Positions 1 through 41,439 of a DNA stretch of 41,439 nt are shown piece after piece. Each line of letters begins with the position of its first letter. Position 1 is the stretch's first letter. The translations under genes and the position numbers were made by a program. The DNA comes from Acidimicrobiia bacterium. Its GTDB lineage: Bacteria; Actinomycetota; Acidimicrobiia; Spongiisociales; Spongiisociaceae. The stretch is from contig WTGI01000011.1 of NCBI GenBank assembly GCA_011523635.1, forward strand, positions 1-41,439, read 5' to 3'. A model generated the notes under the pieces. The model worked only from the letters and a program-made list of their open reading frames with translations, made no database searches and was not told the origin of the DNA.

Positions 1-2155
1 GTACCTCGGCGCAAGTGGGGATCAGGTAGTCCATGAGGCTGGCTGTCAGGACCTGTCCGTCGGCGCTGAAGGCCACCGTTTCCTGCAAGGCGTATCCGAG
101 AGCCTGCGCCGCGGCCCCGTGGAGTTGGCCCTCGACGATCAATGGGTTGATCACCCGGCCGCAGTCTTCGACCGCGACCAGGTCGGCGACCGTTACGGCG
201 CCGGTCTCCAGATCGAGTTCCACCGTAGCCACCACGCATCCGTTCGAATAGGTGGCGTCAGGATCGTGGAAACGTTGCGAGCTGAGCAGAGGTTCCGGTT
301 CCGCGACGCGCACCGCAGGGTCGAAGTAGGCGGCCGCAGCCACGCGGCCCACGGCGATCCCTTTGGACCGGTCACCGGCCACGTGCACGATCCCGTCGGT
401 GATGTCGAGATCGCGTTCCGACGCTTCCAGAAGATGGCCGGCCAGACCCAACAGCTTGGACCGCACGTCCTCGGCTGCGAGGACTACCGCTCCGCCCGTC
501 ACGACGGCGGTGCGCGAGGCACGCGTGCCGGCGATGCTCGGTGGGGTGGCGTCGGTGTCGTCACTCCGCACCTCGATGGTCTCCGGGGGAATGCCCAGGG
601 CAGCGGCCGCCAACTGGACCAGCGTCGTCTCGTGGCCCTGACCCTGGGTGGGTGTCCCGACTGCCACGGTCACGTGTCCTGTGGAGTCCATCGTGACGCG
701 AGCGGCATCGTGGGAGGCGAAGACCCAGTGGGACTGGGCCGCGCCCGCGCTGCCCCATCCGTTCGGTTCGACGTACGGGCTGATGCCGATCCCGCGCCGG
801 CACGGGTAGCCGTCGTACTTCTGCCGCCGCCGGAACGAGTGGTAGCCGGCCATGTCCAGGGCCTTGTGCACAGATTCGCGAAACGATCCGCTGTCATAGA
901 CCATGCCCGTGATGTTGGTGTAAGGGGTCTCGTCCGATCGGATCATGTTCAGGCACCGGAGCTCCGCCGGATCCCGTCCTTCCTCCCGGGCTATGTGATC
1001 TATCAGCAGCTCGCGGGCGGTGTGCGAGGCGGTCCAGCCCACCCCTCGGTACGGTGAGGCCGGCGCCTTGTTGGTCAGGACGGCCAGGATCTCGCATTCG
1101 AAGTGGTCGATCCTGTACAGGCTCGGGACGAGCAGCGCCGACAGGTACGGTTCGATGAGCGCGCTGGCGCTGTTGTGCGAGTAGGCGCCCGCGTCCCCGA
1201 TGACCCGGGCGCGCATCGCCCGGAATCGGCCCGTCTCGTCGACCCTCATCTCCAGGGAGACGATCTGTTCCTTGGCCTGCGGGGCGGCCACCAGATTCTC
1301 ACGCCGGTCCTCGATCCACCTCACGGGGCGCCCGAGCGCCATCGACGCGAGAGCCACCGCAACCTCCTCGGGCGCCGCAGGGATCTTCTGGCCGAAGCCG
1401 CCTCCCACGTCGGGGACGATCACCCGCACCCTCGACTCGGGGAGGCCGGTGCTGACGGCCAGGCGACGGCGTAACAGGTGATGCCCCTGGGTCGAGGACC
1501 ATACGGTCAGCCGCCCCCGGCCGGAGTCGTAGGAGGCCAGGCAGCCACGCGTCTCCATGGGAACGGCCGTTGCCCGTCCTCCATGGAACTCTGATCTGTA
1601 CACCCGGTGGCCGGATGCCGGATCCTTCACCGGATCCCCGAACCGCTTCACCTCGCTGAAGACGACGTTCGAGCCGAGTTCGGGGAAGAGCAGCGGAGCA
1701 CCGCTGCGGGCAGCGGATCGCGCGTCGGTCACGGCGGGAAGCTCCTCGAAGTCCACGAAGACGAGATCCGCCCCGTCCTCGGCGGCGTAGCGGTCCTCCG
1801 CAACCACGAGGGCGACCGGCTCGCCTACGTAGCGGACCCGGTCCCCGGCCAGGGGTGGCTGCGGGGTCTTGCGGAGCCCCTCGATGGCTACGGCATCCAC
1901 CAGCGGAGCGTGATCGGGGAGCGTGACCGCCGTCAGCACGGCTCGAACACCGTCCAGCCCGACCGCCGCCTGCGGATCGACCCCACGCAGGACGGCATGT
2001 GCGTACGGCGATCTCACGAAGGCTACGTCGAGGGTCCCCGGAAGTCGAACATCGGCCAGGTACTCGCCCGAACCGGTGAGAAGCCGGGGGTCCTCCCTGC
2101 GGGTAAGCGGCGCGCCGATCAGGGAGGCGATTCGATCCCGGTGGCCATCCGTCAT
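1..2155 (-). CDS. Xanthine dehydrogenase/aldehyde oxidase family molybdopterin-binding large subunit (3' end outside window)
   Basis: Large catalytic subunit of a molybdenum hydroxylase (xanthine dehydrogenase / aldehyde oxidase / CO dehydrogenase CoxL superfamily), which hydroxylates a heterocycle or aldehyde using water. About 718 residues are visible from the ATG at 2155; the frame is open to base 1, so perhaps 50 residues with the usual C-terminal catalytic Glu motif are missing. The N-terminus IGAPLTRREDPRLLTGSG is the family's typical start. Further on are VGEPVALVVAED (a/b hammerhead domain), GGGFGQK, PYRGVGW at the substrate/cofactor loop, GQGHETT and EDCGRVINP. PYRGVGW differs from the AYRGAG of many members and from the AYxCSFR loop of form I CO dehydrogenase, so CO oxidation is unlikely. 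FAD and 2Fe-2S subunits are not in the window and may lie beyond the left edge. It is divergent from an amidohydrolase remnant. Long open frames on the opposite strand are GC-driven shadows. The substrate is unknown. Confidence 0.9.
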   Translation of the reverse strand, partial: MTDGHRDRIASLIGAPLTRREDPRLLTGSGEYLADVRLPGTLDVAFVRSPYAHAVLRGVDPQAAVGLDGVRAVLTAVTLPDHAPLVDAVAIEGLRKTPQPPLAGDRVRYVGEPVALVVAEDRYAAEDGADLVFVDFEELPAVTDARSAARSGAPLLFPELGSNVVFSEVKRFGDPVKDPASGHRVYRSEFHGGRATAVPMETRGCLASYDSGRGRLTVWSSTQGHHLLRRRLAVSTGLPESRVRVIVPDVGGGFGQKIPAAPEEVAVALASMALGRPVRWIEDRRENLVAAPQAKEQIVSLEMRVDETGRFRAMRARVIGDAGAYSHNSASALIEPYLSALLVPSLYRIDHFECEILAVLTNKAPASPYRGVGWTASHTARELLIDHIAREEGRDPAELRCLNMIRSDETPYTNITGMVYDSGSFRESVHKALDMAGYHSFRRRQKYDGYPCRRGIGISPYVEPNGWGSAGAAQSHWVFASHDAARVTMDSTGHVTVAVGTPTQGQGHETTLVQLAAAALGIPPETIEVRSDDTDATPPSIAGTRASRTAVVTGGAVVLAAEDVRSKLLGLAGHLLEASERDLDITDGIVHVAGDRSKGIAVGRVAAAAYFDPAVRVAEPEPLLSSQRFHDPDATYSNGCVVATVELDLETGAVTVADLVAVEDCGRVINPLIVEGQLHGAAAQALGYALQETVAFSADGQVLTASLMDYLIPTCAEV

Positions 2156-2329
2156 CGGCGTGCCGGGAAGTCGACGGCTATCCCGCGCCGTGGGGGCCTG
2201 TACATCCGCTCCATCCGGAAGGTTGGTGACTGGCGTCGCGGCCGCGCTGGAAGCGGCAAGTTAGATTGCAGGCAGACCATCGCATGAACCCGCGCGGTGG
2301 GTGTCGACTCCGATTGTACAGGTAGGTAC

Positions 2330-2530
2330 ATGTCCCGGACCCTGCTAGCGGGCGGCGCCGTGCTGGCGGATGGAGACCTGGGAACCATTGCGGACGGCGC
2401 CCTGGTGGTCGAGGACGGGATCATCATTGAAGTGGGGGAGAGGGCCCGTCTCGAGGCGCACGGTCCCTTCGAGGCCGTATTGGGCGGCGCCGACCGGATG
2501 ATCCTTCCCGGTTTCGTCAACGGCCCCTAG
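2330..2530 (+). pseudogene. Truncated amidohydrolase (AtzA/TrzA-like) N-terminus
   Basis: The frame from ATG 2330 encodes about 66 residues beginning MSRTLLAGGAVLADG and continuing through IADGALVVEDGIIIEVG to ILPGFVNGP, then a TAG. This is the N-terminal beta-sandwich of cytosine-deaminase/chlorohydrolase-type amidohydrolases and is collinear with the intact 532-residue paralogue at 33845-35443 (MSRYLIVGNPVVTLAD through FVMPGFVASHYHSE). The break falls exactly where the metal-binding HxH motif should begin, so the product cannot be active. No further coding from this family is seen downstream. The sequence after the break is non-coding and structured and leads to a palindromic repeat, consistent with an insertion followed by loss of the gene body. 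Its place next to a molybdenum hydroxylase suggests an ancestral heterocycle deaminase role (inference). Confidence 0.7.
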
Positions 2531-2766
2531 CCCCAATCCTTCATGCGCGAGGTTTGTCGGGATGCATTGAGTCGGAGAAGGGTGACCTGAACAGGAATGA
2601 TGCTCTCCGACGGCCCCATCCCTGACAGGTGGTGCTTGGCACCCACCGGGTAAGGGACGGCGAAGCCGCAAGTAGGCCGTTGACGTGGCTGGATGCGGCC
2701 GGTGTGTCGGGAAACATGAAGGATCAGGGCTACCACACGGGTGCATGACCCGGCATCGTCTGTAGG
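2531..2766. other. Non-coding, hairpin-rich stretch after the amidohydrolase break
   Basis: No credible gene is present. Two inverted repeats stand out: GTCGGAGA (2571-2578) with TCTCCGAC (2604-2611), and a compact hairpin with GGTGGTGC (2628-2635) against GCACCCACC (2639-2647, one-base bulge). The stretch could be a remnant of a mobile element or structured RNA inserted into the amidohydrolase. I could not identify a group II intron domain V or any transposase fragment, so it stays unassigned. Confidence 0.4.
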
Positions 2767-2767
2767 A

Positions 2768-2862
2768 GTTTGCCGAAAAAGACGGGGATTGGTTGGCCCG
2801 CGATGCCTCTACCTCAGGTTTCGTTGCCGACTAGCGGGCCAACCGGATATGTTTCAGCACAT
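2768..2862. repeat. Dispersed palindromic repeat, copy A
   Basis: About 95 bp. The outer ends TGCCGAAAAA (left) and GTTTCAGCA (right) are imperfect inverted repeats. Inside them is a perfect 11-bp inverted repeat, GGTTGGCCCGC (2791-2801) and GCGGGCCAACC (2834-2844). The right half (TTTCGTTGCCG, then CGGGCCAACCGGA) matches copies at 14183-14283 and 35569-35650. It is non-coding and resembles a small MITE or REP-like element. Confidence 0.7.
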
Positions 2863-2965
2863 TGCTAGGTACACTGCGCGACCGACCGTTCATGTGGCTC
2901 CTTGGCGCTGTCACACCCAGGGCTTGTCACAGGCGGCCGCGCCAGGGTGACGAGAGGGGATGACC

Positions 2966-3967
2966 ATGGGGCCGATCCGGTGCGCCCTGGTCGGGCACGG
3001 CATGATCGGCAGGGAACACGCCCGGATCATCGCCGCTCATCCGGCGGCGGAGTTGGTTGCCGTCTGCGATACCGACCCCGATGCCGGCGCCACCGTTCCA
3101 GAGGGAACCTTCTTCACGACCGACCTGGATGTTGCCCTGGATGTCGAGGGTCTCGAAGCGTTATGGGTATGCACGCCCCAACACTTGCACCTGCCGGTCG
3201 TCGAGGCTGGTTTGATGCGCGGCCTGCATGTTTTCTGCGAGAAGCCGTTCGCGTCCTCGCTGGACGACGCTGATCGCATGATGGAGCTCGATGCGTCGAC
3301 CACCGGCGATCTGGTGATCGGCCACACATTGCGTTTCGACCCGAACTACGTCGCCATACACCAGGCCGTGACGGAAGGTCGGTTGGGTGACATAGTCCAC
3401 ATCTCGGCGCGCTGGAATGCGCCGGACTACGAGGGCAGGATCATCTCCGGCCGTACCACCATTCCCCAGGAAATGGCCATTCACGATCTCGATGTTATGC
3501 GCTGGCTGGTCGGGGACATCGAACACGTCTACGCAGAGGCTGCCGCACATGCAGTGGTGGGACCGGGGCCGGATGCGGCGGTCGGGACCGTGCGGTTCCG
3601 TTCCGGCGCGGTCGGTGCCCTGGATCACAACTGGATTCTCCCCTTCGAATCCGGGCTGCGCTCCGACCACCGGTTGGCCGTCTTCGGAACCCGCGGGAGC
3701 GCGTATATCGAGACCCGCGACTCACCGGCGGTCGTCTTCAGCCTGGACGGTCTCCAGCATGTTCACTCGGGCTACTACTCCTACCCGAACGACGTACCGT
3801 TCGGCGCCCTTCCCTCGGAGGACGCCTTCTTCCTCGGCCGGGTGCGCGACGGTCGTGACTGGCCGCTCACGCTGCACGATGCCCGGGCCGCTCTTGTTGC
3901 AGCTCTCGCGATGGACCGGTCGATAGCGGAAGGGCGCGTTGTCTCGATTGCCGAGGTCGGCGGCTGA
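2966..3967 (+). CDS. Gfo/Idh/MocA family NAD(P)-dependent oxidoreductase
   Basis: Predicted cytosolic dehydrogenase of the glucose-fructose oxidoreductase / inositol dehydrogenase / MocA family, which oxidises or reduces a sugar, cyclitol or related hydroxyl compound. The N-terminal Rossmann domain starts RCALVGHGMIGREHARI (GxGxxG-type), followed by the acidic end of strand 2 (VAVCDTD), the WVCTPQHLH loop, the family signature FCEKPF and the C-terminal HDLDVMRWL helix carrying the usual active-site His/Asp. At 333 residues it has normal length. GAGAGGGG at 2952-2959 sits 6 nt before ATG 2966, so I prefer this start to ATG 2960, which the ribosome site would overlap. It is a clear paralogue of the gene at 17406-18398. 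A DapA-family lyase follows after 131 bp on the same strand. The substrate cannot be read from sequence. Confidence 0.9.
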   Translation: MGPIRCALVGHGMIGREHARIIAAHPAAELVAVCDTDPDAGATVPEGTFFTTDLDVALDVEGLEALWVCTPQHLHLPVVEAGLMRGLHVFCEKPFASSLDDADRMMELDASTTGDLVIGHTLRFDPNYVAIHQAVTEGRLGDIVHISARWNAPDYEGRIISGRTTIPQEMAIHDLDVMRWLVGDIEHVYAEAAAHAVVGPGPDAAVGTVRFRSGAVGALDHNWILPFESGLRSDHRLAVFGTRGSAYIETRDSPAVVFSLDGLQHVHSGYYSYPNDVPFGALPSEDAFFLGRVRDGRDWPLTLHDARAALVAALAMDRSIAEGRVVSIAEVGG

Positions 3968-4098
3968 CAACCGGCGGGACGGTGCCATCGCGTAGCCGGT
4001 AGCCCGATTGCTCATCGATGGGTTCACGGGACGAGCGAGTGGACGCCATGGCTCTCCTGACCTGGGGTTCCCTGGTCGGGAACCGGTACCATCCGGTC

Positions 4099-5037
4099 AT
4101 GCCCGACGAACTCGCCGGCGTCTTTCCCGTCTTCCAGACCCCCTTCCTCGGCGACGACACGATCGACTGGGAATGCCTCGAAAACGAGATCCGATGGATG
4201 CACGATCACGGCGTGGACGGCATCGTCATGGCCATGGTGTCCGAAACGCTGAGGCTGTCCGGGAAGGAACGGCGGGACCTCGCGGAGGCGGCGTGCGAGA
4301 TCGGCCTGGCGTACGGGCCGGTCATCGTCAGCGTCGGAGCGGAGAGCACGAAGGTGGCTGTCGACTACGCGCTCCATGCCGAGCGTTCCGGGGCTTCCGC
4401 CCTCATGGCCATCCCACCAACGACCGTTCCAAGTCTCGACGACGAACTCGCCCGCTATTACCGCGCCCTGCTGGATGCCACCGCGGCGCCGGTCGTGATC
4501 CAGGATGCCAGTGGTTACGTGGGTGCGCCGATGTCGATCGGCCTGCAAGCCCAACTCCTCGATGAATACCCGGGACGGGTGCTGTTCAAGCCGGAGGCAG
4601 AACCGATCGGCCCACGGCTGACCGAACTGCGGGAGGCCACCGGGGGAGCGGCCCGCGTGTTCGAGGGTTCCGGAGGGATAGCACTCGTGGACAGCTACCG
4701 CCGGGGCGTCGTCGGGACCATGCCGGGAGCCGAGGTCTGCTGGGCTCTGGTCGCCCTGTGGGCTGCGCTCGAGCGTGGCGACCGGCCGCGGATCGACGCG
4801 ATCAACGGACCGCTCACGGCCCTGATCTCCTTGCAGACCGGGCTGGACGGTTTCATCGCCGTCGAGAAGCACCTGCTGGTCCGGCAAGATGTCTTCAGGA
4901 GCGCCCGGGTCCGCCGGCCGGTGGGCTACCGGCTCGACCCGGAGACCAGGCTCGAGGTGGACCGTCGCTTCGACCTGCTCCGCGAAGCGGTCGGCGGGCG
5001 TCGAGTTGGGCTGAGCATGTCGCCACCGGTGGGCTAG
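4099..5037 (+). CDS. Dihydrodipicolinate synthase (DapA/NAL) family lyase
   Basis: Class I (Schiff-base) aldolase/lyase of the DapA / N-acetylneuraminate lyase / KDG aldolase superfamily, a (beta/alpha)8 barrel. The start MPDELAGVFPVFQTPF gives 312 residues and fits the family; an in-frame ATG at 4018 would add 27 residues of low family resemblance. Visible features are the N-terminal VFPVFQTPF strand, IVSVGAEST in place of the usual Gly-rich pyruvate loop, a QDASGYVG segment where classical DapA has YNxPxRTG, and the likely Schiff-base Lys in RVLFKPEAEP. The altered YNxP segment argues against true lysine biosynthesis and for a catabolic aldolase or dehydratase. Its stop codon lies in a CTAG (5034-5037) shared with the stop of the convergent acetamidase gene. 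Partnership with the upstream oxidoreductase is inferred from position only. Confidence 0.85.
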   Translation: MPDELAGVFPVFQTPFLGDDTIDWECLENEIRWMHDHGVDGIVMAMVSETLRLSGKERRDLAEAACEIGLAYGPVIVSVGAESTKVAVDYALHAERSGASALMAIPPTTVPSLDDELARYYRALLDATAAPVVIQDASGYVGAPMSIGLQAQLLDEYPGRVLFKPEAEPIGPRLTELREATGGAARVFEGSGGIALVDSYRRGVVGTMPGAEVCWALVALWAALERGDRPRIDAINGPLTALISLQTGLDGFIAVEKHLLVRQDVFRSARVRRPVGYRLDPETRLEVDRRFDLLREAVGGRRVGLSMSPPVG

Positions 5038-5939
5038 GCGGGGACGATCCCCAGTGATCGCGGCATCTCGAGCCGCAGGGTCACTTCCATGGCCCCGAAG
5101 GCCTGGCCGATCCGGAGGTTCCCTGCCACCGAGATCAGGGCGATGGCGTCCCCCGGCTCCAACCCCAGTTGCGTCTCGAGTACCTGCAGCATCTCTTCGA
5201 CCGCTTCCTCGCGGGCACGCTCGAACTCGAGATGCGCGGTCATCACCATCACGGCGTCCTGGGTCATAGCCCAGGGCCATCGGAGCCGGGCCCCCTTCCA
5301 TAGGTCGACCTTCACGGTCACCTCAGCCGGGATCTCCACACCGACGCCGGACAGCTCCCCGTCGCCCTGAGTGGCGTGGACGTCGCCCACGTAGAGCAAG
5401 GCGTTCTCCGAGAAGACCGGAAGCATGACGGTGGTTCCCTCGGCGATCACCGGGTGGTCGAGATTGCCGCCGTGCCGTCCCGGAATCCCGGCCTGGGGAG
5501 CGTCGCCCGGGACGGCGGTGCCGATGCAGCCGACCATCGGTTCCACCGGTAGGAGCACGCCCTCCGAGTACCGGACGAAACCGCCCTCGATCGGGCACAC
5601 CCGGCCCACCGGACGGGGAACGCGACCCTCAGGGAACGGTCCGACATGGGCGTGGCCGCCGCACCAACCGGGGGAGAGGCACTCGATGCGATCGATACGG
5701 ACGACGAGGGCGTCGCCTGGCTCGGCTCCGCGCACCGCGAGCGGCCCGGTCAGGGGGTTGCCGCGGCCGGGAGTCGGCAGGGGTAACTCGAAGGGGACGC
5801 CCGGCGGGCGGTCGAGTAAGGCGCCCGCCCTGGCGTCCCAGGTCTCGAAGATCACCGTCTCGCCGGGCGGGACATCGAGCCGCGGGGGATCCGTGACCTC
5901 GTAGTAGTAGGAGACGATGTCGCGGGTGATGCGCCGCAT
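5034..5939 (-). CDS. Acetamidase/formamidase family protein
   Basis: FmdA/AmdA-family amidohydrolase (301 residues, normal length), whose known members hydrolyse formamide, acetamide or related short amides to ammonia and the acid. Recognisable segments are IFETWDARAGAL near the N-terminus, GDALVVRIDRIE, PMVGCIGTA, the GGNLDHPVI block and GDVHATQGDGELSG, which carries conserved metal/active-site residues. It starts 8 nt after the stop of the ABC ATPase and is the last gene of the importer operon that begins at 10056. This placement suggests the importer brings in an amide, or a compound that yields one (inference). Its stop overlaps that of the convergent DapA-family gene in a 4-nt CTAG. Confidence 0.88.
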   Translation of the reverse strand: MRRITRDIVSYYYEVTDPPRLDVPPGETVIFETWDARAGALLDRPPGVPFELPLPTPGRGNPLTGPLAVRGAEPGDALVVRIDRIECLSPGWCGGHAHVGPFPEGRVPRPVGRVCPIEGGFVRYSEGVLLPVEPMVGCIGTAVPGDAPQAGIPGRHGGNLDHPVIAEGTTVMLPVFSENALLYVGDVHATQGDGELSGVGVEIPAEVTVKVDLWKGARLRWPWAMTQDAVMVMTAHLEFERAREEAVEEMLQVLETQLGLEPGDAIALISVAGNLRIGQAFGAMEVTLRLEMPRSLGIVPA

Positions 5940-5947
5940 GGAGCTTG

Positions 5948-7086
<1,139 letters not shown>

Positions 7087-7090
<4 letters not shown>

Positions 7091-7899
7091 CGTTCGCCAA
7101 TCGTGGTCCTGCTTGCGGCCATGAAAGCCAGACTCGTCGTGAGTATCAGCATCACTGTACCGATGGCGTTCAGCGTCGGGTCGATGCCTTTCAGCACCCT
7201 TCCGTACATCACGAGCGGCAACGTCTTGTCCTGCCCGGCTGTGAAGAAGGCGATCACGAAGTCATCCACCGAGATCGCCGCCGCCAGGAGCATGGCGCCG
7301 ATGACAGCCGGCAGGATTAGGGGGAGCGTGACGGTCCGGAACGCGTACCAGCGTGTGGCCCCGAGGTCCTGGGCTGCCTCCAGGAGGCCGAACCGGAAGC
7401 GTTCGAGGGAGGCGCCGATGATCAGGAACACGAAGGGCAGCGCGATGAGGGCATGGCCGAGGTTGGCGCTCCAGATGGAACGCCCCACGCCGATCTGCCT
7501 GTAGAAGACCGCCAGCCCGATCGCGTAGAGCAGTCCCGGGATGGCGAGTGGGCCCAGGGCCGTGGTGAGGAAAACGGTCCTCCAGCGGGCCGCCACCTTC
7601 AGTATTCCCAGGGCGGCGAGGAGTCCGAGTACGCCGGTGATGCCGGCGGTCACCACGGCCGCCTGGACGCTGCGCCGGAAAGCCCTCAATACCAGGGTGT
7701 CGGTGAAGATCTCCTGGTACCAGCGGATCGAGATCCCGGCGAAAGGGAAGCTCAGGCGGGGAGATGAGTTGAACGAGAACGCGACCATGACCACCAGGGG
7801 CGCGAACAGGAAGACGAACACCAGCACCATGAAGGCGGCCGATCCCAGAGGACGCCGCCGCAAGCGCACCAACGTTCGGCGCCAATCCGGCGCGGTCAT
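7087..7899 (-). CDS. potC: ABC transporter permease, PotC type
   Basis: Inner-membrane permease (270 residues) of the PotC/MetI-like (BPD_transp_1) fold. The first hydrophobic helix is FMVLVFVFLFAPLVVMVAF, followed by at least five more membrane segments. The cytoplasmic EAA loop EAAQDLGATRWYAFRTVTLP contacts the ATPase. I chose ATG 7899, which overlaps the preceding permease stop as ATGA, over an upstream in-frame start that would add 31 non-family residues (GSGPGHDLDGGDGR...) overlapping that gene. It forms the transmembrane channel with the 7896-8822 product. Confidence 0.92.
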
Positions 7900-8822
7900 C
7901 GCGTGAGCCGCTTCATCAGCGAGATGATGATGTAGGCGAACACGCCCATCGCCACCATCAAGGTCATGGCCAGGGCCGCTCCCTGCGGCCATTCCAGGCT
8001 CTGGCCGAAGTAGAACTCGATCCGGTTACCTATCAGCAGGTCCTTGGTCCCACCGAGCAGCCGGGGCGTCACCCATTCACCCAGTGTTGCTATGAACACG
8101 AACGCAGTGGCCGCCCGCACGCCCCGCATCGACAGCGGCAGGACGATCTGGCGGGCCGCCCGGATTCTCGAAGCGCCCAGGTCCCGAGCCGCCTCGATCA
8201 CGTGCGGGGACACGTTCTGCATCGCCGCATAGATCGGGAGCACACCCAGGGGAATCAGGAAGTTCACGAGCGATGCCCCCACCGCGAACATGCTGTTCAG
8301 GAGGTAGCGGATCGGCTCCTCGATGATGCCCATCCCGATGAGGGTCTGATTGATGACCCCCTGGCGGCCCAGGATGCTCCGCCAGGCGTAGATGCGAACG
8401 ATGTAGCCGCCGAAGAGGCTGACAAGGATCAGAAAGTAGAGAAGCTGTCGCTTCGCCCGGAAGACGAAGTTGAGGACGTAGGCACACGGGAAGCTGACGA
8501 GGAGGACGATGACCGTCAGGATGCCCGCCACCTGGATGGTCCGCAGTCCGAGCCGGACGTGGATGGAGGTTGTCAGGACTTCGGCGTAGTTCGACAGTAC
8601 GAAGGCCGGTACCGGATCGAAGTCGACCAGCCGGAAGAAGCTCATGGCCAGCAGGCCGGCCAGGGGAACGAGGAACAGCAGCGTGAAGTACGCCGACCCG
8701 GGGAACAGCTGCAACCAGGCAGCCACTCTCCGGCGGCGATCGATCGCGACGAGGACCTCGCCGGATGTTCCCCGTCGGGAACGCTTCCTGCGAGGTCCTC
8801 GCCTCGTGACGCTCTCGATCAT
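7896..8822 (-). CDS. potB: ABC transporter permease, PotB type
   Basis: Inner-membrane permease (308 residues from ATG 8822). A basic N-terminal tail is followed by the first membrane helix (AYFTLLFLVPLAGLLAMSFF), several further hydrophobic segments and the EAA loop EAARDLGASRIRAARQIVLP. The start is uncertain: ATG 8822 has AAAGGA directly abutting it, and a GTG at the VAAWLQLFPG segment is possible. Upstream in-frame starts overlap the end of the binding-protein gene and have no family character. The gap to that gene is 37 bp. It pairs with the PotC-type permease, whose start overlaps this stop. Confidence 0.9.
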   Translation of the reverse strand: MIESVTRRGPRRKRSRRGTSGEVLVAIDRRRRVAAWLQLFPGSAYFTLLFLVPLAGLLAMSFFRLVDFDPVPAFVLSNYAEVLTTSIHVRLGLRTIQVAGILTVIVLLVSFPCAYVLNFVFRAKRQLLYFLILVSLFGGYIVRIYAWRSILGRQGVINQTLIGMGIIEEPIRYLLNSMFAVGASLVNFLIPLGVLPIYAAMQNVSPHVIEAARDLGASRIRAARQIVLPLSMRGVRAATAFVFIATLGEWVTPRLLGGTKDLLIGNRIEFYFGQSLEWPQGAALAMTLMVAMGVFAYIIISLMKRLTR

Positions 8823-8859
8823 TCCTTTGCCGCTGGGCGATGCCGTCAGGCGCTGACCC

Positions 8860-10056
8860 TTATGCCTCGGCCTTGATCTCCTCCCAGGCGTCAAGCCAGT
8901 CGGAGATTGACGTGATTCCCTCGGGCGCCTCGTCATCCTCCGGTGGCTGGGCATTGCGGAAGGAGACGGCCGAAGTATCGGTACGGACCAGGTCGTAGTC
9001 GTAAATCTGAGCGCCCGGACCGGCTATCTCCGCCGAGTTGGAATTGACCACGCCGGACACCAGGTTCTCGCCCACTTGGGCGTTGATGTCGTCCGAGATC
9101 ATCAGGTCGATGTACTCGTAGGCGCAGTCCACGTCGTCGGCCGTGACCGGGATGGCGAGTCCGTCCCACCAGCCGCCGCCGCCCGACTCCTCGAAGAAGG
9201 CGAAGTCCAGTGTTTCGCCCTGCTCCTCTGCCCACGTGAGCATGGCCTCCCAGCCATTGACGTTCAGGTCCGAGTCACCCGCCACCATGATGTCGGTAGC
9301 GTCCCGGTAGCCGTTGGCGAACGCCGATGCGTTGCGGAGGATCTGCAGTGCCTGATCCTTCACCACCTCTAGCTGATCGGCGTTGATGTTGGTGCGGTCG
9401 CCCACGCCGTCATCGAAACCGTTCGCAATCGCCAGCATCGAGAAGACGAGAGTCGGCGAGTCGAAGATGGTGAAGCGGCCCTCCCACTCCGGCTCCATGA
9501 GCTCGGTGATGGACTTGGGGGGGTTGGCCACCCGTCCGGGATGGTAGATGTAGGGCCCGTCACCCCAGGCGATCGGCACGCCATACACCTGTCCGTCGGC
9601 ACCCCTCAGCGAGGAGTTCTCCCTGAGACCCGGGAACATCTTGTCCCAGTTCTCCAGCCTCGAAGTGTCGATCGGCTGGAAGAGGCCTGCCTCGATGTGG
9701 CGGGGACCGACGTGGTAGGCGATCGTGGCCAGGTCGTATACGTCACCCACCTTGATGGCCGCGACGAACTGGGGCCAACTGCCCGGCCAGTTGGTTTCCA
9801 GAGCGACGCCGTTCGCGTCGCGCCAGGCCTGAAGTTCCGTCTCGCCCGCTTCGCCGTCGAGACCGATGAAGCTGAGGGTTGCTCCCTCACAAGCGCTCAT
9901 GGCCTCGGCCATTGCTTCCGTGGTCGTGGGTGCCGCTGTCGTGGGCGCGGCCGTGGTGGCAGCCGCGGTCGTCGGCGCGGGCTCGTCCTCGCCACAGGCC
10001 GCTACCACTAGGGCGAGCGCCATGAGCGTGACCAAAACGCGTCCTCGAGTAGTCAT
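8860..10056 (-). CDS. potD: ABC transporter substrate-binding lipoprotein, PotD type
   Basis: Extracytoplasmic solute-binding lipoprotein (398 residues) that should deliver the ligand to the permease pair. After MTTRGRVLV come a hydrophobic stretch and lipobox VVAAC (type II signal peptide), then a low-complexity Thr/Ala/Pro linker (TTAAPTTAAPTTTEA), typical of actinobacterial binding proteins. The body has the PotD/spermidine-binding-like pattern (AWRDANGVALETNWPGSW, YGVPIAWGDGPYIYHP, WWDGLAIP). GGAGGAGG (10062-10069) lies 5 nt before ATG 10056, which decides this start over ATG 10089. It is the first gene of the PotDBCA-acetamidase operon, behind the promoter and operator at 10102-10163. 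The ligand is unknown. Confidence 0.92.
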   Translation of the reverse strand: MTTRGRVLVTLMALALVVAACGEDEPAPTTAAATTAAPTTAAPTTTEAMAEAMSACEGATLSFIGLDGEAGETELQAWRDANGVALETNWPGSWPQFVAAIKVGDVYDLATIAYHVGPRHIEAGLFQPIDTSRLENWDKMFPGLRENSSLRGADGQVYGVPIAWGDGPYIYHPGRVANPPKSITELMEPEWEGRFTIFDSPTLVFSMLAIANGFDDGVGDRTNINADQLEVVKDQALQILRNASAFANGYRDATDIMVAGDSDLNVNGWEAMLTWAEEQGETLDFAFFEESGGGGWWDGLAIPVTADDVDCAYEYIDLMISDDINAQVGENLVSGVVNSNSAEIAGPGAQIYDYDLVRTDTSAVSFRNAQPPEDDEAPEGITSISDWLDAWEEIKAEA

Positions 10057-10101
10057 CGAGTCCTCCTCCGTGAAGGGTTTCATTTCCACATGGTCAACTT
10101 C

Positions 10102-10131
10102 GTTGCGTTCTGCGCAACGGTCTTGCGTTGC
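10102..10131. promoter_or_regulatory. Putative IclR operator O1 (importer operon)
   Basis: GTTGCG (10102-10107), 5-nt spacer, CGCAAC (10113-10118), GG, two bases, then a third half-site TTGCG (10123-10127). With flanking bases the first pair is a 7+7 inverted repeat. The same arrangement occurs at 17263-17288 and nowhere else that I found. It lies between a divergent iclR gene and the importer operon, covering the expected start of the importer transcript. Binding by the neighbouring IclR protein is inferred. Confidence 0.65.
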
Positions 10132-10133
10132 TG

Positions 10134-10163
10134 ATTCTGGTGCCCCCTTCTCGAACGTGTCAA
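10134..10163 (-). promoter_or_regulatory. Predicted promoter of the importer operon
   Basis: Reading the minus strand, a perfect TTGACA -35 (10163-10158) is followed after 18 bp by CAGAAT as -10 (10139-10134). Transcription would start near 10127, inside operator O1, leaving a leader of about 70 nt before ATG 10056. Confidence 0.55.
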
Positions 10164-10246
10164 GTGGTTACGCAGGTCGCCATGGGCGAGGTTTTCTCCG
10201 GAGATTCCATCGGTTACTGTTCTTGATTCTTCGCCGGGGAGGAACA

Positions 10247-11029
10247 GTGGCATTGATGGAGACGGTGGCCCGTGCTGTCCGCACGGTCGAGTTCGTGGCC
10301 CGGGAGGGCAGCGTGAGGCTCGACGACGTCGCGTCGGAAATCGGGGTCCACAAGTCCAACGCCCTGCGGTTGCTGAACACCCTCTGCGAGCTTGACTGGA
10401 TCGTGCTTGACGATCGGCGGTCGTACGCGGTCAGTCCCCATCTCGTCGCCCTCGGGCAAGCCGCCGCCGCGAGTACGTCGCTCCGGCAGGCGCTCCAGCT
10501 CGCGGAGACACTCCGCGACCTGTCGGGGGAGACGGTGCATGTCGCGGTACCGCATCGCCGGCGAATGCTCATCGTCGGACGGGTGGACAGCCGCGACCCG
10601 CTGCGCGTTTCGTGCCAGTTGGGAACCCAGGACGCCATGCATACCTCGGCGCTCGGTAAGGCCTACCTGGCGGTCCTCACCGAGCCTGAGGCGGAATCCT
10701 TGATAACCGACCTGGATCTCGTGGGCCTGACGCCGTTTTCCATCACGTCCCGCAGCACCCTGGCGGCAGAGGTGCGCCGCACTCGGGACCGCGGATACAG
10801 CCTTGACTTCGAGGAAGGCCGGCTGGGCGTCTGCTGCATGGGCTTCGGCCTCCGTCTCGGGAGCAACCTGGACCCGGTAGCCATCTCGATCACCGGGCCG
10901 TCCGATCGCTGGACCAAGGACAGGATGAGCGGACTGGCGCCACGACTACTCGAACATGTCCGGTCGTTCAAGGCGGTCCCCCTCGCCGGGAGCGCCCCGG
11001 GTCAGACCGCGCCGTCCGGGATCCGGTAA
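10247..11029 (+). CDS. IclR family transcriptional regulator
   Basis: DNA-binding regulator (260 residues). Residues about 1-70 form the winged helix-turn-helix (VRTVEFVAREGSVRLDDVAS, then IGVHKSNALRLLNTL as the recognition region). The rest is the IclR effector-binding domain with the usual MHTSALGKAYLA motif, RDRGYSLDFEEGRLGVCCMG loop and a C-terminal VAISITGP strand. GGGGAGG at 10236-10242 supports GTG 10247; ATG 10256 is an in-frame alternative, and the longer upstream frame crosses the promoter region and is not used. It is divergent from the importer operon, with O1 between them. It overlaps the convergent enolase-family gene by 28 nt. I predict it represses both the importer and the catabolic operon until a pathway compound binds (inference). 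Confidence 0.92.
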   Translation: MALMETVARAVRTVEFVAREGSVRLDDVASEIGVHKSNALRLLNTLCELDWIVLDDRRSYAVSPHLVALGQAAAASTSLRQALQLAETLRDLSGETVHVAVPHRRRMLIVGRVDSRDPLRVSCQLGTQDAMHTSALGKAYLAVLTEPEAESLITDLDLVGLTPFSITSRSTLAAEVRRTRDRGYSLDFEEGRLGVCCMGFGLRLGSNLDPVAISITGPSDRWTKDRMSGLAPRLLEHVRSFKAVPLAGSAPGQTAPSGIR

Positions 11030-12126
11030 GCGTCCAGAGCCCCACGGTCGAGCCGCACGCCGAGGCCGGCGCCCGGCGGGACCGTGGCTGATCGCCACCC
11101 CACGAAGCGGGCGTTCTCGACCATGGTCGCCTCGAAGTAGAGGGGTCCGATCAGGTCGCTCGGCACCGTCGGGCTCAGATACTTCGTGGCTGCGGCCGTA
11201 TGGGCTATCGCCGCCGCGCCGACGCCGAGTTCGAGGTTCGAGCCGAAGGACACGGCCAGCCCGACGGTGCGGGCCAGACCGGCCATCCTGATAGTCCGCC
11301 TCAGCCCACCGCACTTGCCCGGATAGAGGTTGACGGTATCGAAGGAGCGCTGACGGGCCGCCTCGACCACATCTGCGGCGGTCCAGATCGACTCGTCACC
11401 CATGACCGCCATCGACGTCGACCGGAGGAGCGTGGCCGATGCTGCGGCTGACATCTTGGGGAGGGGCTGCTCGACGGCGACCACGCCGAGCGTCGCCAAC
11501 CCCTCGAACGCGGTTGCAGCCTCCTCGGGGCTCCATCCCTCGTTGGCGTCGACGGTGATCCGGACATCCGGTCCGGCGACGCTGCGGACCGCGGCCACCC
11601 GGGCGAGGTCCTCTTCGACTCCGATCCCCACCTTCACCTTCAGCGTGGTGGCTCCCAGGCCGGCGGCGTCGGCCGCCATGGCCCCCACGGTCTCCACGTC
11701 GCGCGCCGGAAGCACCAGCTTGGTGGTGATTCGCGTGCGGTAGGCGCCCCCCAGGAAGGCATGGGCCGGTATTCCGAAGTGGCGTCCGGCCACATCCAGG
11801 CAGGCCATCTCGACAGCCGCCCGCAGGAATGGCCGGTTGCTGACCACTCCGTCGATCCGGGCAGACACGTCGGCCCACTGGAGGGGATCGGCGCCGAGGA
11901 GGGCCTCTCCAACAGGACCTCTCAGCAACCTGGAGGTCTCCAGCGCTTCCTCCCCGTTCCATCGCGGGTCGCAGGTGATCTCGCCGAGTCCCGTCCTTCC
12001 CGGACCGCACTCGATCTCGAGCACGACATAGCGGCTCGCCTTCACCGATCCATGCGCGGTCCTGGGCAGGAAGCGGGCCAGCCGGGGAACCTCGACGGGC
12101 GTGGCCGTGATCCCGGTTATGCGCAA
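11002..12126 (-). CDS. Enolase superfamily enzyme (MLE/mandelate racemase-like), TTG start
   Basis: Member of the enolase superfamily (374 residues): N-terminal capping domain, then a (beta/alpha)7beta barrel that abstracts a proton alpha to a carboxylate. The KxK motif is K163-V-K165, with metal ligands D193 (VDANEGW), E219 (VEQPLP) and D244 (GDES). At the end of strand 6, where muconate-lactonising-type enzymes have a Lys base (NxKL), this protein has NLYPGKCGG, placing Tyr268 there. I chose TTG 12126 because it yields MRITGITATPVEVP, a typical family start, and lies 31 nt after the upstream stop; longer frames overlap the preceding gene. Last gene of the catabolic operon; a close paralogue precedes it. 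Likely reactions are epimerisation, dehydration or cycloisomerisation of an amino- or hydroxy-acid; which one cannot be told. Confidence 0.88.
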   Translation of the reverse strand: MRITGITATPVEVPRLARFLPRTAHGSVKASRYVVLEIECGPGRTGLGEITCDPRWNGEEALETSRLLRGPVGEALLGADPLQWADVSARIDGVVSNRPFLRAAVEMACLDVAGRHFGIPAHAFLGGAYRTRITTKLVLPARDVETVGAMAADAAGLGATTLKVKVGIGVEEDLARVAAVRSVAGPDVRITVDANEGWSPEEAATAFEGLATLGVVAVEQPLPKMSAAASATLLRSTSMAVMGDESIWTAADVVEAARQRSFDTVNLYPGKCGGLRRTIRMAGLARTVGLAVSFGSNLELGVGAAAIAHTAAATKYLSPTVPSDLIGPLYFEATMVENARFVGWRSATVPPGAGLGVRLDRGALDAYRIPDGAV

Positions 12127-12157
12127 GAAACCAGCTGTCCGGTCCGCTCCGGCGGGC

Positions 12158-13276
12158 TCAACCGGTGTCCTCGTAACGTTCCAGGGCGTCCCGGTCCAGG
12201 CGCACACCCAGCCCGGGGCCTTCAGGCGCCACAGCGACGCCCGCTCTCACGTCGAGAGGCTCGGCAATCACATCACCCTCGTAATAGAAGGGGCTGAGGA
12301 TGTCGGCCGGTACGCGCCGGTCGAATCCGGGGGTCGAGGCTGCGATGTGGATGTGGGCCGCCAGCGCGATGCCGAGTTCCAGGTTGGATCCGATGGTCCA
12401 CCCGAGACCGAATGACGTGGCCACGGCCGCCACCCGTCGGGCGGCGGCTATCCCGCCGGCCATACCGACATAGACGGACAGGATGTCGCATGACTCGTTC
12501 AACGCGAGCAGCGCCGCGTCCTCCGGTGTACCGGCGGACTCGTCGGCGACCACGGGCATCCTGACCTGCCGCCTCACCTCGGCCATGCCTGCCAAGTCCC
12601 GCGCCGGTACCGGCTGTTCCATGAAGGAGACCCCCAGCGGGGCGATCTGGCCGCCGGCCTGGATTGCCTCGCCGCGGTTCCATCCCCCGTTCGCGTCCAC
12701 CCCCAGCACCACGTCGTCGCCGATTGCCGCCCGTACCGCCGCCACCCGGGCCACGTCAGCCCCGACACCGCCCCGCCCGACCTTGACCTTCATGGCCCTG
12801 AAGCCCTGCTCCACCGCCCAGGAGGCGACCTCGGCCGCGTGGTCCGGCTCTCGACCGGTCACCGAGAACTTGGTCGGTATCCGGGGCATGACCGGCCCGC
12901 CCAGCAGCCGATGGACGGGTAGCCCTGCCGCCTTGCCGGCAATGTCCCACAGCGCCATCTCCACCCCGGCCTTGGTGAAGTGATGGCCCGCTATGGCGCC
13001 GTCGATCACCGGGTGGAGCGCCTCGGGCGACCGGGGATCGAGGCCGGTGACTGCCGGTCCAATATACGTGTCGATCACGTGCCGGGCGGTTGACGAGTCC
13101 TCGCCGCTCCAGACCGGGGTGCAGGACACTTCTCCGAGCCCCACCAGGCCCTCGTCGGTCTCCACCTCGAGGATCAGGAAAGGCGAACGGTGGTGAATCC
13201 CGCTGGCACCGGCGATTATCCGTTCCTCGACCATCGGCACGGCCACCGCCGTGGTACGTATCCGCTCGATTCTCAT
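12158..13276 (-). CDS. Enolase superfamily enzyme (MLE/mandelate racemase-like)
   Basis: Second enolase-superfamily enzyme of the operon (372 residues, normal length). The capping domain begins MRIERIRTTAVAVPM. The barrel carries K163-V-K165, D194 (VDANGGW), E220 (MEQPVP) and D245 (VADES). The strand-6 segment reads SVYVGMAGG, so the usual Lys is Tyr269 and the following Lys of its neighbour is Met272. GGAGG lies about 8 nt before ATG 13276. The gap to the upstream amidohydrolase is 11 nt. Two non-identical paralogues in a row suggest two steps or two stereoisomers of one substrate class (inference). Candidates include dipeptide epimerases and hydroxyproline-type dehydratases, but sequence alone does not settle it. 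Confidence 0.88.
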   Translation of the reverse strand: MRIERIRTTAVAVPMVEERIIAGASGIHHRSPFLILEVETDEGLVGLGEVSCTPVWSGEDSSTARHVIDTYIGPAVTGLDPRSPEALHPVIDGAIAGHHFTKAGVEMALWDIAGKAAGLPVHRLLGGPVMPRIPTKFSVTGREPDHAAEVASWAVEQGFRAMKVKVGRGGVGADVARVAAVRAAIGDDVVLGVDANGGWNRGEAIQAGGQIAPLGVSFMEQPVPARDLAGMAEVRRQVRMPVVADESAGTPEDAALLALNESCDILSVYVGMAGGIAAARRVAAVATSFGLGWTIGSNLELGIALAAHIHIAASTPGFDRRVPADILSPFYYEGDVIAEPLDVRAGVAVAPEGPGLGVRLDRDALERYEDTG

Positions 13277-13287
13277 ACAACGGCCTC

Positions 13288-14127
13288 CTAGTCCTCGAGC
13301 CCCAGCACCTGTAGCGCCGGGCGCCGGATGATCCCCTCGATGACCTCCTGAGGGATCGGCGGCCAGTCTGTTCCCACCGAATCGTTGACCGTACGCAACG
13401 CGTCGGCGGTGCCGGACGGCGTAGCGAAAGGGAAATCGCTTCCGAACAGGAGCTTGCCGGTGACCCGGTACTCAATCGCGGACCGCAACGCCATGTACAA
13501 CTGGACGGGCCTGGTGTGCAGTGCGGAGACATCGGCGTACAGGTTGGGGTGCTTGCGGATCACCGCCATCGTCTCCTCGCACCAGGGGTGGCCGAGATGG
13601 GCGATGAACAGCCGCAGGTCCGGGCAGGCGCGGGCGACATCGTCGATCAGGAAGGGTCTGGCCCAGCGCAGCGGCGCATCGGAGACGAACGTGGTGCCCT
13701 GGTGGCACAGCACCGGCAGACCGAGCTTCTCGGCGTGGCGGAACAGGGCTATGGCCTGGGGTGAGGTCGGATCGAAGTGCTGGTATATGGGTCCCACCTT
13801 GAGACCCCTGAGACCCAGTTCCGAGACTGCGAAGGTCAGCCGCTCCAAGGCATCCGGCCGGTTGGGATCGACGCTTGCGAACCCGATCAGCTTGCCCGGC
13901 TGGGATGCCACGTACTCGCTGACGTACCGATCGGGCACCACCATCCCGACCGCGGGGGCATCCATCGCCACCACGATGGCCCTGTCGACCTGTCGCATGG
14001 CCTCGCGGTGCGCCGCCAGGTCATCCTGCGGCCAATTCATCTCGCCCCAGGCCCGGACCATCTCAGCCACGAACCGGGGGCTGAAGTGATCGCGGGAACC
14101 GACGTGGGTATGGGCGTCGACGATCAT
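13288..14127 (-). CDS. Amidohydrolase family protein (amidohydro_2)
   Basis: Metal-dependent hydrolase or decarboxylase of the amidohydrolase_2 group (279 residues; TIM barrel, cytosolic). MIVDAHTHVG gives the HxH metal ligands. A strand-5 His is in VLCHQGTTF, a further His in IAHLGHPW and the terminal Asp in FGSDFPFATP. The group includes aminocarboxymuconate-semialdehyde decarboxylase-like, 4-sulfomuconolactone hydrolase-like and L-fuconolactonase-like enzymes. It is a clear paralogue of 19276-20166 (shared GLKVGP-YQHFDP and HQGTTF blocks), placed on the other arm of the divergent locus. It is 11 nt upstream of the enolase-family gene in the same operon. Confidence 0.87.
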   Translation of the reverse strand: MIVDAHTHVGSRDHFSPRFVAEMVRAWGEMNWPQDDLAAHREAMRQVDRAIVVAMDAPAVGMVVPDRYVSEYVASQPGKLIGFASVDPNRPDALERLTFAVSELGLRGLKVGPIYQHFDPTSPQAIALFRHAEKLGLPVLCHQGTTFVSDAPLRWARPFLIDDVARACPDLRLFIAHLGHPWCEETMAVIRKHPNLYADVSALHTRPVQLYMALRSAIEYRVTGKLLFGSDFPFATPSGTADALRTVNDSVGTDWPPIPQEVIEGIIRRPALQVLGLED

Positions 14128-14182
14128 GCCGGGCGGGCCTCAGGCAAGCGCGCCACGCCGTGCGGTCACGTATCTGCTCGGA

Positions 14183-14283
14183 GGGTGCTGAAAAAGGCGG
14201 GGATGGACCTCGATGGCCCGTGGTGCCCTGGCATGCGGTCTCGTTGCCGAGTATCGGGCCAACCGGACATTTTTCAGTACCCC
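14183..14283. repeat. Dispersed palindromic repeat, copy B
   Basis: A 101-bp element with 13-bp terminal inverted repeats: GGGTGCTGAAAAA (14183-14195) and, at 14271-14283, the complement of GGGTACTGAAAAA (12 of 13 matching). The right half shares CTCGTTGCCG and ATCGGGCCAACCGGACA with copies A and C. Its right end enters the 3' end of the M20 hydrolase gene and supplies that gene's TGA stop. It is the best-preserved of the three copies and fits a MITE-like non-autonomous element. Confidence 0.75.
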
Positions 14284-15443
14284 CCCAGTGTCGCCGCCAC
14301 GGCCAGGTACACCCGGGCGGATCCGGCCAGATGGTCGATCCAGACCCACTCGTCCGGGGCGTAGTACCAGGCGCCCACGCCGTAGACGACCGTCTCCAAT
14401 CCGGCCGCTGCCAGGTCCGCCGCGTCGGTGACGAACGCCTGGCCCGGCAGCTCGTTGGTCACTCGGGGGGCATGGCCGACGATGGCGGTCTGCGCGGCCG
14501 ATATGGCATCGACCAATGGACCTGAGGTAGCTCCCAGGAAGGGTTGGTGCACACCGATGATGCGCACCCGGTGGCCCACGTCGCCCGGCACCACGCTCTG
14601 GACGATGTCCAGGATCTCCTGCCTGACCGTGGTCCGGTCCATCCCCGGGACATACCGGAGATCGCCGGTGATGGTTGCGGACTCTGCGACGGCCGCAGGT
14701 GAGCTGCCCGCTTTGAGTTCCCCGATCAGCAGCCGCGGCAGGTCAGGTAGCCGGGGTTCCGGTTGGTGCGCGAACTCGTGGTCGACGAGCTTGTTGTATA
14801 TCGCCGCCGCCGGTCGGAGGGTATCGACGGCCGACTCCATGCGGGACACGTGCGCAGGAGACCCCGTCAGGGTGATCTCGAACTTGAATGCCCCCCCGTT
14901 GCCGGTGTGGATGTTCAGATCCGAGGGCTCCCCGCAGATCCCGTAACCCTCGCCTGGTCCTTCGGTGGCCAGCGCATACTTCGCGCCGAGCCCGATGCCG
15001 TCGTGATACATCGTCGCGTGCAGGATCAGGTCGCCCGGAAGAGGTCCGAATCCGGCGGCGGCTTCCACGGCCGCCACCATCGCCGCCACCCCTCCGAGCA
15101 TGTCCGTGATGCCTCCGCCGTACAACCTCCCGCCGGACTCCCAGGGGCTGTGGGCGCTGTGGGTCCAGCCGGAGGGGTATACCCCGGCATCGATGTGCCC
15201 CTGCAGGACGAGAGGTGGCCTTCTCCCCTCGCCCTTCACCCGGGCTATCACATTGGGTCGGCCGGCGACCACGTCCGCAACGTGAACGTCCGCCCCGGCG
15301 CGCTCGAGGGCCTCGGCGATGATCTCGGCGCGGGGACCCTCGGCCTGGGGATCATCCGATGGGACACTGCACAGCGCTCGAGCGATCTCGACCACCCGCC
15401 GGGTCTCGATGGCGGCGGCGGCCCGTTCGAACCGTTGGTTCAT
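14274..15443 (-). CDS. M20 family metallohydrolase with altered active site
   Basis: ArgE/DapE/CPG2-like M20 protein (389 residues; catalytic domain plus inserted dimerisation domain around 180-290, with the FEITLTGSPAHVS strand). The first metal motif GHIDAG (H83, D85) and bridging Asp (GITDMLGG, D114) are present, as is GEPS (E172). Where carboxypeptidase G2-type enzymes have Glu-Glu (general base plus metal ligand), this protein has His147-Asp148 (MYHDGIGLGA). The C-terminal ligand His (aHxPxE) is Tyr361 (YYAPDEW). It may be a variant hydrolase, a one-metal enzyme or a binding protein. Its stop codon TGA comes from the terminal repeat of element B, so the original C-terminus may have differed. 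ATG 15443 overlaps the creatininase stop as ATGA. Confidence 0.85.
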   Translation of the reverse strand: MNQRFERAAAAIETRRVVEIARALCSVPSDDPQAEGPRAEIIAEALERAGADVHVADVVAGRPNVIARVKGEGRRPPLVLQGHIDAGVYPSGWTHSAHSPWESGGRLYGGGITDMLGGVAAMVAAVEAAAGFGPLPGDLILHATMYHDGIGLGAKYALATEGPGEGYGICGEPSDLNIHTGNGGAFKFEITLTGSPAHVSRMESAVDTLRPAAAIYNKLVDHEFAHQPEPRLPDLPRLLIGELKAGSSPAAVAESATITGDLRYVPGMDRTTVRQEILDIVQSVVPGDVGHRVRIIGVHQPFLGATSGPLVDAISAAQTAIVGHAPRVTNELPGQAFVTDAADLAAAGLETVVYGVGAWYYAPDEWVWIDHLAGSARVYLAVAATLGGY

Positions 15444-16231
15444 GTTCTCTCCCTTTCGTCCGGAGCGCCTGGCGCGCTGGGCGAGCCTTCGTAGAAGTCG
15501 ATCATGGCGGCGGCCACCGCGTCGCTTCCGATCTTCAGGAATGTGTGGCCCAACTCCTCGGATGCGGCTGATGGGCTATCGGTGAATCCCTCGGTCTCCT
15601 GCCAGCTTCCGGGACGTTCGACCCGCAGCGGCACGTCGATGGAGCCGATCGAGGAGACCCAACCGGGCCGATGGGGTCGGGGCTCCCGCACCAGGGACGG
15701 ATCCAATGCCAGCATCAGCGACGTCTCGAAGGCGCCCGCATGGCCTGGCAGGCGTCCGATGTCGCGGGCGCCCGCCGCCGCGAGCCCCTCAGCCGCCAGA
15801 TGCCACCACGAGCACGCCGCCACTTCCATGCCCTCCTCCAGTGCGAGATCCCGAGCGGCCAGACCGATCGACTCGTGGTTCCCGCCGTGGCCGTTGACTA
15901 TGAAGAGGCGGCGGAAGGATGCCTGGGCGATGGACCGCCCGATGTCCATCAGGACGGACAGGAACGTGGACGCCGTGAGCGACAGGGTGCCGCCGAACGG
16001 TATATGGTGGGGTGAGGACCCATACCAGAGGGTCGGGGCCACCGACACCGGGAACCGGTCTGCCACCAGCGCCGCCGCGGAGCGGGCCACGTATTCGGCG
16101 CCCATCGAGTCCGTACCGACCGGCAGGTGGGGTCCGTGCTGCTCGGTGGCGCCCACCGGCAGGACCAGCAGACCGTCCCGGGCGATCGTCCGCGACTCGA
16201 CACGCGTCAACTCGGCGAAGAGCAGTTTCAC
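15440..16231 (-). CDS. Creatininase family protein
   Basis: Creatinine amidohydrolase-family metalloenzyme (263 residues), a group that opens cyclic amides such as creatinine and also includes F420-biosynthesis (FbiB/MftE-like) peptidases. Motifs are LPVGATEQHGPHLPVGTD (metal Glu, His and Asp), IVNGHGGN and GHAGAFETS. Its start lies 91 bp after the U32-like gene, and its stop overlaps the M20 start (ATGA). Its place among amide- and ring-opening enzymes argues for a catabolic role, hydrolysing a lactam or cyclic amide, rather than cofactor maturation (inference). Confidence 0.87.
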   Translation of the reverse strand: MKLLFAELTRVESRTIARDGLLVLPVGATEQHGPHLPVGTDSMGAEYVARSAAALVADRFPVSVAPTLWYGSSPHHIPFGGTLSLTASTFLSVLMDIGRSIAQASFRRLFIVNGHGGNHESIGLAARDLALEEGMEVAACSWWHLAAEGLAAAGARDIGRLPGHAGAFETSLMLALDPSLVREPRPHRPGWVSSIGSIDVPLRVERPGSWQETEGFTDSPSAASEELGHTFLKIGSDAVAAAMIDFYEGSPSAPGAPDERERT

Positions 16232-16322
16232 CGCGGCCTCTTAGCTTGAAGGGTCAACGATCGCCCCGCTGCAATCCGGGAAACTCGGAACGGGTGCAGG
16301 CCCATCGACCCGGAGCACGCAC

Positions 16323-17246
16323 TCAGGACACGACCGGGACACCGAGCCCGGTCGCATGGGGCTTTGACTGGACCGAGGCCGGTCTCTCCCGCTGTAGCCA
16401 CTCCAGGGCGATGGCAGCCCGGCGTACCTTCTCGCGAGCGTTGGCGATGGCGGTATCCACGGTATGACCTCCCGATGGGTAGACGCCGCCGGCGTTGGCC
16501 AGGCCCATCTTTGCATGCAGCGGAGCCCCTACGGCCACGAAGTCGGCGATCTCGTGCCCGCGGACCACGGGTCCCATGCTGTCCGGGGTCTCCAGGTAGA
16601 GGTCGATCGGTATGGATGCGGCCGAGCGGATCTCCCAGAGTTGCTCCAGCGTCACGTCGGCGGGGATGTTGACCGACCCGGCGCCGATCTCTTCGAGCAA
16701 GCGGACGGATGCCGGATTCGAGACCCCCATGTAGGCCGAGATCTTCCATACCGTCTCGCTCGGGAGGTCGCCGTCACGCTGCATCCGGGTGAGGACCGCC
16801 AGCAGGCCCAGGTCACCCACGAGAAAGCTGCGGATCCCGGCTTCGGTAGCCCTGATGATGTCCGCCGCCGCGTACCGAAGCTGGCGCATGCCTCTGATCT
16901 GGGTGAACTGGCTGCGCCCGTCCTCCGACCGGCTGAAGGCGCCTACGTCATAGCCTGCCTTGGGTCCGGTGAACAGGCAGACCTCGAGGCCTGTCTCGGC
17001 GCCGATGGCGGCCATTTCCCGGAGTTCGCCCTCCTCCAGGAGCATGCCCCCGCTGCCCTGCGAGACGCGGTTGACGGTGAGGTCGTAGCGATCGGCCTGT
17101 TCCACGACTGCCGCCAGCACGCTGGGGCCCTCGACGCTCGGGATCTCGATCCGGTACTCGGCGCCATCGGGGAAACGGCGGTCACTGTCCACCGGCTTCC
17201 GTGCTGCGACCAGTCCCTGCCGGCGGAGCGCTTCCTGTATCTTCAT
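16323..17246 (-). CDS. TIM-barrel protein distantly related to peptidase family U32
   Basis: First gene of the catabolic operon (307 residues). It resembles actinobacterial proteins annotated as U32-family peptidases: RIEIPSVEGPSVLAAV near the start, RVSQGSGGML, LEVCLFTGPKAGYD, ASVRLLEEIGAGSVNIPADV and YPSGGHT near the end. The cysteine-containing U32 signature of collagenase-like members is not present, so proteolysis should not be assumed; an aldolase/lyase-like barrel is equally possible. GGAGGG (17251-17256) sits 4 nt before ATG 17246. Operator O2 and a strong promoter lie immediately upstream, in the 159-bp gap to the divergent Gfo/Idh/MocA gene. Confidence 0.6.
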   Translation of the reverse strand: MKIQEALRRQGLVAARKPVDSDRRFPDGAEYRIEIPSVEGPSVLAAVVEQADRYDLTVNRVSQGSGGMLLEEGELREMAAIGAETGLEVCLFTGPKAGYDVGAFSRSEDGRSQFTQIRGMRQLRYAAADIIRATEAGIRSFLVGDLGLLAVLTRMQRDGDLPSETVWKISAYMGVSNPASVRLLEEIGAGSVNIPADVTLEQLWEIRSAASIPIDLYLETPDSMGPVVRGHEIADFVAVGAPLHAKMGLANAGGVYPSGGHTVDTAIANAREKVRRAAIALEWLQRERPASVQSKPHATGLGVPVVS

Positions 17247-17262
17247 CCAACCCTCCACGGAT

Positions 17263-17288
17263 GTTGCGCGCGTCGCAACGGCGTTGCG
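17263..17288. promoter_or_regulatory. Putative IclR operator O2 (catabolic operon)
   Basis: GTTGCG (17263-17268), 5-nt spacer, CGCAAC (17274-17279), GG, C, then GTTGCG (17283-17288). It aligns base for base with O1 at the half-sites, spacer length, GG dinucleotide and third half-site. It covers the predicted transcription start of the catabolic operon and lies in the intergenic space shared with the divergent 17406 gene. Confidence 0.65.
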
Positions 17289-17295
17289 TGGCATG

Positions 17296-17324
17296 ATTAT
17301 TGGAGAATTGCCTGGTGGCGTCAA
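17296..17324 (-). promoter_or_regulatory. Predicted promoter of the catabolic operon
   Basis: On the minus strand TTGACG (-35, 17324-17319) and AATAAT (-10, 17301-17296) are separated by 17 bp, a near-consensus sigma-70-type promoter. The predicted start at about 17289 falls at the edge of O2, with a leader of about 43 nt to ATG 17246. Confidence 0.6.
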
Positions 17325-17405
17325 CCAGGCGCCCGCGAGGCATGTACAGCACCGAACCGCCCGAGGCGTCTCACGTGCGAGGGGCATGCCCGGAAGGAGG
17401 TACAC

Positions 17406-18398
17406 GTGGAGCCCGTCCGCTGTGGCGTGGTGGGTGTCGGGATGATGGGCTCGGTTCATGTCCAGGTCCTCGACGCGCTCCCCGAAGCAGACCTGGTCGC
17501 ATGTTGTGACTTGGACCCGGGCGTTGCCGACAGGGTGCCTTCCGGGGTGCGCTTCCACACCGATCTGGAGCATCTGCTGGGAAGCGCGAGTCTCGAAGCG
17601 GTCTTCGTCTGTACCCCTCAGGAGCATCACCTCGCGGTGGTGGTCCGCTGCCTGGAGGCCGGACTCCCGGTCTTCTGCGAGAAGCCGATCGCTCACGACC
17701 TCGACGCTGCGGATGCCATCATCGGGATGGCCCGGGAGGCGGGCGGACGGCTGGCGGTGGGACACACGATGCGCTTCGAGCCCGACTACGTCGCTCTGGC
17801 CAGGAGTGTGCACAGAGGGGACATCGGGGATCCGGTCAGCTTGAGCGCCCGGCGCAACGTGCCGGCTTTCGAGGGCCGACTCCTGGCCCACCGGACGACC
17901 CTGCCCGTCGAGGTGGGCGTCCATGACCTCGACCTGCTCCGCTGGCTGGCGGGGGACATCGCTCGGGTCCAGGCCATGCCGGCCTCCACCGCCTCGCTGG
18001 GGGAGGGCGCGGTCGATGCGGTCGTGGCAACCCTGCTTTTTACAAGCGGAGCGGTCGGGTCGGTGGAGTTCAACTGGGTCATGAACCACCGGTCGGGGCT
18101 GGCGGGGGACTACCGGCTGGCCGTCTTCGGCACCCGCGGCGCCGGATACGTCGAGATGCGCGATCCGGTGACCAGGGTCTATTCCCTCGAGGAGAACAGG
18201 TGGCTGGGGACGCACGGTGTGTTCGACGTGGGCGGCACCATGGCGGGTTCGGTTGCCATCGAGGACCGCCACTTCCTGGGCTGGGCACGAGGCATCCGGG
18301 ACTGGCCGGTGTCCTTGGAGGACGCCCGTGCCGCGCTGGAGGTAGCACTGGCGTTGGACGAGTCTTCACGCAGCGGTGAGCCGGTGGATCTTTCGTAA
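17406..18398 (+). CDS. Gfo/Idh/MocA family NAD(P)-dependent oxidoreductase
   Basis: Paralogue of the 2966-3967 product (330 residues). The Rossmann start is RCGVVGVGMMGSVHVQV, followed by FVCTPQEHH, FCEKPIAHDL (EKP signature) and VGVHDLDLLRWLAGD in the substrate domain, with the same RNVPAFEGRLLAHRTTLP stretch that marks both copies as one subgroup. AAGGAGG (17394-17400) lies 5 nt before GTG 17406, which fixes the start; a much longer upstream open frame runs antisense through the neighbouring gene and is rejected. It leads the plus-strand arm of the divergent locus, with 27 nt to the next gene, and may share O2 control. The substrate is unknown. Confidence 0.9.
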   Translation: MEPVRCGVVGVGMMGSVHVQVLDALPEADLVACCDLDPGVADRVPSGVRFHTDLEHLLGSASLEAVFVCTPQEHHLAVVVRCLEAGLPVFCEKPIAHDLDAADAIIGMAREAGGRLAVGHTMRFEPDYVALARSVHRGDIGDPVSLSARRNVPAFEGRLLAHRTTLPVEVGVHDLDLLRWLAGDIARVQAMPASTASLGEGAVDAVVATLLFTSGAVGSVEFNWVMNHRSGLAGDYRLAVFGTRGAGYVEMRDPVTRVYSLEENRWLGTHGVFDVGGTMAGSVAIEDRHFLGWARGIRDWPVSLEDARAALEVALALDESSRSGEPVDLS

Positions 18399-18425
18399 AC
18401 GGTCGTCCCTGAAAGGAGAAAAGCT

Positions 18426-19211
18426 GTGAACTACTCGGTGAGGGTCCTGAGCGTGGGCGAGTCGCTGATCGCGGGACCCGAGGTCTTCTGGATGAGCCAC
18501 TGGGACAAGGTGTACCCGCTGGGGTTCAACGTCACTCTGATACAAGGGGGAGGGATAACAGCTCTCGTCAACACATCGCCACCGGACGACACCACCATGG
18601 TCGAGGAGGGTTGGCCGAAGATGCGGTACCTCCACGACGCTCCGAAGGGTGATCTGAAGAGGCAGCCGGAGCACTACATGACCGGTGCCCTCGAGACGGT
18701 CGGCCTCACGCCGGATGACATCACCCATGTCTTGCTGACCCCGTTGGAGCTCTATACCACCGGGACTCTCCACAAGTTCAGGTCTGCCCGGATCTGCATA
18801 GCGAAGCGGGGCTGGATCCACTTCCACACCACCCATGACCACCCCCACGACGACCGCTGGCGGTCGATTCCCAGGGACACCCTGGTGGATCTCGTGACCG
18901 ACAGCTGGGACCGGGTGCGCCTGCTGGAGGATGAGGACCAGATCGCTCCGGGCCTGCGCACCTGGTGGTCGGGGGCCCATCACCGGGAGTCGATCGTGGT
19001 GGAGGTGGACACCGCGGTCGGCATGGTCGCCATCTCCGACTCGTACTTCTTCTACGAGAACGTGGAGGATGGCGAGATGCTGGGGTTGAGCGAGAACATG
19101 TACGAGGCGCTCGACTGCTACGCGAGGGTCCGGGCGACGGCTCGGCACGTCGTCCCGATCCACGATGTCAAGGTCTTCGACCGCTATCCGGGCGGGGTGA
19201 TCGCGCCATGA
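18426..19211 (+). CDS. Metallo-beta-lactamase-fold protein lacking the HxHxDH motif
   Basis: 261 residues with the layout of N-acyl-homoserine-lactonase-like MBL proteins: opening strands NVTLIQGGGITALVNT, then a GLTPDDITHVLLT strand, SGAHHRES, VAISDSYFFYEN (Asp205) and HVVPIHD (His246) near the end. At the position of the metal-binding HxHxDH, after the HVLLT strand, the sequence is TPLELYTTG (105-113), so three metal ligands are absent. It may be a structural or binding derivative, or bind one metal in another way. AAAGGAGA directly precedes GTG 18426. It sits between the Gfo/Idh/MocA gene (27 nt) and an amidohydrolase (64 nt), in an apparent operon. Confidence 0.7.
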   Translation: MNYSVRVLSVGESLIAGPEVFWMSHWDKVYPLGFNVTLIQGGGITALVNTSPPDDTTMVEEGWPKMRYLHDAPKGDLKRQPEHYMTGALETVGLTPDDITHVLLTPLELYTTGTLHKFRSARICIAKRGWIHFHTTHDHPHDDRWRSIPRDTLVDLVTDSWDRVRLLEDEDQIAPGLRTWWSGAHHRESIVVEVDTAVGMVAISDSYFFYENVEDGEMLGLSENMYEALDCYARVRATARHVVPIHDVKVFDRYPGGVIAP

Positions 19212-19275
19212 ACCCGCCGGCGTCCCGGCCGTTACACGGCATGGACCATGATCGATCGCAAGGGGAGGTGAATCC

Positions 19276-20166
19276 GTGATAGTCGATGTCCACACCCACA
19301 TAGGCTGGTACCCGGATCACTGGTCGGAGGAGGCGGCCCAGGAGGCCCTGGCATCCAAGCTGGTCAAGATGAAGCAGTCCGGGGGTGAGGTCCACAGCGC
19401 TCACCTCGACCTGCATTCCTACGATTCGCGGCCCGAGGATCATTGGGAGGCTGCGGGACCGGCCGACAAGGTAGTGGTGTTCGGGATACAGGCGGAGCCC
19501 ACGGGGATCGTCGTTCCCAACCGGCTGATCGCCGAATACGTGGCGACTCATCCGGACAAGCTGATCGGCTGGGCGTCCGTCAACCCGACCGCGCCGGACG
19601 CCATCGACCAGTTGACCCACTGCGTGGAGGACCTGGGTTTGGAAGGCCTGAAGCTCGGTCCCACCTACCAGCACTTCGACCCGACCGACCGGGCCTACTG
19701 GGACTTCTTCCGCAAGTGTGCGGGCTACGGCATCCCGATCATCTGGCATCAGGGCACCACCTTTCCCAGCCGCGCCAGGCTCCGTTGGGCCTTGCCCCTC
19801 CAGCTGGAGGACGTGGCCATGGCGTTTCCGGAACTGAGGATGATCATCGCCCATCTCGGCCATCCTTGGGAGGAGGATGTCGTCGCCCTGATCCGCAAGT
19901 CGCCCAACATGTACGCGGACATCTCGGCTGTCCACTACCGGCCGTGGCGTTACTGGCAGGCGATGGTCACCGCCATGGAGTACGGAGTCGACCACAAGCT
20001 GCTACTTGCCTCCGATTATCCCTCGGGCACCATCACCAACGTGATCAACGGCCTCAGACGCATCAACGACATCGTCGAAGGCACGCGGCTCCCGACCATT
20101 CCCGAGGAGATACAGGACGCGATCATCTACGAGAACTGGCGGCAGCCCTTCCCGGACTGGGAGTGA
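19276..20166 (+). CDS. Amidohydrolase family protein (amidohydro_2)
   Basis: 296-residue amidohydrolase_2 enzyme. The N-terminal MIVDVHTHIGWYPD carries the HxH ligands; other family positions are IIWHQGTTF, IIAHLGHPWEED and LASDYPSG (final Asp). Blocks GLKLGPTYQHFDPTD and KLIGWASVNP align with the 13288-14127 paralogue, so both arms of the divergent locus carry related enzymes. GGGGAGG lies about 8 nt before GTG 19276. It ends 18 bp before the convergent phosphodiesterase gene. A lactonase- or decarboxylase-type step on a ring-opened product is plausible but unproven. Confidence 0.87.
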   Translation: MIVDVHTHIGWYPDHWSEEAAQEALASKLVKMKQSGGEVHSAHLDLHSYDSRPEDHWEAAGPADKVVVFGIQAEPTGIVVPNRLIAEYVATHPDKLIGWASVNPTAPDAIDQLTHCVEDLGLEGLKLGPTYQHFDPTDRAYWDFFRKCAGYGIPIIWHQGTTFPSRARLRWALPLQLEDVAMAFPELRMIIAHLGHPWEEDVVALIRKSPNMYADISAVHYRPWRYWQAMVTAMEYGVDHKLLLASDYPSGTITNVINGLRRINDIVEGTRLPTIPEEIQDAIIYENWRQPFPDWE

Positions 20167-20184
20167 CCGGTTCGGAGGCCGGAT

Positions 20185-22203
20185 TCACCCCTCGGCGGTC
20201 GGGGTTTCGAGGATCGAGAAGTCGTACATGCCCACCTGGGCATCCTTGACATCCCTCGGTATCTGGTAATGCGAGGGCGGGTTCCCGTCCCGCTCGGTGG
20301 CGCCGGGATCCCGGCCGAGGAAGTCGTGCAGGACGCTGCCCGAGCTGTGGCCGGGTGGCGGGATGTCCAGCACGTGGGCGATGGTCGGCGCGATGTCCTT
20401 GAGCCAGGCGGGACCCAACCGATCCGGATCCCTCCGGTACCCGCGGCCGGCGGGACCTCCGACCATGGCCAGGATCGCCATGTTCGACGACAGAGAGGTT
20501 GCGGCGGTGGGAAGGACGTGTCCGTGGGCGGCGGTCTCCGGCGGGGGGTGGTCCGAGAACACCGGCGAAGGCGCGTCGCCGTGCCAGTGGGGCGCCACGT
20601 CGCTCTCTATCGCCGCGTCGATGATCTCGGAGTCGATGTGGGCTTCCGTGTCCCATACGTAACCGGATTCCAGGATGACCAGGATGTCACCCGCGTCGGG
20701 ACCGTACCAACCGAGCAGCGCGGCCTCCCGCTTGGGTAGCGCCAGCGCGATCGGGGTCTTGCCGGTACCGGGATCGACCAGGGTGCGAAGATCCCGGATC
20801 ACCTCGGCCATTACCGTCCGGCCACGCTCGGGGTCGAGCGCCGGGTTGAGGCGTATCTCCGGTGCGTTGAGGCGGTCGGGAACGTAGACCTGGGTCCGGT
20901 CCCAGTCCGTGTTGCCCTCGTCGATGGAGCCGTCCGGGTCGAGGAGCACCGTGCGTCCGGTCTCCACGAAGTACCGGCGGAAGTTGATCATCCGGTCTAC
21001 GGGCAGATTGCCGTGGTCGGCAACCAGGATGAGCAGGTCGTCGCCTTGGAGGCCTTCGAGGACGATGCCGAGCGCCTCGTCGATCATGTCCAGAGCGTCG
21101 TGTATCACCTCCAGGTGTTCTTCCGCTCCGTCTGCCCGGTAGTGGGGCCACTCGGGGTCCACATGCCCGAGGTGCAGGTGGTTGACCCAGTCCAGCCAGT
21201 GCCAGTGGAACCCCACCAGCGAGCACCCATGACGGTCCAGCAGCTCGAGCATGGCGCGGGCGAACCAGCGGATCTGGTAGCGGGCCTCGTCGGCCATGGT
21301 CTCGTAGTCGGCCGCGCCCCCGAGCGCGGCGATCTCGCTGACGTGTTCCTGGTAGGGACCGAGCTGCCGGGTGAGGGCGTCGAGGATCCAACCGGGCTCG
21401 GAAGGTCCGTTGACCGGCAGCACCTGGCTACGCCACAGGTGGAAGTCTCCGGTGCGCGGGTCGCAGCGGATCAGCCGTATCCGCGTCCGTCCGTCGATGG
21501 CGCCGACCTGGACCACGAACCAGTCGCTCCATTCTCCGGCGGAGGCGGCGGCCAGCAGGTCGTTCCCGTCGCGGGAGAGGCTGAGGACGATGCGGTCATA
21601 CCGGTTGTCGCCGGTGACGGCGACCGGCACCTCGGTGACGGCGCCTCCCACCTTGGCGACTATCTCCAGCGTGCCGGTTCGGGGTTCCAGACCGCCCCCG
21701 AGATTGGTCCATCGGGACTCGGACTCGAAGCCGACGCGGTGGGAGATGGGAAGGTGGGTGTCCGTGCAGTATCCCTGACCCGACACCAGTTCGAAGGGGG
21801 TCTGGCCGTAGTCGGGCAGGGCGCAGCCGTCGATCACGAAGCCGTTCTCCAGGCGGGACGGCCAGGATGCCGGGTAGTGCACCAGCCCGACCTTCAAGCC
21901 GGCCCGGTCGGCGGCCTCCCACACGGTCTCGCTTCGCAGCGCCGAGGAGTGGAAGCTGGTCAGCCATCGGCCATCGGGCAGGGAAACCTCCCAGCTGATC
22001 ACTCCGTGCGCGCCGGGATCCGCGCCGGTGGCGATGGTGGCCCAGTTGGTGGGTGTCCAGGCGGGCCAGCAGGGGATGGCTTCTGACACCGCACCTTCAC
22101 CGTGGAGGACCCGTTCCAGGTTCGGGTAGCTTCGCTGCTTCATCAGATGCTCGGTGAGGGGCAGGATCATCTGGTCGATCCCGAACAGGAGAACCCGTGT
22201 CAT
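20185..22203 (-). CDS. Alkaline phosphatase superfamily phosphodiesterase (type I NPP-like)
   Basis: 672-residue metal-dependent phosphohydrolase or phosphodiesterase of the alkaline-phosphatase superfamily. The N-terminus VLLFGIDQM carries the first metal Asp. The nucleophile region reads PAWTPTNWATIATG followed by AHGV, as in nucleotide pyrophosphatase/phosphodiesterases with a Thr nucleophile. Later ligand motifs are HWLDWVNHLHLGHV, LVADHGN and a C-terminal AHGHVLPT. No signal peptide is visible, so it is probably cytosolic. It is the last gene of the operon, 31 nt after the dimethylformamidase-like gene. It could release a phosphoryl or related ester group from the operon's substrate (inference). 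Confidence 0.83.
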   Translation of the reverse strand: MTRVLLFGIDQMILPLTEHLMKQRSYPNLERVLHGEGAVSEAIPCWPAWTPTNWATIATGADPGAHGVISWEVSLPDGRWLTSFHSSALRSETVWEAADRAGLKVGLVHYPASWPSRLENGFVIDGCALPDYGQTPFELVSGQGYCTDTHLPISHRVGFESESRWTNLGGGLEPRTGTLEIVAKVGGAVTEVPVAVTGDNRYDRIVLSLSRDGNDLLAAASAGEWSDWFVVQVGAIDGRTRIRLIRCDPRTGDFHLWRSQVLPVNGPSEPGWILDALTRQLGPYQEHVSEIAALGGAADYETMADEARYQIRWFARAMLELLDRHGCSLVGFHWHWLDWVNHLHLGHVDPEWPHYRADGAEEHLEVIHDALDMIDEALGIVLEGLQGDDLLILVADHGNLPVDRMINFRRYFVETGRTVLLDPDGSIDEGNTDWDRTQVYVPDRLNAPEIRLNPALDPERGRTVMAEVIRDLRTLVDPGTGKTPIALALPKREAALLGWYGPDAGDILVILESGYVWDTEAHIDSEIIDAAIESDVAPHWHGDAPSPVFSDHPPPETAAHGHVLPTAATSLSSNMAILAMVGGPAGRGYRRDPDRLGPAWLKDIAPTIAHVLDIPPPGHSSGSVLHDFLGRDPGATERDGNPPSHYQIPRDVKDAQVGMYDFSILETPTAEG

Positions 22204-22234
22204 GGCCCGGTCCGGCGGGTGCGGGTGAGGGGTG

Positions 22235-23824
22235 TCACGAGCCCAGGAACCGTTCGAGGACGTTCCGGGTCACCCTCGATACCTGGTCGTCGACCGCGAT
22301 CGAGCAGGTGTAGGAGATGGAGCCGACCGAGAAGACTTCACCACCACTCGCCGTCCGATGATGGACCATCTCCGCCCCGCCGTCGTCCGGGTTGGTTCCC
22401 TTGGCGATCAGCCTGACTCCGGGCGGGGACGAGGGCGTCCGCTTGTCGGTCTCGTGCCCGGACGCGCCGCCGGGCGCCCGCCGGTCGAGCGACTCCGTGC
22501 CGAAGAGGTCACCTTCGGCCAGGCCGGTACCTGCCAAGGCCCAGTGCGACGGGTCGATCACCCGGTAGGGGGCGCCCGTCTCGTAGCCGGTGTGGGTGGT
22601 CACCACCCCGGTCAGGTGGGCCTCTGATTCGTGCCGGGTCCCGAACCGGCTCTCGTAACCGGGCGGGCGCTTGCGGTGGTCGTTGTTGCGCACGGTGATC
22701 GTTGTGCGGTCCAGGAACTCCACCTCGCAGTTGAGGCTGTTGCCCCCCAGCACCATCAGCTTCCCGCCGCCGTCGAACACCCACGACTTCACCTGGTAGT
22801 ACATCTTGGCCGACCAGTACTCGGGATGGGTGCTGACTATCAGCACCTCGTAGTCGTCAAGGGGCATCTCGTCGAAATGCAGCTGCGTCTCGGCGTAGTA
22901 GTCGTAGCCGAAGCCTTCCCGCTCGAGCCATCCGAGCAGGCGCCATTCGGCAGGCGCGACGTGTTCCTCGCCCCGGCGTTCCATGGGATCGGTGATTGAT
23001 CCGTGCTCGGATGTCATGTTGAGCGGCTCGGGGCGGTCGAATGACAGCGGGTCGTACTCGTCCGCTATCCAGGGCTGGAGGGCAGGGTCCGTGTAGTAGA
23101 CCTCCTCCTGGCGGAAGTTGTAGTGAGGCCGGGGAGAAAGCTTGATAGCGGACACGTAGTTGCTGCGCCCGCCGTAGTGGTTGTAGCAGTTCCAGTTGAT
23201 GTTGGACGCGAGGACGGCAAGGCGGTGACGTGGTTCTCGGGGAGCGACGATCCACGGGAACGAGAAGAAGGCGCCGGTCGCGTCCTTGGCGTGGAAGTAG
23301 TAGAGGCCTGATCGCTCGGGGGCCTCGACGTATACCCTCGGGTCGACCTCGGGGAACGAGTAACCATGGTCACTCCACTTCACCCCCGTCCGGGTCACGT
23401 CGCCGTCCGGGAGTATCTGGGCGTAGGCGCCGCGAGGCTCGTCATCGAAGTGACCCAGCTTCGAGATGAACTCACGCTCCCACCCGTACCGCCAGAGGCT
23501 CACCACCGAGTTGTACGGCGAGTGGAGGCGGACCTGTCCCACCTCCCCGGATCTCGTCCACTTGGGCCACACGTAGCCGCTGAGGTTGTCCGACAGCAGC
23601 CGGAAGTGGTGGATCCGGCCCTCCACGACCTCCATGTCGACCCACTTGGGCGTGAAGCCCCGGCAGGTCAGGTAGACGCGGTAGGCGCCGGGTTCCACGC
23701 CGGCATGAACCGATCCGGATGCGCGGGTGCGTGCCCTGACCGAGGTCGTACCCCTGGTGAATTCCATATCGACATTCGGGATCGCCACGTAGAACTCGTC
23801 GCTCACGTATCCGACCAGCACCAT
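22235..23824 (-). CDS. N,N-dimethylformamidase large (beta) subunit-like protein
   Basis: 529 residues resembling the catalytic large subunit of N,N-dimethylformamidase, an amidase with an unusual mononuclear iron held by Tyr and Glu side chains. Matching features are the NWNCYNHYGGRSNY loop (family pattern AYN-x-WGG-x-S-x-Y), YDYYAETQLH, the VLIVSTHPEYWS segment and the following DGGGKLMVLGGN glutamine-amidotransferase-like turn. The N-terminal roughly 170 residues are beta-rich, as in the family. No separate small subunit gene is adjacent. ATG 23824 has GGAGG only 3 nt upstream; the next codon GTG is an alternative start. It lies between the phosphotriesterase-family gene (92 bp) and the phosphodiesterase gene. 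Its amide substrate is unknown and need not be dimethylformamide. Confidence 0.75.
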   Translation of the reverse strand: MVLVGYVSDEFYVAIPNVDMEFTRGTTSVRARTRASGSVHAGVEPGAYRVYLTCRGFTPKWVDMEVVEGRIHHFRLLSDNLSGYVWPKWTRSGEVGQVRLHSPYNSVVSLWRYGWEREFISKLGHFDDEPRGAYAQILPDGDVTRTGVKWSDHGYSFPEVDPRVYVEAPERSGLYYFHAKDATGAFFSFPWIVAPREPRHRLAVLASNINWNCYNHYGGRSNYVSAIKLSPRPHYNFRQEEVYYTDPALQPWIADEYDPLSFDRPEPLNMTSEHGSITDPMERRGEEHVAPAEWRLLGWLEREGFGYDYYAETQLHFDEMPLDDYEVLIVSTHPEYWSAKMYYQVKSWVFDGGGKLMVLGGNSLNCEVEFLDRTTITVRNNDHRKRPPGYESRFGTRHESEAHLTGVVTTHTGYETGAPYRVIDPSHWALAGTGLAEGDLFGTESLDRRAPGGASGHETDKRTPSSPPGVRLIAKGTNPDDGGAEMVHHRTASGGEVFSVGSISYTCSIAVDDQVSRVTRNVLERFLGS

Positions 23825-23916
23825 CCACCTCCGCGACTCCCACCGGAGCGCCGCCTCCGAGCCCTTCTCATTATGGCGGACAGCGCACCGGCGGACCCGT
23901 CCGGAACGGTCCGGAA

Positions 23917-24972
23917 TTACTGCGCAGCCTCGTGTTTCCTGGTCAGGAGCCGAGCCGGGTTGGTGACCAGCAGCTTGTCGATCAACTGGTCACCGACCCC
24001 GTAGGTCAGCTTCATCCTTGGTACGACCCGGGCGAGGACATGGTTGTAGCCGAAGCCGCCATAGCGGAGCAGGTAGTGCTTCTTATGCATGTCCTGGGCC
24101 ATGATCAACTGATCCTCGAAACCCTCCTCGGCCAGGGCGAGCATGGTCTCGAGCTTGGCCTGGTCGCTCTTGGACTTCCAGGTGGGCTCGAAGTATCCGT
24201 CCTGGCCGAAACTGTCGAACCCCACCAGCGGTCCCCGCTCCAGGACGGCCCGGTGGTAGTCGAGATCGGTGATCTCGTCGAGGTGGGAGAGAGAGGTCCG
24301 GTCAAGGGGTTGGCCCTCCTCCTCGAGTATGTCGAGGATGCGCAGCACGACCTCCAGCGCAGGGGGATGGCAGTGCACGTTGATCGCAGTGTCCGTCTCG
24401 ACCGCGACGCGGGCGGAAGCCCGCAGGACCCTCTCTTCCACGTCGAACAGCGTCTCCGAGGTGCCTATCTCTCCGATGATTCCCGGACGGATCGATGTGC
24501 CCCCCATGCCCTCTGTCACCTCGCGTCGCAGGAACGCGGTCAGGTCGGACACGCTCATATCCTCCACCCACGGGGGATGCAGTGCCTGGACGTAGAAGCC
24601 AGTACCGGCCACGATGTGGAGATCGAGATCGGCGGACAACCAGGCCAGGGCCTCGGGCGCCGGGTTGAGGCCGATGGTCGTCAACTCCACGATCGTGCCG
24701 CCACCCGCCCGCACGTATTCTCCGACCTCCTCGCAGATCAGTTCGTAGTCGTCCTCGGGGCTCTGGACGAGGTTCTGCCGGTAGGCCGACTGGTTCCAGC
24801 GGCTGATCCCGGCCATACGTACCTCGAAGGGCCGGTCGGCGGCTGCGGAATCGAGGATCTCCGGGGACGGGCTCCAGGCATGCCGCGAGTCGAGGAAGAT
24901 GTGCTCGTGGGTCATGGTCGGGCCCAGCCCCGACGGGCTGATAGGGCCCCGGACCGTCATCACGTGCGGCAT
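23917..24972 (-). CDS. Phosphotriesterase family protein
   Basis: 351-residue PTE/PLL-family amidohydrolase (TIM barrel). MTHEHIFLDS gives the first two metal His ligands. The bridging position is Glu (GIIGEIGTS) rather than carboxylated Lys, as in E. coli PHP-like members. Later ligands appear in INVHCHPPA, LSHLDE and MAQDMHKKHYL, the last with the terminal Asp. Members act as lactonases or phosphoesterases. GGAGG (24978-24982) is 5 nt before ATG 24972, which I prefer to GTG 24978. It is separated from the upstream alcohol dehydrogenase by 207 bp containing a heptamer repeat tract. Confidence 0.87.
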   Translation of the reverse strand: MPHVMTVRGPISPSGLGPTMTHEHIFLDSRHAWSPSPEILDSAAADRPFEVRMAGISRWNQSAYRQNLVQSPEDDYELICEEVGEYVRAGGGTIVELTTIGLNPAPEALAWLSADLDLHIVAGTGFYVQALHPPWVEDMSVSDLTAFLRREVTEGMGGTSIRPGIIGEIGTSETLFDVEERVLRASARVAVETDTAINVHCHPPALEVVLRILDILEEEGQPLDRTSLSHLDEITDLDYHRAVLERGPLVGFDSFGQDGYFEPTWKSKSDQAKLETMLALAEEGFEDQLIMAQDMHKKHYLLRYGGFGYNHVLARVVPRMKLTYGVGDQLIDKLLVTNPARLLTRKHEAAQ

Positions 24973-25145
24973 GTGCACCTCCGACGCCGCGATGTCGCCG
25001 CCATCCTATCGGCAGCCGCTCCAACTGTGCCGAGGCTGTCGCTGTTTCCTCCGCCTACGGTCTGGCGAAATTCCTCGCCCCGGGGCATTTGAAACTCGGA
25101 CAGCCCGAAAACACTGGACCGATCTAATCTAAGACATACTATCGT

Positions 25146-25187
25146 AGACAACCAGTAACTAACAATTAGTAACTATCAACTAGTAAC
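25146..25187 (-). repeat. Degenerate 7-bp tandem repeat tract
   Basis: Read on the minus strand, starting in the last codons of the alcohol dehydrogenase gene, six consecutive 7-mers follow the pattern GTTACTA, GTTGATA, GTTACTA, ATTGTTA, GTTACTG, GTTGTCT. The tract is strikingly AT-rich against its surroundings and resembles the short tandem heptamer repeats known from cyanobacteria. The first unit supplies the TAG stop. No such tract follows the two related genes upstream. Confidence 0.6.
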
Positions 25188-26283
25188 GGACCAAGCTCCG
25201 GATGCCTTCTCCGATTTCGAACTGGTGGAGAGCGCCGTTGATGTCCTCCTGGTCGATCTCGGCGGTGATCAGTTCGTCCAGCAGGAGTTTGCCGGCCTTG
25301 TACAGTTCGACATAGCGGGGTATGTCGAAGGCGGGCCGCAGCGAGCCGTAGTAGCAGCCGAGGAGCTTGCGCTCGTCGATCATCAGGCCCATGTCGACGG
25401 TGAGTTCGGACCCGTACGGTGCGACTCCCACCTGCACGGCCGTGCCTCCCCGGCAGAGCGAACGGACCGCAGTGGCCACGGTCTCGGGATGGCCGATCGC
25501 CTCCACCGCCAGGTCCACCCCGAGTCCGCCGGTCATGGCGATGAGGGTCTCGGCCGTCTCCACCTCGGAGGCATTCACCGTGTGGGTGGCGCCGAAGCGT
25601 CGGGCGGCTTCGAGCTTGTGCTCGGCGATGTCGACGCCGATTATCTTCCCGGCGCCCCGCAGCCGCGCTCCCTGGATGGCGTTGAGTCCGATGCCTCCGC
25701 AGCCGATGACGGCGACGCTGTCTCCGAGCTGCACGTTGCCCGTGTTGACGACAGCTCCGACCCCGGTGGAGACGGCGCAGCCGATCACGGCGAGGGGTCC
25801 GAGGGGAACACCGTCCGGGACCGGGATCGCCGCTGAGGCCGGCACCGTCACGTCCCGGGAGTAGGTGGACAACATCATGCTGTGGCTGATCGTCTCGCCG
25901 TTGCTGTCCGTGAACCGGCTGGTCCAGTCTTGCAAGCGCCCCTCCCAGGAGGGTCCGATCGCGGTCATGCAGAGCGCCGGGCGTCCCGTGGCGCAGTACC
26001 TGCACTTGCCGCACGGCGCAACCCAGGAAAGGACCACCCGGTCGCCGACCCGGACGGTGGAGGGGCCGGGTCCGACGGCGGCCACGATGCCGGCTCCCTC
26101 GTGGCCGCAGATGAGCGGCAGGTTGACGGGAATGTGGCCCTGCACCAGATGCAGATCGCTGTGGCACACGCCACTCGACACCATCCGGACGAGAACCTCG
26201 TTGGCCTTGGGTTCCTCCAGTTCGACCTCTTCGACGACCAGCGGAGTGTTGAACTCGCGCAGCACCGCTGCTCTTGTCCTCAT
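25180..26283 (-). CDS. Zinc-dependent alcohol dehydrogenase (MDR family), copy 1
   Basis: 367-residue medium-chain dehydrogenase that should oxidise an alcohol with NAD(P)+. Catalytic zinc ligands are in GVCHSDLH, CGHEGAG and VIGCAVSTGVG. The structural zinc lobe has all four Cys (PCGKCRYCATGRPALC). The Rossmann motif is GCGGIGLNAI, followed by an acidic residue in IIGVDIAEHK, favouring NAD. It overlaps the first copy of a 1,075-bp tandem duplication, which covers its first two-thirds. The close paralogue at 27481-28584 differs at scattered residues. The stop codon lies in the heptamer tract. It is upstream of the phosphotriesterase-family and dimethylformamidase-like genes on the same strand. 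Confidence 0.92.
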   Translation of the reverse strand: MRTRAAVLREFNTPLVVEEVELEEPKANEVLVRMVSSGVCHSDLHLVQGHIPVNLPLICGHEGAGIVAAVGPGPSTVRVGDRVVLSWVAPCGKCRYCATGRPALCMTAIGPSWEGRLQDWTSRFTDSNGETISHSMMLSTYSRDVTVPASAAIPVPDGVPLGPLAVIGCAVSTGVGAVVNTGNVQLGDSVAVIGCGGIGLNAIQGARLRGAGKIIGVDIAEHKLEAARRFGATHTVNASEVETAETLIAMTGGLGVDLAVEAIGHPETVATAVRSLCRGGTAVQVGVAPYGSELTVDMGLMIDERKLLGCYYGSLRPAFDIPRYVELYKAGKLLLDELITAEIDQEDINGALHQFEIGEGIRSLVRY

Positions 26284-26566
26284 CCAGATCCTCCTTGCAC
26301 GGAGCGCTGCCTGGGGCGCACGTCACGCCGCTGCCGTCGCATATCACGCCGCCGCTCACCCGACAGACCACCTCGGTAGCCTCCCGCAAGCGTAGGCGCG
26401 GCCCGCTAGTAGCGGACCAGGCTTCTTATGCCCGCTCCACGGTCGAACTGGTCGAGCGCGTCGTTGATGCCGTCCTGGTCGATCTCGGCGGTGATCAGTT
26501 CGTCTACCAGGAGCTTGCCGGCCTGGTACAACTCGACATAGCGGGGGATGTCGAAGGCGGGCCGCA
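25492..26566. repeat. 1,075-bp tandem duplication, unit 1
   Basis: Bases 25492-26568 match 26567-27643 with an offset of 1,075 and no mismatch seen by eye. The unit contains the 5' two-thirds of one alcohol dehydrogenase gene, its 122-bp upstream spacer and the 3' end (about 160 bp) of the neighbouring alcohol dehydrogenase gene. Confidence 0.85.
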
Positions 26567-27358
26567 GCCGATCGCCTCCACCGCCAGGTCCACCCCGAGT
26601 CCGCCGGTCATGGCGATGAGGGTCTCGGCCGTCTCCACCTCGGAGGCATTCACCGTGTGGGTGGCGCCGAAGCGTCGGGCGGCTTCGAGCTTGTGCTCGG
26701 CGATGTCGACGCCGATTATCTTCCCGGCGCCCCGCAGCCGCGCTCCCTGGATGGCGTTGAGTCCGATGCCTCCGCAGCCGATGACGGCGACGCTGTCTCC
26801 GAGCTGCACGTTGCCCGTGTTGACGACAGCTCCGACCCCGGTGGAGACGGCGCAGCCGATCACGGCGAGGGGTCCGAGGGGAACACCGTCCGGGACCGGG
26901 ATCGCCGCTGAGGCCGGCACCGTCACGTCCCGGGAGTAGGTGGACAACATCATGCTGTGGCTGATCGTCTCGCCGTTGCTGTCCGTGAACCGGCTGGTCC
27001 AGTCTTGCAAGCGCCCCTCCCAGGAGGGTCCGATCGCGGTCATGCAGAGCGCCGGGCGTCCCGTGGCGCAGTACCTGCACTTGCCGCACGGCGCAACCCA
27101 GGAAAGGACCACCCGGTCGCCGACCCGGACGGTGGAGGGGCCGGGTCCGACGGCGGCCACGATGCCGGCTCCCTCGTGGCCGCAGATGAGCGGCAGGTTG
27201 ACGGGAATGTGGCCCTGCACCAGATGCAGATCGCTGTGGCACACGCCACTCGACACCATCCGGACGAGAACCTCGTTGGCCTTGGGTTCCTCCAGTTCGA
27301 CCTCTTCGACGACCAGCGGAGTGTTGAACTCGCGCAGCACCGCTGCTCTTGTCCTCAT
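26406..27358 (-). pseudogene. Chimeric, frameshifted alcohol dehydrogenase
   Basis: From ATG 27358 the frame is identical to copy 1 for about 264 residues, ending GVDLAVEAIG at 26567. There it joins the 3' end of the copy-2 gene (LRPAFDIPRYVELY to LVRY), but one base out of register, so translation runs into CGPPSTSP and stops at 26504. About 100 residues of the C-terminal catalytic/coenzyme domain are lost, and the product should not fold. The two joined points are not homologous positions and share only a few bases, so this is the by-product of a tandem duplication, not allelic gene conversion. It retains the same upstream spacer as copy 1 and could still be transcribed. Confidence 0.85.
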
Positions 27359-27643
27359 CCAGATCCTCCTTGCACGGAGCGCTGCCTGGGGCGCACGTCA
27401 CGCCGCTGCCGTCGCATATCACGCCGCCGCTCACCCGACAGACCACCTCGGTAGCCTCCCGCAAGCGTAGGCGCGGCCCGCTAGTAGCGGACCAGGCTTC
27501 TTATGCCCGCTCCACGGTCGAACTGGTCGAGCGCGTCGTTGATGCCGTCCTGGTCGATCTCGGCGGTGATCAGTTCGTCTACCAGGAGCTTGCCGGCCTG
27601 GTACAACTCGACATAGCGGGGGATGTCGAAGGCGGGCCGCAGC
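26567..27643. repeat. 1,075-bp tandem duplication, unit 2
   Basis: Second unit of the direct repeat. Identity with unit 1 continues 2 bp past the period (to 27643), then the sequence carries on into the intact copy-2 alcohol dehydrogenase. The complete identity implies a very recent event or an assembly artefact. Confidence 0.85.
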
Positions 27644-28584
27644 GAGCCGTAGTAGCACCCGAGGAGCTTGCGCTCGTCGAGCAGCAGGGTCATGTCGACG
27701 GAGACCTCGGTCCCGTATGGCGCTATCCCGACCTGCACGGCCATGCCCCCCCGGCGAAGCGAACGGACCGCGGTGGCCACGGTCTCGGGATGGCCGATCG
27801 CCTCCACCGCCAGGTCCACCCCGAGTCCGCCGGTCATGGCGATGAGCGTTTCCGAGGTCTCCACCTCCGAAGCGTTCACCGTATGGGTGGCGCCGAAGCG
27901 TCGGGCCGCCTCGAGCTTTTCCTCGCTGATGTCGACTCCGATGATCTTCCCGGCGCCCCGCAGCCGCGCTCCCTGGATGGCATTGAGTCCGACACCCCCG
28001 CAGCCGATGACGGCGACGCTGTCGCCGAGTTGCACGTTGCCGGTGTTGACGACAGCTCCGATCCCGGTGGAGACGGCGCAGCCGATCACGGCGAGGGGCT
28101 CGAGCGGAACATCGTCCGGAACCCGGATCGCGGCCGAAGCCGGCACGGTCGCCTCTCGGGAGAAAGTAGACAGCATCAGGTGATGGCTGATGGTTGTCCC
28201 GTCGGGGGCTGTGAAGCGGCTCGTTCCGTCGTGGAGATGGCCCTCGTAGGAGGGTCCGATGGCGGTCATGCACAGGGCCGGGTTTCCTGTGGCGCAATAG
28301 TTGCAGTTGCCGCACGGCGACACCCAGGAGAGGACCACCCGGTCTCCGACCTGTACGGTGGACGGTCCGGGCCCGACCGCGGTCACGATCCCGGCGCCCT
28401 CGTGGCCGCAAATGATCGGCAGGTTCACGGGGATATGGCCCTGCACGATGTGCAGATCGCTGTGGCATACCCCGCTCGACACCATCTTCACCGACACCTC
28501 GTTGGCCTTGGGTGCCTGCAACTCCACTTCTTGGACAACCAACGGGGTGTTGAACTCGTGAAGTACCGCCGCCTTCGTTCTCAT
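27481..28584 (-). CDS. Zinc-dependent alcohol dehydrogenase (MDR family), copy 2
   Basis: 367-residue paralogue of copy 1, same length and collinear. Catalytic zinc sites GVCHSDLH, GHEGAG and GCAVSTGIG are present, as are the structural zinc Cys in SPCGNCNYCATGNPALC. The NAD-binding motif is GCGGVGLNAI with Asp in IIGVDISEEK. Differences from copy 1 are spread over the whole length, mostly conservative, so the two diverged well before the 1,075-bp duplication. A short divergent region (28585-28669) separates it from the LLM oxidoreductase gene. It is the promoter-proximal gene of the 28584-to-20185 cluster. Confidence 0.92.
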   Translation of the reverse strand: MRTKAAVLHEFNTPLVVQEVELQAPKANEVSVKMVSSGVCHSDLHIVQGHIPVNLPIICGHEGAGIVTAVGPGPSTVQVGDRVVLSWVSPCGNCNYCATGNPALCMTAIGPSYEGHLHDGTSRFTAPDGTTISHHLMLSTFSREATVPASAAIRVPDDVPLEPLAVIGCAVSTGIGAVVNTGNVQLGDSVAVIGCGGVGLNAIQGARLRGAGKIIGVDISEEKLEAARRFGATHTVNASEVETSETLIAMTGGLGVDLAVEAIGHPETVATAVRSLRRGGMAVQVGIAPYGTEVSVDMTLLLDERKLLGCYYGSLRPAFDIPRYVELYQAGKLLVDELITAEIDQDGINDALDQFDRGAGIRSLVRY

Positions 28585-28669
28585 TCCCGATCCTCCATCT
28601 CCTGTGGTACCCGTACCGGAAGGTAGCCTCCCCTAAGGCTACGGGATGCGGACCTGGAGGAGCATGCAA

Positions 28670-29566
28670 ATGAAGTACGGGATAGGCGCCGTCAACTCGC
28701 TTCTCATTGACGATCCCGGCGCCATGCGGGATGTCGCCCAGGCCGCCGAAGACCTCGGCTACGACTTCCTGACCCTGATCGACCATGTCCTGCTCGCCTA
28801 TCCGGCCGCGGACGGGACGCCCCGGGCGCACTACCCGGCCCGGACCCCCTACCACGACATCCTGGTTGCTCTCGGGTACCTGGGAGGCGTGACCAGCCGT
28901 ATCGCGCTGCGCTCCGCAGTGGTGATCATGCCTCAGCGGGGTCCCGCGGTCGTCGCCAAGCAGGCAGCCGCCGCGGACAGCCTTTCCGGAGGGCGTCTCG
29001 AGCTGGGCCTCGGGATCGGATGGCACCTGGAGGAATACGACGCCCTGGAGGTTCCCTTCACGGAGCGGGGCCGGCGGATGGACGAGGGAATCGAGTTGAT
29101 GAAGCTGCTCTGGACCCAGGACCGGGTCGACTTCGACGGGCACTTCTACCGGGTTGACGGCATGGGGATGGAGCCGAAGCCGGTGACCCGGCCCCACCCG
29201 CCGCTGTGGTTCGGCGGCACGACCCCACCGGTCTTTCGGCGGGTCGTGGATCACGGGGTGGGCTGGTTGTCGAGGCCTGTCCAGACGGTGGAGGAGATCG
29301 GCGCATGCTGGAAGGAGATCGGGCGTCTCGCCGCCGAGGCAGGTCGGGACGCGGACGCACTCCGTCTCCACGTCTCGGTGGGTCTGGGTCCGGAGGAGAC
29401 CACCGAAAAGATCATCGGAAACACTCGCAGGATGATCTCCGTGGGGGCGACGGATGTCTCGTTCTTCACCAGCTACATGCCCGGCATCGAGTCCGCCGGT
29501 GATCACATCGCTCAGCTGGAGCGGGCCATGTCCGACGTGGTGCCGGCGGTGGATGCCGGCCCGTAG
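28670..29566 (+). CDS. LLM class oxidoreductase, probably F420-dependent
   Basis: 298-residue luciferase-like TIM-barrel oxidoreductase. It starts MKYGIGAVNSLL; further segments are LTLIDHVL, TSRIALRSAVVIMPQRGP, the GRLELGLGIGWHLEEY flavin/F420 contact region and KPVTRPHPPLWFGGTTP, all typical of the actinobacterial F420-dependent group. ATG 28670 has GGAGG 9 nt upstream; ATG 28664, with a 3-nt spacing, is possible. It is divergent from the alcohol dehydrogenase and overlaps the convergent HyuB gene by 55 nt. A role in reducing or oxidising a pathway intermediate is likely but unspecified. Confidence 0.87.
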   Translation: MKYGIGAVNSLLIDDPGAMRDVAQAAEDLGYDFLTLIDHVLLAYPAADGTPRAHYPARTPYHDILVALGYLGGVTSRIALRSAVVIMPQRGPAVVAKQAAAADSLSGGRLELGLGIGWHLEEYDALEVPFTERGRRMDEGIELMKLLWTQDRVDFDGHFYRVDGMGMEPKPVTRPHPPLWFGGTTPPVFRRVVDHGVGWLSRPVQTVEEIGACWKEIGRLAAEAGRDADALRLHVSVGLGPEETTEKIIGNTRRMISVGATDVSFFTSYMPGIESAGDHIAQLERAMSDVVPAVDAGP

Positions 29567-31143
29567 CCGCCTCCTCCACTGGTCTCCACCCTGATGATCG
29601 ATCCGGGCTCCAGGGAAGAAGACGTCTTCGAGGCTGTCGACACGACCTGCCCATCGGGCCCGAGGATCGTCACCCTGGTGGGGCGGGCGTCATCGCCCCC
29701 GCCCACCCCCTCCGGCCGGTGCTCCTCGACGGCCTGCTCGCAGTAGAGGGTGGCGATCTGGGGGACGTCGAGGATCTGGTACTCGCGACAGATTCCCAGG
29801 CCGCCGGACAGCAGGCCCTCTCCGGACGAGTCCTCGACGAGTTCGCTCTTGAGTATTCGGACCGAGTACTCGGTCTCGGCCACCTCGACCGGTAGCAGGG
29901 CCACGTTGGACATGTAGGTGTCCACCCCGTCGATTCCCCTTCCGTGGTCGTGCGCGCCCGTCCCGCCGCCCACCACCTCCATGAGCACCGCGGTCTCGCC
30001 GGTCTGGGGAGATTTGCTGCCGATCTGCAAGCCGAAGAAGGTGACGCTGCTGCTGGCCACCGCCCGGGCCGGCCACAGATCGGAGGCCGTCCGGATGAGG
30101 GTGTCCGCGACCACCTGGCAGGTGTTGTGCCGCACGGAGACTGCCGCTGGGAACCGCGGATTCAGGATGGTTCCCGACGGGCAGGTGATGGTGACAGGCG
30201 CCAGCAAGCCGTCGTTGGAGGGGATGTCCAACCCCACCATGGTGCGGACCAGGTAGGCCACGCATGCCCGGGTGCTGGCCCAGGGCACGTTGAGCGCGCC
30301 GTCCACCTGCGGGGATGACCCGGTGAAATCCACGTGCAGCGCCCGGCCGGTCTTGGCGAGCCGTACGCGGATCGGTACGGGGGCGCTGCCGAGCCCGTCA
30401 TCGTCGAGGTGGCCGGTGCGTACGGCTTCCCCGTCGTCGAGGTCGGCCAGGGCGGCGGCGGTCTGGCGGGCGGTCCGGTCGAGGATCTCGGTGAACGCGG
30501 CGCCGACCTGGTCGGGTCCGTACCGTTCCATCGTGCGCAACAGCGCCCTCTCTCCTGTGAGACAGGAGGCGTGCTGGGCCCGCAGGTCGGCGACCAACCC
30601 CCGGGGTTCCCGCACGTTGGCGGCGATCATCCGGACCAGGTCCCGGTTCTCCTCGCCCTCCTGGTAGAGCTTGATCGGCGGGAAGATCAGACCCTCGGCG
30701 AACAATTCCCGGTGGTGGGGCGCCAGGGTGCCGGGAGTAGGTCCGCCCAGGTCGACGTGGTGGGCCGTAGATCCGGCCCACCCGACCACCCGGCCGTCCG
30801 AGAAGACCGGCATGACCAGGTTCAGGTCCGGCGTGTGCATGCATCCCATGTAGGGGTGGTTCAGCAGGAAGGCGTCGCCCGGCTGCACGTCGCCGGGGTC
30901 CGGATACTCCGCTCGGCAGGTCTGGACGGCCAGCGACATCGCTCCCAGCTGGGCGGGAATCCGCTCGTCCTGAGCCACCGATTCGCCTCCGGGCGCGAAG
31001 ATCGCGCAGCTGAAGTCCTCCATCTCCCTGATGATGGGGCTGTGGCTGGAACGCTTGAGGATCATCGCCATCTCGCGGGCGGCGTGGCGGAGCCGGCTGT
31101 GTATCAACTCGTAGGTGACCGGATCGAGGCCACTCCTAGGCAT
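29512..31143 (-). CDS. hyuB: Hydantoinase B/oxoprolinase family subunit
   Basis: 543-residue HyuB-type subunit. With HyuA it forms the ATP-dependent hydantoinase/5-oxoprolinase/acetone-carboxylase-like complex that opens five-membered cyclic amides. Diagnostic stretches are DPVTYELIHSRLRHAAREM, EMEDFSCAIFAPGGE, GDAFLLNHPYMG, AGSTAHHVDLGG and, near the C-terminus, ETSGGGGYG. It overlaps the HyuA stop by 8 nt. Its last 18 codons lie inside the convergent LLM oxidoreductase gene, an unusually long overlap. Which ring it opens is not readable; the TenA-like and AtzA-like genes upstream point to N-heterocycle breakdown (inference). Confidence 0.92.
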   Translation of the reverse strand: MPRSGLDPVTYELIHSRLRHAAREMAMILKRSSHSPIIREMEDFSCAIFAPGGESVAQDERIPAQLGAMSLAVQTCRAEYPDPGDVQPGDAFLLNHPYMGCMHTPDLNLVMPVFSDGRVVGWAGSTAHHVDLGGPTPGTLAPHHRELFAEGLIFPPIKLYQEGEENRDLVRMIAANVREPRGLVADLRAQHASCLTGERALLRTMERYGPDQVGAAFTEILDRTARQTAAALADLDDGEAVRTGHLDDDGLGSAPVPIRVRLAKTGRALHVDFTGSSPQVDGALNVPWASTRACVAYLVRTMVGLDIPSNDGLLAPVTITCPSGTILNPRFPAAVSVRHNTCQVVADTLIRTASDLWPARAVASSSVTFFGLQIGSKSPQTGETAVLMEVVGGGTGAHDHGRGIDGVDTYMSNVALLPVEVAETEYSVRILKSELVEDSSGEGLLSGGLGICREYQILDVPQIATLYCEQAVEEHRPEGVGGGDDARPTRVTILGPDGQVVSTASKTSSSLEPGSIIRVETSGGGGYGPASTAGTTSDMARSS

Positions 31144-33169
31144 CGGCCACCTCCCGGATGATCAGGTTCCGGTACCGGTCCGCGCAGGCGGACTGCCCGT
31201 CGAGCACGACGGTCGTGGCGTCCGGTTGCTCGACTACGCACGGCCCCACTAGCAGGGCGCCCGGACCCAGGTCATCGCGCCGGTAGACGGGAACCTCGAT
31301 GGGACGACGCATCTCGCGCAGCTTCATGACGCGCTTCGAGACCGGGGTGGGACTGCGGAAGGATTCGCCGTCGGGCGGAGCGGCGCCGACGGCGAGCGAG
31401 CCGAAGGCGGACATGCGCAGGGTCACGGCGACCACGGGCTCATCCGATGTATGACCGTAGAGGGAGTCATGGATGTCGCGGAACTCGCTGCACACCCCTT
31501 CGGGGCTGAGCCTGGAGGTCGCGACCGGGACGTTCAACTCGAAACCCTGCCCCCGGTAGCGGCAGTCGATAGAAGGCTCCAGCCGGACTTGACGGTCGTC
31601 GATGCCGTCCGCCCGGAGCCGGGCGCGAAGCGATTCCCCGGTCGTGTCGAACCAGCCGGCGATGTCGCCGATGGAGGACTTGTCGACGGTGGTCAGCACC
31701 GTGGCCGACTCGTCGATCCTGAGGTCCGTCGCCAGCAGGCCCGCCGCGGAGAATAGGCCGGGGTGCCGCGGGATGACCGCCTCCGGCATGGATAGGTCCC
31801 TGATCAGCTGGCCGGCATGGAGCGGCCCCGCCCCGCCGAATGCCACCAGGGCGTACCGCCTGGGATCCTCCCCGCGATCTATCGAAACCCTCCGGATGGC
31901 GGCCTCGAGATGGGCATTGGCGATGGCCAGCACGCCTTCGGCGGTGGCCTGGGGGTCCAGGTCCAGACCGGCGCCCACTCCGGCGATCGCATCGAGGGCC
32001 GCATCCCGGTCCAGGGTGAGGCTGCCGCCCAGAGCGGTCAACTCGCCGAGGGTGCCGGCCACCAGGTGGGCGTCGGTGAGGGTTGCGTTCCGACCCCCGC
32101 GCCCGTACGCGGCGGGTCCGGGATCCGCTCCCGCGCTCGCCGGACCGACCTTGAGGGCGCCCGACCGGTCGACCTCGACGATGCTCCCGCCTCCCGCGCC
32201 CGCCGAGTGGATGTCGAGGGACGGGGATAGTATCGGGTGCGACTCGATGTGCCGCATCGGGGACACGGAAGCCAGCCCGTTCCGGATCAGGCAGACATCC
32301 GCCGACGTGCCACCGATATCGAGGGACAGGAGGTGGCTCCGCCCGGTGGCCGCTCCCAGGGCCATCGCTCCCGCGACGCCGGCCGCGGGCCCGGAGACCA
32401 GCAGCTTGTGAGCCTCGGCCTCAGCCCTGGCCGCCGGAACGCCTCCGCCGTTGGACTGCATCACGAGGAAGGTTCCGGGTATTCCGAGGTCCCGTATCCC
32501 ATCCTCGGCTCTCTGCAGGTAGTCCCGGACCACCGGACGGAGCCCGGCGTTGACAGCCGTCGTGACGGTCCGGGGATACTCCCGGAACTCGTTAGCCACC
32601 TCGGAGGATCGGGATACCGCCAGGCCCGGGCATGCGGCCTCGAGGGCGTCGGCGAGCGTACGTTCGTGGCTGTCGTCCAGGTAGCTGAACAGGAAGGAGA
32701 TGGCGACCGCCTCCGGGTCCCGCGTCTCGACCTCCTTGACGGCTCGGGCGGTCTCCGATGCCGTCAGCGCCCGGACGGTGCCGGTGGCGGTGACACGTTC
32801 GTCCACCTCGATCCGGTCACCGCGCGGAATGAACTCCCTCGGGCGGCTCTGGCGCAGGTCGTACGCGTCGGGACGGGAGCCCGAGCGATACGTCAGTATG
32901 TCCCGGAAGCCCTTGGTCGTGAGGAGGACGACCCGGGCCAGCCTGTCGTTGATGACCGCGTTGGTGGCGATGGTGGTGCCATGGAACACCAGGGACACCT
33001 CCTCGAACGCCATCCCGCGACGGCCGAGGGCCGATAGGGCGTCGAGCAGGCCCAGCGCCGGATCGGCGGGGACGGTGGGCACCTTGGCGGTGAGCCGCTG
33101 CCCGATCCCGTCGTCTGCGACCACGTCGGTGAATGTGCCACCGATGTCGATGGCTACGGTCCATGTCAT
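31136..33169 (-). CDS. hyuA: Hydantoinase A/oxoprolinase family subunit
   Basis: 677-residue HyuA-type ATPase subunit of the actin-like ATPase fold. It starts VAIDIGGTFTDVV (phosphate-binding loop 1); then VFHGTTIATNAVI, the SLDIGGTSADVCLI second phosphate loop, SAGAGGGSI, GADPGPAAYGRGG and AFGGAGPLHA follow, all in family order and at normal length. It activates the cyclic amide by phosphorylation for opening by HyuB. It lies 10 nt after TenA, and its stop overlaps HyuB. No good ribosome site precedes ATG 33169, suggesting coupling to TenA translation. Confidence 0.93.
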   Translation of the reverse strand: MTWTVAIDIGGTFTDVVADDGIGQRLTAKVPTVPADPALGLLDALSALGRRGMAFEEVSLVFHGTTIATNAVINDRLARVVLLTTKGFRDILTYRSGSRPDAYDLRQSRPREFIPRGDRIEVDERVTATGTVRALTASETARAVKEVETRDPEAVAISFLFSYLDDSHERTLADALEAACPGLAVSRSSEVANEFREYPRTVTTAVNAGLRPVVRDYLQRAEDGIRDLGIPGTFLVMQSNGGGVPAARAEAEAHKLLVSGPAAGVAGAMALGAATGRSHLLSLDIGGTSADVCLIRNGLASVSPMRHIESHPILSPSLDIHSAGAGGGSIVEVDRSGALKVGPASAGADPGPAAYGRGGRNATLTDAHLVAGTLGELTALGGSLTLDRDAALDAIAGVGAGLDLDPQATAEGVLAIANAHLEAAIRRVSIDRGEDPRRYALVAFGGAGPLHAGQLIRDLSMPEAVIPRHPGLFSAAGLLATDLRIDESATVLTTVDKSSIGDIAGWFDTTGESLRARLRADGIDDRQVRLEPSIDCRYRGQGFELNVPVATSRLSPEGVCSEFRDIHDSLYGHTSDEPVVAVTLRMSAFGSLAVGAAPPDGESFRSPTPVSKRVMKLREMRRPIEVPVYRRDDLGPGALLVGPCVVEQPDATTVVLDGQSACADRYRNLIIREVADA

Positions 33170-33179
33170 CCGCGGGAAC

Positions 33180-33848
33180 TCAGACCGGCCAGGCCCTCTC
33201 GTTGTAGGCCATGTCCCAGAACATTCCCTCCAGGCGGCTGCTGGTGCGGAAGATGTCCTCGATCCTCGCCAGGTCCGAACTGCTCATGCCCTCGCAGAGT
33301 CGTTCGAGCTTGTCCTTGACCTCTTCGAGCGTGTCCCAGTACTCCTGCCCCCCGAAGAACTCGATCCAGGTGCGATAGACCTGGTGGTCCGGAGCGTCGG
33401 GAAGCCGTTCCTTGCCGATCTCCCCGTAGCTCCAGGCGCAGGGTGTCAGCGAGGCCATGATGTCGGCAGCTCGACCCTCGTAGGCCACGGTCAGCAGGTG
33501 GCGGGTGTAGGCCAGCGTGCCGGGGGCCATCACCACCTCCTCGGTCGCCCCCGGAACCATCTGGCGGACCTCGTCGAGCAGCTGGCGGTTCTTGGGTAGC
33601 TCGAAGTCGACGATGTTGCTCACGATGGCGGCGAAATCCCGCATGGTGTCCTCATCATCGGCCTTCGCCACACCGAGAGCCATCGCCCTGGCCAACTCCC
33701 TCAGGAAGACTATGTTCTGACCGATGTAGAAGGCGAACTTCCGCTCCGGAAGGGTGCCGGAGGCCAGTTCATCCACGAACGGATGGTTGTGCAGCTCGTG
33801 CCAGATATCCAGGCAGCTGTCCCTGAGGTTTTCGCAAACACTGCTCAT
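33180..33848 (-). CDS. tenA: TenA/thiaminase-II family protein with substituted pyrimidine pocket
   Basis: 222 residues, all-helical TenA/THI-4 fold. Known TenA hydrolyses aminopyrimidine (or thiamine) to hydroxymethylpyrimidine in thiamine salvage. The nucleophile Cys137 (LTPCAWSYGEIG), Glu207 (LEGMFWDMAY) and Tyr114 are conserved against B. subtilis TenA Cys135, Glu205 and Tyr112. The substrate-recognition Asp44 and Tyr47 are replaced by Asn45 and Phe48 (YIGQNIVFL). A different amine or pyrimidine substrate is therefore likely. ATG 33848 overlaps the amidohydrolase stop (ATGA) and has GGAGG 9 nt upstream. The operon is amidohydrolase, TenA, HyuA, HyuB; no thiamine genes are nearby. Confidence 0.85.
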   Translation of the reverse strand: MSSVCENLRDSCLDIWHELHNHPFVDELASGTLPERKFAFYIGQNIVFLRELARAMALGVAKADDEDTMRDFAAIVSNIVDFELPKNRQLLDEVRQMVPGATEEVVMAPGTLAYTRHLLTVAYEGRAADIMASLTPCAWSYGEIGKERLPDAPDHQVYRTWIEFFGGQEYWDTLEEVKDKLERLCEGMSSSDLARIEDIFRTSSRLEGMFWDMAYNERAWPV

Positions 33849-35443
33849 CGACCGGTACCTCCTCCGACACGCCGGCCGCCGCCGAAGCCGGCAGGACCGG
33901 TCGTCGTGTTGTACTCGTATCCGAGGGCCATAGGCTCCTCCGCCCACGGGCGGTAGAAGTCGAACAGGTACGGCTCGACCTCGAACGCCAGCTCGGCCCA
34001 TCGGGCCCAAGGCTCCTCCAGATCGAACAGCCCCCTCGCTATCGCCTCGTTGTACTCGTCCCGGATCTGCTGCTCGTTCAGCGCGGTGATCTCCCCGTTG
34101 TCGAGGACCACCTTGCCGGCGACGAGTACCGTCTCGATGTCCGTGCCGTCGGCCCGGTCCAGGATCACGTCGAGCACCGGGCTCACGTAGAACCGCGCCG
34201 GTCGTTCGAACACCCGCTTGCGGTCGAGGATGAGCAGGTCGGCGTCCTTACCCACCGCCAGGCTGCCGATGCGGTCCTCGGCGCGGGCCGCCCGCGCCCC
34301 GTACGTGGCGGCGGATCGCAGGAGCGCCTCGGAGTTGAGCCGGCCGTACTCCGGCTCCGGCCCAAGAGGTAGGCGCTGGAGGTAGGCACCTAGGCGAACC
34401 TCCTGGAACATGTCGTCACGCTCGGAGAAGGAGATGGCATCGGTACCGAACGCCAGCCCTCCACCGGCGTCGAGGATGTCGCGCACGCGGCACACCCCGG
34501 TGCTCAGCCGGAGGTTCGAGCCGGGGTTGCTCGCCGCCACGGCACCGGTGTCGGCCAGGATCTCGATGTCACGGTCGGTGGCCCACACGAAGTGCGAGAG
34601 CGACACGTCCGGCCCGAGGAGGCCGATGTCAGCCAGCCGTTGCATGGCCGTGACTCCGAAGCGCCGGATGTTGTACTGCATCTCGGACCGGGTCTCGAGG
34701 CAGTGCGTCATGATCCCGGTGTCGTACTCGGTGGCGATGGCCCGGCACCTGCGGTAGAGGTCGTCGGTCACCGCGGGGGTCCAGTCCGGCGCCAGCAGGA
34801 CGCGGAGCCGGTCGTCCCGGCGGTCCCAGGTCGCGGCCGCATCCTCGTAGGCGGCTATGACGTCGTCGCTGGGCAGGGCGTAACCCATGGGGGAGTTGCG
34901 GACCTCCTCGGCCAGCTCTTCGGGCAGTCGGGCCAGGAAGTCGTCGTTCGCCTCGTGGACGTAGAGGTTCTCATCGCGCAGTGTGATCCCGAGAGCGGTG
35001 CGCATTCCCAGGTCCTCGTACGCCTGCAGGGCGTTGTCCATGCCGAAGTTCTTCGGACCGGGTCGGCCGTAGAAGGCATCCACCGTGGTCGTGATTCCTC
35101 CCCGGACCGCGGTCATGAGCGTGACGAGGATCGCCTTGTACATGATTTCCTCGTCCATCGGCTTGAAGACCGGATGGACGTAGATGTTGGCCCTCTCGAA
35201 GAGCATCTCCCAGAGTCCCGGGCCCAGCGCCGACTCGGAGTGGTAGTGGGAGGCCACGAAGCCGGGCATGACGAAGTGGTCCTGCGAACCGAGGACGCGG
35301 TCGAAGGGCCCCTTGGTCTCGAGTTCGGCCCTCGGTCCGGACTCCACGATCTTCTTGCCCTCGACGATCAAAGCGCCATCGGTGATGAACGCTTCGTCGG
35401 CAAGCGTGACCACCGGGTTGCCCACGATGAGATATCGCGACAT
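33845..35443 (-). CDS. Amidohydrolase, cytosine deaminase/AtzA-TrzA-like
   Basis: 532-residue amidohydrolase whose relatives deaminate or dechlorinate N-heterocycles (cytosine, guanine, triazines). A beta-sandwich from both ends (MSRYLIVGNPVVTLAD; LLILDRKRVFERP) surrounds a TIM barrel with metal motif SHYHSE, TCHLE-type His in GIMTHCLET, His in LSHFVWATD and Asp in FGTDAISF. AAAGGA lies about 9 nt before ATG 35443; the 29-residue upstream extension is not family-like. The C-terminus FDFYRPWAEEPMALGYEYN is shared with the partial gene at the right edge, and the N-terminus with the remnant at 2330. It leads the TenA-HyuA-HyuB operon. Confidence 0.9.
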   Translation of the reverse strand: MSRYLIVGNPVVTLADEAFITDGALIVEGKKIVESGPRAELETKGPFDRVLGSQDHFVMPGFVASHYHSESALGPGLWEMLFERANIYVHPVFKPMDEEIMYKAILVTLMTAVRGGITTTVDAFYGRPGPKNFGMDNALQAYEDLGMRTALGITLRDENLYVHEANDDFLARLPEELAEEVRNSPMGYALPSDDVIAAYEDAAATWDRRDDRLRVLLAPDWTPAVTDDLYRRCRAIATEYDTGIMTHCLETRSEMQYNIRRFGVTAMQRLADIGLLGPDVSLSHFVWATDRDIEILADTGAVAASNPGSNLRLSTGVCRVRDILDAGGGLAFGTDAISFSERDDMFQEVRLGAYLQRLPLGPEPEYGRLNSEALLRSAATYGARAARAEDRIGSLAVGKDADLLILDRKRVFERPARFYVSPVLDVILDRADGTDIETVLVAGKVVLDNGEITALNEQQIRDEYNEAIARGLFDLEEPWARWAELAFEVEPYLFDFYRPWAEEPMALGYEYNTTTGPAGFGGGRRVGGGTGR

Positions 35444-35568
35444 CGGTCCCGTCCTTTCGGCTCGTGCTCTCCGGACCGGCGCCGGGGAAGCGCGGAAGTC
35501 TCTCTCGGACCTGCCGATATGGTCCGTCATGGCGAGCTTACTTCGGGCTCGGGAACGGCGTCTCGGGA

Positions 35569-35650
35569 GGGTGCCAAAAAGACGAGAAGGGGTTGGCCTA
35601 CGATCCCGCGACCTGGGTTTCGTTGCCGGTATCGGGCCTGACGGACGGTG
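35569..35650. repeat. Dispersed palindromic repeat, copy C (degenerate)
   Basis: About 80 bp in the 253-bp divergent region between two amidohydrolase genes. The left end GGGTGCCAAAAAGACG and the core GGTTTCGTTGCCGGTATCGG match copies A and B, but the right terminal repeat is eroded (GGTGCTCGGG). It is non-coding. Confidence 0.6.
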
Positions 35651-35696
35651 CTCGGGTTAGGGTATCGACGTTGCCCGGAGTCCAGGGGAGGGCGCC

Positions 35697-36698
35697 ATGC
35701 AGATCGATATGCACACCCATGTGCTCGCCCTGGCGGCCGACCCCGAGTTCTCCGTGGAATACGGCCGGGAGGGGTCGCTCTGCATATACCGCAGTGCGGG
35801 CGCCGTGCCGGCGCACCGCATGCCCACGGAGGACGAGTGGGAGGAGAGTGGCTTCTCCCGCAAGGGTTGGCCGATCATCGGTGGCGCCGAATCCATGCGG
35901 GACCACCCCGGATTCGACAAGATCGTCCTGCTCTCGGTGTCGCCGCAGTGGCTCGACGGCCGGTTGATAGGAACGGTCGACCCGACGGGCATCAGCGGCG
36001 TCGAGGGTCCGCCTCACCCCGAGAAGTGCAACGACTACATAGCCGGGCTGGTGCGCCAGGACCCGGAGACCCTGGTCGGCTTCGCTTCGGTGAACCCCGC
36101 CTACCAGGGACCGGAGGCGGCGGTGGAGGAACTGACCCGGGCGGTCCACGAGCTGGGGTTGTCGGGAGTGAAGCTCTACCCGATGTACCAGCACTGGTCG
36201 CCGGACGATCGCGAGCTGGCATTTCCCGTCTACCAGTGCGCTCTCGACCTGGGGATCCCGGTCATGTTCCACCAGGCCGGATCAACGCGTATCGACGCTT
36301 CCCTCGGCCTGGGACGGCCCGCGCTCCTAGACGATGTCGGCAGGGAGTTCCGTGACCTGGTGGTGATCATCGCCCACATGGGAATCCCGTGGCAGGACGA
36401 GGCCCTCTTCCTGCTCACCAAGCATCCGAACTTCTACGGCGAGCTCTCCTACCTGATAGCGGCCCTCAGTCCGAGGGAGTTGTTCAGCTTCCTCCACAAG
36501 GCGGAGCCCTTCTTCGTTCCCCTGGAGAAGCTGTTCTTCGGTTCGGACTACCCCGGGTTCCTCTACGACCCGGTGGTTCTTCGCGACAAGCTCCTCACCC
36601 TCAACGACCATGCCGAACCGCTCGGGCTCGACCCCATACCCCGGCACAAGCTCGAGGGCATCATGGGCGACCACGCGGCCGCCGTCCTCGGCTGGTGA
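35697..36698 (+). CDS. Amidohydrolase family protein (amidohydro_2)
   Basis: 333-residue amidohydrolase_2 enzyme, longer than the two at 13288 and 19276 because of an insertion after the first metal motif. MQIDMHTHVLALAAD carries HxH. Later ligand segments are GVKLYPMYQHWSPDD, VMFHQAGST, IIAHMGIPWQDEA and LFFGSDYPGF (final Asp). AGGGGAGG lies about 5 nt before ATG 35697. It stands alone on the plus strand, between the AtzA-like gene and the convergent 36770 gene. Decarboxylase- or lactonase-type chemistry is likely. Confidence 0.86.
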   Translation: MQIDMHTHVLALAADPEFSVEYGREGSLCIYRSAGAVPAHRMPTEDEWEESGFSRKGWPIIGGAESMRDHPGFDKIVLLSVSPQWLDGRLIGTVDPTGISGVEGPPHPEKCNDYIAGLVRQDPETLVGFASVNPAYQGPEAAVEELTRAVHELGLSGVKLYPMYQHWSPDDRELAFPVYQCALDLGIPVMFHQAGSTRIDASLGLGRPALLDDVGREFRDLVVIIAHMGIPWQDEALFLLTKHPNFYGELSYLIAALSPRELFSFLHKAEPFFVPLEKLFFGSDYPGFLYDPVVLRDKLLTLNDHAEPLGLDPIPRHKLEGIMGDHAAAVLGW

Positions 36699-36749
36699 CG
36701 CAGAAGGTCCAGCCGGATGGCTATTCCTGGTCTTCGGCCGTCTACCGTC

Positions 36750-37447
36750 CACCGGCCGCTTGTTGCTGGTTATGGGGTGTGGTGGTCTAGGCGGTAGACG
36801 CGGCGGGTGTTTTCTCCGAGTATTTGGTCGATTTCGTGTTGGGGGATGCGGTAGCCCAATTGTTTGGCCCATTCGGGGAGCATGCGGAATTGGTCCACCC
36901 ATTGTTTGAGGGTGAGGGACACTTCGATTCCGGCCATGTCGGATCCGAAGAGGATGCGGTCCGCTCCGATGCGGTCTCTCATCCATACGATCTTGCGGGT
37001 TAGTTCGTCGGGGGAGATCCAGTGTTGCCATAGGCTCATGTCGAGGTGGACGTTGGTCTTGTAGATGGCTACCGATATGGCTTCGTGTGCCCAGGTCTCG
37101 TAGCGGGCGGAATGGCCCAAGATGAATCGGAGGTCGGGGAAGTCGGCGGCGGCGGAGTCGACGTATATGGGGTGCCCGTATTTTGATTTGTGCCGTCCTG
37201 CGGAGTGTCCTTGGTGGAGGAGTACGGGTAGGTCTCGTTCCAAGAGGAACCGGTAGAGGGGGTAGACGACGTCTTCGTCGTCGGGGTAGAAGCCGTTGGT
37301 GGGATATAGCTTGAGGCCGATGGCGCCCCATTGGTCTACTGCGGTGGTGAGGATTTCGAGGGCGTCGGGGCGTCGGGGGTCTACTCCGCAGAAGGTGTAG
37401 AGGCGTCCGGGGTGTCTTTTGGTGGCTTCGGCGCAGAGCCGGTTCTT
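36750..37447. repeat. 698-bp block identical to 40058-40755 (copy 1)
   Basis: Direct repeat, offset 3,308, no mismatch seen by eye. It covers the 3' two-thirds of the amidohydrolase gene and about 20 bp beyond its stop. Its codons favour A- and C-ending forms (CAA, GAA, GGA, GTA, CTA, CGA), unlike the G/C-ending codons of the same gene's 5' end and of the neighbours. Confidence 0.85.
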
Positions 37448-37735
37448 TTCCGCGATGGGGATGACGCCTTCTTCGCCCAGGCCGACGCCGTGGTCCATTG
37501 GCATCATCACCGACGCGTCGACTCCGGCCTCGTCCATACGAGCAACCGCCTTATCACCCGTGATGTCCGTGGCCTCCGCGACCCTGGCATGCAGGTAGGA
37601 GGGATCCGACTTCGGGGGCTCGTACCAGCGCACCTGCCGGGCCCACGACGCATCCATACCGGACCTCAGGTTGACAGGGTTCCAATCATCACCCCGGATG
37701 TGCATATGGCAATCCACCACGAGAGCCCCGCTCAT
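36770..37735 (-). CDS. Amidohydrolase family protein (amidohydro_2), twin of 40078-41037
   Basis: 321-residue amidohydrolase_2 protein. VVDCHMHIRGDDW gives HxH. Other family segments are GLKLYPTNGFYPDD, VLLHQGHSAG, FILGHSARYETW and ILFGSDMAGIE (final Asp). I start at ATG 37735, which overlaps the SDR stop as ATGA; ATG 37744 is a less likely alternative. From MDEAGVDAS onward the protein is identical to the 40078-41037 product; before that it is only similar. The C-terminal two-thirds uses a different codon style from the N-terminal third, so the gene looks like a mosaic. It follows the SDR in one operon. Confidence 0.87.
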   Translation of the reverse strand: MSGALVVDCHMHIRGDDWNPVNLRSGMDASWARQVRWYEPPKSDPSYLHARVAEATDITGDKAVARMDEAGVDASVMMPMDHGVGLGEEGVIPIAEKNRLCAEATKRHPGRLYTFCGVDPRRPDALEILTTAVDQWGAIGLKLYPTNGFYPDDEDVVYPLYRFLLERDLPVLLHQGHSAGRHKSKYGHPIYVDSAAADFPDLRFILGHSARYETWAHEAISVAIYKTNVHLDMSLWQHWISPDELTRKIVWMRDRIGADRILFGSDMAGIEVSLTLKQWVDQFRMLPEWAKQLGYRIPQHEIDQILGENTRRVYRLDHHTP

Positions 37736-38508
37736 GCTGTCCATCCGCCGTCGACGAGAAGGTTCTGCCCGGTCAGGTAGGAACTCATGCCGGATACCAG
37801 GAACAGCGCCGCGCCGACCATCTCCTCCGGCCGGGCGATGCGGCCCATGGGCGTCCGCTGGAGGATGGCCGACACGTTGTCCTCGACGGCGAGGTAGTCA
37901 CGGGTCATTTCGGTTCTCACCCAAGCAGGACTGATGCAGTTGAGCCGCACCTTGGGCGCCCAATGGTCGGCCAGCACGGCGCTCATGTGGATCATGGCCG
38001 CCTTGCTGGCGCTGTAGGCGACCTGGGCGCCGTCGCTCACCACGCCTGACAGCGAGGCGATGTTGACGATCGAGCCTCCATTCCCATCCAGCATGCGGCG
38101 ACCGACCTCCCTGGTCAGGAAGAAGGCGCCCCGGAGGTTCACGTCGAACAACGCATCCCATTCCGCGGGGCTGATCTCCAGCGCGGAGGAGCGGTTCGTG
38201 GCCCCGGCGGAGTTGACCAGGCTGTCCAGCCCGCCCTTCCACCGCCACGCCGCCGCTACCGCCGCCGCTGTGGCCTCCAGATCGGCGATGTCCGCAACGA
38301 GCGGGAGAAACTCGCCCCCTCCGGTGCGTATCTCGTCCCCGAGATCGTCAAGGGCGTCGGCGGAGCGGGCCAGGCCCACCACCGAGGCGCCGGCCGCGGC
38401 CAGACCGATGGCTATGGATCGCCCGATTCCCCTGCTGGCGCCGGCCACCAGCGAGGTGGTCCCCGCTTGATCGGGCCGCAGGGTCTCGAATTGCCCCCAA
38501 TCCGCCAC
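37732..38508 (-). CDS. Short-chain dehydrogenase/reductase
   Basis: 258-residue classical SDR, an NAD(P)-dependent alcohol/ketone oxidoreductase. The coenzyme motif is GASRGIG (23-29), with LVNSAG (98-102 region) and the catalytic triad Ser152, Tyr165 and Lys169 (YSASK). The C-terminal PEEMVGAALFLVSG and LLVDGGW are typical. It is coupled to the amidohydrolase at 36770 and divergent from the amidase gene, with 61 bp between the two starts that should hold both promoters. Confidence 0.92.
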   Translation of the reverse strand: MADWGQFETLRPDQAGTTSLVAGASRGIGRSIAIGLAAAGASVVGLARSADALDDLGDEIRTGGGEFLPLVADIADLEATAAAVAAAWRWKGGLDSLVNSAGATNRSSALEISPAEWDALFDVNLRGAFFLTREVGRRMLDGNGGSIVNIASLSGVVSDGAQVAYSASKAAMIHMSAVLADHWAPKVRLNCISPAWVRTEMTRDYLAVEDNVSAILQRTPMGRIARPEEMVGAALFLVSGMSSYLTGQNLLVDGGWTA

Positions 38509-38569
38509 GAGCGCCCTCCCTGACCTCCGATAAGCTGGGATCGGATCTCAACCAGCGAGGAAAACCCTA

Positions 38570-40012
38570 ATGGCCTTGTTCGACGAGTATGAAGACTACG
38601 ACGCGCTCGGCCTGGCCGCCCTCATCCGCGACCGCCGGACCACGCCCGGAGAGTTGCTCTACGCGGCGCTGGATCGGGTAGCCACCAGGAATCCCGGCGT
38701 CAACGCGGTCATACACCTCATGGAGGACTCGGCCAGGGAGACCATCTCCCGCGGACTTCCTCCCGGGCCGGTATCGGGGGTTCCCTTCATGCTCAAGGAT
38801 CTTCACGCGCTCTGCGACGGAGAACCCACCACCAACGGATCCCGCCTCTACCAGGAGAACGTCGCGGACCATGACAGCACCATCATCGCCCGGTACCGCG
38901 AGGCCGGTCTGCTCCTCTTCGCCAAGACCAACACGCCCGAGGTCGGGATCAGCGGCACCACCGAGCCTGTCCTGCACGGGCCGACCCTCAACCCGTGGGA
39001 CAGGTCCCGCAGCGCCGGAGGGTCGAGCGGCGGGGGCGCGGCGGCGGTGATCACCGGCATGGTGCCCGTCGCGCAGGCAACCGACGGGGGCGGCTCGATC
39101 CGCAGTCCGGCCGCCAACTGCGGCTTGTTCGGTCTGAAACCGACCAAGGCACGGACACCGGCCGGTCCCGACGCGGGGGAGGGATGGAGCGGTCTTGCCA
39201 CGTACCACGTCGTATCCCGGACAGTACGGGACAGTGCCGTGTTCCTCGACGTGGCGCACGGGCCGGAACCAGGCGATCCCTACACCGCGCCCGTACCCGA
39301 TGGTGACTTCCTGGCCGAGGTCGGCAGGGACCCGGGCAGGCTCCGTGTCGCTCTGTGGACCGAGGGTCTCTGCGGGGAGCTGATCGACCCGGAGTGCGTG
39401 CTGGCCGCGGAACGGGTCGCCGGCCGGCTGGCGGAGCTTGGTCACATGGTCACCCCCGCCGTACCTCCGGTCTCGGGGGACGAATGCCGCCGAGCGATAA
39501 CCACGATCCTCGTAGGGCATACCGCCAACCACGTCACGCTACGCCTGAAGGCGCTGGGCCGGGCCCTCCGTAGCGACGATCTGGAGAACATAACCCGGCT
39601 GGCCGCCGAGGAGGGGAACCGTCAGTCGGCGCGCGACTACGCCAACGCCTTGGTGATGGCCCATCGCACCGGCCGTCAGATGGCCGGCTTCTTCGACGAG
39701 TACGACGTCATCCTGAGCCCGACCCTCGCCGATCCACCCCTCCCGCTCCGCGGCCTCGACATGATGGGAGACGACCTGGACTTCTACATGGACAGGCTGT
39801 GGGGTCACATGGCCTTCACTCCGCTCTACAACCTGAGCGGATGCCCCGCCGCGAGCCTTCCGATGCACATGACCCCTGAGGGTCTCCCCGTCGGCGTCCA
39901 GATCGGCGCCGCCTTCGGCAACGAGGCTCTACTCTTCCGCCTCGCCGCCCAACTCGAAGAGGCCGACCCGTGGTGGGATCGCCGGCCCCCATCGCTCACC
40001 ACGGAGGTCTGA
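38570..40012 (+). CDS. Amidase (amidase signature family)
   Basis: 480-residue amidase-signature serine hydrolase that cleaves a carboxamide to acid plus amine or ammonia. The catalytic triad is visible: Lys76 (FMLKDL), Ser in GGSSGGGAAA (152/153) and nucleophile Ser176 (TDGGGSIRSPA). The C-terminal NLSGCPAASLP and GLPVGVQIGA motifs are standard. No signal peptide is seen. It is divergent from the SDR-amidohydrolase pair and followed by a hairpin terminator at 40023-40054. A partnership with the flanking amidohydrolases in amide breakdown is inferred. Confidence 0.93.
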   Translation: MALFDEYEDYDALGLAALIRDRRTTPGELLYAALDRVATRNPGVNAVIHLMEDSARETISRGLPPGPVSGVPFMLKDLHALCDGEPTTNGSRLYQENVADHDSTIIARYREAGLLLFAKTNTPEVGISGTTEPVLHGPTLNPWDRSRSAGGSSGGGAAAVITGMVPVAQATDGGGSIRSPAANCGLFGLKPTKARTPAGPDAGEGWSGLATYHVVSRTVRDSAVFLDVAHGPEPGDPYTAPVPDGDFLAEVGRDPGRLRVALWTEGLCGELIDPECVLAAERVAGRLAELGHMVTPAVPPVSGDECRRAITTILVGHTANHVTLRLKALGRALRSDDLENITRLAAEEGNRQSARDYANALVMAHRTGRQMAGFFDEYDVILSPTLADPPLPLRGLDMMGDDLDFYMDRLWGHMAFTPLYNLSGCPAASLPMHMTPEGLPVGVQIGAAFGNEALLFRLAAQLEEADPWWDRRPPSLTTEV

Positions 40013-40022
40013 CCCTCCGATC

Positions 40023-40054
40023 ACGGTGGCCAGTCCTCACCGGCCACCGTTTCT
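40023..40054 (+). terminator. Rho-independent-like terminator after the amidase
   Basis: ACGGTGGCC (40023-40031) and GGCCACCGT (40042-40050) form a perfect 9-bp stem with a 10-nt loop, followed by a short T-rich run (TTTCT). It begins 10 nt after the amidase stop and faces the convergent amidohydrolase end. Confidence 0.6.
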
Positions 40055-40057
40055 GGT

Positions 40058-40755
40058 CACCGGCCGCTTGTTGCTGGTTATGGGGTGTGGTGGTCTAGGC
40101 GGTAGACGCGGCGGGTGTTTTCTCCGAGTATTTGGTCGATTTCGTGTTGGGGGATGCGGTAGCCCAATTGTTTGGCCCATTCGGGGAGCATGCGGAATTG
40201 GTCCACCCATTGTTTGAGGGTGAGGGACACTTCGATTCCGGCCATGTCGGATCCGAAGAGGATGCGGTCCGCTCCGATGCGGTCTCTCATCCATACGATC
40301 TTGCGGGTTAGTTCGTCGGGGGAGATCCAGTGTTGCCATAGGCTCATGTCGAGGTGGACGTTGGTCTTGTAGATGGCTACCGATATGGCTTCGTGTGCCC
40401 AGGTCTCGTAGCGGGCGGAATGGCCCAAGATGAATCGGAGGTCGGGGAAGTCGGCGGCGGCGGAGTCGACGTATATGGGGTGCCCGTATTTTGATTTGTG
40501 CCGTCCTGCGGAGTGTCCTTGGTGGAGGAGTACGGGTAGGTCTCGTTCCAAGAGGAACCGGTAGAGGGGGTAGACGACGTCTTCGTCGTCGGGGTAGAAG
40601 CCGTTGGTGGGATATAGCTTGAGGCCGATGGCGCCCCATTGGTCTACTGCGGTGGTGAGGATTTCGAGGGCGTCGGGGCGTCGGGGGTCTACTCCGCAGA
40701 AGGTGTAGAGGCGTCCGGGGTGTCTTTTGGTGGCTTCGGCGCAGAGCCGGTTCTT
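40058..40755. repeat. 698-bp block identical to 36750-37447 (copy 2)
   Basis: Second copy of the direct repeat. Beyond 40755 the two genes remain similar with scattered, mainly synonymous changes for about 100 bp and then diverge. The left border lies just after the terminator hairpin. Confidence 0.85.
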
Positions 40756-41037
40756 CTCTGCGATGGGGATGACGCCTTCTTCGCCCAGTCCGACACCGTG
40801 GTCCATTGGCATCATCACCGACGCGTCCACCCCGGCCTCGTCCATACGAGCAACCGCCTTATCACCGTTGCCGTCGGCGGCGACGCTCCATGCCTCCGCG
40901 AAGTACTCGGGGTCGGACTTGGGCGGTTCGTACCAGCGCACCTGCCTCGCCCAGGACTCGGCCATGCCCGAGGACACGTTCATCGGGTTCCAATCGGGTT
41001 CCATGATGTGCATATGGCAATCCACCACCAAGGGCAT
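40078..41037 (-). CDS. Amidohydrolase family protein (amidohydro_2), twin of 36770-37735
   Basis: 319-residue amidohydrolase_2 protein. The N-terminus MPLVVDCHMHIMEPDW carries HxH; the rest is shared with the twin (VLLHQGHSAG, ILFGSDMAGIE). AGGAGAGGAG lies 5 nt before ATG 41037, which starts 2 nt after the upstream amidohydrolase stop, so the two are coupled. The N-terminal third differs from the twin (EYFAEAWSVAADGN against SYLHARVAEATDIT), while the remainder is identical. The same mosaic codon pattern is seen. Confidence 0.87.
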   Translation of the reverse strand: MPLVVDCHMHIMEPDWNPMNVSSGMAESWARQVRWYEPPKSDPEYFAEAWSVAADGNGDKAVARMDEAGVDASVMMPMDHGVGLGEEGVIPIAEKNRLCAEATKRHPGRLYTFCGVDPRRPDALEILTTAVDQWGAIGLKLYPTNGFYPDDEDVVYPLYRFLLERDLPVLLHQGHSAGRHKSKYGHPIYVDSAAADFPDLRFILGHSARYETWAHEAISVAIYKTNVHLDMSLWQHWISPDELTRKIVWMRDRIGADRILFGSDMAGIEVSLTLKQWVDQFRMLPEWAKQLGYRIPQHEIDQILGENTRRVYRLDHHTP

Positions 41038-41039
41038 GG

Positions 41040-41439
41040 TCACTCCTCTCCTGAACCGCTCCCCGTCAGGGGCGGATGCTTGGCGTTGTAAACGGCCGCC
41101 GGCTCCAGCGGTGTCCGGGCCCACGGGCGGTAGAAGTCGAGGACGTAGGGGTCCACCTCCCATCCCAGGCGTACCGACTCGGGGTCGGGGTCGCTTCCCA
41201 TGATGCGCGCAGCCGCTTCGGTGACGTAGTCCCGCACCTGGCTGTGCGGGATGCGGGTGAACTCGCCGTCGTCGAACACGATCTCTCCGGCGACCATGAC
41301 CGAGGCCACGTCGGCGGAGGAGGCTCGGTCGAGGATCACGTCCAGGGGCGGGGTGGACGCGTAGCGTTCCTCCGGCCAGAACAGGCGGTCGCGACTCAGT
41401 ACGGCCAAGTCGGCTTCCTTGCCCACGCCGAGCGAGCCG
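41040..41439 (-). CDS. Amidohydrolase, AtzA/TrzA-like, C-terminal part (5' end outside window)
   Basis: The last 132 or so residues of an amidohydrolase running off the right edge. GSLGVGKEADLAVLSRDRLF is the return to the beta-sandwich after the barrel, followed by PLDVILDRA, VMVAGEIVFDDGE and LDFYRPWARTP. It is collinear with the C-terminus of the intact 33845-35443 protein (SLAVGKDADLLILDRKRVF, FDFYRPWAEEP). No catalytic residues fall within the visible part. It pairs with the amidohydrolase_2 gene 2 nt downstream. Confidence 0.88.
   Translation of the reverse strand, partial: GSLGVGKEADLAVLSRDRLFWPEERYASTPPLDVILDRASSADVASVMVAGEIVFDDGEFTRIPHSQVRDYVTEAAARIMGSDPDPESVRLGWEVDPYVLDFYRPWARTPLEPAAVYNAKHPPLTGSGSGEE

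What the first reader, a model, noticed from the sequence alone, without database searches (positions are those of the whole stretch)
33180..33848. TenA-like protein with substituted pyrimidine-recognition residues in a hydantoinase operon
Cys137, Glu207 and Tyr114 match the TenA catalytic set, but Asp44 and Tyr47 of B. subtilis TenA are Asn45 and Phe48. The gene is coupled to a ring-deaminase-type amidohydrolase and HyuA/HyuB, not to thiamine genes. A TenA working on a different N-heterocycle or amine in catabolism is possible.
Basis: partly seen in the sequence, partly recalled or inferred. Interest (0 to 1): 0.5.

Follow-up and report, generated by a model that had tools for sequence, protein, structure and literature searches.

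The report
TenA enzyme repurposed for vitamin breakdown
A vitamin B1 salvage enzyme has a changed substrate pocket and sits, in several unrelated actinobacteria, in gene clusters that look built to digest a vitamin-like ring compound rather than to recycle the vitamin, which points to a degradation route that has not been described as far as we could find.

Summary
Phe48 is not diagnostic, since H. pylori TenA has Phe there naturally.

Asn44 TenAs are rare and keep different company from ordinary ones. In 18 loci against 119 Asp44 loci, the window's deaminase-type amidohydrolase family is near 8 v 0 and its Amidohydro_2 family near 7 v 0, while ThiE is near 0 v 30. No TPP riboswitch was found in 17 Asn loci; 9 of 9 and 4 of 8 Asp control loci hold one. 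The window's lineage lacks ThiC, ThiE and ThiN (0 of 7 genomes) but has thiamine pyrophosphokinase (7 of 7), so TenA cannot rebuild thiamine there. A same-genus genome carries, near this locus, homologues of 12 genes of a Nocardioides cluster (methylmalonyl-CoA mutase, deacylases, dehydrogenases).

Best reading: a catabolic TenA acting on a thiamine-type pyrimidine, possibly its deaminated 4-oxo form. The catabolic setting is well supported; the substrate is inferred. HyuA/HyuB is a local addition (2 of 18 loci).

The parts
33180..33848 (-). tenA, 222 aa, Asn44/Phe47/Phe163 type (residues Asn45, Phe48, Phe165)
33845..35443 (-). amh: Amidohydro_1 deaminase-type amidohydrolase, 532 aa from the ATG at 35443 (ORF open to 35530); HxH, H, E, H and D positions kept
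31136..33169 (-). hyuA: hydantoinase/oxoprolinase A, 677 aa (best NCBIfam caprolactamase alpha, 416 bits, under its cut-off of 1000)
29512..31143 (-). hyuB: hydantoinase/oxoprolinase B, 543 aa
35697..36698 (+). amh2a: Amidohydro_2 protein, 333 aa, HxH/H/H/D kept; homologues of 59-66% near Asn44 TenAs in Nocardioides and Herbiconiux, and a partial one in L050; decarboxylase-like (inferred)
36770..37744 (-). amh2b: Amidohydro_2 protein, 324 aa
40078..41037 (-). second amh2b copy, sharing an identical 300-nt stretch with the first
41040..41439 (-). C-terminal part of a second amh, cut by the contig end (whole in the same-genus locus L229:4176-5747)
37732..38508 (-). short-chain dehydrogenase, 258 aa
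38570..40012 (+). amidase, 480 aa
28646..29566 (+). LLM-class luciferase-like monooxygenase, 306 aa
27481..28584 (-). zinc alcohol dehydrogenase, 367 aa

Best explanation
The protein is a catalytically equipped TenA (thiaminase II fold, Cys/Glu/Tyr machinery) that works in breakdown, not salvage. It hydrolyses the CH2-N bond of a thiamine-type pyrimidine, so that the ring can be consumed for nitrogen and carbon. Proposed order: uptake; the partner amidohydrolase removes the ring amino group; the Asn44 TenA cuts the CH2-N bond of the resulting 4-oxo ring; dehydrogenases oxidise CH2OH to the acid; the Amidohydro_2 protein decarboxylates; HyuA/HyuB (here) or other hydrolases and monooxygenases (elsewhere) open the ring; deacylases, CoA transferase and methylmalonyl-CoA mutase feed the C4 skeleton to central metabolism. 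Shown: TenA fold and catalytic residues; Asn44/Phe163; a recurring catabolic neighbourhood; no salvage genes or TPP riboswitch close by; no route from pyrimidine to thiamine in this lineage. Inferred: the substrate class, the order of steps, and that Asp44->Asn marks a 4-oxo in place of a 4-amino ring (by analogy, recalled, with Asn in thymidylate synthase against Asp in dCMP hydroxymethylase). I hold the 4-oxo step at about 0.3.
For: Fold and catalysis: pLDDT 94.8; best match 2qcx, B. subtilis TenA, Z 31.1, rmsd 1.9, 218 aligned; Cys/Glu/Tyr kept. Pocket: Asp43/44 hydrogen-bonds the amino groups of HMP-P and D44A impairs TenA (PMC5623701 passages); Phe/Trp at the Tyr163 place defines a clade (20 rows, support 99/95, one change on the tree). 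Neighbours within 8 kb by tblastn, 18 Asn44 loci v 119 Asp44 loci: amh 8 v 0 and amh2a 7 v 0 with the window's proteins as the only queries; NMT1 binding protein 12 v 40; ThiE 0 v 30, ThiD 0 v 27, ThiM 0 v 23, ThiL 0 v 17. Of the 15 Asn44 loci outside the window's genome, 10 have amh, amh2a or both. TPP riboswitch: 0 of 17 Asn loci, 9 of 9 Firmicute Asp loci, 4 of 8 actinobacterial Asp loci. Genome content: ThiE, TMP-TENI, ThiC and ThiN 0 of 7 each, TPK 7 of 7 in the window's lineage; TMP-TENI over the cut-off in 4 of 10 other Asn44 genomes v 29 of 30 Asp44 genomes (all 30 checked as Asp44). Same-genus genome G005 carries, 7-26 kb from its tenA, homologues of 12 genes of the Nocardioides caldifontis cluster at 49-66%: amh, second amidohydrolase, glyoxalase/epimerase type, LLM, two M20, CoA transferase III, both mutase subunits, an unknown 320-aa protein, ALDH, ADH. 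The window's genome has four Asn44 tenA.
Against: No substrate is shown. In L050 the amh gene adjoins an Asp44 TenA, not the Asn44 one. The second amidohydrolase family is nearer the Asp44 than the Asn44 TenA in Herbiconiux and L062, and stands, 70% identical, about 3 kb from an Asp44 TenA in Cohnella (L082), so it is no marker of Asn44. L036 has none of the scored families, though it lies at a contig end; L087, L037, L039 and L153 lack amh and amh2a in view. A ThiD-type kinase is present in 7 of 7, so HMP could still be phosphorylated. NCBIfam names the protein thiaminase II. Loci within genera are not independent; the Asp44 loci are largely Firmicutes and actinobacteria, and 17 of the 30 control genomes are of one family. 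The mutase set lies beyond the end of the window's contig and was seen in a sister genome, not shown in G000. HyuA/HyuB is near only 2 of 18 loci.
Confidence: 0.55

Rival explanations
1. The cluster degrades an N-heterocycle unrelated to thiamine (a creatinine- or hydantoin-like ring, a lactam, or a xenobiotic), and TenA's fold has been recruited to cut an amine or quaternary nitrogen from it.
For: Among named solved structures the partner amidohydrolase is nearest to MTA/SAH and 8-oxoguanine deaminases; HyuA/HyuB are nearest to caprolactamase and acetophenone carboxylase models, both under cut-off; creatininase, Mo hydroxylase, acetamidase/formamidase-type and amidase genes lie in the same window.
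Against: NMT1/THI5-type binding proteins in 12 of 18 loci and Asp44 TenAs in 10 of 18 Asn44 loci point to a thiamine-like pyrimidine; HyuA/HyuB is not general (2 of 18).
Confidence: 0.25
2. Ordinary thiaminase II doing pyrimidine salvage; Asn44 and Phe163 are neutral drift and the neighbours are coincidental.
For: TIGR04306 equivalog score over cut-off; full catalytic set; ThiD-type kinase in 7 of 7 genomes; Phe47 natural in H. pylori.
Against: No ThiE or ThiN found in 7 of 7; no TPP riboswitch in 17 of 17 loci scanned; amh and amh2a recur, 0 of 119 in Asp44 loci.
Confidence: 0.12
3. House-cleaning: TenA and the amidohydrolase clear damaged or deaminated thiamine and antivitamins, without using them as food.
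For: The organism must import thiamine (0 of 7 ThiE and ThiC, 7 of 7 TPK), so an enzyme that spares thiamine but removes its damaged forms would be useful.
Against: Clusters with uptake systems, dehydrogenases, deacylases, CoA transferase and methylmalonyl-CoA mutase go further than clearance needs.
Confidence: 0.08

Closest known systems
TenA / thiaminase II of Bacillus subtilis (PDB 1yaf, 1yak, 2qcx)
   Same: Fold (Z 30-31), Cys135/Glu205/Tyr112/Tyr139 positions, 27-28% identity
   Different: Asp44->Asn, Tyr47->Phe, Tyr163->Phe; no TPP riboswitch in the window; no route to thiamine found in the lineage
Helicobacter pylori TenA HP1287 (2rd3; F47Y variant 3ibx)
   Different: Keeps Asp44 and Tyr163; its paper's title, seen in a reference list, already speaks of a different substrate specificity
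ThiXYZ-TenA-YlmB base-degraded thiamine salvage of Bacillus (recalled; YlmB in passages of PMC10470507)
   Same: NMT1/THI5 binding protein + ABC + Asp44 TenA + M20 deacylase recur in order in three Nocardioides clusters (L038, L044, L045)
   Different: The Asn44 clusters add deaminase-type amidohydrolases, Amidohydro_2, mutase or oxidases, and ThiE, D, M and L were not found near them
Riboflavin/lumichrome catabolic clusters of Microbacterium and Nocardioides (PMC12746152)
   Same: Precedent for vitamin digestion by multi-gene clusters in Nocardioides with hydrolytic breakdown of a pyrimidine ring (passages and Introduction)
   Different: Another vitamin; the word TenA does not occur in that text
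Thiamine oxidase EC 1.1.3.23 and the soil-bacterial oxidation of thiamine (recalled)
   Same: A FAD oxidase of the xylitol/alditol oxidase type with a GSGHS stretch lies beside a clade-member TenA in L046; a 71% homologue beside a TenA in N. caldifontis
   Different: Only a resemblance; the identity of this oxidase was not tested, and none was identified in the window

Membership tests
TenA / thiaminase II | Profile score over curated cut-off (TIGR04306, PF03070) | tested here: met
   165.8 bits v 130; 138 bits v 22
TenA / thiaminase II | Heme-oxygenase-like fold nearest to TenA | tested here: met
   Z 31.1 to 2qcx; the first 13 rows are all TenA, THI-4 or THI20 entries
TenA / thiaminase II | Catalytic Cys135, Glu205, Tyr112 | tested here: met
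   Cys137, Glu207, Tyr114
TenA / thiaminase II | Asp44 that contacts the amino groups of the pyrimidine | tested here: not met
   Asn45; role of Asp from PMC5623701 passages
TenA / thiaminase II | Tyr163 in the pyrimidine pocket (role recalled) | tested here: not met
   Phe165; Phe/Trp in 20 of 20 rows of the clade
TenA / thiaminase II | Hydrolysis of aminopyrimidine or thiamine | not testable with these tools
   needs the purified enzyme
Thiamine pyrimidine salvage gene | TPP riboswitch or thi genes close by | tested here: not met
   no TPP match at gathering threshold in the window; ThiE/D/M/L 0 of 18 Asn44 loci, the window included
Thiamine pyrimidine salvage gene | Genome can join the pyrimidine to the thiazole (ThiE or ThiN) | tested here: not met
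   0 of 7 genomes for ThiE, TMP-TENI and ThiN, controls positive; the genomes are incomplete drafts
Amidohydro_1 ring deaminase (amh) | HxH, H, E, H and D positions | tested here: met
   kept in 10 of 10 aligned
Amidohydro_1 ring deaminase (amh) | Removal of an amino group from a ring | not testable with these tools
   best profile 5'-deoxyadenosine deaminase, 210 bits, under its cut-off of 522
Amidohydro_2 decarboxylase (amh2a) | HxH, H, H, D | tested here: met
   kept in 6 of 6 aligned; decarboxylation itself not testable
Hydantoinase/oxoprolinase HyuA-HyuB | Both subunits with Hydant_A_N, Hydantoinase_A, Hydantoinase_B domains | tested here: met
   no NCBIfam equivalog over cut-off

The most novel reading that the evidence does not exclude
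These clusters are an undescribed bacterial pathway for eating vitamin B1 (or its breakdown products), in which TenA paralogues have been tuned by an Asp/Asn switch to the 4-amino and the deaminated 4-oxo forms of the pyrimidine, the Asn-type enzymes taking the product of a deaminase.
Probability: 0.27. Interest if true: 0.8.

Novelty: new variant of a known kind. Interest (0 to 1): 0.6.

Why it matters
TenA is commonly annotated as a thiamine salvage enzyme. Here is a clade whose pocket residues, neighbours and host genomes argue against salvage, so automatic annotation (TIGR04306) probably misleads for it. If the clusters digest thiamine-type pyrimidines, they would supply genes for a vitamin B1 degradation route, matter for B1 supply in microbial communities, and give a testable rule (Asp or Asn at position 44) for reading TenA substrate from sequence. 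Several carriers are named isolates (Nocardioides soli, N. caldifontis, N. mangrovi, Herbiconiux oxytropis), so the question can be put to the bench at once.

Tried and rejected
Phe48 as a marker: rejected, because Phe occurs with Asp44 in H. pylori TenA and in 17 of 170 surveyed TenAs (DFYCYE). HyuA/HyuB as the defining partner: rejected, near 2 of 18 Asn44 loci. For this I lowered the 4-oxo step from 0.35 to 0.3 and the novel case from 0.3 to 0.27. One origin of Asn44: all Asn rows as one clade is rejected (p-AU 0.0066), but that group leaves out three Asp members nested in the clade; with them added (24 rows) one clade is not rejected (p-AU 0.069). So one gain with later losses stays open, and I do not claim convergence.

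Plasmid search: TenA relatives in 124 records; the 40 listed are at 30.8-37.1% identity, none was opened and their position 44 was not read. Amidohydrolase relatives: the 25 listed of 568 records reach at most 31.4%; the two opened, L212 and L213, had no tenA annotated within about 7 kb. Survey of the family of Nocardioides LHD-245: 3 of 198 genomes at E 1e-35, two of them known already; the third, G520, encodes a TenA 35% like the window's with none of the reference families but a weak ABC match in view, and its position 44 was not read.

Literature: 10 searches listed no paper whose title or abstract start describes TenA in such a cluster; the library lacks most subscription papers, so this is weak. 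Passages were read in PMC12815266, PMC5623701, PMC10470507 and PMC12746152, and the Introduction of the last; other papers were seen in listings only. Jenkins 2008 is not held.

What the counts leave out. One search used 137 loci (L034, L036-L111, L152-L211) and five stretches of the window's lineage; L001-L033, L035 and L122-L151 (the window's genome, near relatives, or short pieces) were not in it. Its 170 rows hold some genes twice (L034 and L112 are the same DNA). In the neighbour counts, L112, L113 and L034 (relatives of the window's own loci) and L152 (Asp44 member of the window's clade, in the same genome as L153) were dropped, and L204, whose only TenA lacks the Cys, fell out; L082 was missed and put back. 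The Asn rows of L112 and L113 were left out of the tree. Families other than amh, amh2a, HyuA and HyuB were chosen because they occur in Asn44 loci, so their zeros are partly circular; the four thi families were each sought with one query. In one search, before Asp44 TenAs lying inside Asn44 loci were set apart, amh was 7 of 19 v 6 of 133 and amh2a 7 of 19 v 8 of 133. rests on a home-made gene caller; one search does not, except for the TenA positions.

Full report
WHAT IS THERE. The stretch 33180-33848 carries, on the minus strand, a 222-aa TenA, the second gene of a tightly packed operon amh-tenA-hyuA-hyuB (35443 down to 29512; overlaps of 4 and 8 bases and a gap of 10). Pfam agrees on all four. 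An AlphaFold model made from 13 window and locus sequences has mean pLDDT 94.8 and matches B. subtilis TenA at Z 31.1, rmsd 1.9, over 218 residues. The window is the whole of contig C40 of a 3.15-Mb draft genome in 91 contigs. The nearest titled record, 97% identical in TenA, is an Acidimicrobiia metagenome bin (L032); a sponge host is my guess from bin names and was not tested.

THE RESIDUES. Cys137, Glu207, Tyr114 and Tyr141 are kept; Asn45 replaces Asp44, Phe48 replaces Tyr47, and Phe165 replaces Tyr163. PMC5623701 (passages only) says that this Asp hydrogen-bonds the amino groups of HMP-P, that D44A impairs B. subtilis TenA, that Y47F impairs it too, but that Phe is the natural residue there in P. 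furiosus and H. pylori. So Phe48 alone is not special. The part played by Tyr163 is from memory. In the seven solved chains whose alignments were printed (2rd3, 3ibx, 1tyh, 1to9, 1yaf, 2qzc, 2gm7) position 44 is Asp. Among 170 TenA rows from 137 loci plus five stretches of the window's lineage, Asn44 occurs in 25 (a few genes are counted twice): the window type with Phe/Trp163, and a set of paralogues in the window's own lineage with Tyr163. On a tree of 81 rows (21 Asn44 rows, 10 Asp44 rows from L152 and from loci with Asn44, a random 48 other Asp44 TenAs, two references; the three trait columns left out), Phe/Trp163 arises once and unites 20 rows (99/95), 17 Asn44 and 3 Asp44; Asn44 needs four changes. 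The gene is under purifying selection (dN/dS 0.07-0.13).

THE COMPANY IT KEEPS. One search found TenA of this kind (at 1e-15) in 7 of 119 related genomes: 5 of 10 of the genus and 2 of 5 others of the family. It is an accessory trait, but in these 7 of 7 it has hyuA on one side and amh on the other. The window's genome has four Asn44 tenA. In five of the six relatives three or four tenA lie on one contig, within 21 to 46 kb. Two further copies sit beside their own amidohydrolase and uptake system: on C30, Opp-type ABC + amh2b + tenA + amh (56% to the window's); on C43, tenA + second-family amidohydrolase + ABC + NMT1 binding protein.

Recurring partners: NMT1/THI5 binding protein with ABC genes, a second (Asp44) TenA, amh or a second amidohydrolase family, amh2a, NtaA/DmoA-type monooxygenase, GMC or alditol-oxidase-type FAD oxidase, aldehyde dehydrogenase, M20 deacylase, methylmalonyl-CoA mutase and CoA transferase III. 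A TauE-type exporter stands beside it in L037 and L039, a rhodanese in L087; both could handle thiazole sulphur, but that is a guess. Counts within 8 kb by tblastn, 18 Asn44 loci against 119 Asp44 loci: amh 8 v 0, amh2a 7 v 0, HyuA and HyuB 2 v 0, second amidohydrolase 7 v 1, NMT1 12 v 40, ThiE 0 v 30, ThiD 0 v 27, ThiM 0 v 23, ThiL 0 v 17. At 30% identity amh stays at 8 v 0 and amh2a goes to 7 v 1 (118 Asp44 loci). Three of the 18 are from the window's genome, and loci of one genus are not independent. The amh, amh2a and Hyu queries were the window's own proteins; the other families were picked from Asn44 or (thi genes) Asp44 loci, and the zeros of the former are partly circular.

The strongest link between lineages came late. 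In the same-genus genome G005, the DNA past the equivalent of the window's right end carries amh2b-amh again and then a set homologous to the Nocardioides caldifontis cluster: amh 53%, second amidohydrolase 64%, glyoxalase/epimerase-type 54%, LLM 57%, M20 56%, CoA transferase III 58%, mutase large 66% and small 58%, an unknown 320-aa protein 64%, M20 64%, ALDH 52%, ADH 49%, all 7-26 kb from its tenA. N. caldifontis has these between about 598 and 622 kb of one contig, with clade TenAs at 600 and 619 kb, an Asp44 TenA at 604 kb and a further TenA at 627 kb. The window's contig stops short of this set; whether G000 holds it was not searched.

NOT SALVAGE. TPP riboswitches: none in 17 of 17 Asn44 loci scanned (7, 10; L153 was not scanned), against 9 of 9 Firmicute Asp44 loci and 4 of 8 actinobacterial ones. 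In seven genomes of the window's lineage ThiE, the wider TMP-TENI family, ThiN and ThiC were not found (0 of 7 each) while thiamine pyrophosphokinase is present (7 of 7) and so is a ThiD-type kinase (7 of 7). Such cells must import thiamine and cannot use TenA's product to make it. In ten other Asn44 genomes TMP-TENI is over the cut-off in 4; in 30 Asp44 actinobacterial genomes in 29 (17 of the 30 are of one family).

MECHANISM. I think the enzyme cuts the CH2-N bond of a thiamine-type pyrimidine in a degradation route. amh keeps the HxH/H/E/H/D positions of ring deaminases. Removing the 4-amino group turns that ring edge from donor to acceptor; Asn for Asp is the matching change in the pocket (recalled analogy: thymidylate synthase against dCMP hydroxymethylase). 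Decarboxylation by amh2a has a recalled precedent in iso-orotate decarboxylase. C4, C5 with its CH2, and C6 of the thiamine pyrimidine form a methylmalonate skeleton, which would explain the mutase. These chemical steps are inference. Against a strict pairing of deaminase with Asn44: in L050 amh adjoins an Asp44 TenA; the second amidohydrolase is closer to the Asp44 TenA in Herbiconiux and L062 and stands near an Asp44 TenA, with no Asn44 one seen in that locus, in Cohnella (L082). The second family may simply belong to the catabolic route at large.

KNOWN OR NEW. By profile and fold it is TenA; two features of the salvage enzyme's pocket and both tested features of a salvage gene are not met, so I would not file it as a thiamine salvage enzyme. 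The nearest functional precedent is the riboflavin/lumichrome catabolic clusters of Microbacterium and Nocardioides (PMC12746152, passages and Introduction). Ten literature searches (named under Tried and rejected) listed no account of this TenA context, in a library that lacks most subscription papers.

Noticed in passing
window 25180-28584: Three alcohol dehydrogenase copies in tandem; a 300-nt stretch at 25492 is identical to one at 26567 and 92% like one at 27793, the middle copy being short (278 aa). Gene conversion or an assembly fault; the equivalent stretch of G005 shows two (L120).
   Followed up: partly
window 36750-37049 and 40058-40357: Identical 300-nt stretches in the two amh2b genes, which differ elsewhere (37601-37720 v 40909-41028 is 78%): recent gene conversion or duplication.
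   Followed up: partly
window 1-24972: Mo hydroxylase of the xanthine dehydrogenase type (cut by the contig start), two enolase-superfamily genes, creatininase, M20, acetamidase/formamidase-type, DMFA2-type, phosphotriesterase-type and two more Amidohydro_2 genes: the window reads as a catabolic island.
   Followed up: partly
L046:14959-16185 (the same gene as L226:1399-2625) and L223:12366-13592: FAD oxidase of the xylitol/alditol oxidase type, with a GSGHS stretch in L046 (covalent-His type, recalled), beside a window-clade TenA with Asp44/Phe163 in L046; candidate for a thiamine oxidase.
   Followed up: partly
L082:11411-12727: Cohnella (Firmicute) locus with the second amidohydrolase at 70%, an NMT1-type match at 30% and an Asp44 TenA: the catabolic grouping may reach beyond actinobacteria.
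   Followed up: partly
one search set: Eleven TenA rows have Leu, Val, Ala or Ile at the catalytic Cys place and Trp at the Tyr163 place; their context was not examined.
   Followed up: no
L229:16823-17782: A 320-aa protein without a Pfam match, 64% identical to L223:3984-4979 in Nocardioides caldifontis, kept near the mutase genes in both.
   Followed up: no
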